Part shown: in pieces, positions 1 to 47,480 of the stretch
Layout of the letters: the number at the start of each line of letters is the position of its first letter
Numbering within the stretch: the stretch's first letter is position 1
Assembly (NCBI GenBank): GCA_007693955.1
Contig: RECR01000089.1
Location: forward strand, 1 to 47,480
DNA length: 47,480 nt
Direction: 5' to 3'
Origin: Gloeocapsa sp. DLM2.Bin57
GTDB taxonomy: Bacteria > Cyanobacteriota > Cyanobacteriia > Cyanobacteriales > Gloeocapsaceae
Position numbers and translations under genes: made by a program
The notes under the pieces: model-generated
Seen by the model: the letters and a program-made list of their open reading frames with translations, nothing else
The model's database searches: none
Told to the model about the DNA's origin: nothing

Positions 1-2
1 TG

Positions 3-71
3 GCTAGTTGTGGTGGTGTTACTATTTCAACCCTTAAAACTTATATACAGAATCAAGATGAAATCAAATAA
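3..71 (+). CDS. IS200/IS605-type transposase TnpA, C-terminal end only
   Basis: Frame 3 is open from the window edge and ends at TAA 69-71. It gives 22 residues, including SCGGVTISTLKTYIQNQ. This resembles the C-terminal helix of IS200/IS605 Y1 transposases, where a small-residue stretch is followed by a helix ending in KxYxxxQ. Most of the gene lies outside the window, so neither the HUH motif nor the catalytic Tyr can be seen. A hairpin typical of such element ends follows at once. The call rests on a short stretch remembered from the family and is tentative. Confidence 0.45.
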   Translation, partial: ASCGGVTISTLKTYIQNQDEIK

Positions 72-75
72 GGAC

Positions 76-124
76 GCGATTCATCTCACGCTTATTTGAG
101 AAAATAAAGCTTGAGGCTTCTCGC
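76..124 (+). repeat. Imperfect hairpin, probable IS200/IS605 element end
   Basis: GCGATTCATCTCA (76-88) can pair imperfectly with TTGAGGCTTCTCGC (111-124). The stem has internal mismatches of the ATTCATC/CTTCT kind often seen in subterminal hairpins of IS200-like elements. It starts 4 nt after the transposase stop codon. The exact cleavage site cannot be placed. Confidence 0.4.
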
Positions 125-165
125 GGTTAAGCTAAGTGCGTAGCTGGCGATCGCAGGGTTCAGTT

Positions 166-2364
166 TTAGCTATTGTCTCCTGTGGTTGACACAACAACGG
201 TTCTAGGTGCTTCAAAGCGATTAAATTCTTCTGGAGGAACTTCTGTAAGGGGACTTAAATCGTCAACGGAATTAATCACAGCTCCTAATAGCGGTAATTC
301 TCCTTCCGAAAACTGTTCGATAGTTTCATTAAGCAGACTTTTCTGGGTGATTCCAGGACGAGTAACTAAAACAACCGCATCGATAAGAGACTCTAATAAG
401 AGAGCATCGTTACAAGTAGCCAAAGAGGGAGTATCGATAATTACCAAGTCAAAACGACCACGAGCATCTCTAAGCAGTCTTTGCAATTCGTTAGATTCAA
501 TGATGCTCACTGCTTGTTTTTGTGGACCTGTGCTAGGAAGTAGATAGAGGTTTTCTTGCTCAGGGACTAAATTAATACAATCACCACGAGAACTATAGTA
601 GCGTAATGGTTCGGTTTTAGCTTCAGGGGAGACTGTTAGATCAAAAACTGACGCTAAAGAAGATGAGCGTAAATCTGCTTCTACGAGTAGGGTACGTTTT
701 CCTGCTTGAGCTGAAGCGATCGCTAAATTATAAGCGGTAACGGTTTTGCCTTCAAAGCGATTAATACTGGTTACTAGAATTAATTTATAGGATTCTGTAC
801 CAAAACGACGAATATTACTCCGCACTCGTTCATAAAAAGCTACATAGGGTGAATCGGGGTTTTTTAAGACAGAATGAGATATTTCTCCTGGTTGGTTAGC
901 AATAGCAGGTATTTGTCCTAAGACTGGTAAATCTGCACTTCCGAGGGTTTCCCGTAATTCTTGCGCGGTATGGAGGCGATCATCTAGAGTAGCTAGTAGG
1001 AAGGTTAAACCGCTGACTGCTAAACCTCCTAAGACAACACCTCCACCGAGAATTAATAGAGGGTTAGTGGGTAATTCTAGGGTAGGAATCGCTCTCGGAA
1101 CGTATGGCTCTTGTGCGATAACTAAACTACTTACTGTTTCTGCTTCAGCGGCTTTAGCATCAGTGAGAGCGGCTAAGATAGTTTGATAGAGGATACGTTG
1201 ACTTTCCACCGTTTGGACTAATCGAGCTTGTTGTAACTGTTTATCGGGAGAAGCTTCGTATTCTTGACGTAATTGTTGTTCTAATTCTTCTAAAGCTACT
1301 AATTGACTAGTTAAACCTTCTTTTTGTGTTTGCAGGGCGACTAATTGATTAGCTAATTCTTGTCTAGCTAAATCTAGGTTACTTTCTTTACGAATATTTT
1401 CGGGTAAGGAGGTTAAGACTCCATCATCACCTATTAATTCTTCGGCGCGTTGTTGTAATAATCTCTCTGTGGCTTGTTGTTGATTATATAGCTCTACCAT
1501 AGTGGGATGTTCTGGGCGCAGTTCGTTTTGTAGTTGTTCGATACCTGCTTCAATTTCCAGAATTTGTGCTCGTAGAGTAGCGATAATTGGGTCAGCACTA
1601 AGCACTGATGAAGTATAAGCTTGTTCTGGTGTTAAACCTAATTGCTTAACGATACTATCGATTTGAGCATTAATTTGCTCTAGAAATAACCTAATTTGTC
1701 TTTGTTGAGTTTGAGCACTAGTAATGCCATTAAATAGACTACCATCTTCTAAGGCTAACAAAGCCGAACCGTCGGTGCTAATATAACGGTAAAATAATTC
1801 TTCTGCTTCTGTCAGGTCGTTTTGTACCACTTCGAGTCTTTCATCAAGAGCGTTAATTCTTTCTCTAAGTTGATAACCATTTAACCAACGACTGTAATTA
1901 ACCATCTCTTCCATGAAGACTCGCAGAATAAAACGAGACTGCACAGAATCTACAGTACCATTATATTCTAGGGAAATTAATTGTTCTTGTTGTGGGCTTC
2001 CTGGTGGTAGATTGGCTGTGCTAGGGAGGCTAACCTTTAATTGTCTAACTATAGCTGCGAGTTGATTATTATCTATATCAAGGGAATCTCTGACAGCTTC
2101 TAAAACTTGGGGAGATAGTAATAACTCTTGAGAGATCAAACTTCTTCCCTGGATTTGTACTTGTTCTCCTGTTGCGGTAAAAATAGGTGGAGGGTTACGA
2201 AAAGATAGTGTACCTAATGCTCTATAAGTTACTTGAGGTTGTTCTGGTTTAGGTCTAAGGGCTAAAACAACGGAAGCACCAATTATTAAGCTAAATAAAA
2301 CTATATTGAGAAGTTTATGCTCATTTAAGGCTATTAAAAAGCGTTTGACTAAAGGTGGTGTCAT
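166..2364 (-). CDS. Wzc-like polysaccharide co-polymerase with BY-kinase-type ATPase domain
   Basis: This 732-residue inner-membrane protein controls chain length and export of exopolysaccharide. Membrane segments lie at about residues 18-37 and 435-458. The loop between them is largely coiled coil (about 165-410) and belongs in the periplasm. The C-terminal domain has a Walker A-like SINRFEGKT (533-541), a Walker A' LLVEADLR (559-566) and a Walker B LVIIDTPS. The usual GEGK is replaced by RFEGK. The tail after about residue 700 has no tyrosine, whereas autophosphorylating BY-kinases such as Wzc end in a tyrosine cluster. The protein may therefore act as an ATPase co-polymerase without the classical Tyr switch. 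The start is ATG. No partner export genes adjoin it, although two glycan genes lie at 35-38 kb. Confidence 0.88.
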   Translation of the reverse strand: MTPPLVKRFLIALNEHKLLNIVLFSLIIGASVVLALRPKPEQPQVTYRALGTLSFRNPPPIFTATGEQVQIQGRSLISQELLLSPQVLEAVRDSLDIDNNQLAAIVRQLKVSLPSTANLPPGSPQQEQLISLEYNGTVDSVQSRFILRVFMEEMVNYSRWLNGYQLRERINALDERLEVVQNDLTEAEELFYRYISTDGSALLALEDGSLFNGITSAQTQQRQIRLFLEQINAQIDSIVKQLGLTPEQAYTSSVLSADPIIATLRAQILEIEAGIEQLQNELRPEHPTMVELYNQQQATERLLQQRAEELIGDDGVLTSLPENIRKESNLDLARQELANQLVALQTQKEGLTSQLVALEELEQQLRQEYEASPDKQLQQARLVQTVESQRILYQTILAALTDAKAAEAETVSSLVIAQEPYVPRAIPTLELPTNPLLILGGGVVLGGLAVSGLTFLLATLDDRLHTAQELRETLGSADLPVLGQIPAIANQPGEISHSVLKNPDSPYVAFYERVRSNIRRFGTESYKLILVTSINRFEGKTVTAYNLAIASAQAGKRTLLVEADLRSSSLASVFDLTVSPEAKTEPLRYYSSRGDCINLVPEQENLYLLPSTGPQKQAVSIIESNELQRLLRDARGRFDLVIIDTPSLATCNDALLLESLIDAVVLVTRPGITQKSLLNETIEQFSEGELPLLGAVINSVDDLSPLTEVPPEEFNRFEAPRTVVVSTTGDNS

Positions 2365-2473
2365 ATTTTTTAAGTTAATCTTATGGTTAATCTTGTCTGG
2401 GAATTGTTTCTACTACTATTTAAAACAATATTATATTAGCTTTTTTCCAAACTTTATCTTATTTGATAACCAT

Positions 2474-2490
2474 ATCCCCTCTAGGGGGAT
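2474..2490 (+). other. Short G/C-clamped hairpin upstream of the metal importer operon
   Basis: ATCCCC (2474-2479) and GGGGAT (2485-2490) form a 6-bp perfect stem around TCTAG, followed by TGAAAGAAAC. It sits about 60 bp upstream of the first importer gene. It could be an operator or a leader hairpin. The shape and the GGGGATTGAAAG edge also resemble a solitary cyanobacterial CRISPR repeat, but only one copy exists here. I did not recognise a metal riboswitch. Confidence 0.3.
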
Positions 2491-2548
2491 TGAAAGAAAC
2501 CAGTCAAAAGGATCATAATAAGGGATTGAACAGGTCTGGTCAATAAAC

Positions 2549-3025
2549 ATGAAGCAAATAAAGTGGTTATCACCGTTATTATATTTGGGTATCTTAACTC
2601 AATCGGGAGAAGCACTAGCTCATGGTGCTCACATTACCTACCAGGAAGCCACTGGGATTCAGATTATAGCTACTTATGACCAAGGAGATCCCATGAATAA
2701 TGCTCAAGTAGTTATTTATGCTCCTGATGATCCCACAACTCCTTGGTTAAGGGGTGAAACCGACTCACAGGGTAATTTTAGCTTTGTACCAGACGTTAAT
2801 CAGCCAGGTAATTGGGATGTTCAAGTACGTCAAGCTGGTCATGGTGCTATGATTAGTATTCCTATTGGTGCTGCATCTTCTAACCCTGAAACGGAAATTA
2901 TTACTGTTACTACTCCAGAGTCAGATTATACTTTTCGTCAAAAAATTTTGATGAGTGTTAGTGCTGTTTGGGGTTTTGTGGGTACTGCGTTATTTTTTTC
3001 GCGTCAACCTACTAAAAAAAGTTAA
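2549..3025 (+). CDS. Periplasmic accessory subunit of nickel/cobalt ECF importer (NikL/CbiL-like)
   Basis: This 158-residue exported protein has a signal peptide at about 1-24 (cleavage near GEALA-HG). A beta-sandwich of the carboxypeptidase-regulatory type follows (about 28-110, with AQVVIYAPDD and GNFSFVPDV). A C-terminal hydrophobic helix (about 130-150) should anchor it in the membrane. His residues just after the predicted cleavage site (HGAH) are plausible metal contacts. It starts the operon and lies 6 nt before cbiM. In nickel/cobalt ECF systems extra anchored periplasmic components of this kind (NikK/NikL/NikN, CbiN) assist the M subunit. I infer the role from position and fold, since the family name cannot be fixed by eye. 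Confidence 0.65.
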   Translation: MKQIKWLSPLLYLGILTQSGEALAHGAHITYQEATGIQIIATYDQGDPMNNAQVVIYAPDDPTTPWLRGETDSQGNFSFVPDVNQPGNWDVQVRQAGHGAMISIPIGAASSNPETEIITVTTPESDYTFRQKILMSVSAVWGFVGTALFFSRQPTKKS

Positions 3026-3031
3026 GAATTT

Positions 3032-3670
3032 ATGCACATTCCTGATGGTTTTCTCCCTCCTAGTATCTATTTAGCTGGTTATTCTCTCACAGGAGTGACG
3101 ACTTGGTATTGTTTACGTCAAATTCGTCGCGCTGCTATACCTCCTGAACAAGAAATTCCTAAAGCTTCATTATTAACTGCTGCTTTTTTTGTCTCTTCAG
3201 CTATCTATCTCCCTATTCCTCCTACTAGTATTCATTTTGTCATGAATGGATTAATGGGAATACTATTAGGTTATTATTCTTTTTTAGCAATTTTAATCGG
3301 TTTATTTTTTCAAGCCATAATGTTTGGACATGGGGGTATGACTAGTTTAGGTCTTAATGCTGTAATTATGGGTTTCCCTGCTTTAATTGCTTATTATTTG
3401 TTTGGTTTAAATTTTTTACCACTGAAATTAAGAAGTTTCCTGGTTGGGGCTTTGGCTTTGGCTTTATCTGCGGCTATTTTTACTGTTGTTATGATTAGTT
3501 TTATTCCCGCTGATATCGATGCTGATGTAGAAAGAAAAGCTATTTTATTTAGTTTAGTTGGTTATGGTATTCAGTCGATTATTGAGGGTATTTTTACGAT
3601 GATTATTGTTAGTTTTTTGAGCAAGGTAAAACCAGGTATATTAACTGATAAACATGAAACTAATTCTTGA
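3032..3670 (+). CDS. cbiM: ECF transporter substrate-binding membrane subunit CbiM/NikM
   Basis: This 212-residue multi-helix protein is the metal-binding S component of a cobalt/nickel importer. It begins MHIPDGFLPP, the hallmark N-terminus in which Met1 and His2 help chelate the metal. A second conserved histidine lies in SIHFVMNGLMG and a third in FGHGGMTSLGLN. The Met1 position in this motif confirms the start. It overlaps cbiQ by 17 nt. The sequence does not tell cobalt from nickel. The accessory gene upstream is of a kind I associate more with nickel systems, but no urease or hydrogenase gene is nearby. Confidence 0.9.
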   Translation: MHIPDGFLPPSIYLAGYSLTGVTTWYCLRQIRRAAIPPEQEIPKASLLTAAFFVSSAIYLPIPPTSIHFVMNGLMGILLGYYSFLAILIGLFFQAIMFGHGGMTSLGLNAVIMGFPALIAYYLFGLNFLPLKLRSFLVGALALALSAAIFTVVMISFIPADIDADVERKAILFSLVGYGIQSIIEGIFTMIIVSFLSKVKPGILTDKHETNS

Positions 3671-4424
3671 TCAACACGCTCATCTAGATTCTTTGATTCA
3701 TCGTTGGGAACAACGCTCTAAAATAGTCGCTTTATTTGGGTTAATTATCGCTTTTGCTTTTGTTAATCAGTTGTTTTTACTCCCAATTATTATAGTGCTT
3801 ACAGCTATTTTATATGCTTTATCTAGGTTGCCATTATCATTTCTATTAACTCGGTTACGCTATCCTGGTTTATTTATCGTAGCGATGGTGGTTGCTCTTC
3901 CTTTAGTAGCGGGAGAAACGGTAATTTTTCAGTTGGGTTGGCTCAGTATTAGACAAGAAGGTTGTTTAGCTGTTTTGTTAATTATTACTCGCTTTGTTTG
4001 TATTTTAACGGTTAATTTAGTTTTATTTGGTACTGCTCCTTTTTTGACTACTATTCAATCTCTACGCTCTCTTTATGTATCAACAATTATCGTGGATATG
4101 ATGTTATTATCTTATCGTTATTTGGAGGAATTAGCGGAAACTTTAACCACTATGCAAAGAGCGATGCAGTTACGAGGTTTTCAAGCTAATCGCTTTGATA
4201 AACGCAATTTGTCGGTTTTAGCTCGGTTAATGGGAAGTTTGTTAATACGCAGTTATGATCAGTCTAAACTAGTTTATCAAGCCATGATTCTGCGAGGTTA
4301 TGGTTATAGTAAAATAATGCCAATTAATCAGAAAAATAGTGATATAATCAGCAGGGTTGCTTCTACAGTGACTCTGAGTATTGCGGTTAGTTTAATGATT
4401 TTAGAAATAAAGGTTAATGGCTGA
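3654..4424 (+). CDS. cbiQ: ECF transporter T component CbiQ
   Basis: This 256-residue integral membrane protein couples the ATPase to CbiM. Hydrophobic helices run at about 25-60, 65-125 and 230-252. The cytoplasmic coupling region holds the two short arginine motifs of the family, MQLRGFQANR and MILRGYGYSK. The gene overlaps cbiM by 17 nt and cbiO by 8 nt, so the operon is almost certainly co-translated. The length is normal. Confidence 0.9.
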   Translation: MKLILDQHAHLDSLIHRWEQRSKIVALFGLIIAFAFVNQLFLLPIIIVLTAILYALSRLPLSFLLTRLRYPGLFIVAMVVALPLVAGETVIFQLGWLSIRQEGCLAVLLIITRFVCILTVNLVLFGTAPFLTTIQSLRSLYVSTIIVDMMLLSYRYLEELAETLTTMQRAMQLRGFQANRFDKRNLSVLARLMGSLLIRSYDQSKLVYQAMILRGYGYSKIMPINQKNSDIISRVASTVTLSIAVSLMILEIKVNG

Positions 4425-5139
4425 AAATAACCTGGCTTTGAATATTGAGAATCTAGATTATGAGCTAGATAAACACACAATTCTGCATAACATTAATCTG
4501 CGCGTAACTCAACCAGAAAAAATTGGTGTCATCGGACCAAATGGAGCAGGTAAAACGACTTTATTTTTGTTAATGTGTGGGATACTTTCACCTAGTGGGG
4601 GAAGAATTTCTTTATTTAATCAAGAGGTTAAACCTGGTAAATTTTATCCTGATATCGGTTTGGTTTTTCAAAATCCTAATGACCAGTTATTTTGCTCTAC
4701 AGTAAGAGAAGATGTGGCTTTTGGTCCTGAAAATATGGGGTTGAGTCCAACATCTGTTAAGCAAAGGGTGGAAAATGCACTATCTGTGACTGGAACTCTT
4801 CCTTTAGCTAATCGTGTTCCCTATCAATTATCGGGGGGTGAAAAGTGTATGGTAGCAATTGCTACAGTTTTAGCGATGCAGCCACGGTTAGTACTATATG
4901 ATGAACCTAGTGCTAATTTGGATTTACGCGCGCGTCGTCGTTTAATTCGGTTTTTACAGTCAGCTTCACATAGTTATTTAATCGCTTCTCATGATTTGGA
5001 GTTGATTCGGGAAAGTTGCGATCGCCTAATTTTATTGAGTGGGGGTGAAATAGTTGCTGATGGGATACCTAAAAAGATTATGAGCGATCGCTCTTTGATG
5101 GAAGCTAATTGTTTAGAAGTTCCCGCTTCTTTGTTGTAA
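4417..5139 (+). CDS. cbiO: ECF transporter ATPase CbiO
   Basis: This 240-residue ABC ATPase powers nickel/cobalt uptake. All motifs are present: Walker A GPNGAGKTT (40-48), Q-loop VFQNPNDQLF, signature LSGGEKCMVA, Walker B LVLYDEPSANLD and the switch His in IASHDLEL. The FQNPNDQLF stretch is typical of ECF-type ATPases. It is the last gene of the operon. Two HIP1 octamers lie in and just after its 3' end. There is one ATPase gene, so the complex would use a homodimer. Confidence 0.92.
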   Translation: MAENNLALNIENLDYELDKHTILHNINLRVTQPEKIGVIGPNGAGKTTLFLLMCGILSPSGGRISLFNQEVKPGKFYPDIGLVFQNPNDQLFCSTVREDVAFGPENMGLSPTSVKQRVENALSVTGTLPLANRVPYQLSGGEKCMVAIATVLAMQPRLVLYDEPSANLDLRARRRLIRFLQSASHSYLIASHDLELIRESCDRLILLSGGEIVADGIPKKIMSDRSLMEANCLEVPASLL

Positions 5140-5254
5140 AAGCTAATGTTATAGTCTAAGATTGTGAGCGATCGCACTTTGAGGGATACCCATTCTGCGG
5201 ATGGACAAATTAAATTTCATTTTTAGTACAAATGAATTGCTATAACTTTTGTCC

Positions 5255-6223
5255 TCAGATGCAAGATCTAAGTTTAGAGATACCCATCTCTTTTTTTCCT
5301 TGACTTAGTAACTTTTGAATGGTTGCTGGTTTAAGGGGTTTTTGCTGTTTATATTTTTGATGAATTAAAGGTTGTTCAGGATTTAAGATAGCTAAATTAA
5401 TGGGCATTTGTTGCCATGATTTTAATGGTATAATAATACTTTTTTGACAGTCATAAGCAATTAAAATATATTCATTTTGTTGAACTAAATTGTTAACTTT
5501 TAGTTGACTAATTTCTTGAGAATTTAACCCTAAATAATTTAATAATAAAATTAACTTAATCCGCACATCGCATTTACTAAATGTATATTGTTTTTTAAAA
5601 TTATCTTGGAGTTGTAAATTTAATAATTCAAATAAATGGGGATACTCTTTTTTAGTTAAGACTTTTTGTAAATCTCGCAGACGTTGTATAGGAAGATATG
5701 CTTTTATTTGTGGGTATAAATCAATTTGATTATTATTAACTAAATCCACTAAGGCTTTTTCTAATCCTTGGGGAGTGGTTTCAGTATCAAGACAGATATA
5801 AATGGTTAAATCGGGTAAATCTTGAAGATATTTTTTAATTAATTGATAAACATCATTCCAGTTTAACCCACCGCGATCGCAACCTAATTTAGGAAAAGCA
5901 ACAGAAGTTATTCCCCATTGGGGGTATTGTTGGACAAAATCTTGTAAACCTTGTTCAATCCAGGAGAGTTTAGATGGATATTTCCAATGATTTTTAGTAG
6001 GAAAATTAATAATAATGGGTGTATAATCATCTCGATAATAACTAAGTTTGCCTACTTTAATTTCTTGTCTGCGACAACGAGAGACGTAATCTACATACAT
6101 TTTGGGGAAACGTAATTTAAATTCTAAAGCTAAACCCGCACCCATAACCCCGACACAGTTAACGGTATTGACGATTGCTTGAGCATTAGTATTAAATACA
6201 GTAGTTTCAGTTTCGTGTAACAT
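5255..6223 (-). CDS. darG: DarG-type macrodomain antitoxin with degenerate tyrosine-recombinase-like C-terminal domain
   Basis: This 322-residue protein starts with a macrodomain (about 1-150, with AIVNTVNCVGVMGAGLALEF at 16-35 and FPKLGCDRGGLNW). In DarG this domain removes ADP-ribose from thymidine in DNA and so reverses DarT. The gene starts 5 nt after the darT stop, as expected for a DarTG operon. The C-terminal part (about 185-322) does not look like the YbiA-like fold reported for DarG. It reads like a phage-integrase catalytic domain: KKEYPHLFELL, then RIKLILLLNYLGLNSQEI (Asn where the catalytic Arg of TGLR would be), then IIIPLKSW and KPLKPATIQKLLSQ. It stops at SKLRSCI, just where the HxLRH box would come. 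I infer a dead recombinase fold reused for binding toxin or DNA. Confidence 0.8.
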   Translation of the reverse strand: MLHETETTVFNTNAQAIVNTVNCVGVMGAGLALEFKLRFPKMYVDYVSRCRRQEIKVGKLSYYRDDYTPIIINFPTKNHWKYPSKLSWIEQGLQDFVQQYPQWGITSVAFPKLGCDRGGLNWNDVYQLIKKYLQDLPDLTIYICLDTETTPQGLEKALVDLVNNNQIDLYPQIKAYLPIQRLRDLQKVLTKKEYPHLFELLNLQLQDNFKKQYTFSKCDVRIKLILLLNYLGLNSQEISQLKVNNLVQQNEYILIAYDCQKSIIIPLKSWQQMPINLAILNPEQPLIHQKYKQQKPLKPATIQKLLSQGKKEMGISKLRSCI

Positions 6224-6228
6224 GAGTG

Positions 6229-6831
6229 TTAAAAATAGAGATTGTGGTTAACTTCTACAGTCACAGGGAGATGATTTAATTTAGAGAGAGTATTTTGACC
6301 ATAACAGAAAACTTTGTTGATTTTAGCTACTGCTATTCTTGGATAAACTAAAACTTCAGCGCATCTAATTCTTTTACCATCTGGTTGATCACTCCAATGA
6401 GAGGATTGTCGGATTATCTCCCAATTTAAGCGAGGAAGATTGCTGAGATTAGCTTCATAAAAACTAGTCTTCTCCGAAGCTGCATTCCCATCACTAAAAA
6501 CAGTATAAGGTTGAAATAAGACATAAGGATCGATTGCGAGGATAATCAACTTAGATTGTTGAGACCTACGTAGGAATAACATAGGGTTTTTGGGATTAAA
6601 ATAAAGAGGGACGTATTGATGTAAAGGAATTCCCTTGATGATTTTACCATCTCTGAGTTGTTGTACTTGAGAATGGGAAATATCGGTATATTTAAGGTTA
6701 TGTTGCTGAATGTATTGATGAGAGAGAAGACCACGGAATAAAATTGAGTCAAGATTAGCAATAGAGGTTATATGGTAGAGATATTCTATACCATATTTTT
6801 TTAAGATTGTTTGACCTCTAAAGTTTTTCAA
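6229..6831 (-). CDS. darT: DarT-type DNA thymidine ADP-ribosyltransferase toxin
   Basis: This 200-residue DarT-family (DUF4433) protein uses NAD+ to ADP-ribosylate thymidine in single-stranded DNA, blocking replication. Visible family features are YHITSIANLDSIL with the NAD-binding His20, PLYFNPKNPML (75-85), SDGNAAS (113-119) and RCAEVLVYPRI with the likely catalytic Glu159. The antitoxin follows after 5 nt. The start is uncertain. The frame opens with TTG at 6831 and has no in-frame ATG near it. A dispersed repeat begins only 4 bp upstream and may have replaced the native leader. That repeat reads GCTATAATCTTG toward the gene, so a -10-like box almost touches the start. Confidence 0.85.
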   Translation of the reverse strand: MKNFRGQTILKKYGIEYLYHITSIANLDSILFRGLLSHQYIQQHNLKYTDISHSQVQQLRDGKIIKGIPLHQYVPLYFNPKNPMLFLRRSQQSKLIILAIDPYVLFQPYTVFSDGNAASEKTSFYEANLSNLPRLNWEIIRQSSHWSDQPDGKRIRCAEVLVYPRIAVAKINKVFCYGQNTLSKLNHLPVTVEVNHNLYF

Positions 6832-6834
6832 GAT

Positions 6835-6934
6835 TATAGCGCTACTTGAAAAGGGAATAGGGAAAAGACGGGGAGACGGGAGTAGGGAGCTTCTGAGTAT
6901 GTTATCTAGAAATAATAAAACCTAACCCCTAACT
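6835..6934. repeat. Dispersed purine-rich repeat, intact copy
   Basis: About 100 bp. It starts with TATAGCGCTACTT, continues through a purine-rich core containing GGGGAGACGGGAGTAGGGAG, then GTATGTTATCTAGAAATAAT, and ends in AACCTAACCCCTAAC. The same order of blocks recurs around 37848-38170 (interrupted) and partly at 44372-44450 and 40064-40105. It has no coding potential. It fills the gap between darT and the DUF1995 gene. Confidence 0.65.
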
Positions 6935-6959
6935 AGCCTTATTATAGCATAGCTGAAAC

Positions 6960-7706
6960 TTACTGACTTAAAGCTTTAAGAAATTGTTGTAAACTTCCGA
7001 GTAAACCTGATTTTTTCTTAGCTATAACAGGGGTAGGGGGGGTATCTTCAGAGGTACTCGGTTGAGTTAAGATCCGTTCTAAAGCTTCTCCCATGGGTTT
7101 TTGCGTTTGTTCACAGAGTAATTCATAGTTGTTATTATCTGCTGTTTCTACCCAAACTTGCCAAGTCCCGGGATAAACTTTGATTACTGCTGCTCCTTCT
7201 AGGGGTCTAAAATAGTAACAGGATTCTATGGTACTCAGGAAACGCTCTCGCAATTGACGCGCAGCTAAACCAATACCGACTATAGATACGTCTTCGAGTT
7301 GGGGAATTAGTAACACCACAGGGCGATCGCCTGGGAGATTACAGAGTTTTTCGACCTGGTTTACTTCTACCGCGGAAGGAGATACCACTAGGAATAATTG
7401 ATCACTATCGCTAATTCTACGCTCTACAGGGCTACGAGACGTACCGATATCGGTAATTTTAAAGGTAGTCTCACCCCAATCTCTACGGGCTAAAGCTGCT
7501 GCTCCTGTATCGGGGAAGATTACTTTTAAACCTGAACCATAATCAGAGAAGATAGTGGTAAATTCTAGAGCTATTGCTTGAGCTTGTAGGGCTATTTCTG
7601 GTATAACTAGCTCTACTTGTACACGTTGATAACCATCAGCTAGAGCTGCTTTTACTGCTGTTTTGGCGTTGCTAATTGCTTCTTCTAAACTTTGAGGTAC
7701 AGACAT
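6960..7706 (-). CDS. DUF1995 family protein (LPA3-like)
   Basis: This 248-residue soluble protein belongs to the DUF1995 family, shared by cyanobacteria and chloroplasts. The plant relative LPA3 helps accumulate photosystem II. Family-like stretches are SLEEAISNAKTAVKAALADG near the start, VIFPDTGAAALARRDW, and VVLLIPQLEDVSIVGIG. The last 40 residues are low-complexity (proline and threonine rich, then KKKSGLLGSLQQFLKAL). It starts 4 nt after the cysteine desulfurase and is probably co-transcribed with it. No catalytic motif is visible. Confidence 0.8.
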   Translation of the reverse strand: MSVPQSLEEAISNAKTAVKAALADGYQRVQVELVIPEIALQAQAIALEFTTIFSDYGSGLKVIFPDTGAAALARRDWGETTFKITDIGTSRSPVERRISDSDQLFLVVSPSAVEVNQVEKLCNLPGDRPVVLLIPQLEDVSIVGIGLAARQLRERFLSTIESCYYFRPLEGAAVIKVYPGTWQVWVETADNNNYELLCEQTQKPMGEALERILTQPSTSEDTPPTPVIAKKKSGLLGSLQQFLKALSQ

Positions 7707-7710
7707 AATG

Positions 7711-8871
7711 TTAAACTGTGAGTAATTGAGGTTTGAGACGTTGAAGAATTTGTTTTAAGACCATAGCTGTCCAATCTATATCAGCAATCTGAGTATCTTT
7801 ACCTAAAGTCAGACGAATTCCTCTAATTGCTTCACTTTGAGAGTAACCCATAGCTAATAGTATGGGACTAGGATTGAGTTTACCACTTTGACAAGCTGAA
7901 CCAGAACTTATTCCTATTCCTGCGAGGTTAAGTTGACGTACCATGGTTTTACCAGTAATCTTCTTATCAAAATAGTTGGGATTAATAATAAAGCTGAGGT
8001 GATGAGGTAAACGATTGATTCTATCTCCTGTAGGGATAAGGTAGGGAGAATCTGCTAGGTGAGTAAAGAGGCGATCGCGCAGTTGTTGTAAACGTAGTGA
8101 TTCTCTACTTAATTCTTGTTTAGCTTTTGCTGCTGCTGCCCCAAATCCTGCTATGATAGCTATTGGTTGAGTACCTGGGCGTAATCCTTGTTCTTGTGCT
8201 CCTCCGTATAAATGGGGTTCTATCTGTACTCCCTGACGTATATATAGTGCTCCTACCCCTTGTGGTCCATAAAGTTTATGACTAGACATGGAGAGTAAAT
8301 CAACCCCAAGGGTTTCTACGTCGATATCTACTCTTCCTGTTACTTGTACTGCATCTGTATGCAAGAGAATTTGATTATTTCTAGCTATTTGGGCTAATTC
8401 TGCTATAGGTTGTAAAGTTCCTACTTCACTTTGTCCATAGATAATGGAGATTAAAACTGTATTTTTTTGTATAGCTGCTTTTAAGTCTAGGGGATTGATT
8501 CTACCTTGAGTATTGACTGGTAATTGGGTGATTTCCCATCCTGATTGAGCAAGGATTTTGACTGGTTCGCTAACTGCGGGATGTTCTACACTAGAGATGA
8601 TTATATGTTGGGGTTGGCTATATTGTTTAGCTATACCAAAGATAGCAAGATTATTACTTTCTGTTCCTCCTGAAGTAAAGGTAATGTCTGTTGGTTGTGC
8701 GTTGATTAAATCAGCTACCTCTATGCGCGCTATTTCTAAAGCTGTAGCTGCTTTTTCTCCCCAAGAGTGTAAACTAGAAGCGTTACCCTCTAGCGCGAAG
8801 ATTTCTTGTACTAGAGCGATCGCTTCTGTACAGGGTTTGGTTGTGGCACTATAATCTAGATAAATTTGCAT
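7711..8871 (-). CDS. iscS: Cysteine desulfurase (IscS/NifS class)
   Basis: This 386-residue PLP enzyme takes sulfur from cysteine for Fe-S clusters and other thio-cofactors. The PLP lysine is Lys199 in SMSSHKLYGPQG. The persulfide cysteine is Cys327 in SSGSACQSG. SGGTESNN (67-74) and HTDAVQ (171-176) are the cofactor-binding motifs. The region around the active cysteine has the longer IscS/NifS-type loop. The usual NNE(V/I)GT motif reads GQSEVGT here. The gene lies in a minus-strand cluster with the zinc-knuckle gene upstream (17 nt) and DUF1995 downstream (4 nt). No Fe-S scaffold gene adjoins. IscS and NifS cannot be told apart by eye. Confidence 0.93.
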   Translation of the reverse strand: MQIYLDYSATTKPCTEAIALVQEIFALEGNASSLHSWGEKAATALEIARIEVADLINAQPTDITFTSGGTESNNLAIFGIAKQYSQPQHIIISSVEHPAVSEPVKILAQSGWEITQLPVNTQGRINPLDLKAAIQKNTVLISIIYGQSEVGTLQPIAELAQIARNNQILLHTDAVQVTGRVDIDVETLGVDLLSMSSHKLYGPQGVGALYIRQGVQIEPHLYGGAQEQGLRPGTQPIAIIAGFGAAAAKAKQELSRESLRLQQLRDRLFTHLADSPYLIPTGDRINRLPHHLSFIINPNYFDKKITGKTMVRQLNLAGIGISSGSACQSGKLNPSPILLAMGYSQSEAIRGIRLTLGKDTQIADIDWTAMVLKQILQRLKPQLLTV

Positions 8872-8888
8872 TGTTTCTGCTGAATAAT

Positions 8889-9269
8889 TTAACCTCCTGG
8901 TTTACATACATTGTAATCTTCATGAGAAATTACCGCTTCAGGGTTGACAAAACTACCATGGTCTCGACAAATTAAACGATAATTACGCGTGACTGGTATG
9001 CTGATGATAAAGCGATCGTGTCTAAGACGCTTCCCGTGAAAATCTCGGTAGTTTCTGTGATTTTGTAAACCTTTAATAATGGTACGCGCTTTTAAGACAA
9101 CTTTCTTAGGAAGTGCACTTAAATCAATGGGATCATGTGCAAAAGTTGCCTCCCATTCTATTTTATGGGTTTTTTTGTCTTCCTTCTGAGAATGTTGAGC
9201 GGCGCATTGATGACAAATTTGACCATATCCTCGATGACCGCAGGAAAACCTCTTTTTTCTCTTGGACAT
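8889..9269 (-). CDS. Zinc-knuckle protein with RelE/ParE-like C-terminal fold
   Basis: This 126-residue protein is of a type common in cyanobacteria. The N-terminus has a Cys/His knuckle (CGHRGYGQICHQCA, about 9-22). The rest reads like a RelE/ParE toxin fold: a basic helix pair with KARTIIKGLQNHRNY, then RFIISIPVTRNYRLICRD, which matches the RelE-type central strands, then ISHEDYNVC. No antitoxin gene is adjacent. The next gene downstream is a cysteine desulfurase, 17 nt away. It may be a housekeeping RNA- or ribosome-binding protein rather than a toxin. The function is not known to me. Confidence 0.7.
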   Translation of the reverse strand: MSKRKKRFSCGHRGYGQICHQCAAQHSQKEDKKTHKIEWEATFAHDPIDLSALPKKVVLKARTIIKGLQNHRNYRDFHGKRLRHDRFIISIPVTRNYRLICRDHGSFVNPEAVISHEDYNVCKPGG

Positions 9270-9449
9270 ACATTTACTCAGCTCTTATTGCTTCGATTTT
9301 CTCCTGAATTAGAAATCAGGATGGTGTATCTTAACTTGTTTATAACCTTATTTATAACTTTACAATAACTTTACAAAATTGAAACTAAGACTTGCTAAGA
9401 CGCTAAGTTTCAAATATAGTGAAGTTAAGTCTAAATTAAGAGAAAATTC

Positions 9450-10616
9450 GTGAAACTAGTCCAATATCTACTCTTAAGCCTATTGGTAATCTGTTTGAAC
9501 GCTTGCTCAGTTCAAGCCGAACAACTCAGAGTAATCACTTATAACGTTGAATCTAATCCCATTGAAAGAACTAATCCACGCTTAGTCGCAGAAGATATTA
9601 AGTTAATCCCACCTGCTGATATTTGGGGTTTAACAGAGGTAGGAAATGCCAATGATGCAGAAATTTTTACTCTCGCTATAGCTAGGGGTAATCCTAATTA
9701 TCAGTCCATCCTAGGCACAACAGGAGGACGCGATCGCCTACAAATTATCTTCAATAGTCAAAGATTAGCATTAATCGATAGTCGAGAAATAGCTAATATC
9801 GGCGGAACACGCGCACCCTTGGTGGCTAAATTTAGGTTTCTCCCCAATAATCAAGAGTTTTTATTCGTGGTTAATCACTTTAATCGTGTTGACGCGGATA
9901 AAAGAGAGTTACAAGCGGAAAATTTACGGAATTGGGGGCGATCGCAAGGACTACCCATCATCGCTGTAGGAGATTATAACTTTGATTTCTCTATCTCTAG
10001 TCAAAGAGGTAACCAAGCTTTCGATATTTTCTTATCTGATGATACTTTTGTGTGGTTGAAACCGAATTGTTTAAGTAGGGGTAATTGCCCCACAACAGGA
10101 ACACAGTGTAACCCTAGATACGATGGTATCCTAGATTTTATCTTTCTAGGCAATCAAGCCCAAACTTGGAGGGGGAGTTCAGAAATTCTCTTCAAAGATA
10201 AGCCGGTGTGTGAGAAAAGAAATCGCGGTTACTCCGATCATTATCCCGTAGAAGCAGAAATCCTGATCACCCCTGTTGGTACTAATATAACTGATAATGC
10301 TGTGGTTATCCTAGGGCTTTTACCTCGTCCCGAAGAAGACGAAAGTAACAACGAAGCTGCTATCATCGGTAATTATAGCTCAAATCCTGTTAATCTCCAA
10401 GGATGGCAGTTACGCGATCGCGCTCAAACTACTTGGGATTTGGACGAGTTAGGTATCCTACAACCAAGAGAGAAAAAAGAAATCAAGCGCAACGGACAAC
10501 CAATGATTCTTAACAATAATGGAGACAGTGTTGATTTACTCAACCCCCAAGGTGAGATAATCGATTCGGTCACCTATTCTAGAGCTAAATTGGGAGAATA
10601 CATTTATTTTCACTAA
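9450..10616 (+). CDS. Exported endonuclease/exonuclease/phosphatase-fold protein with lamin-tail domain
   Basis: This 388-residue protein has a signal peptide at about 1-23 (hydrophobic core LLLSLLVICLNACS, possibly a lipobox ending at Cys19). The EEP metal-dependent phosphodiesterase fold covers about 27-275: ITYNVESNP, LTEVGNAND, FVVNHFNR, GDYNFDF and SDHYPVEAEI carry the Asn, Glu, Asp and His positions of the fold. The C-terminal 110 residues form a lamin-tail-like beta sandwich (AAIIGNYSSNPVNLQGWQL). Secreted nucleases often have this architecture. The substrate could be extracellular DNA or a phosphodiester. The start is GTG at 9450, supported by AAGAGAA 6 nt upstream. It lies 30 nt before the adaptor gene. 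Confidence 0.8.
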   Translation: MKLVQYLLLSLLVICLNACSVQAEQLRVITYNVESNPIERTNPRLVAEDIKLIPPADIWGLTEVGNANDAEIFTLAIARGNPNYQSILGTTGGRDRLQIIFNSQRLALIDSREIANIGGTRAPLVAKFRFLPNNQEFLFVVNHFNRVDADKRELQAENLRNWGRSQGLPIIAVGDYNFDFSISSQRGNQAFDIFLSDDTFVWLKPNCLSRGNCPTTGTQCNPRYDGILDFIFLGNQAQTWRGSSEILFKDKPVCEKRNRGYSDHYPVEAEILITPVGTNITDNAVVILGLLPRPEEDESNNEAAIIGNYSSNPVNLQGWQLRDRAQTTWDLDELGILQPREKKEIKRNGQPMILNNNGDSVDLLNPQGEIIDSVTYSRAKLGEYIYFH

Positions 10617-10646
10617 AATAATTGAGAATAATCACAAAAAACACCT

Positions 10647-11960
10647 ATGCTAAAAGTCAAACTATACGCCAGCTTATTTAGTGCTGCTCTTATTTTAACC
10701 ACAGGTTGCGCTCAAGAACAAAATCAAGCAACCGCACCCCAAGCTTTACCCGTTAAGTTAGAAACCCTCGAACAAACTAGCTTAATCAATAGTAGCCAAT
10801 TTGTCGGGAGTCTCGAAGCCACTAGGACAGTCAATCTCGCACCTAGAATCAGTGGTAGAGTTTTAGAAATACTTGTACCTAGTGGAACTATTGTAACCAG
10901 AGGTACACCTTTAATGTTACTAGAGCCTGAACAACAACAAGAAGAGGTTAACGCTAGAGAAGCTAGGGTACAATCAGCTAGAGCGGATTTAGCGGCTACC
11001 CAATCTCAATTAATCAGTGCTCAAGCTCAAAAAGCCGAAGCAGAAGCTAATTTACTCAGAGCTAAAGCTCAATTAGAAAACGTTACCGCTAACCTGGATT
11101 TAGCCCAAACTAACTTTGCTCGTGCTCAGTTTTTAGTAGAAGAGGGAGTAGCTTCTCAACAAGAATTAGATAATCGCACTAACGAATTAAAAACCAGTGA
11201 AGCTAATGTAGAAGCTCAAGAAAAAACCGTCAGCGCTCAAGAGCAAGCACTAGAAGCAGCTATACAAGGTATTGAACAAGCTAAAGCTAATATCGCTCGT
11301 GCGGAATCACAAGTAGCAGCAGCAGAAGGTGAATTAGGGGTAGCTAGAGTTAGTTTACAAGATAACCAAGTTGTCGCTCCTGTTGATGGTGAGGTGGGCG
11401 ATTATATCCCCCAAGCGGGAGATTTCGTTAATGTTGGTCAGGTTGTAACTACTTTGACTGATAACCGTGAGTTTGATTTACGTATTTTTGTCCCTGTTGA
11501 GCAAAGATCTTTATTAAAGTTAGGTCTTACTGTAGAAATTATCGACGGTGGAGGAACAGGAGAAGGTCAGACAGGTACAATTACTTTTATCTCTCCTAAT
11601 GTAGATCCAACTACTCAAAGTATCTTAGCTAAGGTAACTTTTCCTAATGATGGTATTCTGCGTAATGGACAGTTTGTCACTGTCACAATCATCTGGAATG
11701 AACAACCAGGATTATTAGTACCAACGATCGCTGTTTCTACTCTCGGTAGTCAGAGATTCGTCTTTGTCGCTGAACAAGGGGAAGGGGATTCTGGTTTAGT
11801 CGCTAAACAGACACCAATACAAGTAGGACCAATCCAAGGTCAAGCTTATCAGGTAATCTCGGGATTAGAGCCAGGAGATCAAATAGCTGTGTCAAGAATA
11901 CTTGACTTGTCTAATGGACGACCGATACAACCCGATAATACGCAATCTCAAGCTAATTAG
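10647..11960 (+). CDS. RND-type efflux membrane fusion protein (HlyD/AcrA family), lipoprotein
   Basis: This 437-residue periplasmic adaptor links an inner-membrane pump to an outer-membrane channel. A lipobox ILTTGC places lipidation at Cys21. A barrel-sandwich half motif (RISGRVLEILVPSGTIV) is followed by an unusually long alanine/glutamine-rich coiled-coil hairpin (about 100-235). The second half motif (VVAPVDGEVGDYIPQAGDFV) and a beta-barrel/membrane-proximal domain end it. The usual AcrB-like permease gene is not downstream. A 36-residue membrane peptide gene starts 10 nt after the stop. The pump partner must lie elsewhere, or may be of another type. Confidence 0.88.
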   Translation: MLKVKLYASLFSAALILTTGCAQEQNQATAPQALPVKLETLEQTSLINSSQFVGSLEATRTVNLAPRISGRVLEILVPSGTIVTRGTPLMLLEPEQQQEEVNAREARVQSARADLAATQSQLISAQAQKAEAEANLLRAKAQLENVTANLDLAQTNFARAQFLVEEGVASQQELDNRTNELKTSEANVEAQEKTVSAQEQALEAAIQGIEQAKANIARAESQVAAAEGELGVARVSLQDNQVVAPVDGEVGDYIPQAGDFVNVGQVVTTLTDNREFDLRIFVPVEQRSLLKLGLTVEIIDGGGTGEGQTGTITFISPNVDPTTQSILAKVTFPNDGILRNGQFVTVTIIWNEQPGLLVPTIAVSTLGSQRFVFVAEQGEGDSGLVAKQTPIQVGPIQGQAYQVISGLEPGDQIAVSRILDLSNGRPIQPDNTQSQAN

Positions 11961-11970
11961 GACAACTCCC

Positions 11971-12081
11971 ATGACTAAACAGAAAAATTCCCTCAAAGAC
12001 TGGTCTTTTGATGACTGGATGAATCACATTCTTTTTGGAGGTACTATTTTGTTGTTGATTTATTCCTTCTTCTTTGTATGA
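11971..12081 (+). CDS. 36-residue single-span membrane peptide
   Basis: ATG at 11971 to TGA at 12079-12081. The protein has a polar N-terminus (MTKQKNSLKDWSFDDWMNHI) and then one hydrophobic span (LFGGTILLLIYSFFFV) ending at the last residue. Its stop overlaps the ATG of the DUF2808 gene as ATGA, the classical sign of translational coupling. It lies 10 nt after the adaptor gene. The tight spacing on both sides makes chance unlikely. The function is unknown. It may be a small subunit or regulator of the pump. Confidence 0.6.
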   Translation: MTKQKNSLKDWSFDDWMNHILFGGTILLLIYSFFFV

Positions 12082-12602
12082 AGAGAATCATCTTATCTTC
12101 TCTAGCCATTTTCCTTTTAACTTCTCAACCTATCAAAGCACAACCAAGCAATGCTTTTACGGGAACCCCCCCAACTTTCGTGGGGGCTACTGTTCCTCAT
12201 AATAGTGTAGGTTTTAGGTTGTCTTGGTATTATTTTACCACTAATTTACCCGTTGATTCTCAACAATCTTTGGGAAAACTTACTATTACTCCTGGTTCGA
12301 ATTTTAGCACAATCGATTTTAACCTGAATGAAACTCAAGCTTTTCTTGGGAGTTTTAGAAATCGTGGTGAAGCTATTAATATTCAACAAGTCAATTTAGA
12401 TCCTGATAATCAAACTATTGAGATTATTTTTGCCGAACCTATCCCCCCAGATACTGTTTTTACAGTTGGTTTAAGGGCTAGACAAAATCCAACTTCTGAA
12501 GGCGTTTATTTGTTTAGAATCTATGCTTTTCCCGCGGGAGATAATCCCATAGGCTTAGATTTAGGTGTGGCTAGGTTAAGTTTTTATCAATCTTTTTGGT
12601 AA
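12078..12602 (+). CDS. DUF2808 family exported protein
   Basis: This 174-residue protein has a signal peptide at about 1-21 (cleavage near IKAQP). The remainder is a single beta-rich domain typical of the cyanobacterial DUF2808 family: FVGATVPHNSVGFRLSWYYF, then IEIIFAEPIPPDTVFTVGL, then GVYLFRIYAFPAG. It should be periplasmic or outer-membrane associated. Its ATG overlaps the stop of the 36-residue peptide gene, and a rho-independent terminator follows 98 bp downstream. No biochemical role is known to me. Confidence 0.75.
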   Translation: MKRIILSSLAIFLLTSQPIKAQPSNAFTGTPPTFVGATVPHNSVGFRLSWYYFTTNLPVDSQQSLGKLTITPGSNFSTIDFNLNETQAFLGSFRNRGEAINIQQVNLDPDNQTIEIIFAEPIPPDTVFTVGLRARQNPTSEGVYLFRIYAFPAGDNPIGLDLGVARLSFYQSFW

Positions 12603-12699
12603 GTAAATAGTATAGCGCTATAGAACAAAAAATGAACAAATTTGTGATAAAAATGGCTATGTATCCTCAAGCTCATTTAGAAAAATAAATAATAATGAT

Positions 12700-12720
12700 G
12701 GGAGCTTTTCGCTCCCTTTT
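12700..12720 (+). terminator. Rho-independent terminator
   Basis: GGGAGC (12700-12705), loop TTTTC, GCTCCC (12711-12716), then TTTT. It closes the 9450-12602 operon and lies just before the convergent epimerase gene. Confidence 0.75.
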
Positions 12721-12731
12721 ACAATTACTAA

Positions 12732-13604
12732 TTAAGTTAGAGATTCTATAGTAAAAACTATTTTTGTTTCTTGAGTTTCTCCAGGTTCAGCTATTAGTAA
12801 TTTCTCACCTGTATTGAGTGCATTACGAGGAGAACTCCAGGGTTCTAAACAATAAAAATCTTTGTTTTTGACTGTCCAAAATACTAAAGTACTGTAATTT
12901 TTATCGTATTCAATACTTAGCTTGAGTTGTCTGTGTTTATCAGTAACCGTAGCTATATTAGCTGAAAGATTAGTAAAAGCTACATCAATTTCTTCTCGGT
13001 TAAAATCAAATTCACCTGTGAATTGTTCCTTTTTGGTATCTCCTTTAGCTTGATATTCTGTGGCGGGAATCTCCAATAACAATTGACTTTTATCTGCTAC
13101 GTAAAAATAAGGATGTATCCCAGTGGCAAAAGGCATTGATTGGTCAGAAAGATTCCGATGACGATAAACTAATTCTAGGGTATTACCTTTAATTGTGTAA
13201 ATAAAGTCTAATTCAAAATCAAAAGGATACACTAAAAGAGTTTCTGCATTACTTTTAAGACTAACAGTGATACTTGCTTTCCCTTCTCTAGACTCTTGAG
13301 TCACTTCCCAGGGTAAATTACGAGCAAATCCATGTTGGGCTAACTTATAAGTCTTTCCCTCATACTCATAAGTATCATCAACCAAATTACCACAGATGGG
13401 GAATAATAGAGGAATACCACCTCTAACAGATAATTTAGGATCTTGGAATCTCTCTCTATCTAAATAAAAAATATCTTGATTTTGCCAGCGCCACTCGGTT
13501 ACTATACCACCTCTTTCTGGTACAACGCTAATTTCGGATTGTCCTATTTCATCAGAAAGATGATAGGTTTTGTATAATGATTGTGTAGAGGCGATTTTAA
13601 ACAT
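12732..13604 (-). CDS. Aldose 1-epimerase family protein
   Basis: This 290-residue beta-sandwich protein is of the galactose mutarotase / hexose-6-phosphate mutarotase superfamily, which interconverts sugar anomers. Family features are RGGIPLLFPICG (about 62-73), the QHGFARNLPW box with its His and Arg, and FATGIHPYF with the second active-site His. FYCLEPWSSPRNALNTG carries the C-terminal Glu. The wording of these motifs is closer to the YeaD/slr1438-type group than to GalM. The substrate is not determinable. The start is ATG at 13604, and no operon partner is present. Confidence 0.85.
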   Translation of the reverse strand: MFKIASTQSLYKTYHLSDEIGQSEISVVPERGGIVTEWRWQNQDIFYLDRERFQDPKLSVRGGIPLLFPICGNLVDDTYEYEGKTYKLAQHGFARNLPWEVTQESREGKASITVSLKSNAETLLVYPFDFELDFIYTIKGNTLELVYRHRNLSDQSMPFATGIHPYFYVADKSQLLLEIPATEYQAKGDTKKEQFTGEFDFNREEIDVAFTNLSANIATVTDKHRQLKLSIEYDKNYSTLVFWTVKNKDFYCLEPWSSPRNALNTGEKLLIAEPGETQETKIVFTIESLT

Positions 13605-13751
13605 AGGTTTACTTTGGTGATAATGGTAGATAAGTTGGTTGTAAGGTAAACTGGAACATTAGTCAAGGATTTTTTAGATTAATCTTATTAATCAGGGTTG
13701 TTGCGTTACTTGTGTTAGAATTAATTAAGAATATTTACTTAAAAAATAGCT

Positions 13752-13757
13752 TATAAT
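13752..13757 (+). promoter_or_regulatory. -10-like box TATAAT upstream of DUF5132-like gene
   Basis: A perfect TATAAT lies 38 bp before the likely ATG at 13796. I see no convincing -35 hexamer at the right distance. Confidence 0.35.
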
Positions 13758-13795
13758 AGCATTAGTAAAAGTTTGTTGGATTGAATAAAGAGAAA

Positions 13796-14059
13796 ATGAT
13801 GTCAGAAGAAATCAAAAATATGTCTAACAATTTTACTCAAACTTTCCGTGTTAGCCCCTCTCAAGCGGTTGTTATTGGTTTGGGTACAATTGTTCTTGCT
13901 CCTACTGTGTTATCTTTACTAAAACCTGTTGCTAAAGCTACTCTCAAAACTGGAGTTGTTTTTTACGAAAAAACTAAAGCTAATCTGGCTGAAACTTCAG
14001 AAGTCATTGGCGATATCATCGCTGAAGCTAAAGCCGAAGTAATCGAAGAACAAAAATAA
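13796..14059 (+). CDS. DUF5132-like small membrane-associated protein
   Basis: The protein is 87 residues from ATG 13796 (an in-frame TTG lies at 13781; AAAGAG just upstream favours the ATG). A hydrophobic segment SQAVVIGLGTIVLAPTVLSLL is followed by KPVAKATLKTGVVFYEKTKA and an acidic helix EVIGDIIAEAKAEVIEE. This is the pattern of DUF5132 proteins, which I know as neighbours of HMA-domain/P1B-ATPase genes. A similar protein lies in exactly that context at 17073-17363. This copy stands alone, 3.2 kb from the ATPase operon. It may belong to the same function. Confidence 0.6.
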   Translation: MMSEEIKNMSNNFTQTFRVSPSQAVVIGLGTIVLAPTVLSLLKPVAKATLKTGVVFYEKTKANLAETSEVIGDIIAEAKAEVIEEQK

Positions 14060-14099
14060 GTTTTGTTACCACTTTCGCTACACACCTTAATCTTTTACT

Positions 14100-14121
14100 C
14101 CTCGCCTGGTAAATGGCGAGG
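14100..14121 (+). other. Hairpin downstream of DUF5132-like gene
   Basis: CCTCGCC (14100-14106), loop TGGTAAAT, GGCGAGG (14115-14121): a perfect 7-bp stem. No T-tract follows on either strand, so it may be an RNA-stabilising element or a weak terminator. Confidence 0.4.
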
Positions 14122-14135
14122 GTGCTCCCGTCTTT

Positions 14136-14279
14136 CTAAACCTCTTCTCTCAGCAAAGAGGATTTTTCTCTATTATTGACGACTTCCCAGACTTCTCCCC
14201 AACGGGATTTAATCATACTCCTAATTTTAACCGAATTATACAACCGATTTGGGTAATCACCTTTAGATCTACTCATCAT
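14136..14279 (-). CDS. Possible 47-residue protein
   Basis: An ORF from ATG-ATG (14274-14279) to TAG (14136-14138) encodes a basic, tryptophan-containing peptide with KIRSMIKSRWGEVWEVVNN. GAGAGAG lies about 9 nt before the first ATG and would serve as a ribosome binding site. The amino acid mix looks natural (an amphipathic helix with two Trp). I recognise no family. It lies in the otherwise empty stretch between the DUF5132-like gene and the 14515 gene. Confidence 0.35.
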   Translation of the reverse strand: MMSRSKGDYPNRLYNSVKIRSMIKSRWGEVWEVVNNREKSSLLREEV

Positions 14280-14514
14280 TGACTTGCTCTCTCAAATTTA
14301 AAGACAAAGATTCTCACTAGCTATTGAACCCATAGCTAGCTTTTATCTCTAAAAATATTATACTATTTACCCAAACTTATTGCAAATAATTAGCAATAGT
14401 GCTAAGATTCTTTCTAGTGGTTCTTTAGCATCTTTTCCGGGAAAGACACAAATAACCTCCTGTAGCAGTTTAGCTTTTAGCCCTCCTGTAGGGGGGTTGT
14501 TTCTTGTACGCAAA

Positions 14515-14754
14515 ATGAAGATAGAACAAAGAATCAGGTATTATATCGCTCAAACATTGGATAACCCCGATATAGACTCTTATTTTTGCCTCAAAACCAA
14601 GGTTAAAACTATTTCTGTCTATATAAGTCCTGAGTTAGAAGGTAAAGCCCAAAAATTATTCACCATTTTGCAACATTATCCCATTGGTTATATCGTCAAC
14701 GACTTGATGTATGGTCGCAAATTGTCCATTTATTTGAAACAAAAACAGGTATAA
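14515..14754 (+). CDS. Hypothetical 79-residue protein
   Basis: ATG at 14515 begins KIEQRIRYYIAQTLDNPD. The frame also runs upstream to a TTG at 14380, but the codons before 14515 give a low-complexity serine-rich string that looks non-coding. The product is a soluble alpha/beta protein with ISVYISPELEGKAQKLF and YIVNDLMYGRKLSIYL. It ends 4 nt before the PEP-CTERM gene, so the two may share a transcript. An imperfect CCCTCC/GGGGGG hairpin lies just upstream (14481-14496). I do not recognise the family. Confidence 0.5.
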   Translation: MKIEQRIRYYIAQTLDNPDIDSYFCLKTKVKTISVYISPELEGKAQKLFTILQHYPIGYIVNDLMYGRKLSIYLKQKQV

Positions 14755-14758
14755 ACTC

Positions 14759-15490
14759 ATGTCTCGATATTTACTCAAAACAACCGCTATCACGATTGGT
14801 ACAGCCTTAATGGCAAGTGTTCCTTTAGTAGCACAAGCTGCTGACTTTAGATTTGATTGGACTGGTCAAATCGCCGGTTTTGGCGTCAGAGGTACATTTG
14901 GTTATGATGAGAATCAAAGCTATCCTGGTGGCATTGTCAGTACAGGTGATTTAGATTATCTCAATGTCTCCTTTTATGCTCCTAATGGGACTCTTTTGAG
15001 AACTTATAACAATAATCATCAAGATCCAGGAGTCAATTTTAATTTTAATATCAATACCATGGAAATCCTCCAAGCAGGTAGTTACAATGCTCCTGACGGT
15101 ATTAGTATTGGAGCACCCAATTATGACAGAGAAAGTGGTAATGATCCAACAGAAGCGAGTGGTTTAACTTTTTGGTCAAAACCCCCAAGAAGCGAAACTC
15201 CTCATCTTCATGTAGATGATTGGGCTGATGAGTTTGGTTTCCCTATCGGTTTTAGTACTCATGAAGAGGTTGCTTTTCCCACTCGGACAACACAAGAACT
15301 CATTGATGATGGTAGGGTAGGTGAAGCGTACTTACCTCCTTTAGGCAACCCCGTTACTCCCTTGGGTGAAAGAGGACAATTTGCTCAGGTTACTCCCATA
15401 AATGATCCTGTTATTCCTGAACCAACCACGATTATTGCTTCTGTTTTGTTGGCAGGTTTAATGCCTTTAAAACGAAAGTTGAAGGTTTAA
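14759..15490 (+). CDS. PEP-CTERM sorted exported protein
   Basis: This 243-residue protein has a signal peptide at about 1-27 (VPLVAQA-AD). Its C-terminus has the PEP-CTERM layout: VIPEPTT, a hydrophobic span IIASVLLAGLM, and basic KRKLK. Exosortase should process it at the PEP motif for surface display, often together with exopolysaccharide. The body (28-215) is beta-rich with FRFDWTGQIAGFGVRGTFGY near the start, and has no enzyme motif I recognise. A strong hairpin terminator follows at 15502. Confidence 0.8.
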   Translation: MSRYLLKTTAITIGTALMASVPLVAQAADFRFDWTGQIAGFGVRGTFGYDENQSYPGGIVSTGDLDYLNVSFYAPNGTLLRTYNNNHQDPGVNFNFNINTMEILQAGSYNAPDGISIGAPNYDRESGNDPTEASGLTFWSKPPRSETPHLHVDDWADEFGFPIGFSTHEEVAFPTRTTQELIDDGRVGEAYLPPLGNPVTPLGERGQFAQVTPINDPVIPEPTTIIASVLLAGLMPLKRKLKV

Positions 15491-15501
15491 GTTAGTATAA
15501 T

Positions 15502-15532
15502 GCGCCAAGGACAGGTAAAAAAGCCTTGGTGC
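15502..15532. terminator. Hairpin terminator, copy 1 of a duplicated element
   Basis: GCGCCAAGG (15502-15510) pairs with CCTTGGTGC (15524-15532; one G-T pair). The loop is ACAGGTAAAAAAG and ATTTCTT follows. The same stem and loop recur at 17017-17048. It closes the PEP-CTERM gene, and the copy may work in both directions. Confidence 0.65.
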
Positions 15533-15537
15533 ATTTC

Positions 15538-15858
15538 TTATAGATTTTGTAGATGTTCAGAAAGAAATAAAGCAGTCTTGTTTAGATTATGTTTTTCTAG
15601 AGTATTAATATATTCCAAGGGACTTCTAGCCGGATTTTTGAGACGTCGCCGCACTTTACCTAAAGAATAACAAACTCTAGCTAAGTCTATATTAATCAAC
15701 TCCATAAGTAAGTCATCTGGATGTGTCACTTTGATACCATATTTATCTAAAATCCTTGTGGGGAAATCAGTTAAATTAAAAGTAATGATTTGAGCATTAA
15801 CCTGAATCGCCGCGGCTAGAATATGTCTATCTTTTGCATCTGGTAAAGTCAGATTTTG
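15538..15858 (-). pseudogene. PIN-domain toxin, C-terminal fragment cut by an IS
   Basis: The frame is open from about 15858 to TAG/TAA at 15538 and encodes the C-terminal third of a VapC-like PIN protein. It has LTLPDAKDRHILAAAI with the conserved acidic residues, then AQIITFNLTDFP, then a helical tail RRRLKNPARSPLEYINTLEK. The N-terminal part with the first catalytic Asp is missing. Just upstream lies the right end of an IS605-type element. The matching antitoxin fragment lies on the far side of that element (16644-16946). An intact ATG exists only at 15729, after the PIN motif, so no working nuclease can be made. Confidence 0.75.
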
Positions 15859-15859
15859 G

Positions 15860-15895
15860 TTGACATCCTCCCGGAATCTTTAGGTCGGGGATTCT
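15860..15895 (-). repeat. IS200/IS605-family right end
   Basis: On the minus strand, GAATC (15894-15890) and GATTC (15878-15874) flank CCCCGACCTAAA. CCGGGAGGATGTCAAC then runs to the junction with the PIN gene. This GGGAGGATGTCAA-type ending is typical of cyanobacterial tnpB-carrying elements. The tnpB stop lies inside the hairpin. Confidence 0.7.
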
Positions 15896-16659
15896 GAACA
15901 GACAATTGCTTGTCCGTTTATCCACTCAAACAGACTTAGCTGTAGAGGGTTCTTAGGCTCAACAACTAACGCCATTGAGATTTCCTGACTATTTCTAGCC
16001 AAACCTGTTAGTTCAGGTTTAAGCGTGACTTCCTGAGTAACTCCCAGTAGCTTGGACAAACCTAGTCCAAGAAGTTCTAATCCTTTCTTGCCTATATTAA
16101 TTGCAGCTTGATTGTCAGCATCAGCTATGAACCCACAATTAGTACAAGTAAATTTTTCTTTTACCCTACTTGCAGAATCAACATGACCACAATTAGAACA
16201 GGTTTGAGACGTGAATTTAGGGTTAACTTCTAATACGATACAACCAAACTTTTCAGCTACAGATTGTATCTTTAATTTCAAGTTGCCCCAGGAACAATCT
16301 CTAATCAACCTATTTAAAGCTTGTTTTGCTGCTTGATTATTCTTAATGTATTTGCCTGCCTCATTTTGTTTAGGTGAGCATCTTTTGCTCATACCCTTAA
16401 CATTTAAATCTTCCAATATAATTACATCAGCTAATCTAACTAGTCTATTTGCTACTTTCCATTGGTAATCATCCCTTTGGTTAACTATTTTTTGGTCAAT
16501 TTTAGCTAATCTTTGATATGCTTTTTTCTGATTACTTGACCCTCTTTTTTTACGACTAGCTCGACGTTGTCTAATTCTTTTAACTCGCTCTAGTTGTTTC
16601 TCAAACTGTGGGTTACTTATTTGTTCCCCATTGCTTAGAGCAACTAGCTTTTTAATCCC
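15880..16659 (-). pseudogene. tnpB: TnpB (IS605 type), N-terminally truncated
   Basis: The open frame from about 16659 encodes roughly the last 260 residues of a TnpB RNA-guided nuclease. It begins GIKKLVALSNGEQ, just past the point where the RuvC-I aspartate should be. The bridge region (RASRKKRGSSNQKKAYQRLA) follows. Then come the RuvC-II Glu in IILEDLNVKGMS, the zinc ribbon CSNCGH...CTNCGF, and the RuvC-III Asp in DADNQAAINI. The N-terminal wedge/REC half and the first catalytic Asp are gone. The break falls inside the antitoxin gene. An ATG at 16416 could make a 178-residue C-terminal piece only. The protein would be nuclease-dead. Confidence 0.8.
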
Positions 16660-16946
16660 TGTTCTAAAAGTGTAATCAAGTAAGGACGGGAAACATTTAA
16701 AAGTTCTGCCGCTTTATCAGTAGTTAATTCAGCACTAATTAGGGTAATAGATATAGCATTACCTTGATTTATTTGTAAGAGTAAGTTTTTTAAACCAGTT
16801 ATAGCTGTAGCAGATAGGGAAAAAGTAACACCTGATTCTGTTTGGATGTGAATCTGTTCGCCATGAAGATTAGATAGAAGAGTTCGTGCTTCTTCAGCTT
16901 CTTGTGCAGTGGGTATAATCAAATTGTGGTGGCTTAATGAACTCAT
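16644..16946 (-). pseudogene. Antitoxin with excisionase-type HTH, C-terminus lost
   Basis: ATG at 16946 (a GTG in frame lies at 16955). The protein has about 100 residues: an N-terminal helical/beta region and then an excisionase-family helix-turn-helix (LTTDKAAELLNVSRPYLITL). In intact relatives the HTH runs on into a wing (GxxPxxxVGTHRR) and about 40 more residues. Here the frame leaves the family after LEQG, reads LKS and stops exactly where the truncated tnpB begins. Such antitoxins pair with PIN toxins of the type found broken at 15538. DNA binding without the wing is doubtful. Confidence 0.7.
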
Positions 16947-17016
16947 TATGAACACATGAAAGTGAGTAATCTAGTTTACTTACAATCTAGCGAATAAATG
17001 CAATAAGTGCAATAAA

Positions 17017-17048
17017 GCACCAAGGACAGGTAAAAAAAGCCTTGGTGC
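17017..17048. terminator. Hairpin terminator, copy 2 of a duplicated element
   Basis: GCACCAAGG (17017-17025) and CCTTGGTGC (17040-17048) form a perfect 9-bp stem with loop ACAGGTAAAAAAAG. On the minus strand TTTATT follows, so it can end the iron operon. The sequence is nearly identical to 15502-15532. Confidence 0.65.
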
Positions 17049-17072
17049 ATTTGATGATGTTCAAACGAGCTA

Positions 17073-17363
17073 CTACTTATTTAGATGTACTAAACCGTTT
17101 TTCTCACTAGAGTAAGGAGTTGGTAAAAATTTAAGCTTTGTTGGCTGTGGAGAGACTTTGTTGTCTTCTAACAAAGATATACCACTTTTAATAATAGCTT
17201 TGAGAATAGGACGACCTAATTTCACTGATGCAGGAACAATAGTAGTACCTAATAAAATTAATCCTAATCCCGCTAAAGCTGTAGTGTCACCTGATTTGTA
17301 ATCGTCTAGTATTTCTTTAAGATGGAAACTTACTACCGATCTATCCCAATGAACAATTGACAT
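17073..17363 (-). CDS. DUF5132-like membrane-associated protein, last gene of the iron/P-ATPase operon
   Basis: The protein has 96 residues from ATG 17363, which is set by a good AGGAG 8 nt upstream. The frame extends to a TTG at 17447, but that part overlaps the true end of the ferritin-like gene. A hydrophobic segment ALAGLGLILLGTTIVPASV is followed by RPILKAIIKSGISLLED, matching the DUF5132-type layout of the protein at 13796. The tail is basic and proline rich. Small hydrophobic proteins of this sort accompany HMA/P1B-ATPase genes. In a ferrosome-like system such a protein could coat or anchor the compartment, but that is inference. Confidence 0.65.
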   Translation of the reverse strand: MSIVHWDRSVVSFHLKEILDDYKSGDTTALAGLGLILLGTTIVPASVKLGRPILKAIIKSGISLLEDNKVSPQPTKLKFLPTPYSSEKNGLVHLNK

Positions 17364-17371
17364 GATTTTTT

Positions 17372-17376
17372 CTCCT
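17372..17376 (-). promoter_or_regulatory. Ribosome binding site fixing the start of the DUF5132-like gene
   Basis: AGGAG, 8 nt before ATG 17363. It favours this start over the upstream in-frame TTG at 17447. Confidence 0.65.
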
Positions 17377-17421
17377 GGTGCAATTGCTACTAATTCTAAC
17401 AAATCTTGAGAAAAGTTCTTA

Positions 17422-17899
17422 TTAACTTTGACAGGGTTTTGAGACAAGACGATGTTTACCGTGACGGTGTCGATGACCTTTTGAGCGGGAGAATTGGTGT
17501 GTTTCTCCTACACAACGAGAGAAAGCGCGAAGGTGATTTTCAAAGAGAAGCTCTTTTTAGATTGAGAAAGACGCGTTGTACATCAGGATATTCCGTGGTT
17601 AGAGCTAATAATCTGTTAGACATTATTTCATTTTCTCTTTCGGCGATAACACCTTGTTGACAAGCTTCTAAGACGGAATCAGGTGCAGTTACTCGCTCTG
17701 CCCAATTATCGATAGGAATAGTCAAATTATACTTGCGAAAAAGTCGCACTAACGCCTGAATGTGTCTTTCTTCCGATTGGACAATATTAATGAATGGTCG
17801 AATTGGTGCAAATTTTTCGATAACGAGACTATAAGTCGCACGAGCTTTATATTCGTCTTGGATTGCTTCTACAAGTGCTTTTTCGAGCTTATTTAACAT
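17422..17899 (-). pseudogene. Ferritin-like diiron protein (DUF2202-like) with a frameshift near the C-terminus
   Basis: The first frame (17899 to stop at 17540, 119 residues) is a ferritin-like four-helix protein: EAIQDEYKARATY (helix 1 Glu), SEERHIQALVRLF (ExxH) and AERENEIMSNRL (helix 3 Glu). It stops at LNLKRASL. In the next frame the sequence goes on as FENHLRAFSRCVGE, which is how this family continues after RAS. One base too many near 17541-17549 therefore explains the early stop. The shifted frame ends at TAA 17422-17424. The lost segment carries the NHLRAF histidine, so metal binding would be impaired. It overlaps the ATPase gene by 11 nt. A sequencing error is possible. Confidence 0.75.
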
Positions 17900-20015
17900 A
17901 ATTTTCGATTTGATGTTGAGCTAAAGGTCGTAAACTATTCAAACCTGCGGCGATCGCTGTACCATTATGAATAGTAGTAGCCAAAAGAGGGTTAAGTCCG
18001 ACGGTAGAGGCTAAACCCAAAGCGAGTAAATTAGGACCTACTACCAATAGTATATTTTGGTCGATGAGATTTCTGGTTTCTCTAGCGATCGCGATAGCTT
18101 CGAGAATGCTATTAAGGTTATTATTCATTAGAACCACGTCTGCTGTTTCTCTAGCTACTTCTGAACCATGAGCAAAAGAGATAGAGACGTCAGCATAAGC
18201 TAAAGCTACTGAGTCATTGAGTCCATCTCCTACAAAAGCGACTGTTCTTCCTGAGCGATGTAAATCGCGGACAATTTGCGCTTTTTGTTCGGGGAAAGCT
18301 TCCGCATATACTTGAGTTTTGGGAATATTGAGAGCATGGGCTACTTGCATAGCGCGTTCTTGATTATCTCCTGTTAATAAATGAACAGATATTCCCCAAT
18401 CTTGTTGTAGCTTAGTAATCAGGGCTGAACTTTCAGGACGCAAGGGATCAGCGTATTGGATAACTCCTTGAAACTGACCATCACAAGCCACGTAGATTAG
18501 AGATAGTTCTTCACCAGAGTAGGAAAATCCCTCTAAGTCTATATCTTGTTGTTTCAGGAATCTTTCACTACCTATTAACACGGTTTTACCCGCGATCGTC
18601 GCTGTCATACCTAACCCTACGCTATATTCCCAATTTTCCCGAGGGAGAATTTCTATACCTTGATCTTGAGCAAAAACGGCGATCGCTTCAGCGAGAGGGT
18701 GAGTTATGCGCTGTTCTGCTGATGCTGCTAACTGTAATAAATCATGCTCTGATAGTCTTCCTGCTACGGTTTGGATACCTACTACTACTACTTCTCCTCG
18801 GGTGAGAGTACCTGTTTTATCAAAAACGAAGGTATCTATTTCTGAGAGTAACTCTAGGGTGCGTCCACTACGTACTAAAATACCATGTCTGGTAATATGA
18901 TTTAATGCTCCTAGAAAAGCGGTAGGGATAGATACTCTAATTCCCGTGACAAAGTCGAGGGTAAGAATAGAAGCAACTCTACTAGGATCTCGGGTTGTTA
19001 CCCAAACCAATCCCGCCCAAGTCAGAGAGGGTATAATCAGTTTATCGGCTAGTTTAGCTGCATAATTAGCCATACGGGTATCATGAACTGGAGCTTTTTG
19101 CAGTAATTCCCAACTAGCTGCAGCGCGGGTTTGATAACCGACTTTTTCGGTAGAAATATGGATTTGACCTGAACGTAACAGGGTAGAAGCATAGACATAA
19201 GTTCCCGTTTGAGCGACAATAGGCATCGATTCCCCTGTAAGTTGTTGTTGATCGATGGTTGCTTCTCCTTTGAGCACTACTCCATCTACGGGAATCTGTT
19301 CACCTGGATAGACTATGACTATCTCTTCGGGAATAACGCAGTCACTGTTGATTTGGATAAGTTTTCCTTCTCTTTCTACCCAAGCATAACGCCCAATGGT
19401 GTCTAGTAACTCGGCAGTTTGTCTTTCTGTAGCTCTAGCGGTGCGATCGCGGATTAAGTCTCCTAATTCATGAAGAGTTATCATCAGTGCAGGGGTAATC
19501 AATCTTCCCTGTAAACCGCTAAAAACAATCGCTAACAAGTCTAAACAGTCAATATTGAGTTTTTGCTCTCGAAAGATGTTGTTAACAGCTCTTTGCGCTA
19601 CAGGAAGGGTAGCAGCGATAAGTGAAGCGATCGCCCCTACACGTAAAAAAGGTAGTCCGAGTTGCCTACTTGTTACAGCAAGACTGACAGCTACGAGAGG
19701 AAGGGTAAGACTCGACCATTCTTCCTCTTGTAGTTTGGGTGAAGAAGATAAAGAGGAGGGTTTTTGACCAGCTTCGGCTAAAATTTCCTGTAATTGTGGA
19801 ATAATATCCTGATTTTCCCTTTGATGATAATGAATCACCACCGAAGTTGCCCAAGTATTAATCCGAAACTTTTTAATCCATGTTTCTGCTGTTAATAATT
19901 CTACCAAACGATTAGTAAAGGCTTTATTTTCCAACAGAGGAACTCTTAATCTTAACCTTCCTGGTAAGATATGGATAACTTCTGATTGAGATTCTAATAC
20001 AAGTCCTGTCATCAT
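17889..20015 (-). CDS. P1B-type heavy-metal ATPase without CPx motif (possible P1B-6/FezB-like)
   Basis: This 708-residue P-type ATPase has a complete core: TGES (260-263), phosphorylated Asp399 in DKTGTLT, ITHPLAEA (the P1B HP motif) and VGDGLNDSVAL. The transmembrane site normally reading CPC/SPC is GIRVSIPTA (358-366), with no cysteine. The N-terminus has no metal-binding CxxC HMA. It has an HMA-like fold with HILPGRLRLRV (15-25), a basic GRxRxR motif. These traits fit the P1B group found beside iron genes, of which ferrosome FezB is the member I recall. The operon neighbours are a double FeoA, an HMA-like protein, a ferritin-like protein and a DUF5132-like protein. Iron is the most likely substrate, but this is inferred. 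Confidence 0.85.
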   Translation of the reverse strand: MMTGLVLESQSEVIHILPGRLRLRVPLLENKAFTNRLVELLTAETWIKKFRINTWATSVVIHYHQRENQDIIPQLQEILAEAGQKPSSLSSSPKLQEEEWSSLTLPLVAVSLAVTSRQLGLPFLRVGAIASLIAATLPVAQRAVNNIFREQKLNIDCLDLLAIVFSGLQGRLITPALMITLHELGDLIRDRTARATERQTAELLDTIGRYAWVEREGKLIQINSDCVIPEEIVIVYPGEQIPVDGVVLKGEATIDQQQLTGESMPIVAQTGTYVYASTLLRSGQIHISTEKVGYQTRAAASWELLQKAPVHDTRMANYAAKLADKLIIPSLTWAGLVWVTTRDPSRVASILTLDFVTGIRVSIPTAFLGALNHITRHGILVRSGRTLELLSEIDTFVFDKTGTLTRGEVVVVGIQTVAGRLSEHDLLQLAASAEQRITHPLAEAIAVFAQDQGIEILPRENWEYSVGLGMTATIAGKTVLIGSERFLKQQDIDLEGFSYSGEELSLIYVACDGQFQGVIQYADPLRPESSALITKLQQDWGISVHLLTGDNQERAMQVAHALNIPKTQVYAEAFPEQKAQIVRDLHRSGRTVAFVGDGLNDSVALAYADVSISFAHGSEVARETADVVLMNNNLNSILEAIAIARETRNLIDQNILLVVGPNLLALGLASTVGLNPLLATTIHNGTAIAAGLNSLRPLAQHQIENYVK

Positions 20016-20018
20016 CTA

Positions 20019-20588
20019 CTAAATTTGATTATTTTCTACACCAGGAGAGGTGATTGTTTCTTCTGCTTCTGCTCTACTGATAATATTCAATAGCTGCATA
20101 CCTAATTCCATTTCTGATGCTCCCGAGGCTTCATAATTAATTGCTACTGAAGCTGCGGCTTGATTTACTCTAACTTTGAGTACATATTCATTTTCGTTGA
20201 GTAATCTTTCTAACCGTTTAGCAAATAAGGTGTCATCCCTTAAACGTTCAATCTTTAAACGGATTCTTCCAGGTACTGAATGAATAATGCTATAACCTTG
20301 AGCAATTTCGTTGTTTTGCTTTTGGTTATTCTCTTCTGGTGGTGTTGTGGTTGATTCTGTTTGAGTTTTTTTAAGCTGTTGAAAAATTTGTCGAGATATT
20401 CCCGCGATTAACAAATTAGCCAACAAAGCGTTAGCGCCTCTTAATCCTAAACGACTAGTAGCAAATATGCCAATTACCACAGGTAGAATCATCTCAATTT
20501 CTTGATGTTCTTGTAAAAATTCGGCTACTTTAGCTTCTGTTGCTTCTTCGGTTTGATTGTTTAATGTTGATACGGTTAATTCAGTCAT
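20019..20588 (-). CDS. HMA-like domain protein with PGRIRLKI motif
   Basis: The protein has 189 residues. An in-frame ATG at 20600 precedes the chosen ATG 20588, but AGGAG lies between the two with correct spacing for 20588. The N-terminal half has a possible membrane helix pair (MILPVVIGIFATSRLGL and GANALLANLLIAGIS). The C-terminal half is an HMA-like domain without cysteines: YSIIHSVPGRIRLKIERL, then YVLKVRVNQAAASVAINY. The same HxxPGRxRL signature starts the ATPase encoded 3 nt downstream. The two domains may interact. The start overlaps the FeoA gene by 8 nt. Confidence 0.75.
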   Translation of the reverse strand: MTELTVSTLNNQTEEATEAKVAEFLQEHQEIEMILPVVIGIFATSRLGLRGANALLANLLIAGISRQIFQQLKKTQTESTTTPPEENNQKQNNEIAQGYSIIHSVPGRIRLKIERLRDDTLFAKRLERLLNENEYVLKVRVNQAAASVAINYEASGASEMELGMQLLNIISRAEAEETITSPGVENNQI

Positions 20589-21165
20589 TTTTCTCCTCAT
20601 CTACTGTTTCAACTACGAGAGCGTCTGCTTCTTGTTTGCGTAAACTTAGGTGAAATCCATTGAGTAGGATATCAATTGGGTGACCCATTGAACCTACCTT
20701 AAGCACGGTAAATTCTGCTCCTGGAGTTAATCCCATCGAAACTAATTTTCCTCTGTAACCCCATCTCGCCTTGTCGTACCCTACAACTATACATCTTGTA
20801 CCCTCTGGCATTTCTCCTAAGAATGTTTTGATATTGCTTTCTGCTGTAAAAGGTTCATCTCTAACCCAAACTTTTTGAGCTAATCCTGCTCCTATACCGA
20901 TTTGCTTATTGTTCATTTTTACTACAACTGAACCACTTGGTTGACGGCTAACTATTGTTACTTCCATCCCCGTAGTTAATCCCATTGATAAGAGATGCTC
21001 CATGCTTTTTTTTCCTTGAGATCCAATTAACCAGACTCGTTTACCTATTGCAGCTTCTGCTAAGGGGTAACCAGATCCAGGATTTACCCCTTCTTCTTGC
21101 TCACTAGATCCACCAAAGTAAGAAAAACTCCAACTTTGCTGACTGTCATTTATCTGCCAATCCAT
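20581..21165 (-). CDS. feoA: Tandem FeoA-domain protein
   Basis: This 194-residue protein has two FeoA-type SH3-like domains at about 33-103 and 110-186. Each has the core HLLSMGLTTGMEVTIV or KLVSMGLTPGAEFTVL. The first 32 residues are polar and unrelated. FeoA domains normally assist FeoB in ferrous iron uptake, but no feoB lies here. The next genes are an HMA-like protein and a P1B ATPase. It is the first gene of a five-gene minus-strand operon with overlaps throughout. A link to iron is therefore well grounded, though its direct partner is not known. Confidence 0.85.
   Translation of the reverse strand: MDWQINDSQQSWSFSYFGGSSEQEEGVNPGSGYPLAEAAIGKRVWLIGSQGKKSMEHLLSMGLTTGMEVTIVSRQPSGSVVVKMNNKQIGIGAGLAQKVWVRDEPFTAESNIKTFLGEMPEGTRCIVVGYDKARWGYRGKLVSMGLTPGAEFTVLKVGSMGHPIDILLNGFHLSLRKQEADALVVETVDEEKND
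20593..20597 (-). promoter_or_regulatory. Ribosome binding site deciding the HMA-like gene start
   Basis: AGGAG lies 4 nt before ATG 20588 and inside the alternative ORF start ATG 20600. It shows that the downstream ATG is the likely start. Confidence 0.6.
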
Positions 21166-21650
21166 TTAACCACCTTTTTGCTAGTTATTTTTAATAAATT
21201 TTTTCTGTAAAAATTGATAATCGTGAGAATATCGGTCTTGATTGGCTCAAATGCCTACCAAAACATGATTTTTTCGAGTGTAGCATTAAACTACTTGCTA
21301 ACTCGAGTAATAACTAATTAGTAATTATTCTCAAGTATATCTTAAGATTATACCTAAAGGAAGCAAAATTTTCCTTAAGAATTTCTTAAATATGAAATCT
21401 AGTTAAATCTTAAGGTTTTTTCTAGAATTGTCTATCGAATCACTGATCTATACTAAAGTTAGTGAGCAAAAGTATGGCTCTCCCTATATTTAGGTTGATA
21501 AGCATTCACTTACTATAGAGAAAAGGGAAGAGGGAAGAGGTAAAAGGGAAAAAAGTGTAATTTTGTCAGGAGTGCGCTTTCGCACCGCAGAGACAACTTA
21601 ACTCCTACCGAAAGAGCTTGTTATTTTAAATCTACACGAGGAAAGTAGAA
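21166..21650. other. 485-bp divergent intergenic region
   Basis: This is the shared promoter region of the iron operon (-) and the phytochrome operon (+). It is AT-rich, with four TCTTAAG-like words between 21343 and 21420. A partial Fur-like half-site TTGATAAT lies at 21214-21221, without a convincing mirror half. A purine-rich stretch (21520-21555) resembles the core of the dispersed repeat, and a small GTGCGC/GCAC hairpin lies near 21571-21586. I see no gene and no clear promoter hexamers. Confidence 0.4.
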
Positions 21651-23936
21651 ATGGTACAATTGAATTATTCTAGCCAAGAATCCGAGAACTTGGCTTATAC
21701 AGGAAATGAAACTATTCCCCAACAGCATCTGATTCAACCCCACGGGGTGTTAATGGTATTAAGTGAACCAGAATTAACTATAGTACAAATCACAGCCAAT
21801 GCTTCTAGACTATTTGGTCTAAGATTAGAAGATATACTAGGTCAAACCCTAGACGACTTATTAGATCCATTTCAAACAGAAGGAATTAAACAGGGATTAG
21901 CTCAAGATAATCTAGACTTTATCAATCCTACCAAAGTATGGGCAAGAAAAAGCGGAGATGAATACGTAGTTTTTGACGCGGTTTTCCATCGTAATAGTGA
22001 CGGTTTATTGATTTTAGAACTAGAACCCGCTTTCGCTCAAGAAAATATCCCCTTTTTAAGTTTCTATCACTTAGCTAAAGCATCCATCAAGCAACTTCTC
22101 GAAACAGTTAACTTAAAACAATTCTGTGAAGTAATCGTTAAAGAAGTGCGCAAAGTAACAGAATTTGACCGCGTGATGTTGTACAAATTTGCAGCAGATG
22201 GACACGGAGTAGTCCTAGCTGAAGAAAAAGTACCAGAATTAGAACCCTATCTAGGTTTACACTATCCCGAATCAGATATACCCCCAGCTGCGCGTAAATT
22301 ATTCGCTTCTAACTGGATTCGCTTAATTCCCGATAGTCACGCAGAAGGAGTTGGTTTAGTCAAAGCAGCTGATGATCAAGAAAATAACCCTCTAGACTTA
22401 ACCCATTCTATCCTGAGAAGTGCATCTGGTTGTCACTTAGAGTACTTGCACAATATGGGTGTAGGAGCATCTCTAACTATCTCCTTAATTAAAGACGAGA
22501 AACTCTGGGGTTTAATCGCTTGTCACCATCGTACACCTAAATACGTACCTTACGAATTGCGTAAAGCTTGCGAATTTTTAGGACAAGTCATCTTCTCAGA
22601 AATATCAGCAAGAGAAGAAACAGAAGACTATAACTATCGGATGAAATTAACTTATATACAAACAGCGTTGATAGACTATATGTCTAACGATGAAAGTTTT
22701 ATTGAAGGGTTGACCAAACATCAACCTAACCTGTTAGAGTTAACTAGTGCTAAAGGTGCAGCGATTCTGTTTGGTAATAAATGGACGGTTATCGGTAAAG
22801 TTCCCTCAGAAGAGGATTTAAACCTATTAGTGCTATGGTTACGTAAAAACGTCGATGGAGAGGTATTTTATACCGATTCCTTGGCGAGAGTTTATCCCGA
22901 CGCAGATAAATATAAAGACTTAGGTAGTGGTTTATTGGCTATACCGATATCTAGTAAAAACTTCGTCTTGTGGTTCAGACCAGAAGTTATTCAGACTGTC
23001 AATTGGGGAGGTAATCCTAATCACGCTTACGAAGCTAAACATAAAGAAGGTAACCTAAAACTATCTCCGCGTAAATCCTTTGAACTGTGGAAAGAAACAG
23101 TTAGACTAAAATCTTTATCTTGGCAACAAGTAGAAATTAAAGCCGCTTTAGAATTAAGAAAGGCTATTATCAATATTATTCTACGCCAAGCCGATGAATT
23201 AGCGCAACTAGCCCACGATTTAGAAAGATCTAACTCAGAATTGAAAAAATTCGCCTATGTAGCTTCTCATGATTTACAAGAACCTTTAAATCAAGTAGCT
23301 AACTATGTACAGTTACTAGAGATGCGCTATAACAGTCAACTAGATACAGACGCTAAAGAATTTATCGGTTACGCGGTAGAAGGGGTAAGTCTGATGCAAA
23401 CCCTGATAGACGACGTTTTAGCCTATTCTCGCGTTGATACCCAAGCGATCGAATTTGAACTAACCGATGTCCAAACACCCCTAGAAATGGCTTTAGGTAA
23501 CCTCAGAAGACGCATTAAAGATAATCAAGCTGTCATTACTTCTGAACCACTACCAACGGTTATGGCTGATAAAACTCAGTTAATGCAGTTATTCCAAAAC
23601 TTAATCGCTAATGCGATCAAATTCCGCAGCGACGCGGCACCTAAAATTCAGATCAGTGCAACTAGACTAGAAGAAGAGTGGTTATTCTCTGTAGAAGATA
23701 ATGGAATTGGTATAGATCCCCAATTTTCAGAACGAATCTTTATTATCTTCCAAAGATTACACACCCGAGATGAATACCCAGGTACAGGTATGGGTTTAGC
23801 AATTTGTAAAAAAATAGTAGAATGTCACCGAGGTCAAATCTGGGTAGAATCAGAGTTAGATCAAGGGGCAAAATTCTATTTTACTATTCCAGTAGGAGGA
23901 CGCGATCGTGAGCTTAGAAGAGGGCGAAAAGCTTAA
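21651..23936 (+). CDS. Phytochrome-type sensor histidine kinase (Cph1-like)
   Basis: This 761-residue red/far-red light sensor has PAS (about 20-125), GAF (145-315), PHY (330-500), HisKA and HATPase domains. Cys261 in SGCHLEYLHNMG is the cyanobacterial bilin attachment site, and ESDIPPAARKLF holds the DIP motif (209-211). No N-terminal Cys of the bacteriophytochrome type is present. The PHY tongue has WFRPE and SPRKSFELW. His540 in ASHDLQEP is the phospho-acceptor. The Asn box is NLIANAIKF and the G boxes are DNGIGID and GTGMGLAIC. It should bind phycocyanobilin. The C-terminal 29 nt overlap the Rcp-like gene. Confidence 0.93.
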   Translation: MVQLNYSSQESENLAYTGNETIPQQHLIQPHGVLMVLSEPELTIVQITANASRLFGLRLEDILGQTLDDLLDPFQTEGIKQGLAQDNLDFINPTKVWARKSGDEYVVFDAVFHRNSDGLLILELEPAFAQENIPFLSFYHLAKASIKQLLETVNLKQFCEVIVKEVRKVTEFDRVMLYKFAADGHGVVLAEEKVPELEPYLGLHYPESDIPPAARKLFASNWIRLIPDSHAEGVGLVKAADDQENNPLDLTHSILRSASGCHLEYLHNMGVGASLTISLIKDEKLWGLIACHHRTPKYVPYELRKACEFLGQVIFSEISAREETEDYNYRMKLTYIQTALIDYMSNDESFIEGLTKHQPNLLELTSAKGAAILFGNKWTVIGKVPSEEDLNLLVLWLRKNVDGEVFYTDSLARVYPDADKYKDLGSGLLAIPISSKNFVLWFRPEVIQTVNWGGNPNHAYEAKHKEGNLKLSPRKSFELWKETVRLKSLSWQQVEIKAALELRKAIINIILRQADELAQLAHDLERSNSELKKFAYVASHDLQEPLNQVANYVQLLEMRYNSQLDTDAKEFIGYAVEGVSLMQTLIDDVLAYSRVDTQAIEFELTDVQTPLEMALGNLRRRIKDNQAVITSEPLPTVMADKTQLMQLFQNLIANAIKFRSDAAPKIQISATRLEEEWLFSVEDNGIGIDPQFSERIFIIFQRLHTRDEYPGTGMGLAICKKIVECHRGQIWVESELDQGAKFYFTIPVGGRDRELRRGRKA

Positions 23937-24354
23937 ACTCATTTTCCTAGTAGAGGACAATAAAGCTGATGTTCGTCTGATTGAAGAAGCTTTAAAAAAT
24001 AGCGTTGTACCTCATGAAATCGTAGCGGTCAAAAATGGGGTGGAAGCAATGGCGTACTTACGTCAAGAAGGTGAGTACGCCGACGCTCGACGTCCTGATA
24101 TTATTCTGTTAGACTTGAATTTACCCCGTAAAGACGGTCGAGAAGTGTTAGCAGAAATTAAAGCAGATCCCCAACTCAAACGTATTCCTGTAGTAGTTTT
24201 AACAACCTCAAAGAACGAAGATGATATCTTTCACAGCTACGATTTACACGTAAACTGTTATATCACTAAATCTCGGAATTTGAGTCAGTTGTTTGAGATA
24301 GTTAAAGGAATTGAGGAATTCTGGCTCAAGACTGTTACTCTACCATTAGATTAG
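23908..24354 (+). CDS. Rcp1-like single-domain response regulator
   Basis: This 148-residue CheY-like receiver has acidic pair EDN (16-18), phosphorylated Asp69 in IILLDLNLP, Thr/Ser in VVLTTSKNEDD, and Lys in CYITKSRN. It has the long loop after Asp typical of Rcp1-type regulators (PRKDGREVLAEIK). It starts with GTG inside the end of the phytochrome gene, a 29-nt overlap, so translation is coupled. It is the expected phosphate acceptor of the upstream kinase. No output domain is present. Confidence 0.9.
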   Translation: MSLEEGEKLKLIFLVEDNKADVRLIEEALKNSVVPHEIVAVKNGVEAMAYLRQEGEYADARRPDIILLDLNLPRKDGREVLAEIKADPQLKRIPVVVLTTSKNEDDIFHSYDLHVNCYITKSRNLSQLFEIVKGIEEFWLKTVTLPLD

Positions 24355-24443
24355 TTAAGAGGGAAAGATTGGGAAATTTTCCTCTCTTTTTTCTTGATAT
24401 ATACTCCCGAGTTAGTGAAGAAGGGGAGCAAAGTAAAGAAACC

Positions 24444-25598
24444 ATGTTGACAAGTTCAGTAAAAATCTTGTTGATTGAGGATAACTTGGCTGAAGCGAGA
24501 TTATTACATGAGATTCTCAAAGATGCCAATGGTAATACTTTTACGCTAGTTCATGTACAGCGTTTAAAAGAGGCGATCGAACTCATTAAGAGTGACAATT
24601 TCGATGTGATCTTATTAGATTTAACTCTACCAGATAGTCAGGGTTTAGCTTCTCTAATACCCTTGAACTGTTATGCTCCTAGTATTCCTGTGGTAGTACT
24701 TACTAATACTAATGATGACAGGTTAGCCCTAGAAGCAGTTCGTCAAGGTGCGCAAGATTATTTAATCAAAAGACAAGTTAACTTACATTCTTTAGTACGC
24801 TCTCTCTATTATGCCATTGAGAGAAAACAAAGCGCAGAAAATCTCCGTAAAGCTCATGAACATCTTAGCCAAGAAGTACAAAAACAAAAAGAGGATTTAA
24901 TCAAAGCACAAGAGATAAATCAACTTAGAGCAGAATTAGTATCGATGATTTCTCATGACTTTCGCAATCCTCTAACCACTATTCTACTCTCTACAGGACT
25001 ACTTGAAGACCATGAGCAAAAATTAACCCCTGAACAAAAGATTAGACAATATCAACGCATTCGTGACGCGATTAAAAATTTAACAGGTTTACTCGATGAA
25101 ATCTTATTAGTAGGTAAAGCTGAAGCGGGTAGATTAGATTGTGACCTAATGTCTTTACCTTTAGAACCATTTTGTCGTCAATTACTCGAAGAGTTGGAAT
25201 TAACTCTCAATAGTCAGCATAAAGTGGTTTTTATCAGTGAAGGTGAGTTAAATTCGGGTTTGTGGGATGAACAGCTACTTAAACATATTTTATATAACTT
25301 ACTTTCTAACGCGATTAAATATTCTCCTGATGGAGGAGTAGTGATATTAAATCTTCAACGTCAAGGAGAAATAGTAATCATGGAGATTAAAGATCAAGGG
25401 ATTGGTATCCCTGAAATAGATTTACACGCTTTATTTGAACCCTTTCACCGTGGTGATAATGTGGACAATATCCCGGGAACAGGTTTAGGTTTAGCAATTG
25501 TTAAAAATTGTGTGCAGGTTCATGGGGGTACAATAGAGGTAGTTAGTCAATTGGGAGTGGGGACAACTTTTACAGTTACCTTACCCTATCTTACGTGA
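24444..25598 (+). CDS. Receiver-histidine kinase hybrid
   Basis: The protein has 384 residues from ATG 24444. The frame extends to a TTG at 24369 with GAGGG before it, so that start cannot be excluded, but the extra 25 residues look unlike domain sequence. The N-terminal receiver (about 5-125) has EDN and Asp59 in VILLDLTLP. A coiled coil (about 128-165) leads to HisKA with His171 in SMISHDFRNP, then a HATPase domain (NLLSNAIKYS, DQGIGIP, GTGLGLAIV). A receiver ahead of the kinase suggests it is itself controlled by phosphorylation, perhaps from the phytochrome encoded just upstream. Confidence 0.85.
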   Translation: MLTSSVKILLIEDNLAEARLLHEILKDANGNTFTLVHVQRLKEAIELIKSDNFDVILLDLTLPDSQGLASLIPLNCYAPSIPVVVLTNTNDDRLALEAVRQGAQDYLIKRQVNLHSLVRSLYYAIERKQSAENLRKAHEHLSQEVQKQKEDLIKAQEINQLRAELVSMISHDFRNPLTTILLSTGLLEDHEQKLTPEQKIRQYQRIRDAIKNLTGLLDEILLVGKAEAGRLDCDLMSLPLEPFCRQLLEELELTLNSQHKVVFISEGELNSGLWDEQLLKHILYNLLSNAIKYSPDGGVVILNLQRQGEIVIMEIKDQGIGIPEIDLHALFEPFHRGDNVDNIPGTGLGLAIVKNCVQVHGGTIEVVSQLGVGTTFTVTLPYLT

Positions 25599-25611
25599 AG
25601 ACAAAAAATAG

Positions 25612-26961
25612 ATGATCGCACAGGGTGAATTAGTAGAATTAGAGATAGAAGACCTTAATCATCAAGGTGAGGGTGTAGGACGTGTTAACGGTTGCGTAGT
25701 TTTTGTCCGGGATACAGTGATAGGCGATCGCGTTTTAGTGCGTATTTTACGTCTGCGTAAACAATATAGCGAAGCAAGATTAGAAAAACTCTTAGTTAGT
25801 TCTCCTCACCGTGTTCGTCCCTATTGTATCGTAGCTGATAAGTGTGGGGGGTGTCAGTGGCAACATATCGACTATGACTATCAACTTCAGGTAAAACGTC
25901 ACCAGGTGGAAGAAAGTTTAATCAGGGTTGGGGGTTTCTCTAATGTACAAGTAGCTGATACTCTCACACAAGCTAACTCCCTCGGTTATCGTAATAAGGT
26001 TACCTATCCTCTTGGTTTGTCTGCAACTCAACAAGTACAAGCGGGTTATTATCGCAAGGGAACTCATAAGTTAATTAATCTCAATCAATGTCCTGTACAG
26101 GATTCTCGCTTTAACTCTCTGTTGAGTGAATTAAAACAAGATATTCAACAACGGGGTTGGACTATTGATCAGGATTTAACTGGTGTGGGACAATTGCGTC
26201 ATCTCTCTTTGCGTGTAGGAAGACGTACAGGAGAGATTTTACTCACCTTAGTTACTACCACTTGGGATTTACCAGATATTGTACCTCAAGCTCAAATCTG
26301 GTTAGAACGTTACCCCGCTTTAGTTGGTGTCTCCTTAAATCTTAATCGCTGTAAAAGTAATGTTATTTTTGGTCGAGAAACTCGTAATATTGCAGGACAA
26401 CCCTATCTGAGAGAAATTTTTGCAGGGTTGGAGTTACGCTTACTTCCTGATACTTTTTTTCAGGTTAACACGGAAACCGCTGAAGCGCTTTTAACCATTA
26501 TTCGTCAACGTCTCTGTCTCCAAGGTCATGAAACTCTCTTGGATGCTTACTGTGGTATAGGTACTTTTACTCTACCTCTAGCTCAACAAGTAGCTCAAGC
26601 TATTGGACTTGAAGTACAACAAACCGCGGTAGAACAAGCAAAAATTAACGCATCTCTCAACAATATCACTAATGTAACTTTTTACGCAGGTGCAGTAGAA
26701 CACCTCTTATCTCAATTTTCTCGTCCTGATATTCTTCTTCTCGATCCTCCTCGCAAAGGTTGCGATCGCCTGGTAATTGAAACTATCCGCAAAGTTTCTC
26801 CCCCGAAGTTAGTTTATATCAGTTGTCAACCCGCAACTCTCGCTAGAGACCTCCAATTACTTTGTCAAGATAATCTCTATCATCTCACTTTTACTCAACC
26901 TGCTGACTTTTTCCCTCAAACTGCTCATATTGAAGTGGTAGCTTTTTTAGAAAAAAGTTAG
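25612..26961 (+). CDS. rlmD: 23S rRNA (uracil-C5)-methyltransferase RlmD-like
   Basis: This 449-residue TrmA/RlmC/RlmD-family enzyme makes 5-methyluridine in 23S rRNA with SAM. A TRAM domain (about 1-60) has LNHQGEGVGRVNG. Iron-sulfur cysteines Cys72, Cys78 and Cys81 lie in YCIVADKCGGCQW, and a fourth lies in NQCPVQ. The SAM fold has DAYCGIGTFTLPL. The catalytic motif is LLDPPRKGCD, then YISCQPATLARDL with the nucleophilic Cys. The TRAM domain plus cluster favours RlmD over TrmA. It starts 13 nt after the hybrid kinase gene, though a functional link is not obvious. Confidence 0.9.
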   Translation: MIAQGELVELEIEDLNHQGEGVGRVNGCVVFVRDTVIGDRVLVRILRLRKQYSEARLEKLLVSSPHRVRPYCIVADKCGGCQWQHIDYDYQLQVKRHQVEESLIRVGGFSNVQVADTLTQANSLGYRNKVTYPLGLSATQQVQAGYYRKGTHKLINLNQCPVQDSRFNSLLSELKQDIQQRGWTIDQDLTGVGQLRHLSLRVGRRTGEILLTLVTTTWDLPDIVPQAQIWLERYPALVGVSLNLNRCKSNVIFGRETRNIAGQPYLREIFAGLELRLLPDTFFQVNTETAEALLTIIRQRLCLQGHETLLDAYCGIGTFTLPLAQQVAQAIGLEVQQTAVEQAKINASLNNITNVTFYAGAVEHLLSQFSRPDILLLDPPRKGCDRLVIETIRKVSPPKLVYISCQPATLARDLQLLCQDNLYHLTFTQPADFFPQTAHIEVVAFLEKS

Positions 26962-27062
26962 TTGTTATGCTATAATTTACCTAGGTGGACAAATAAGTTT
27001 TTTAAAGACTTTTTAAAGTTATTTCTTAAAACTTAATTGTTTACAAACAGCAAAACTTGATA

Positions 27063-27099
27063 GCTTTTGGGGTAAAGTCTATTGCTCTTTACCCAAAGC
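27063..27099. other. Hairpin between rlmD and anti-sigma gene
   Basis: GCTTTTGGGGTAAAG (27063-27077) pairs with CTTTACCCAAAGC (27087-27099) with two bulges. No T-tract follows. It may be a transcript end or a leader structure of the next gene. Confidence 0.4.
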
Positions 27100-27213
27100 T
27101 CATTACAACCTAAAAAGAAACAATGATTTAACTAGGATAACTCTGAACCCTACCCTATTAACTAACCTTACGTTCAACTAAGTCCAACTATTAATAATAA
27201 GAGGTAAAAACTT

Positions 27214-27657
27214 GTGATTGCTATCTCGCTACCTCTCAAGAAGACAAAGTGGAGTACTATGAGTTTCGCATCTACTTTGTATTTATACCCTATACTAGAC
27301 CTGTTACTAGCTAATATTCCCTCTGAATTACAAGCAGAGATTAGGCTAGGTTTACAAGAAGCCTTAGTCAATGCTGCTAAACACGGTAATAAACTAGATC
27401 CGAGTAAAACAGTAGTAGTACAATTCTCTCAAACTAAAGAAGGATACTCCTGGATCATTACGGATCAAGGTTGTGGGTTTGATACCCAATGTTTTTGTGA
27501 ACTTAATTTAGAAGAGGGAATTTATCCTTCCGAAGAAGCAGAAAACGGTAGAGGGATGTGTATCCTACACCAAATCTTTGACCAAGTACACTGGAATCAT
27601 CAAGGAACAGAAATAAGACTATGCAAAAATACTAATTGTGCTTCAGACTTAAATTAA
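27214..27657 (+). CDS. RsbW-like anti-sigma factor / serine kinase (HATPase)
   Basis: This 147-residue protein has a GHKL ATPase fold: N-box EALVNAAKHGN (about 49-59), G1 box DQGCGFD and G2 box NGRGMCIL. This layout is typical of switch kinases that bind a sigma factor or phosphorylate an anti-anti-sigma protein. The start is GTG 27214, supported by GAGG 9 nt upstream. ATG 27259 would cut into the fold. No partner STAS protein or sigma factor gene is adjacent. A terminator follows 22 nt downstream. Confidence 0.85.
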   Translation: MIAISLPLKKTKWSTMSFASTLYLYPILDLLLANIPSELQAEIRLGLQEALVNAAKHGNKLDPSKTVVVQFSQTKEGYSWIITDQGCGFDTQCFCELNLEEGIYPSEEAENGRGMCILHQIFDQVHWNHQGTEIRLCKNTNCASDLN

Positions 27658-27679
27658 CTACAATAGAAAAACAGTAAGG

Positions 27680-27707
27680 GGTTTAAATATTAAACCGCCT
27701 TTTTTTT
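27680..27707 (+). terminator. Rho-independent terminator abutting the aminopeptidase start
   Basis: GGTTTA (27680-27685), loop AATAT, TAAACC (27691-27696), then GCC and eight T (27700-27707). It ends only 10 nt before ATG 27718. Confidence 0.7.
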
Positions 27708-27717
27708 GAGTATTAGT

Positions 27718-30270
27718 ATGAATAACGACGTAAACGAAAAACAACCTAAATCTTTTGAGTTACCAGGTGCAAAACCACACTATAATCCCGATAAACCAGG
27801 AAAAGTTGAACATATCTTTTTAGATATTAGTCTAGATTTGACTCAAGCTAGTCTAACAGGAACTTGTTATCTGAGTTTAAAACCCCTACGTCAAGGGATA
27901 GAAGAATTAACCCTCGATGGAGTGGATTTGCACATAAACTCAGTGTTAGTCGATAGTATTAGTCAACCCTTTGATTACGATGGGGAAAAACTTTACATAC
28001 ATCTGATCCAACCTACTGGTTTAGAAACCATCCAACTAGCGATCGCCTATCAAGTGATCCAACCCCAACGAGGTATCTATTTTATTAAACCCGATTCAGA
28101 TTACCCCGATAAACCAATCCAAGTATGGACTCAAGGAGAAGACGAAGACTCCCGCTATTGGTTTCCCTGTTTTGATTATCCAGGACAATTAGCTACCTCA
28201 GAGATTAGAGTTAAAGTAGCTAAACCCTATCTTGCAATTTCTAATGGTGAATTAATCTCTACCTCAAGTCAAGATAACGAGATTATTTATCACTGGTTGC
28301 AAAAACAAGTACACCCTACCTACCTCATGACTCTCGCTGTAGGAGATTTTGCGGTAATTGCCGATCAATGGGGTGATATACCCGTAAACTACTATGTAGA
28401 AAAAGGAGGGGAAGAAGATGCTAAACGCAGTATGGGTAAAACACCTAGGATGATCGAGTTTTTTAGTCAGAAGTTTGGTTATCCCTATCCTTACCCTAAA
28501 TATGCTCAAGTCTGTGTAGATGATTTTATCTTTGGAGGGATGGAAAATACCTCTACTACTATCTTAACAGACCGCTGTCTCTTAGATGCTAAAGCAGCTA
28601 CAGATAACCGACGTACTGAAAGTTTAGTCGCACACGAATTAGCCCATCAATGGTTTGGTGATTTAGTAGTGATTAAACATTGGTCACACGCTTGGTTAAA
28701 AGAGGGAATGGCTTCTTATGCTGAGGTACTCTGGACTGAGGTAGAATATGGTCAGGATGATGCAGCTTATTATCTGTTGGGAGAAGCACGCAATTATCTA
28801 CAAGAAGACTCTACCCGCTATCGTCGTCCTATTGTAACTAATGTCTATCGAGAAGCGATCGAATTATACGATCGCCATCTCTATGAAAAAGGTGCTTGTG
28901 TTTATCATATGATTCGTACTATTTTAGGAGATGAGTTATTTGACGCGACGATTAAGACTTTTGTTAACGATAATGCCCATCAAACCGTAGAAACTATCGA
29001 TTTATTAAGGGCAATCGAGAAAACTACAGGATATAACCTCAATTCTCTTTTTGATCAATACGTGTTTAGAGGTGGTCATCCCGATTTTAAAGTTAACTAT
29101 AGTTGGGATAATAAAAATAAACTCGCTGAAGTGAAAATAACCCAAACCCAGGGTAAAGACAATCCCAAAGAGTTATTTAATCTGACTATACCCCTAGCTT
29201 TTGGTTATGTAGAAGGAGAAGAGGTAGAGTTAAAAACAGTTACTCTCAATCTGTTAGAGTATCAACAGAGTTTTTATTTTCCTCTAGAGAAGAAACCAGA
29301 TTTTATCAGCTTTGATGTGGGTAATAATTACCTGAAAACCGTCTCTCTAGATTATGCTTTAGCGGAGTTAAAAGCCCAACTAAAATCTGATCCCAATCCT
29401 GTTAGTAGAATTTACGCAGGGATAGCGATCGCCAAAAAAGGTAACTTAGAAGCGATCACAGCTTTACAACAATCTCTCACTAACGATCGCTTTTGGGGTG
29501 TACGTAAAGAAGCAGCTAAACAATTAGGTAAAATTAAACTAGATCAAGCTGTCAACGCATTACTCTTAGGTTTAAATGATGATCATCCTCAAGTCAGAGG
29601 AGAAGTAATCGCAGCTTTGGCTAAGTTTAAAACCACTCTTAGCTACGATACTCTCAAACAATTACTCTCTCAAGGAGATAGTAGTTATTATAACGAAGCC
29701 GCGATCGCTAAATCTTTAGGAACAATAGTAGTAGGAAATCTAGAAAAACAACAATCAGAAGTCATCGAACTACTTACAGAAGTTTTAAACAATCAACCAG
29801 GGTGGAATGAAGTAGTCAGAAGTGGGGCGATCGCTGGTTTAAGTCAATTAAAAACCTCCCCTGAAGCTGCTGATTTAATTCTAGAATACACCAATAGAGG
29901 CATACCTCAACCCTTACGTCTAGCTGCAATTCGGGCTTTAGGAACGGTTGCTAGTGGTCAAAAACCAGAAAAAATCGAGAAAATCTTGCAAAAACTAGAA
30001 GATATCGCCTCAGAAAGCTTTTATCTCACCCAAGTAGCCGTTACTAGTGCTTTAAGACAAATACAGCATCCCCAAGCCCTCGAAATTCTCGACAACTTAG
30101 CCTCTCAATCCCCCGACGGTAGAATTAAACGTATTGCTTCAGAAGCTAAAACTAAAGTACAAGGAAAAATGGGTTCAGATCAAGCGATTAAGGAATTAAG
30201 ACAAGAAATCGACAAGTTAAAACAAGAAAACCAGGAGTTAAAAAGTCGTCTAGCTAAGCTAGAAACCTAA
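27718..30270 (+). CDS. M1-family aminopeptidase with C-terminal HEAT repeats
   Basis: The protein has 850 residues from ATG 27718. A TTG in frame at 27706 lies inside the terminator T-run and is unlikely. The zinc peptidase core has FGGMENTST (273-278 is the GGMEN substrate motif) and HELAHQWFGD, with zinc ligands His306 and His310 and the downstream Glu in WLKEGMASYAE. The C-terminal third (about 545-810) holds HEAT-like helical repeats (DHPQVRGEVIAALAKF and similar) that replace the ERAP-type domain of other M1 enzymes. It ends in a short coiled coil. It cleaves N-terminal residues from peptides, probably in the cytoplasm as no signal peptide is seen. Confidence 0.9.
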   Translation: MNNDVNEKQPKSFELPGAKPHYNPDKPGKVEHIFLDISLDLTQASLTGTCYLSLKPLRQGIEELTLDGVDLHINSVLVDSISQPFDYDGEKLYIHLIQPTGLETIQLAIAYQVIQPQRGIYFIKPDSDYPDKPIQVWTQGEDEDSRYWFPCFDYPGQLATSEIRVKVAKPYLAISNGELISTSSQDNEIIYHWLQKQVHPTYLMTLAVGDFAVIADQWGDIPVNYYVEKGGEEDAKRSMGKTPRMIEFFSQKFGYPYPYPKYAQVCVDDFIFGGMENTSTTILTDRCLLDAKAATDNRRTESLVAHELAHQWFGDLVVIKHWSHAWLKEGMASYAEVLWTEVEYGQDDAAYYLLGEARNYLQEDSTRYRRPIVTNVYREAIELYDRHLYEKGACVYHMIRTILGDELFDATIKTFVNDNAHQTVETIDLLRAIEKTTGYNLNSLFDQYVFRGGHPDFKVNYSWDNKNKLAEVKITQTQGKDNPKELFNLTIPLAFGYVEGEEVELKTVTLNLLEYQQSFYFPLEKKPDFISFDVGNNYLKTVSLDYALAELKAQLKSDPNPVSRIYAGIAIAKKGNLEAITALQQSLTNDRFWGVRKEAAKQLGKIKLDQAVNALLLGLNDDHPQVRGEVIAALAKFKTTLSYDTLKQLLSQGDSSYYNEAAIAKSLGTIVVGNLEKQQSEVIELLTEVLNNQPGWNEVVRSGAIAGLSQLKTSPEAADLILEYTNRGIPQPLRLAAIRALGTVASGQKPEKIEKILQKLEDIASESFYLTQVAVTSALRQIQHPQALEILDNLASQSPDGRIKRIASEAKTKVQGKMGSDQAIKELRQEIDKLKQENQELKSRLAKLET

Positions 30271-30371
30271 GTTTTGACGCTCACCGACCTACACACCTTC
30301 TTCCTTTCATGAGTGCATGTGCAGTATTTAGTTGAGTAAGGTTCAGAGGTCGCCCTCTTCCCCTCCTCTAA

Positions 30372-30405
30372 GAACCGTACGTGACTATTTCTAATCATAC
30401 GGCTC
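30372..30405 (-). ncRNA. Group II intron domain V
   Basis: A 34-nt hairpin, the standard size. It reads GAGCCGTATGATTAG on one arm and CACGTACGGTTC on the other, with the GAAA-type tetraloop region (AGAAAT) at the tip and the 2-nt bulge. It is the catalytic heart of the ribozyme. Confidence 0.85.
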
Positions 30406-30410
30406 ATGCA

Positions 30411-32060
30411 CTATTTCGAGCCTTTGGACTTGGATTTACTATGTACCTGCTTGTGACACGCTTTGTGTAGGTGGACTAGATTCACCGCGTCGTCAGTTCC
30501 TCCATCCTTAACAGGTACTATGTGATGGATTTCTATTTTTTCTCCATTGAATAAGGATTCTCCACAAACAGTACATCTCCACATTTGTTCTTTGGCTATC
30601 AGTTCATACTTAGAACCTTTCGCCCAGTATAATTTTCCTGTTTTTTCTCTGCGTTTAATCCAATACTCTCGGAGCGAAGCATCATCAGGTGACGCATCAC
30701 CTTTGACCTTTACATGCCTCATAATTGGTGTACTAGCAAGCTTGTAGAGTACAATGAGTTTTTCATCACCTTCCCTTCTTCCTGCTCCACGACACATAAA
30801 TGTCCAACTATCTCCTTTATAGAAATGAAAGTATTTATTCTTAACCCATTTTAATCGTCTTTTTAGGTGCTTACGCTTGCACCAGTTCCAGAGGTATTTA
30901 TAGACCCTATAATCTATGTAGCTAAAGGTTTCTTTACTAATTACTCCTCGATAATAATTAGCAAAACCACGAAGAAGGGGATTGATGGCTTTAATTAAAT
31001 CCTCTTGAGTGGCAGCTTTCATACTGTTAATGGTCTTCCCGACCTTTTTACAGAATTCTAATACTTTCTGCTTCATTGGTTTAATCAATAGCTTGCCACC
31101 ATAATGGCGTAGGTTGAATCCGAGAAAATCGAAACCTTCATCAATATGGGCTATCCTTGTCTTCTCCTCGCTGATACTTAGACCTTTCTCTGACATCCAT
31201 TGCTTTATCTGGACTAGTACTTTTTCCAAAGATTCTTTATCTCTTGCTGTCACAACAAAGTCGTCTGCATACCTGATGATGCCTAGCTTTGGGTTGTATT
31301 CTTTTATGGATTCCTCCAACCCGTGCAATCCAATATTAGCTAATAGAGGACTTATAACACCACCTTGAGGCGTACCAGTTTCTGTTGGGAATAACTTCCC
31401 GCCGTCCATAAATCCAGCTTTTAACCATTCCTTAATAAGTTCACCATGTGGTATTGAACCTACTTCTTTGAGAACAGATTCATGGGCAATATTATCAAAG
31501 AAACCTTTAATATCCGCATCTAGAACCCATCTATCTTTTGAGCGTGCGTGTAATCTGTTGAAACATTGCTCTATAGCATCTTGGCAGCTTCTTCCTGGTC
31601 TAAACCCATAGGAGTTTCCCTCGAAGACTGCTTCCCATTCTGGCTCCAGATAATTTTTAACTATTGCTTGTGCGACTCTATCCCTTACGGTTGGGATTCC
31701 TAGGGGACGTTTCTTCCCGTTTTTTTTAGGTATATAAACCCGTCGCGTGGGTTTTGCTGTCGCCATTTCCCAGTTATTCACAAGTTTTACTCTGTCGTCA
31801 GGTGTTATTATTACCTCCTTATCTACACCTGCAGTACCTTTGCCTTGGTTCACTTGAGTAATTTGTCTAACACTCAGCAATAGATTTGCGTAACTACGTA
31901 ACATCAACTTCTGCAGTCTTCTTAGCTGCTTCCATTGACCAAGTCTTCTAGCACGAAAGATTCTTTGTCTTAGATTCTTAACAGCTTTTCTTACCGCCTT
32001 CCAATTAACTTCCGACCAGTCTTTCAGCTGTTTGGTTTCTCCATTTATAACGTGTGTCAT
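30411..32060 (-). CDS. ltrA: Group II intron reverse transcriptase/maturase with HNH endonuclease domain
   Basis: This 549-residue intron-encoded protein is needed for splicing and retrohoming. RT blocks include VYIPKKNGKKRPLGIPTVRD (108-127), FEGNSYGFRPGRS, VLDADIKGFFDN, GTPQGGVISPLL and the active-site YADD (264-267). The maturase X domain covers about 340-430 (LRGFANYYRGV). The C-terminus is an HNH nuclease with CTVCGESLFNGEKIEIHHI and NLVHLHKACHKQVH, so all zinc and metal residues are present. It is full length and should be active. The ORF lies in intron domain IV and ends 6 nt from domain V. Confidence 0.95.
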   Translation of the reverse strand: MTHVINGETKQLKDWSEVNWKAVRKAVKNLRQRIFRARRLGQWKQLRRLQKLMLRSYANLLLSVRQITQVNQGKGTAGVDKEVIITPDDRVKLVNNWEMATAKPTRRVYIPKKNGKKRPLGIPTVRDRVAQAIVKNYLEPEWEAVFEGNSYGFRPGRSCQDAIEQCFNRLHARSKDRWVLDADIKGFFDNIAHESVLKEVGSIPHGELIKEWLKAGFMDGGKLFPTETGTPQGGVISPLLANIGLHGLEESIKEYNPKLGIIRYADDFVVTARDKESLEKVLVQIKQWMSEKGLSISEEKTRIAHIDEGFDFLGFNLRHYGGKLLIKPMKQKVLEFCKKVGKTINSMKAATQEDLIKAINPLLRGFANYYRGVISKETFSYIDYRVYKYLWNWCKRKHLKRRLKWVKNKYFHFYKGDSWTFMCRGAGRREGDEKLIVLYKLASTPIMRHVKVKGDASPDDASLREYWIKRREKTGKLYWAKGSKYELIAKEQMWRCTVCGESLFNGEKIEIHHIVPVKDGGTDDAVNLVHLHKACHKQVHSKSKSKGSK

Positions 32061-32677
32061 ATCTAACTTCTGATTCCATTAAGTTTCTTTGTCATTGTTT
32101 CTTTCGTATAGTACATAGAGTAAGTCTGCTTCCGTTTCCGTCAGGGACAAATTTTGAATCCCTATCTTGTTTATTACAAACAAGCATTCGCTTTTTACTC
32201 CTTCCTTTACCCTCCAGAGAATTCCGTCTCAGTTACCTTTGACCTACTAAATATTTCGACCTATATTTAGACTCTGTAGGGTTTACCCTGTTGCGTCATT
32301 TGAAGTTTTTGATGTTAGTTAGGATGGATACCTTTGCTACGATAGGAATTGTGTTTCTACTTACATACGACTAGATAACGTATGTACCACCTATTTACCA
32401 TTTTGGTTAGAGCATGTCAAGGCGTTTTGCTCTTCGATTTATCACGTAGTTTAAGCGGTATCTTAGACCGTGTTCATCCTTCTACATCTTTCCCTATTGC
32501 TCCCTAACCAATTGCCTTATTGGTTTTGGGCTACTTTCGGGGGCTGCATTCCAACTGTTTCGTTACCTACTCGGTTGTGCCCAAACTCAGAGAGTTCTTT
32601 CCGTAAGGGCTAGGGGTAGAAATCCCTAGGGGACGAGGCGTCCCGTTCCGAATGACCAGTTCAGGTCGCACATCTAG

Positions 32678-33802
32678 CTAAATCGCGCAATTACCACTTT
32701 CTAGCTTCAATATATCATCACCAGTAACGGTGAAGGCAACTGCCTGCAAAGCACGTAGCATAATGTTACGTGCGCCATTTACATCTCTTGATAATTGTGT
32801 ACCACATTTAGGGCATTTAAATACTTTTGCTCCTCCTAATTTAGAGTGAATATGCCCACAGTTTCCACAAGTTTTGGATGTATATGCTTCACTTAATCTT
32901 ATGACTAATACTCCTCTTCTTTTAGCCATTTGCCTTAAGTGTTGGCAGAATTTATAATGACTCCAGGTCAACATATTTCTAGCTGATTTTCTGTTTATCT
33001 TTCTTTGACTTTTTATCACCATATTACTAGTTTCAAAAGGAGGGAGAAAGATGACTTTATAATTGCTAGTCAAGAAGTTGGCTACTTTATTATGCAAGTC
33101 TTTAACTAAATTATTTATCTTTTCTCTTAGTCTATAACTTGCTTTTCTCATTTGTCTGCGTTGACGTTTATATGGGGAAGTAGTCATTTTACTTATTAGT
33201 TGGTCAAGATGCGAGCATAATCTATTTATGCGCCCGATATCGTTCTTGCCTACTTCTAAAATGCTTTCTCCATCGTAGCCAGTTAAGAAACTTCTATTCC
33301 CTGGGTCTAATGCTATTACTTTTGATTTATCAGTTTTAGGTTCGTTTTTAAGAGTAGGAAAACAAGCAAACCATTTACCACGAGTATAGACTAATTTAGT
33401 TCCGTACTCACAATTATTAGGAATAGGTTGAGATGCTTTAAACTCCATTCCTTTGGTTAATCTAGAGTACCATGTCCCATTTTTAAAGTTACCTACTTTA
33501 AATGATATTGCTTGCCGAGAGGCTCTACATGACTTGAATTTAGCTTCCCCATTATTTGCTTTTGCTTGTGAAAATGCGTCTCTAGCTTCTACACAAGCTT
33601 CTTGTTTTTGATGTCCTGGTATTTCATTTACCCAATCAGGTATATCTTTTGCTTCCCTGACTAAGGTTTGTAAAGTAAATCCTGATCAAGAGTTATCTTG
33701 TTGGAGCTTATTAATACACCAGTTATAAACAAATCTGTAGCCTGCTAACCATTGTTTCCAGACTTTATGTAACTCGCTTGACGGGTACACCCTGATTTTC
33801 AA
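32678..33802 (-). pseudogene. tnpB: TnpB of IS607 element, interrupted by one in-frame TGA
   Basis: The same reading frame runs from about 33802 (LKIRVYPSSELHKVWKQWLA, a typical TnpB N-terminus) to TAG 32678-32680, broken once by TGA at 33688-33686. The TGA sits between QQDNS and SGFTLQTLVREAKDI. Everything else is intact: RuvC-I Asp in IALDPGNRSFLTGYDG, RuvC-II Glu in IFLPPFETSN, zinc ribbon CGNCGH...CPKCG, and RuvC-III Asp in LSRDVNGARN. The total of about 374 codons is normal for IS607 TnpB. The first ATG after the stop (33448) would give a 256-residue piece that keeps all RuvC residues. The exact start, TTG or further upstream inside tnpA, is unsure. Confidence 0.8.
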
Positions 33803-34421
33803 GACATTGTTTGGAGGCAGCTTTGTCTGGCTTGTTTGATGACGTTTGGTTTTCTTGTAGCTCTTGCTTGATTTGTTTTTTGTACTTTCGTAATCCGTAG
33901 AGACGGTTAGAGAAGCAGTGGATGATGGAGAGCATATCCTGCACAAGTTCTTGCTCTGGTGATAGCTTTGTGTCATAGAGAACCACGAGTTCGCATTCAA
34001 AGTATTCGCAGAGCCATTTGACCATTTCGAACCCGAATCTAACGAGTCGGTCAGGATAGGCAACCACAAGACGTCTGATATCTTTTGTGACAATGCGTTC
34101 CAAAACGGTGATAAATCCAGTTCGCCTGAAATTGAGTCCTGAGCCAATGTCTGATATGACTTCTCCTTCCGGATAGTGTTGACGTAGGAAATCAATCTGT
34201 CTCGTAAGATCGTCTCGTTGAGATGAGGTTGAGACTCTACAATAGAGAACAGTTGTAACTGATTGGGGTTGTAATGTTTTTTCGATTTCGGCGATCGCAT
34301 ATCTCCTGTGTCCTGCAGGTGTTTTAATTGACTTAATTTTGCCTTCAGATTCCCAACGACGAAGGCTGCTGACACTTACAGATAAAGCTAGTGCAGCTTC
34401 TTTAGGGGTTAGGTATTTCAT
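33765..34421 (-). CDS. tnpA: IS607-family serine recombinase TnpA
   Basis: This 218-residue transposase cuts and rejoins DNA through a serine. The N-terminus is a MerR-type helix-turn-helix (MKYLTPKEAALALSVSVSSL, RRWESEGKI, PAGHRRY). The resolvase domain has the catalytic Ser64 in YCRVSTSSQRDDLTRQ, then ISDIGSGLNFRR and VVAYPDRLVRFGFE. The C-terminal third is a helix followed by a low-complexity tail. This N-terminal DNA-binding order is specific to IS607. The 3' end overlaps the start of tnpB in another frame, the usual arrangement. It looks intact. Confidence 0.92.
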   Translation of the reverse strand: MKYLTPKEAALALSVSVSSLRRWESEGKIKSIKTPAGHRRYAIAEIEKTLQPQSVTTVLYCRVSTSSQRDDLTRQIDFLRQHYPEGEVISDIGSGLNFRRTGFITVLERIVTKDIRRLVVAYPDRLVRFGFEMVKWLCEYFECELVVLYDTKLSPEQELVQDMLSIIHCFSNRLYGLRKYKKQIKQELQENQTSSNKPDKAASKQCLENQGVPVKRVT

Positions 34422-34531
34422 TATCTATTACTAGCTTACTAATTTTAGTTTAGCAGATTATTGCTTATTTAAGCGCTTTGACGAGAAATTTGGTAGCTAA
34501 TAATGATGTCCTCAACCTCTGGAGTAGAAAA

Positions 34532-34969
34532 TTAATCAATTTTGCTGGTATTTCCCGCTTTTACCCAACCTTCTAGATTAGTACCAGGAATAATAACTCT
34601 TTGCCAAGTTTCATCAGGGTTAGTCCCAAGTACAATTAACTCTTGATTGTACGCTACTCCACCGAGACGTTCAGAATCAGGATCAGGTTGAGATCTCAGA
34701 CTCAAACCATCCGACCAAGTAACTATAGCGCGATAACCTTCAGGCTGGGGTATTTCTTCTTCCTCTGCTTCTTCAAGGGGAGAAATATCTATAACGACTT
34801 CCTCTTCTACAACAGGTGGAGACATAGTTTCAGCGAACAAAGGTTGAGAAGGAGTGTCAGCTAATTTACTTAAAAGATAAACAGCAATACCCGCACCGAT
34901 TCCCGCGGTAAGCAGAAGACCTAAAACAAAACCCAAGATAAATTGTACAATCTTCCAGAAAGTCTGCAT
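34532..34969 (-). CDS. Membrane-anchored SH3-domain protein
   Basis: This 145-residue protein has an N-terminal membrane helix at about 9-33 (FILGFVLGLLLTAGIGAGIAVYLL). An acidic proline-containing linker (about 45-76, EEEVVIDISPLEEAEEEEIP) follows. A bacterial SH3 domain covers about 78-140 (SDGLSLRSQPDPDSERLGGV, then GWVKAGNTS). It should face the periplasm and bind peptidoglycan or a protein partner. It stands alone on the minus strand, divergent from the glycan gene at 35020. Confidence 0.8.
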   Translation of the reverse strand: MQTFWKIVQFILGFVLGLLLTAGIGAGIAVYLLSKLADTPSQPLFAETMSPPVVEEEVVIDISPLEEAEEEEIPQPEGYRAIVTWSDGLSLRSQPDPDSERLGGVAYNQELIVLGTNPDETWQRVIIPGTNLEGWVKAGNTSKID

Positions 34970-35019
34970 TATGAACTAAGCTAAATGATTAAAATATAAC
35001 CTTAATTGTACTCAAATTA

Positions 35020-36714
35020 ATGCTCAAAAAAGTACTTAAACAACAACCCTTTCTCGCGCGTCAAGTACGTCTAGCTAAACGCAAAAAACGATCTATCGTA
35101 GATCGTCCCCATTGGGAGGAGTTTGTTAACTCTGAAGCCATTGCTTGGCATAACATCCTAACACAAGCTAAAACAGGAGAGTTGATTTTAATTCCTACTA
35201 GTATTGGGGGAGACATTCATCTGATCTCTATAGAAAGTCTTTTAGCAGTAGCTTTGACACTGAGAGGAGCACAAGTACATTTTCTTCTCTGTGATGGTAT
35301 TCTTCCGGCTTGTTTTTGGTGTGATGCGACTTTTTACCCTAAACAGGAATACTTTGCTAAAACCGGTCCACAACAAGATTTATGTAATCTCTGTTATCCT
35401 TTTGCGCAAGAAGTTTTACAACCCCTAGGATTAACTATACACCGTTATAGTGATTTTCTCACCGAACCAGACTATCAAGAAGCAGCTAAACTCGCTAACT
35501 CTCTATCTAGAAAAGAAATACCCCAATATACCTGGTCAGAAATTAAAGTAGGTGAACACGCTTTAGCTGGTGCATTAAGATTTTATGCTAGTGCGTCTTT
35601 AGAAAGTGAGTCACAAGGTGAAGAGATTTTACGACGTTATTTTCAAGCAGCACTTTTGACTACGTTGGCAACACAAAAACTACTCACAACCCATAATTAT
35701 CATTGTGCAGTATTTAACCATGGTATCTACGTACCTCAAGGATTAACAGGAGAAGTAGCGCGTCAACAAGGTGTCAGAATAGTTAACTGGAATCCTGCGT
35801 ATCGTAAACAATGTTTTATTTTTACTCATCACGATACCTATCATCATCAATTGATGTGGGAAAATGTCACTAATTGGGAAAATATCCCCTGGAATAAACA
35901 ACTAGAACAACAATTACTCGATTATCTTAAAAGTCGTTGGGTAGGTAGTAACGATTGGATCTGGTTTCATGAAAACCCCCAATTTGACTTAAAGGCGATC
36001 GCTAGTGAAATTGGGGTGGATTTTACCCTTCCTTGTATTGGCTTACTAACTAACGTCATGTGGGATGCACAATTACACTACCCCGCTAACGCTTTTAAGA
36101 GTTTACTAGATTGGGTACTCACCACTATTGAGTATTTTAGACAACGTCGGGATTTACAATTACTGATTAGAGTTCATCCCGCAGAAATTAGGGGTACTTT
36201 ACCTTCTCGTCAACCCATTATCGCTGAAATCGCTAAAGCTATTCCCAACCTTCCCCCCAATGTTTTTATTATCCCTCCAGAGAGTCAAGTTAGTACCTAC
36301 GCTGCTATGTTAGCCTGCAGGGCTGTACTTATTTACGGGACAAAAATGGGTGTAGAGTTAACTAGTATGGGTATTCCCGTCATCGTCGCAGGTGAAGCTT
36401 GGATACGCAATAAACAAATTACTCGAGATGCTACCTCTATTGAAGAATATATCAGCTATCTAGACCAATTACCTTTGAGTGAGGGTTTAAGTGATGATAC
36501 CCTAATACGAGCACGTAAATACGCTTATCACTTCTTTTTTAGACGTATGATACCTCTAGAGTTGACTACTCAAGCTCAAAATCCTTCTGAATTTAAACTG
36601 AAACCTGATTTAAAAATAGCTGATTTATTACCTGGTAATAGTCGTGGTTTAGATTTAATCTGTGATGGTATTCTCCAGGGAAGTGAGTTTATTTATCCTG
36701 CTGAATTAGATTAA
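35020..36714 (+). CDS. Capsule polysaccharide biosynthesis-like glycosyltransferase (GT-B-like)
   Basis: This 564-residue soluble protein has a C-terminal region like that of capsule synthesis/export transferases: TLPCIGLLTNVMWD, LLIRVHPAEIRG, NVFIIPPESQVSTY and YGTKMGVELTSMGIPVIVAG. The last motif is the nucleotide-sugar site of the Kps/Capsule_synth group. The N-terminal half has GGDIHLISIESLLAVAL and a Cys pair (CNLC) of unknown role. It is followed after 1 nt by a GT4 glycosyltransferase gene. Together they suggest assembly of a surface glycan. Donor and acceptor are unknown. Confidence 0.75.
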   Translation: MLKKVLKQQPFLARQVRLAKRKKRSIVDRPHWEEFVNSEAIAWHNILTQAKTGELILIPTSIGGDIHLISIESLLAVALTLRGAQVHFLLCDGILPACFWCDATFYPKQEYFAKTGPQQDLCNLCYPFAQEVLQPLGLTIHRYSDFLTEPDYQEAAKLANSLSRKEIPQYTWSEIKVGEHALAGALRFYASASLESESQGEEILRRYFQAALLTTLATQKLLTTHNYHCAVFNHGIYVPQGLTGEVARQQGVRIVNWNPAYRKQCFIFTHHDTYHHQLMWENVTNWENIPWNKQLEQQLLDYLKSRWVGSNDWIWFHENPQFDLKAIASEIGVDFTLPCIGLLTNVMWDAQLHYPANAFKSLLDWVLTTIEYFRQRRDLQLLIRVHPAEIRGTLPSRQPIIAEIAKAIPNLPPNVFIIPPESQVSTYAAMLACRAVLIYGTKMGVELTSMGIPVIVAGEAWIRNKQITRDATSIEEYISYLDQLPLSEGLSDDTLIRARKYAYHFFFRRMIPLELTTQAQNPSEFKLKPDLKIADLLPGNSRGLDLICDGILQGSEFIYPAELD

Positions 36715-36715
36715 A

Positions 36716-37852
36716 ATGCTAAAAATAGCTATCGATGTAACTTCCCTACGTTCTAAACCTAGTGGGATTGGTGTTTATATTACTAATCTTGTCCAAGGTT
36801 TAATTAAGCTGCAATCTGAGTCTAATTTCAACCTTTCTTTAGTCTATCAACCTAGTTTTAAAAAATGGTTAAGGGGTGATTTATCTCCTAGTTATAACCA
36901 GAACTTTTCTCTTGAGACTCATTGTCTCCCTCTTCCCGTCACTCTATCTACTTTACTAACTAATTTTCCTAATCCCATTTTATCTCTATTAGAACCTTCT
37001 TTAGGTTCTCCAGATATCCTACAGGGTACTGACCATTTTGTCTATCCCTCTCACAAAAGTAAGAATATTTTAACTATACATGATTTAACTTTTATCAAAT
37101 ATCCTCAATATGTTAATTCTATTGTCAAAACTTATTATTCTCGCTTGCAAAAATGCTTACAATGGACTGATTTAATTATCACTTTCTCGGAAAATACTAA
37201 ACAAGAAATTAACTATTATTTCAATATATCTCCAGAGAAAATTATAGTAACTCCTCAAGCTAGTCGCTTTTTCTTAACTCCGACAACTCTTAATAAATCT
37301 CAGGTAAATTATGACTTTTCTGTACCCTATTTATTATTTGTAAGTACTCTTGAACCGAGAAAGAATATTGTTAATTTAATCAAGGCTTTTAATTATCTCA
37401 AAAAACAACATGACATCCCTCATAATTTAGTTTTAATTGGACAAAAAGGCTGGTTTTATCAACCAATCCTAGAAGCGATCGCTAACTCTCCTTATACTGA
37501 AAATATCCATCATCTTGATTATCTTTCCGATGAGTTAGTAGTTTTATTCTATCGTCAAGCAGATGTATTTGTTTATCCTTCCTATTATGAAGGTTTTGGA
37601 TTACCAGTTTTAGAAGCAATGACTCTAGAAACCCCTGTAATTACTTCTAACACTTCTTGTTTACCCGAAATCGCCAAAGATGCAGCATTATTAATTAATC
37701 CCGATGATTATCAAGAATTAGCCACAGCAATCTTACGAGTAATCAGCGATCGACAATTGCGTCAAGACTTAATTCAACGCGGTAAAATCAGAAGTAGTCT
37801 TTATTCTTGGTCAAAAACTGCACAAGCAACCTTGGAAGCTTATCAGTTATAG
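36716..37852 (+). CDS. GT4-family glycosyltransferase
   Basis: This 378-residue GT-B enzyme opens with KIAIDVTSLRSKPSGIGVY, the glycine-rich acceptor-side loop. The donor-binding half has LFVSTLEPRKNI, VLIGQKGWFY and the EX7E motif in YEGFGLPVLEAMTLETPVI. It transfers a nucleotide-activated sugar in lipopolysaccharide or exopolysaccharide synthesis. Only one base separates its ATG from the stop of the gene upstream. Its stop codon lies inside the first bases of a dispersed repeat, so the original 3' flank has been altered. Confidence 0.88.
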   Translation: MLKIAIDVTSLRSKPSGIGVYITNLVQGLIKLQSESNFNLSLVYQPSFKKWLRGDLSPSYNQNFSLETHCLPLPVTLSTLLTNFPNPILSLLEPSLGSPDILQGTDHFVYPSHKSKNILTIHDLTFIKYPQYVNSIVKTYYSRLQKCLQWTDLIITFSENTKQEINYYFNISPEKIIVTPQASRFFLTPTTLNKSQVNYDFSVPYLLFVSTLEPRKNIVNLIKAFNYLKKQHDIPHNLVLIGQKGWFYQPILEAIANSPYTENIHHLDYLSDELVVLFYRQADVFVYPSYYEGFGLPVLEAMTLETPVITSNTSCLPEIAKDAALLINPDDYQELATAILRVISDRQLRQDLIQRGKIRSSLYSWSKTAQATLEAYQL

Positions 37853-38170
37853 CGCTACTTTCTAAGGGAAAAGGGGGGAGAGGGGGAGCTCACAGGTGTA
37901 GGTTTTTAACATTTCGGTGAAGACGAGACAAGGAAGGAACGAAGAATGGGGGACAAGGTAGATACTACAATTCAAAAAGTGTGTTTTTGATTCAAGGTAA
38001 TATTTAAATACATATACTTCGAGAGTCTACTTTCCCTCCTTGTCTGCCTTGTCTTACCTTGACTACAAACTTATTGTAAAAAACCTACCCTTGTCAGGAG
38101 AGGGGGAGACGGGAGAGGGGAGTATGATATATAGGAATAATAACACCTAATACCTAATACCTCATACCGA
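37848..38170. repeat. Dispersed purine-rich repeat split by a MITE-like insertion
   Basis: The left part (37848-37888) begins TATAGCGCTACTT and enters the purine core. The right part (38097-38170) resumes with GGGGGAGACGGGAG, GGGGAGTATGATATATAGG and AATAATAACACCTAATACC. Joined, they match the order of the intact copy at 6835-6934. Together with the insertion this accounts for nearly all of the 335-bp gap between the glycosyltransferase and FHA-PrsW genes. Confidence 0.65.
37889..38096. mobile_element. 208-bp MITE-like element with inverted ends and 12-bp direct repeats
   Basis: The ends are imperfect inverted repeats: TCACAGGTGTAGGTTTTT on the left against TGACAAGGGTAGGTTTTTT on the complement of the right. 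About 18 of the first 22 bases agree. GGAGAGGGGGAG flanks it on both sides (37877-37888 and 38097-38108), which fits a target duplication. Inner AGACAAGG/CCTTGTCT words add further dyad symmetry. It has no ORF, so it would need a transposase supplied elsewhere. The duplication lies in purine-rich DNA, so chance must be considered. Confidence 0.6.
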
Positions 38171-38187
38171 ACTCTAGTGATAATGAC

Positions 38188-39474
38188 CTAGTTTAAATTC
38201 CGAAACTGGGTAGCAAAATTTTCGGTTCGATTTGGCGAAAGTTGACGGGCTTTGAGAATAGCTGCAATCAAAAATACATAACTCAAAATACCCGAGAAAG
38301 CTAAAAAAGAATACACAATCAAAATGTTGTTAGAAACACTAGCTGCAGCGTTCCAGAAACCGTGTAAAACTGAGGATGTTAACCAACCAATTAATAACAA
38401 TGACCGCCGTTTAGATGGTTTTAACATACTTAACCCGATAAAATAACCAAAATAGCCACTATAAGCCATATGTCCTGTGATTGAACCTAAAGTACGAGGA
38501 ATTAATAACTGTAATCCCGCTAAATGTCCTCCCTGTTCGATCATCATTGGTACATATTGTCCTAAAGTTTCAATAAAGGTAAACCCTGCACCAGCTGCTG
38601 CTACAATTAAAATCCCGTCTAAGGGTTCCCAAATCCCGATTCTTTCACGCCAAGGTGATCTCAAAATGGAACTAAACCAAATCAAAACAAAAGCTGGTAA
38701 AGCTTTAAGTAATTCCTCCATTAAACCAGCACCAAAAAAGTTAGCAATAAAAGCACTAGCAAAGTTATTTTGCTCAATTCCTCCTGGTAAAACTCCCCGA
38801 AAGATAATTATAAATATTATTAAAAGTGGACTTACTAAGATAATAATTTCAGCAATAGCTACACCCAACAATAACCACCAGGGCTTATGCTTACCACACA
38901 AACGGTAGATAAAATAATAAGCTAAGGTAATAATATACGTTCCCAATAAAATATTAAACAGTACAGGATTATTAATAACAAAAAATAAACTGACAATAAA
39001 AAAACAAGTTAGTATTCCTGGTATTAAAAATCCTTTATTAAATAAATTATTTTTTTTTGATAAAATTGGCACTAATTGGGTTAGTCTTAAAGCTTCGTTA
39101 TTGTTATTATTATTTGTTCTTAAAGACTGTAGCAAATTATTAAAGACAAACTCAGGACCATCTTGACTAAGTTTAATGATATCTCCTGGTGTTAAGATCT
39201 GACTTCCCTGTAGGCGAACATTATTAACAAAAGTTCCGTTAGAACTATGGTCATATACTTCCCAACTGACTACTTGTTGGGTTGTTGGGTAATTAACAGG
39301 TCTAATTTCTACATGGACTCGCGATACTGTCTGACAAACGTTAGAATCTATGACAATTTCACACTTACTAGCGTCTCTACCAATACATAGAGACCTATCT
39401 GTAGATAGAGGGTAATCGATTGCTTGTCCTCCAATAATCTGGTGAGGTTTTTTGGGAGTTATATAAGCATTCAT
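38188..39474 (-). CDS. FHA domain fused to PrsW-type intramembrane protease
   Basis: The protein has 428 residues. The N-terminal FHA domain (about 25-115) has IGRDASKCEIVID, TVSRVHVEIRP and DHSSNGTFVNN, the phosphothreonine-binding loops. A linker (about 118-145) leads to at least eight membrane helices with the PrsW motifs: FFGAGLMEELLKALPAF (the EExxK pair), AGFTFIETLGQY, TGHMAYSGYFGY and SVLHGFWNA, carrying the catalytic Glu and His. PrsW cleaves membrane proteins such as anti-sigma factors. The FHA domain suggests that recruitment or activity depends on Ser/Thr phosphorylation. No kinase or anti-sigma gene is adjacent. Confidence 0.88.
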   Translation of the reverse strand: MNAYITPKKPHQIIGGQAIDYPLSTDRSLCIGRDASKCEIVIDSNVCQTVSRVHVEIRPVNYPTTQQVVSWEVYDHSSNGTFVNNVRLQGSQILTPGDIIKLSQDGPEFVFNNLLQSLRTNNNNNNEALRLTQLVPILSKKNNLFNKGFLIPGILTCFFIVSLFFVINNPVLFNILLGTYIITLAYYFIYRLCGKHKPWWLLLGVAIAEIIILVSPLLIIFIIIFRGVLPGGIEQNNFASAFIANFFGAGLMEELLKALPAFVLIWFSSILRSPWRERIGIWEPLDGILIVAAAGAGFTFIETLGQYVPMMIEQGGHLAGLQLLIPRTLGSITGHMAYSGYFGYFIGLSMLKPSKRRSLLLIGWLTSSVLHGFWNAAASVSNNILIVYSFLAFSGILSYVFLIAAILKARQLSPNRTENFATQFRNLN

Positions 39475-39648
39475 CTTTGACTCACTATTTTATTTAGACG
39501 TAATTTAATTCTACTAGAAAGTTGTCTATAAAGTTTTGTTAACTAATTTACCATTAAAATCTAAATAAAAGTTAATAAAATGTTCCCTTTCCGCAAAGAT
39601 TGTCTAGAATTTACCAAATTACTTGCAAAATAAACTGAGAATTTGGTT

Positions 39649-39990
39649 ATGTCTTATACTTTTGACATCATTGGTGTAGCTCCAGTTCTAAATTTCTTTT
39701 ACCATCAAGAAAAAGTGGAAAAAAACCCTAAACGGAGTAAAGCTTATTTAGGAAGCGATCGATGTACTTTAGATGCTTTTATGCGTTCAGCTGAATTAAT
39801 CTACGCTAAACCAGATTGGAATTGGGATAAGGTTATGAGTACCATGGTTAATTTTTGGCTAAAATACCCCGAATCAATCCAATATTGGCAAGGAGAGTTA
39901 GCTAAAGCGGGTTCAGAAAACTTGATAGTTGCCAGAATTGCTAATGTTGATGTTTTGAGAAATGAACTAGAATATATTTTTCAAGATTAA
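39649..39990 (+). CDS. Conserved-looking hypothetical protein, 113 residues
   Basis: The start is ATG 39649, with a TTG in frame 6 nt upstream. It is a soluble, mainly helical protein with YTFDIIGVAPVLNFFYHQ at the N-terminus and two Trp-rich stretches (KPDWNWDKVMSTMVNFW, YPESIQYWQGEL). It has natural composition and a possible hairpin terminator 14 nt downstream. I do not recognise a named family and assign no function. Confidence 0.6.
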   Translation: MSYTFDIIGVAPVLNFFYHQEKVEKNPKRSKAYLGSDRCTLDAFMRSAELIYAKPDWNWDKVMSTMVNFWLKYPESIQYWQGELAKAGSENLIVARIANVDVLRNELEYIFQD

Positions 39991-40003
39991 CAACCATAAC
40001 CAA

Positions 40004-40027
40004 GGTGAGGCAATCAATTTCCTCACC
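40004..40027 (+). terminator. Hairpin after the 39649 gene
   Basis: GGTGAGG (40004-40010) and CCTCACC (40021-40027) form a perfect 7-bp stem with loop CAATCAATTT. There is no T-tract, so termination is only possible. Confidence 0.4.
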
Positions 40028-40135
40028 AATAAGATTAACATCAGTAAAGCACTCAGGCAAGAGTAGGGAGTGTGGGAAGATGGGGAGACGGGATTAGGGG
40101 AGAATTCCGAAGAAAGGAAGAAAGGAATTGGGTTT

Positions 40136-40211
40136 CACCGTTCCACCATTCCACCGTTCCACCGTTCCACCATTCCACCATTCCACCATTCCACCGTTCC
40201 ACCGTTCCACC
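40136..40211. repeat. 8-bp tandem repeat, nine and a half units
   Basis: Units are CACCGTTC or CACCATTC in the order G,A,G,G,A,A,A,G,G, followed by a partial CACC. The array ends 18 bp before the rnc start. It is preceded by a purine-rich stretch (40064-40105) like the core of the dispersed repeat. Unit length 8 is not a multiple of 3, so it is not a coding repeat. Confidence 0.9.
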
Positions 40212-40229
40212 TAAATTACTTTTAAGATT

Positions 40230-40916
40230 ATGTTACCTCAAAAACTTCCAGTAATTAATAATCACGAACTATTTCAACAAGCTTTAACTCATCGTTCCTA
40301 CGCTCATGAATCCCTTTGTAAAGCAGATAATGAAAGACTAGAATTTCTCGGTGATGCGGTGTTAGGTTTTTTGATAGCTGAATCACTCTATCAACGTTAT
40401 CCCGAGTTAGATGAAGCAGACTTGACTAAACTACGTGCTATGTTAGTAGATCAAACACAATTAGCTAATATAGCGCAAGAAATGGGATTAGGTAAACTTA
40501 TTCGTATCGGTAAAGGTGCAGAAAAAAACGCCGTTAGAAATAGTTCTGCTGTACTTTCTGATACCCTAGAAGCGGTTATTGGTGCTTATTTTCTCGATCA
40601 AGGAATTAGTGCGGTTAAAGAATATATAGAATGTTTATTTATTCCCCTAGCGGATGAAATCCTCTCTAGTAAAGCTTCAGAACCTAAAACTTATCTCAAT
40701 GATGCCAAAAATTTACTGCAACAATGGGCAATTGTTAATATGGGAGAAAATCCGATTTATAAACTACTCAATGAGGTTGGTCCTCCTCATGCTAAAACTT
40801 TTACCATAGAAGTCCAAATCAAAAGTGGAGTCTATGGAGTCGGTGAGGGATCTCGCAAACAGGAAGCAGAAAAAAAAGCCGCTTTAGCAGCTTTGAAAAA
40901 GTTATCTATAATTTAA
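40230..40916 (+). CDS. rnc: Ribonuclease III
   Basis: This 228-residue double-strand-specific RNase processes rRNA and regulates mRNAs. The catalytic signature NERLEFLGDAVLGFL (34-48) holds Glu38 and Asp42. The second acidic cluster is in SDTLEAVIGAYFLDQG. The C-terminal double-stranded RNA-binding domain (about 155-225) ends GVGEGSRKQEAEKKAALAAL. The length is normal. The start is ATG 40230, immediately downstream of an 8-bp tandem array that occupies its leader. The next gene starts 1 nt after its stop. Confidence 0.93.
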   Translation: MLPQKLPVINNHELFQQALTHRSYAHESLCKADNERLEFLGDAVLGFLIAESLYQRYPELDEADLTKLRAMLVDQTQLANIAQEMGLGKLIRIGKGAEKNAVRNSSAVLSDTLEAVIGAYFLDQGISAVKEYIECLFIPLADEILSSKASEPKTYLNDAKNLLQQWAIVNMGENPIYKLLNEVGPPHAKTFTIEVQIKSGVYGVGEGSRKQEAEKKAALAALKKLSII

Positions 40917-40917
40917 G

Positions 40918-41370
40918 ATGATACAAACATTAACCCAGTCTATCGAAATAGAAGCAAGTCCTGCAGTAGTCGAACATTGTCTGAGCGATCGCGTTTTGAT
41001 GCACCGTTGGTTGAATCCTATGTTACGTTGTGAACCTATAGGGGAATGGAGTACCGAGTTAAATAGTCGCAGTCGCTTTATCATCAATATCCCTCTCTTA
41101 CAACCAACTCTAGAAAGTCAGGTAATCCAGAGAGAGTCAGGATTAATCCTCTGGCAATTTACAGGTTTTTTTCAAGGATGCGATCGCTGGGAATGTCAAC
41201 CGATACCCACAGGAACTAAACTAATTAACAGTTTTGAATTCACTATCCCCAACCCTCTAGTTAGTTTTGGCTATAATCTTGTGGCTGCTAGATTAACCAA
41301 ACAAGATATGGAAGCACAACTAAAAAGACTCAAACTCATAGCAGAATATCATCAACTTAACAAAAATTAG
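40918..41370 (+). CDS. START/SRPBCC-fold protein
   Basis: This 150-residue ligand-binding helix-grip protein has SIEIEASPAVVEHCLSD at the start and then RSRFIINIPLLQ. LILWQFTGFFQGCDRWEC follows, with a long C-terminal helix (VAARLTKQDMEAQLKRLK). This is the layout of polyketide-cyclase/dehydrase and coenzyme-Q-binding families. The ligand is unknown. It follows rnc by 1 nt, so the two are surely co-transcribed, though I know of no functional tie. Confidence 0.8.
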   Translation: MIQTLTQSIEIEASPAVVEHCLSDRVLMHRWLNPMLRCEPIGEWSTELNSRSRFIINIPLLQPTLESQVIQRESGLILWQFTGFFQGCDRWECQPIPTGTKLINSFEFTIPNPLVSFGYNLVAARLTKQDMEAQLKRLKLIAEYHQLNKN

Positions 41371-41456
41371 TTAGACTAGAAAAAAGTAACCTTAAATAAT
41401 AAAAGTGCTTTTAAGCTATCTATAGTAATTAGGAAACAAAATTTAAATAGAATACA

Positions 41457-42443
41457 ATGACAATCGATAATAGCCGTTTACGCACTGAGATATTAAATAC
41501 AGAAGTTATTACTCGTAACACTGGCAAAAAATTAGGAGTAGTCAAAGAATTATTAGTTGATGTAGATGGACGAGAAGTAGTAGCTCTAGGATTAAGAGAT
41601 AACCGTTTTGCCGTTTCAGGGTTACCAAAATACTTATATCTGAGTAATATTAGTCAAACAGGGGATGTCATCCTAGTAGAAGACGAAGACGTCATCGAAG
41701 ATGTAGATGTAGAAGTCTATAGTCAACTAGTCAATAGTGAAGTAATCACCGAAACAGGAGAGCCACTAGGAAGAGTCAGAGATTTTCAATTCAACCCCAC
41801 CGATGGTAGAGTCTCCTCGATTATTATCGCTTCGGTTGGTTATCATCAAATTCCCGAACAATTGATTAGTACCTATGAATTGTCTATGGATGAGGTAATT
41901 AGTGGTGGTCCTAATCGCTTGATCGTTTTTGAAAGTGCAGAAGATCGCTTGACTCAAATAAGCGTAGGTTTATTGGAACGCCTCGGAATCGGTAAACCTC
42001 CCTGGGAAAAAGAAGCAGAAGAAAGCTACTACCCACCAGTTACCCCCGCAGAAAACCAACTACCTAGTCGTATCCCCATCCGTACACCCGTCGCCGAAAA
42101 AGTAGAGGAAAAAGTCCCCATTTCTCAAGAAAATTGGCATGATGATGATTGGGAAGATCCCTACACTCCTGTTACTCCCCAAAAACAAGCAGAATCAATC
42201 CGTTATCCTGAATACGAAGAAGATCTAGAAGAGAGTAACTGGGGAGAAAGTGATGATTATGAACCTACTCCCCCTGTTTATCAACCCCTTAACAAACAAC
42301 CAGATTATGATTATGACTATGATTATGATGAGAAAAGCGATATCTGGGATGATGATGTAGAGCCACAACCTCTACAAGCACCTAGAATTAATCTGACTGA
42401 TAAACAAAAAGCACGAGAATACGAGGAAGAAACAGATTATTAA
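41457..42443 (+). CDS. Double PRC-barrel domain protein with acidic disordered tail
   Basis: The protein has 328 residues. Two PRC-barrel-like domains cover about 1-85 (GKKLGVVKELLVDVDGREV) and 88-165 (GEPLGRVRDFQFNPTDGRV). The remaining half is disordered, proline and glutamate rich, with Trp-Asp/Glu patches (HDDDWEDPY, EESNWGESDDY) and a YDYDYDYD run at about 290. PRC barrels occur in photosynthetic reaction centres and in RNA-metabolism proteins. The tail could bind basic partners. Its stop overlaps the stop region of the convergent dacB gene by 4 nt. Confidence 0.8.
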   Translation: MTIDNSRLRTEILNTEVITRNTGKKLGVVKELLVDVDGREVVALGLRDNRFAVSGLPKYLYLSNISQTGDVILVEDEDVIEDVDVEVYSQLVNSEVITETGEPLGRVRDFQFNPTDGRVSSIIIASVGYHQIPEQLISTYELSMDEVISGGPNRLIVFESAEDRLTQISVGLLERLGIGKPPWEKEAEESYYPPVTPAENQLPSRIPIRTPVAEKVEEKVPISQENWHDDDWEDPYTPVTPQKQAESIRYPEYEEDLEESNWGESDDYEPTPPVYQPLNKQPDYDYDYDYDEKSDIWDDDVEPQPLQAPRINLTDKQKAREYEEETDY

Positions 42444-43846
42444 CATCTGCGTAAACGAGATAGTAAGATTATTATCTCGTCGATCGCCTCTTGTAAAGCC
42501 CTCCCTGATTGTTCAGATTGGTTGATCATAATGCTAAACACAATTGGTTGATAATCTTTTGGAGTTAAGTAGCCACTTAAGGAAGATACACCGCTTAAAT
42601 AACCTGTTTTAGCCTGTAATTGCTGATCAGCTAATCTATGTCTTAATGTACCTTGTCCTGGTTGTGGTAAAGACTCACGATAAACAGACAATTGAGCCAT
42701 TAAAGTAAGAACTTGTACTAAAGCTTCGGGAGATACTAGGTTATGACGAGACAACCCCGAAGCGTCAGCCATTTGATAACTACTCGATTCAACCCCTAAC
42801 TCAGTTAAAATCTCTTGGAGAGTTTGAGTAGATTCTTGTTGCAAGATTTTGGCGATCGCTTCTGCGTATAAATTATTACTCTCTTGATTAACCTTGACTA
42901 TCAGTGTCTCTAATGGTGGTGAAAGTAATTCAGTAAATCTAGTACCTAAATTCTCAACAGAATCAGAGGTGAGAGTTTTATGACTAACTTGAATGTTTTC
43001 TACCAACAAAATACGAGACAAAGACTCTAGAAAATAATTACTGGGATTGGCGATCGCTAAATAATAAACTAGAGGTTGACTCTCAGTAGATATCTCTCCC
43101 TCTATCCTTAACTCTGATTTAGCCCATAAGCCATCTAAACTGATTCTAGCCCTATCTTGGTCGGTTACACTCAAAACCTGATTATCTACTCGCCATTGTT
43201 TAAAGGTGTTAGGATTTGACCACTGTAATTGGGCTGTTTCTCCCACCTCTTGGGGTATAATGGTTAGAATGACTCTGTTTTCATCCAGAATCAGACTATT
43301 GACTCCAACCGCGTAATAAAAATATAAATCTGACCATTCCCAAGTTGGGTTAATCTCTGAATCATTGAAATAATTATCAACAAGGATTAACTCATTAATA
43401 TGATTAATGCCTTGTTGCTTTAATTCTCTAGCCAAACCTCTAAGGTGATCGCTAGTTAAACTCGGATCACCTTTGCCTACTATAACCAATCTCTCCAGTC
43501 TTGGGGCAGATCCTGTGACATAAACAGGAGTAGCGATCCTAAAATCACTCCCCAACCCTTGGATAGCTGCTGCTGTAGTTAGTAACTTCAGACTCGATGC
43601 AGGTAAAAAATACTTCTCACCCTCTAGATTATAGATAGTCTCCTCCCCATCTAGGGTACGTACCAATATACCCCAACGAGATCTGTTCCATTCGGGGCGA
43701 TGGATTATTTCTTGAACTTCCTTCTCTAAATTTGATACACAGACAAACTCTGATTCTGCTTGTACAGAACTACCAGAATTTAGCCATGGTATAATCACTC
43801 CTAGAGCGATTATTTTTCCCCACCAACAACATTTTTTCCTGAGCAT
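42440..43846 (-). CDS. dacB: D-alanyl-D-alanine carboxypeptidase/endopeptidase, PBP4 (S13) family
   Basis: This 468-residue periplasmic enzyme trims or opens peptidoglycan cross-links. A signal peptide spans about 1-30 (IIALGVIIPWLNSGSSVQA). All three penicillin-binding motifs are seen: SSLK with Ser84 and Lys87, SNN in NQESNNLYAEAI, and KTG in LQAKTGYLSGVSSL. The long insertion between the first two motifs is typical of PBP4. The start ATG directly abuts the ATG of the divergent small gene at 43847, so neither gene has room for a leader outside the other. Confidence 0.92.
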   Translation of the reverse strand: MLRKKCCWWGKIIALGVIIPWLNSGSSVQAESEFVCVSNLEKEVQEIIHRPEWNRSRWGILVRTLDGEETIYNLEGEKYFLPASSLKLLTTAAAIQGLGSDFRIATPVYVTGSAPRLERLVIVGKGDPSLTSDHLRGLARELKQQGINHINELILVDNYFNDSEINPTWEWSDLYFYYAVGVNSLILDENRVILTIIPQEVGETAQLQWSNPNTFKQWRVDNQVLSVTDQDRARISLDGLWAKSELRIEGEISTESQPLVYYLAIANPSNYFLESLSRILLVENIQVSHKTLTSDSVENLGTRFTELLSPPLETLIVKVNQESNNLYAEAIAKILQQESTQTLQEILTELGVESSSYQMADASGLSRHNLVSPEALVQVLTLMAQLSVYRESLPQPGQGTLRHRLADQQLQAKTGYLSGVSSLSGYLTPKDYQPIVFSIMINQSEQSGRALQEAIDEIIILLSRLRRC

Positions 43847-44056
43847 ATGAACAGCGACGAACTAGCTAAATATATTGAAAATATAGACGGAATTTCCAAA
43901 CCTTGGTTATTAATTCAGTTGCGTCTGAAAAAACTTGAGGAAAGACGTCATACTCTCGCTGATAGTGAGTATATTGCAACCTTAGCAGAAATCCACCAAG
44001 ACATGATGAATCTCGGCGAATGGTGGTTAGGTAGAGAAGATGAAGTATTCGGTTAA
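43847..44056 (+). CDS. Small helical protein, 69 residues
   Basis: A mostly helical, charged protein with KPWLLIQLRLKKLEERRHTL in the middle and an acidic end (WWLGREDEVFG). It starts back to back with dacB (CAT and ATG adjacent) and overlaps the convergent 44053 gene by 4 nt at its 3' end. The composition looks real. I recognise no family. Its promoter would have to lie inside dacB, or its transcript may be leaderless. Confidence 0.55.
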   Translation: MNSDELAKYIENIDGISKPWLLIQLRLKKLEERRHTLADSEYIATLAEIHQDMMNLGEWWLGREDEVFG

Positions 44057-44274
44057 TGTTGTATTTCTTCGTGACTGCGACTAAGCATATTTTCGTGAAT
44101 ATGTTCTTCGTGTTTTCTGTCTTGGGCTAATAATTCTCTAGCTCTTTCTTCAGTATTACTTATTTCTAATTCTTCTACTTCTTCAACCGCTCTAGTTAGC
44201 ATATTATCATGAAGATTGCCTTCGTGTTTTCTGTCTTGGGCTAATAATTCTCTGGCTCTTTCTTCAGTACTCAT
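44053..44274 (-). CDS. Small acidic protein built of two tandem repeats
   Basis: The protein has 73 residues from ATG 44274, supported by AGGGGA 6 nt upstream. The frame also runs on to 44409, but that part looks non-coding. The sequence is two copies of TEERARELLAQDRKHE, each followed by a short HxNML(T/S)R segment, 38 residues apart. At DNA level 44106-44155 and 44220-44269 match at 49 of 50 bases, so the duplication is recent. It is helical and highly charged. The function is unknown. Confidence 0.65.
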   Translation of the reverse strand: MSTEERARELLAQDRKHEGNLHDNMLTRAVEEVEELEISNTEERARELLAQDRKHEEHIHENMLSRSHEEIQH

Positions 44275-44371
44275 AGCTGATCCCCTGGTATTTTCTGTAT
44301 CTATTACTACTATATAAGTTCCTTTGAACCAATGTAAACCAAAGTTTAGATAAGTTAATATAAGGGAAGAG

Positions 44372-44450
44372 TGGTAAGAGGCCAAAGTAAGTATATTATC
44401 TAAAAGCAATAATACCTAACACCTAACTCCAGACCCCGCACCCTAACTTA
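44372..44450. repeat. Dispersed repeat, partial diverged copy
   Basis: It has the second half of the repeat seen at 6835 and 37848: AGGGAAGAG, then GTATATTATCTAAAAGCAAT and AATACCTAACACCTAAC. The GAGACGGGAG core is missing. Confidence 0.5.
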
Positions 44451-44520
44451 ACCAGTAAGTTTTGATAAAAATGCTTGATCTAGGTTAAAGTGATTGATAG
44501 AGATACATAGCAATCTACTT

Positions 44521-46929
44521 ATGATTTCACTACCGCCTAGTTGTCAAAATTTACCAGAATTAGTCACCACTCTCCTAGAATTGTGGTCACTTGAATCAAG
44601 CTTAAAATCACAACATGATCCTACTCCTATAGAAACATCCCTGAAAAAAGCGATCGCCCCTCAATTTGAGATTGTCTTCGCGGGAGCTTTTAGCGCGGGA
44701 AAATCTATGCTAATCAACGCTATCTTAGAGAAAGAATTACTTTATAGTTCAGAAGGTCACGCTACAGGAACTGAATGCTATATTTATTACGCTGAGTCTA
44801 ATCAAGAAAGAGTGGTACTCACTTTTTTAAGTAAACAGGAAATCAGCCAACAAGTAGAAGTTTTAACTAGTATTCTCGGTATTAATGGGGAAATCAACCT
44901 CGAAAAAATTACCACAATAGAGGAAATACAACAGTTAGCCGAGAAAATTATTTACTCAGAAGGAGGAGAAAGTAAATCAGAAAAAGCTAAACAAGCTAAA
45001 GCACTACTTTTACTATTAGAAGGATATCAACAAAATAGTAATTACCTCCATCCTTCCCAGAATAACACCTACTCAATGGAGCAGTTAAATTTTGGTAATC
45101 TCAATGAAGCTGCTAGTTATGCTCGTCGGGGAAGTAATAGCGCTATTCTTAAAAAGCTAGAATATTATTGTCATCATCCATTGCTACAAGATGGGAACGT
45201 TTTAGTTGACTTACCAGGTATTGACGCTCCCGTTAAAAAAGATGCTGAGTTAACCTATCAAAAAATTACCGATCCTGACACCTCTGCTGTAGTTTGTGTA
45301 CTTAAAGCAGGTGCAGCAGGAGAAATGAGCAGTGAAGAAACCAGATTATTAGAAACAATTAAAAGCAATAAAGGAATTCGCGATCGCGTTTTCTATGTAT
45401 TTAATCGTATCGACGAAACCTGGTATAACGCTCAATTGCGTCAGCGATTAGAAAACCTGATTCAGTCACAATTTTATGACACCAATCGAGTATATAAAAC
45501 CAGTGGATTATTAGGATTCTACGGGAGTTTAATTAAGCATAGCAATAGTAGCGATCGTTGGGGATTAAATTCATTCCTAGCTAAAAATGTGAAAAATTTA
45601 GGAGGGGAAGAAGATACACCGCAATTTGTCAGTGAATTTAACAATTATTGTGCTAATTCCCAAAAACTAACCCGCACTAAATTTCGCGTTGACGTCAAAA
45701 GCTACGAAACCGCAGCAGAAAACTACGTTAGAATTCTAGCAGAATGGGGACAACCATTGATTGAGCAGTTAATTAACGATAGTGGTATAGAAGAATTTCG
45801 TCAGGGAATGACTCGCTATCTCACCGAAGAAAAACGCCCCCAATTATTCTCTAATCTCGCTGACGATTTACAACCCCTGTGTATCAATCTGCGCAATCAC
45901 TACTTAACTCAAATAACCGAATTATCCAGTCAACCTCAAGAAATAGAAGCGATGAAAGCGCAAGAATTAGCGCGTCTTCATCAAGAGTTGCAACAAATTG
46001 GCGAAGAATTTCAACTGCATATCAGTCAAGAAGTCAATCTTATCATAGTGAATCAAAACGAGGAATTTGAGCAGGATTTCCACCGACTCCAGGGGAAAAT
46101 GGTTAATCGTCTCGATGAGTTATTACACAGTTTTTCTGTAGCTAACGCTTATAAACGTGCTACTCTGGCTCATCCTCGCAACGCTACTGCACCACTTATC
46201 GCTATTTTAGTAGAAGCACTGTATTATCTAGCTAACGAGCTTGAGGATGTCTTAGTATCAGAATCCCAACGCATCATTACTAACGTCAGCGAAAGATTGT
46301 TAAACACTATTGGCAATACCGACTATTATCGCAAACTTTATCGACTCCTAGGCAATGATGGAGGTATCACCGAAAGTATTAAACGGCTAGAAATTGCCTT
46401 AAATCATGCTATTGTTAGTCAAGCTAGAACAGAATGCGATCGCTATGTGCGTGAAAGTCCTCGTTTTTACGATGAGGGAACATTTTCTATCTACCAATTT
46501 CGGGAAACCCTCCAACAAACGTCACAAGGGTATGATTGTGAAACTATGGTAGAAGCAGAGCCTGCGATTCGTCAACTCCTTAAATTAGATTTTGAACCCA
46601 AAGTATCTGCAACAATTCGCCGTAATTTTCGTCAGACATTTAATCAGACATTGAAAACGCAATTATTACCAATGGCTGAACAACAATCAGAAGAAATTAT
46701 CCAACAATATACAGCAGCTCGCGCTTATTTAGAACAAAATCTAGTCAAAGAAGCTGAGGAAAAAATAGCTCGTAATTCTCAACTACAAGCTCAAACTATA
46801 ATTAATATGAAAAGATATAATGAAGCGGTTCAAGGTATTAATAATTGTTTAGAGTCTATGCAGGTTTACGAATACCAATTACCCCTAATCAGCCCAACAG
46901 AAATAACTACTGAGGAAGTAACAGAATGA
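44521..46929 (+). CDS. Bacterial dynamin-like GTPase
   Basis: The protein has 802 residues from ATG 44521. A TTG in frame at 44494 is the alternative, and neither has a strong ribosome binding site. The GTPase domain has G1 GAFSAGKS (55-62), G2 Thr in HATGTECYIYY, G3 VDLPGIDAP and G4 NRID. The region after about 390 is long, helical and glutamine/glutamate rich, as in the stalk and assembly parts of dynamin-like proteins. Such proteins remodel or protect membranes, or guard against phage. A hydrophobic patch around 560-585 (HPRNATAPLIAILVEALYYL) may be the membrane paddle. It is coupled by an ATGA overlap to the next gene. Confidence 0.85.
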   Translation: MISLPPSCQNLPELVTTLLELWSLESSLKSQHDPTPIETSLKKAIAPQFEIVFAGAFSAGKSMLINAILEKELLYSSEGHATGTECYIYYAESNQERVVLTFLSKQEISQQVEVLTSILGINGEINLEKITTIEEIQQLAEKIIYSEGGESKSEKAKQAKALLLLLEGYQQNSNYLHPSQNNTYSMEQLNFGNLNEAASYARRGSNSAILKKLEYYCHHPLLQDGNVLVDLPGIDAPVKKDAELTYQKITDPDTSAVVCVLKAGAAGEMSSEETRLLETIKSNKGIRDRVFYVFNRIDETWYNAQLRQRLENLIQSQFYDTNRVYKTSGLLGFYGSLIKHSNSSDRWGLNSFLAKNVKNLGGEEDTPQFVSEFNNYCANSQKLTRTKFRVDVKSYETAAENYVRILAEWGQPLIEQLINDSGIEEFRQGMTRYLTEEKRPQLFSNLADDLQPLCINLRNHYLTQITELSSQPQEIEAMKAQELARLHQELQQIGEEFQLHISQEVNLIIVNQNEEFEQDFHRLQGKMVNRLDELLHSFSVANAYKRATLAHPRNATAPLIAILVEALYYLANELEDVLVSESQRIITNVSERLLNTIGNTDYYRKLYRLLGNDGGITESIKRLEIALNHAIVSQARTECDRYVRESPRFYDEGTFSIYQFRETLQQTSQGYDCETMVEAEPAIRQLLKLDFEPKVSATIRRNFRQTFNQTLKTQLLPMAEQQSEEIIQQYTAARAYLEQNLVKEAEEKIARNSQLQAQTIINMKRYNEAVQGINNCLESMQVYEYQLPLISPTEITTEEVTE

Positions 46930-47318
46930 GCCAACATTATTATTTAGACGACTGTGGTCAAGAAGATATTTTTTCTTTCAATGAAGAGATTGTTAAAGCT
47001 TATTTGCTTAAAGAAGCGATTCAATTAGCGGTTAAGCAAGAAATACCTAGGGTTATAGAAGACGCTTTTAAAGCTAAAAAAGTTAATATTAATTTGCAAA
47101 AAGATGAAGAAGAAAATGTCTTACAATGGTTAGGTCAATTGGTAGAAAATAAACCAGAAATAGGAGAAATGCTCCTAAAAGAAGGGATACCATGTCAATT
47201 ACTAAAACCTCAACAAAATTGGCGCAAAGGGAAATTACAATTAAAACTTTCCTTAGAATTTATTCCCGAACAGAATCAAAGTAAAAACTACTCATCTTCT
47301 TTAGATGATTTGCGTTAA
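46926..47318 (+). CDS. Small partner protein of the dynamin-like GTPase
   Basis: A 130-residue soluble protein, mainly helical in the first half (EEIVKAYLLKEAIQLAVKQE) and strand-rich at the end (WRKGKLQLKLSLEFIPE). Its ATG overlaps the GTPase stop (ATGA), so the two are translated together. I recognise no family. Coupling suggests a regulatory or adaptor subunit. Confidence 0.6.
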   Translation: MSQHYYLDDCGQEDIFSFNEEIVKAYLLKEAIQLAVKQEIPRVIEDAFKAKKVNINLQKDEEENVLQWLGQLVENKPEIGEMLLKEGIPCQLLKPQQNWRKGKLQLKLSLEFIPEQNQSKNYSSSLDDLR

Positions 47319-47366
47319 TAGCAAAGGTGTGGATTTCCAAAGGTAAAAATATCCTGTTCTCCCAGA

Positions 47367-47406
47367 GTGACATACTCCTACACCGAATCAAAGATTACGC
47401 TGTAGG
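47367..47406 (-). repeat. Probable IS200/IS605 element end
   Basis: The plus strand reads GTGACATACTCCTACA, a spacer, then TGTAGG (47401-47406). CCTACA/TGTAGG forms the hairpin, and the complement ends GGAGTATGTCAC. This matches the style of the tnpB right end at 15860 (GGGAGGATGTCAA). The element itself, with tnpB on the minus strand, would continue beyond the window. Confidence 0.45.
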
Positions 47407-47480
47407 CTTCTTATCTTTCACCTTCAGAGATGATTGACCGTTTTTGAGTGAGGCGATGCCCATCCCCACTTTTTTAATTA

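What the first reader, a model, noticed from the sequence alone, without database searches (positions are those of the whole stretch)
17073..21165. Candidate ferrosome-like iron operon in a cyanobacterium
Five overlapping or nearly abutting genes encode a double FeoA, a cysteine-free HMA-like protein, a P1B ATPase with GIRVSIPTA in place of CPx and an N-terminal PGRLRLRV motif, a ferritin-like protein and a DUF5132-like hydrophobic protein. There is no feoB. Known: P1B-6 ATPases cluster with Feo and ferritin-like genes, and FezB of ferrosomes is a P1B-6 ATPase. Inferred: this operon loads iron into a membrane-bounded store or exports it to one.
Basis: partly seen in the sequence, partly recalled or inferred. 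Interest (0 to 1): 0.75.

Follow-up and report, generated by a model that had tools for sequence, protein, structure and literature searches.

The report
Cyanobacterial cousin of ferrosome genes
A cyanobacterium carries an iron-gene cluster built from the same protein families as the operons that make iron-storage organelles (ferrosomes) in other bacteria, but its metal pump comes from a sister branch with a different metal-binding motif, so cyanobacteria may have their own version of this organelle or pump.

Summary
The minus-strand genes at 17073-21165 encode a FeoA-FeoA protein, a Cys-free HMA_2 protein, a P1B ATPase with an HMA_2 N-terminus and FVTGIRVSIP in place of CPx, a DUF2202 ferritin-like protein and a DUF5132-like membrane protein. 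A true DUF5132 gene lies convergent at 13781-14059. The ferritin-like gene carries a 1-nt frameshift relative to its relatives.

In related cyanobacteria the module adjoins feoA, feoB, feoC and ferritin, so iron is well supported. Rooted trees place the ATPase beside the FezB clade (100/99). That clade holds the FezB of a genome I identify as Desulfovibrio magneticus RS-1. The ATPase lies outside the FezB clade, and it also lies outside the Cu, Zn and CtpC-like groups.

Profiles built only from cyanobacterial loci find relatives in fez operons, including D. magneticus FezA and FezC. They find nothing beside 59 other P1B ATPases.

This is therefore a fez-related iron cluster whose pump is a sister lineage lacking the FezB TM4 Cys. 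Instead it has a Cys157/His182/His683 set that its feo-less paralogues lack. That iron is pumped into a membrane-bounded compartment is inferred by analogy. No organelle has been shown, and export of Fe(II) is not excluded.

The parts
20581..21165 (-). FeoA-FeoA tandem-domain protein, 194 aa; first gene of the operon
   Evidence: Pfam FeoA, two stretches, 8e-30; double FeoA also in relatives L175 and L190
20019..20600 (-). Cys-free HMA_2 protein, 193 aa, with an N-terminal hydrophobic segment (ILPVVIGIFATSRLGLRGANALLANLLIAG) followed by HMA_2 (HSVPGRIRLKI)
   Evidence: Pfam HMA_2 3.5e-9; family profile hits D. magneticus FezC at 9e-9; profile-profile 98.6%
17889..20015 (-). P1B-type ATPase, 708 aa, HMA_2 N-terminus, DKTGT phosphorylation motif, TM4 DFVTGIRVSIP, TM6 HNGT, sister clade to FezB
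   Evidence: Pfam and NCBIfam; trees; AlphaFold2 model mean pLDDT 83.5, best PDB matches P1B ATPases
17540..17899 (-). DUF2202 ferritin-like protein, 119 aa as read; a 1-nt frameshift near 17545 separates it from a homologous C-terminal part that reads on to about 17422
   Evidence: Pfam DUF2202 7e-6; alignment with relatives and the +1 frame
17073..17363 (-).
   Evidence: Conserved start MSLIHWDKSVL in relatives; profile-profile with DUF5132 96%
13781..14059 (+). DUF5132 protein, 92 aa, convergent with the operon; FezA/YtxH-related family
   Evidence: Pfam DUF5132 6.3e-13; convergent neighbour of the same module in L039, L042, L053, L183, L184, L186, L188, L189; family profile hits D. magneticus FezA at 1e-4
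21305..21333 (.). Imperfect palindrome with a Fur-box-like half site TGAGAATAATT upstream of the first gene (tentative)
   Evidence: similar matches upstream of feoA in several relatives; for the window alone the match is not significant (6% of shuffles reach it)

Best explanation
A cyanobacterial iron cluster homologous in composition to fez (ferrosome) operons. Inferred working: when iron supply changes, FeoA-type proteins tune Fe(II) entry through FeoB encoded elsewhere. The HMA_2/TGIR-type P-type ATPase then uses ATP to move Fe(II) out of the cytosol across an internal membrane into a membrane-bounded compartment. The DUF5132/FezA-type membrane proteins and the HMA_2 protein help form that membrane or dock onto the pump, and the DUF2202 protein oxidises or buffers iron. 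Shown here: gene families, linkage to Feo and ferritin, sister relationship of the pump to FezB, and shared accessory families with fez operons. Inferred: the substrate Fe(II), the direction of transport and the organelle.
For: Feo/ferritin linkage: feoA/feoB beside the module in most of the close relatives, and in L040, L041, L053, L174, L175 and L190 as one block with ferritin, DUF2202 or feoC. Tree with KdpB as outgroup: window clade + FezB clade 100/99, CtpC-like next, then Zn/Cd and Cu pumps; FezB of the D. magneticus genome lies inside the FezB clade. That genome: 5,248,049-bp contig, magnetochrome genes, operon FezA (86 aa), FezB, FezC (HMA_2 plus two TM). Profiles trained only on cyanobacterial loci hit accessory genes in 10 (HMA_2), 6 (DUF5132/YtxH), 3 (DUF2202) and 4 (FeoA) of 17 FezB-type loci, and none near 59 other P1B ATPases; they also hit D. 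magneticus FezC (9e-9) and FezA (1e-4). A Pseudothauera fez-type locus (L065) has HMA_2, DUF2202, YtxH, FezB, feoA, feoA, feoB and feoC together. In the Feo-linked cyanobacterial clade Cys157/His182/His683 occur together; in the clade without feo they are Phe/Ile/Asn.
Against: The pump is not a FezB orthologue and lacks the Cys of the FezB TM4 motif. The DUF2202 gene is frameshifted here and present in few relatives (5 of 27 loci). No heme-binding DUF4405-like FezC domain was found in the window cluster. Same-genus genomes lack the pump. No experiment.
Confidence: 0.5

Rival explanations
1. Fe(II) efflux or detoxification pump: the ATPase exports excess Fe(II) from the cytosol to the periplasm (or thylakoid lumen) with no organelle; FeoA and the small proteins are regulators or assembly factors.
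For: Topology of any P1B ATPase is export from the cytosol (established knowledge); iron linkage; P1B-type Fe(II) exporters are known in other subgroups, for example P1B-5 Ni/Fe (PMC7558416).
Against: The accessory set (HMA_2, DUF5132/YtxH, DUF2202) is that of fez operons and is absent beside the 59 other P1B pumps tested.
Confidence: 0.3
2. The cluster delivers Fe(II) to an extracytoplasmic protein or thylakoid-lumen site, so it is a metallation route rather than a store.
For: Restricted to phototrophs for this clade; Feo linkage.
Against: Non-cyanobacterial members of the same TGIR clade exist (Deinococcus, Desulfobacteraceae, Rhodospirillales), so photosynthesis is not a general explanation.
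Confidence: 0.1
3. The pump carries another ion (Ca, Mg, Mn, Zn) and the Feo neighbours are incidental.
For: TM4 has no Cys or Pro; a second cyanobacterial clade of the same subfamily has no Feo neighbours and different candidate ligands.
Against: Repeated feoA/feoB/feoC/ferritin linkage in the window's clade, and sister relation to FezB.
Confidence: 0.1

Closest known systems
fez (ferrosome) operon, fezABC of Desulfovibrio magneticus and six-gene fez operons such as R. palustris RPA2333-2338
   Same: P-type ATPase with HMA_2 N-terminus; HMA_2 protein; DUF5132/YtxH-related small membrane protein; frequent FeoA and sometimes DUF2202 and FeoB neighbours
   Different: The ATPase is in a sister clade with T and R instead of C and K in TM4; no DUF4405-like cytochrome domain seen; the HMA_2 protein has its hydrophobic part N-terminal rather than C-terminal; no organelle shown
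P1B-6 ATPases (FezB subgroup)
   Same: Nearest relatives in rooted trees; shared D[FY] before the TM4 site and HNG in TM6
   Different: TM4 DFVTGIRVSIP rather than DYSCALKLATP; candidate ligands Cys157 and His182 in M1/M2 instead
Feo ferrous-iron uptake system
   Same: FeoA domains; in relatives the module sits beside feoA, feoB and feoC
   Different: No feoB in this operon; FeoB is on another contig
CtpC-like, ZntA and CopA P1B ATPases
   Same: P1B core fold
   Different: All fall outside the FezB plus window clade with full support; none of 59 such loci carries the accessory genes

Membership tests
Ferrosome (fez) gene cluster | FezB: P1B-6 ATPase, orthologous to known FezB | tested here: not met
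   Window ATPase is sister to, not inside, the FezB clade (100/98-99); TM4 Cys absent
Ferrosome (fez) gene cluster | FezA-type small membrane protein encoded with the pump | tested here: met
   DUF5132 family profile hits D. magneticus FezA at 1e-4 and fez YtxH proteins (profile-profile 96.7%); in the window it is 3 kb away and convergent, in L040 and L174 directly upstream in the operon
Ferrosome (fez) gene cluster | FezC: HMA_2 plus heme-binding DUF4405-like membrane part | tested here: inconclusive
   HMA_2 part homologous (9e-9); the hydrophobic part of the window protein is N-terminal and no DUF4405 match was found. FezC heme binding: PMC10979944
Ferrosome (fez) gene cluster | Genes are required and sufficient for membrane-bounded iron granules | not testable with these tools
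   needs microscopy
P1B-6 ATPase | TM4 SC(A/P)xK-type motif of the FezB clade | tested here: not met
   All 17 FezB-type sequences have a Cys there; window clade has [TS]G[IVL]R
P1B-6 ATPase | Fe(II) as substrate | not testable with these tools
   only genomic linkage to Feo and ferritin
P1B-1, P1B-2 or CtpC-like pumps | Groups with these in a tree; CPC/CPx in TM4 | tested here: not met
Feo operon | feoB adjacent to feoA | tested here: not met
   FeoB at C71, no FeoA beside it; met in many relatives

The most novel reading that the evidence does not exclude
Cyanobacteria make ferrosome-like iron compartments with a separate lineage of pump in which the metal site has moved from the TM4 Cys to Cys157/His182/His683, and a paralogous system with Phe/Ile/Asn at these positions handles another ion.
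Probability: 0.25. Interest if true: 0.85.

Novelty: new variant of a known kind. Interest (0 to 1): 0.58.

Why it matters
Ferrosomes have been shown in a few heterotrophic and anoxygenic bacteria. Cyanobacteria need a great deal of iron and are often iron-limited, and a lipid-bounded iron store in them would change how iron budgets of oxygenic phototrophs are read. The comparison also defines a sister family of FezB that keeps the accessory proteins but lacks the known metal-binding Cys. That makes it a natural test of which residues set metal choice and which accessory proteins build the compartment.

Tried and rejected
Reading the ATPase as a true FezB: rejected by tree and motif. Reading it as a Cu, Zn or CtpC-like exporter: rejected. 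A biased first count of neighbours, with profiles trained partly on fez loci, was replaced by profiles trained on cyanobacteria only. A Fur-box scan with the 19-bp consensus was negative for the window; a 15-bp Fur-like motif recalled from memory is enriched upstream of feoA in several relatives but not significant for the window alone. The published fez papers (Grant 2022; Pi 2023) are not in the library, so their survey of FezB across phyla could not be checked, and the papers that could be searched mention no cyanobacterial ferrosome. Searches for DUF5132, DUF2202 and HMA2 in papers found nothing.
Full report
What is there. Pfam confirms two FeoA domains in the first, HMA_2 in the second, an HMA_2 N-terminus plus a P-type ATPase core in the third, and DUF2202 (a ferritin-like family) in the fourth; the fifth has no Pfam match. 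Four details change. A single extra base near 17545 cuts the ferritin-like ORF: the next frame reads FENHLRAFSRC and a His-rich tail, which relatives carry in frame. The fifth gene more likely starts at ATG 17363. A true DUF5132 gene at 13781-14059 on the other strand faces the operon across about 3 kb that contain a TnpB-like fragment. In L039, L042, L053, L183, L184, L186, L188 and L189 the same two genes also face each other, usually much closer. The genome has its FeoB on contig C71, two other FeoA genes and two ferritin-family genes.

Relatives in cyanobacteria. The pump has relatives at 50% identity or more in about eleven of 40 genomes of the same order, but not in the two other genomes of its genus, and 45 of 386 cyanobacterial genomes carry the subfamily. 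Two cyanobacterial clades appear. In the window's clade the gene set HMA_2 protein, ATPase, DUF5132 and DUF5132-like protein is common, and feoA or feoB is often adjacent; L040, L041, L053, L174, L175 and L190 join it with feoA-feoB and with DUF2202, ferritin or a FeoC-like gene. The second clade has HMA_2 and DUF5132 genes but almost no feo. Aligned to the window, Cys157, His182 and His683 occur together in the first clade and read Phe, Ile, Asn in the second. Feo genes lie within 6 kb of 15 of 26 ATPases with both His and 1 of 28 without, and that one shares its locus with a pump of the first kind. These counts are not independent, because the sequences are related.

Where the pump belongs. 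Plasmid records from Cereibacter, Azospirillum, Arcobacter and Vibrio gave pumps in six-gene or similar operons with HMA_2 and YtxH genes. A genome scan then gave 17 FezB-type pumps with TM4 D[YF][SA]C[AP]x[KR/E]. To anchor them I searched the Desulfovibrionaceae. One genome has a 5,248,049-bp contig, which is the D. magneticus RS-1 chromosome length as I recall it, and magnetochrome genes that only magnetotactic bacteria are known to carry. Its three-gene operon encodes an 86-aa membrane protein, a pump with HMA_2 and SCAIK, and a 146-aa HMA_2 protein with a membrane part and a weak DUF4405 signal. This matches FezA, FezB and FezC, and PMC10979944 reports FezC homology to DUF4405. In three trees the window clade, the FezB clade and the remaining P1B ATPases are each one side of a branch. 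With KdpB as outgroup the window clade and FezB are sisters at 100/99, CtpC-like is next, then Zn/Cd and Cu pumps; the KdpB branch is long, so the root rests on one distant sequence. So the pump is not a FezB and not a Cu, Zn or CtpC-like exporter. Only one of 386 cyanobacterial genomes has a FezB-type pump.

Shared accessory genes. Profiles trained only on cyanobacterial loci were run on 84 other loci. They found HMA_2 proteins in 10, DUF5132/YtxH in 6 (E below 0.003), DUF2202 in 3 and FeoA in 4 of 17 FezB-type loci, and nothing below E 0.05 in 59 loci of other P1B ATPases. On the D. magneticus operon they hit FezC at 9e-9 and FezA at 1e-4. Profile-profile scores are 98.6% for the HMA_2 families and 96.7% for DUF5132 against the YtxH/FezA set. 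L065 (Pseudothauera) carries HMA_2, DUF2202, YtxH, FezB, feoA, feoA, feoB and feoC in a row, nearly the same parts list as the cyanobacterial clusters.

Structure. An AlphaFold2 model (mean pLDDT 83.5) is a P1B-type fold, best PDB matches Cu and Zn P1B ATPases. The M4 helix breaks at 353-355, just before Thr357. By secondary structure Cys157 is near the start of M1, His182 in M2 and His683 in M6. Whether they meet could not be measured because no coordinates were given.

Mechanism. Best supported: a fez-type system in which this pump moves Fe(II) from the cytosol into a membrane-bounded compartment whose membrane proteins are the DUF5132 and HMA_2 families, fed by Feo uptake. Shown: gene families, linkage, kinship. 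Inferred: substrate, direction, compartment. Export of Fe(II) to the periplasm is the main rival.

Novelty and limits. The two primary ferrosome papers could not be read, so it is unknown whether they already list cyanobacterial clusters; the papers that could be searched do not. I rate it a new variant of a known kind.

Noticed in passing
window 17540-17550 -: One-base frameshift in the ferritin-like gene; the downstream frame keeps the conserved ENHLRAF part and a His-rich tail. It could be an assembly error or real decay.
   Followed up: partly
window 21651-25598 +: A phytochrome-type histidine kinase, a response regulator and a second kinase are divergent from the feoA gene, with about 485 bp between.
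   Followed up: no
window 15880-16416 - and 30411-32060 -: TnpB-like zinc-ribbon fragment, and a group II intron-type reverse transcriptase with an HNH domain. The first lies between the operon and its DUF5132 gene.
   Followed up: no
L055 9750-11318; L046 306-2240: ATPase-like HMA_2 proteins of 522 and 644 aa that lack the DKTGT phosphorylation motif, beside the second-clade pumps: possible inactive pump partners.
   Followed up: partly
L188, L189, L193, L180: FeoB seems to be split into a separate G-domain gene (about 190-220 aa) and a membrane-part gene (about 485 aa).
   Followed up: no
L264 (genome G386): The only one of 386 cyanobacterial genomes with a FezB-type pump (E 2.8e-244), perhaps acquired by transfer.
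   Followed up: no
L253 (genome G457) and genomes G602, G608, G649: Tandem pairs of FezB-type ATPases in several Desulfovibrionaceae.
   Followed up: no
L272 1444-1710: A FeoA-like gene lies among nif-associated ferredoxin genes elsewhere in the host genome, which suggests that the host fixes nitrogen.
   Followed up: no
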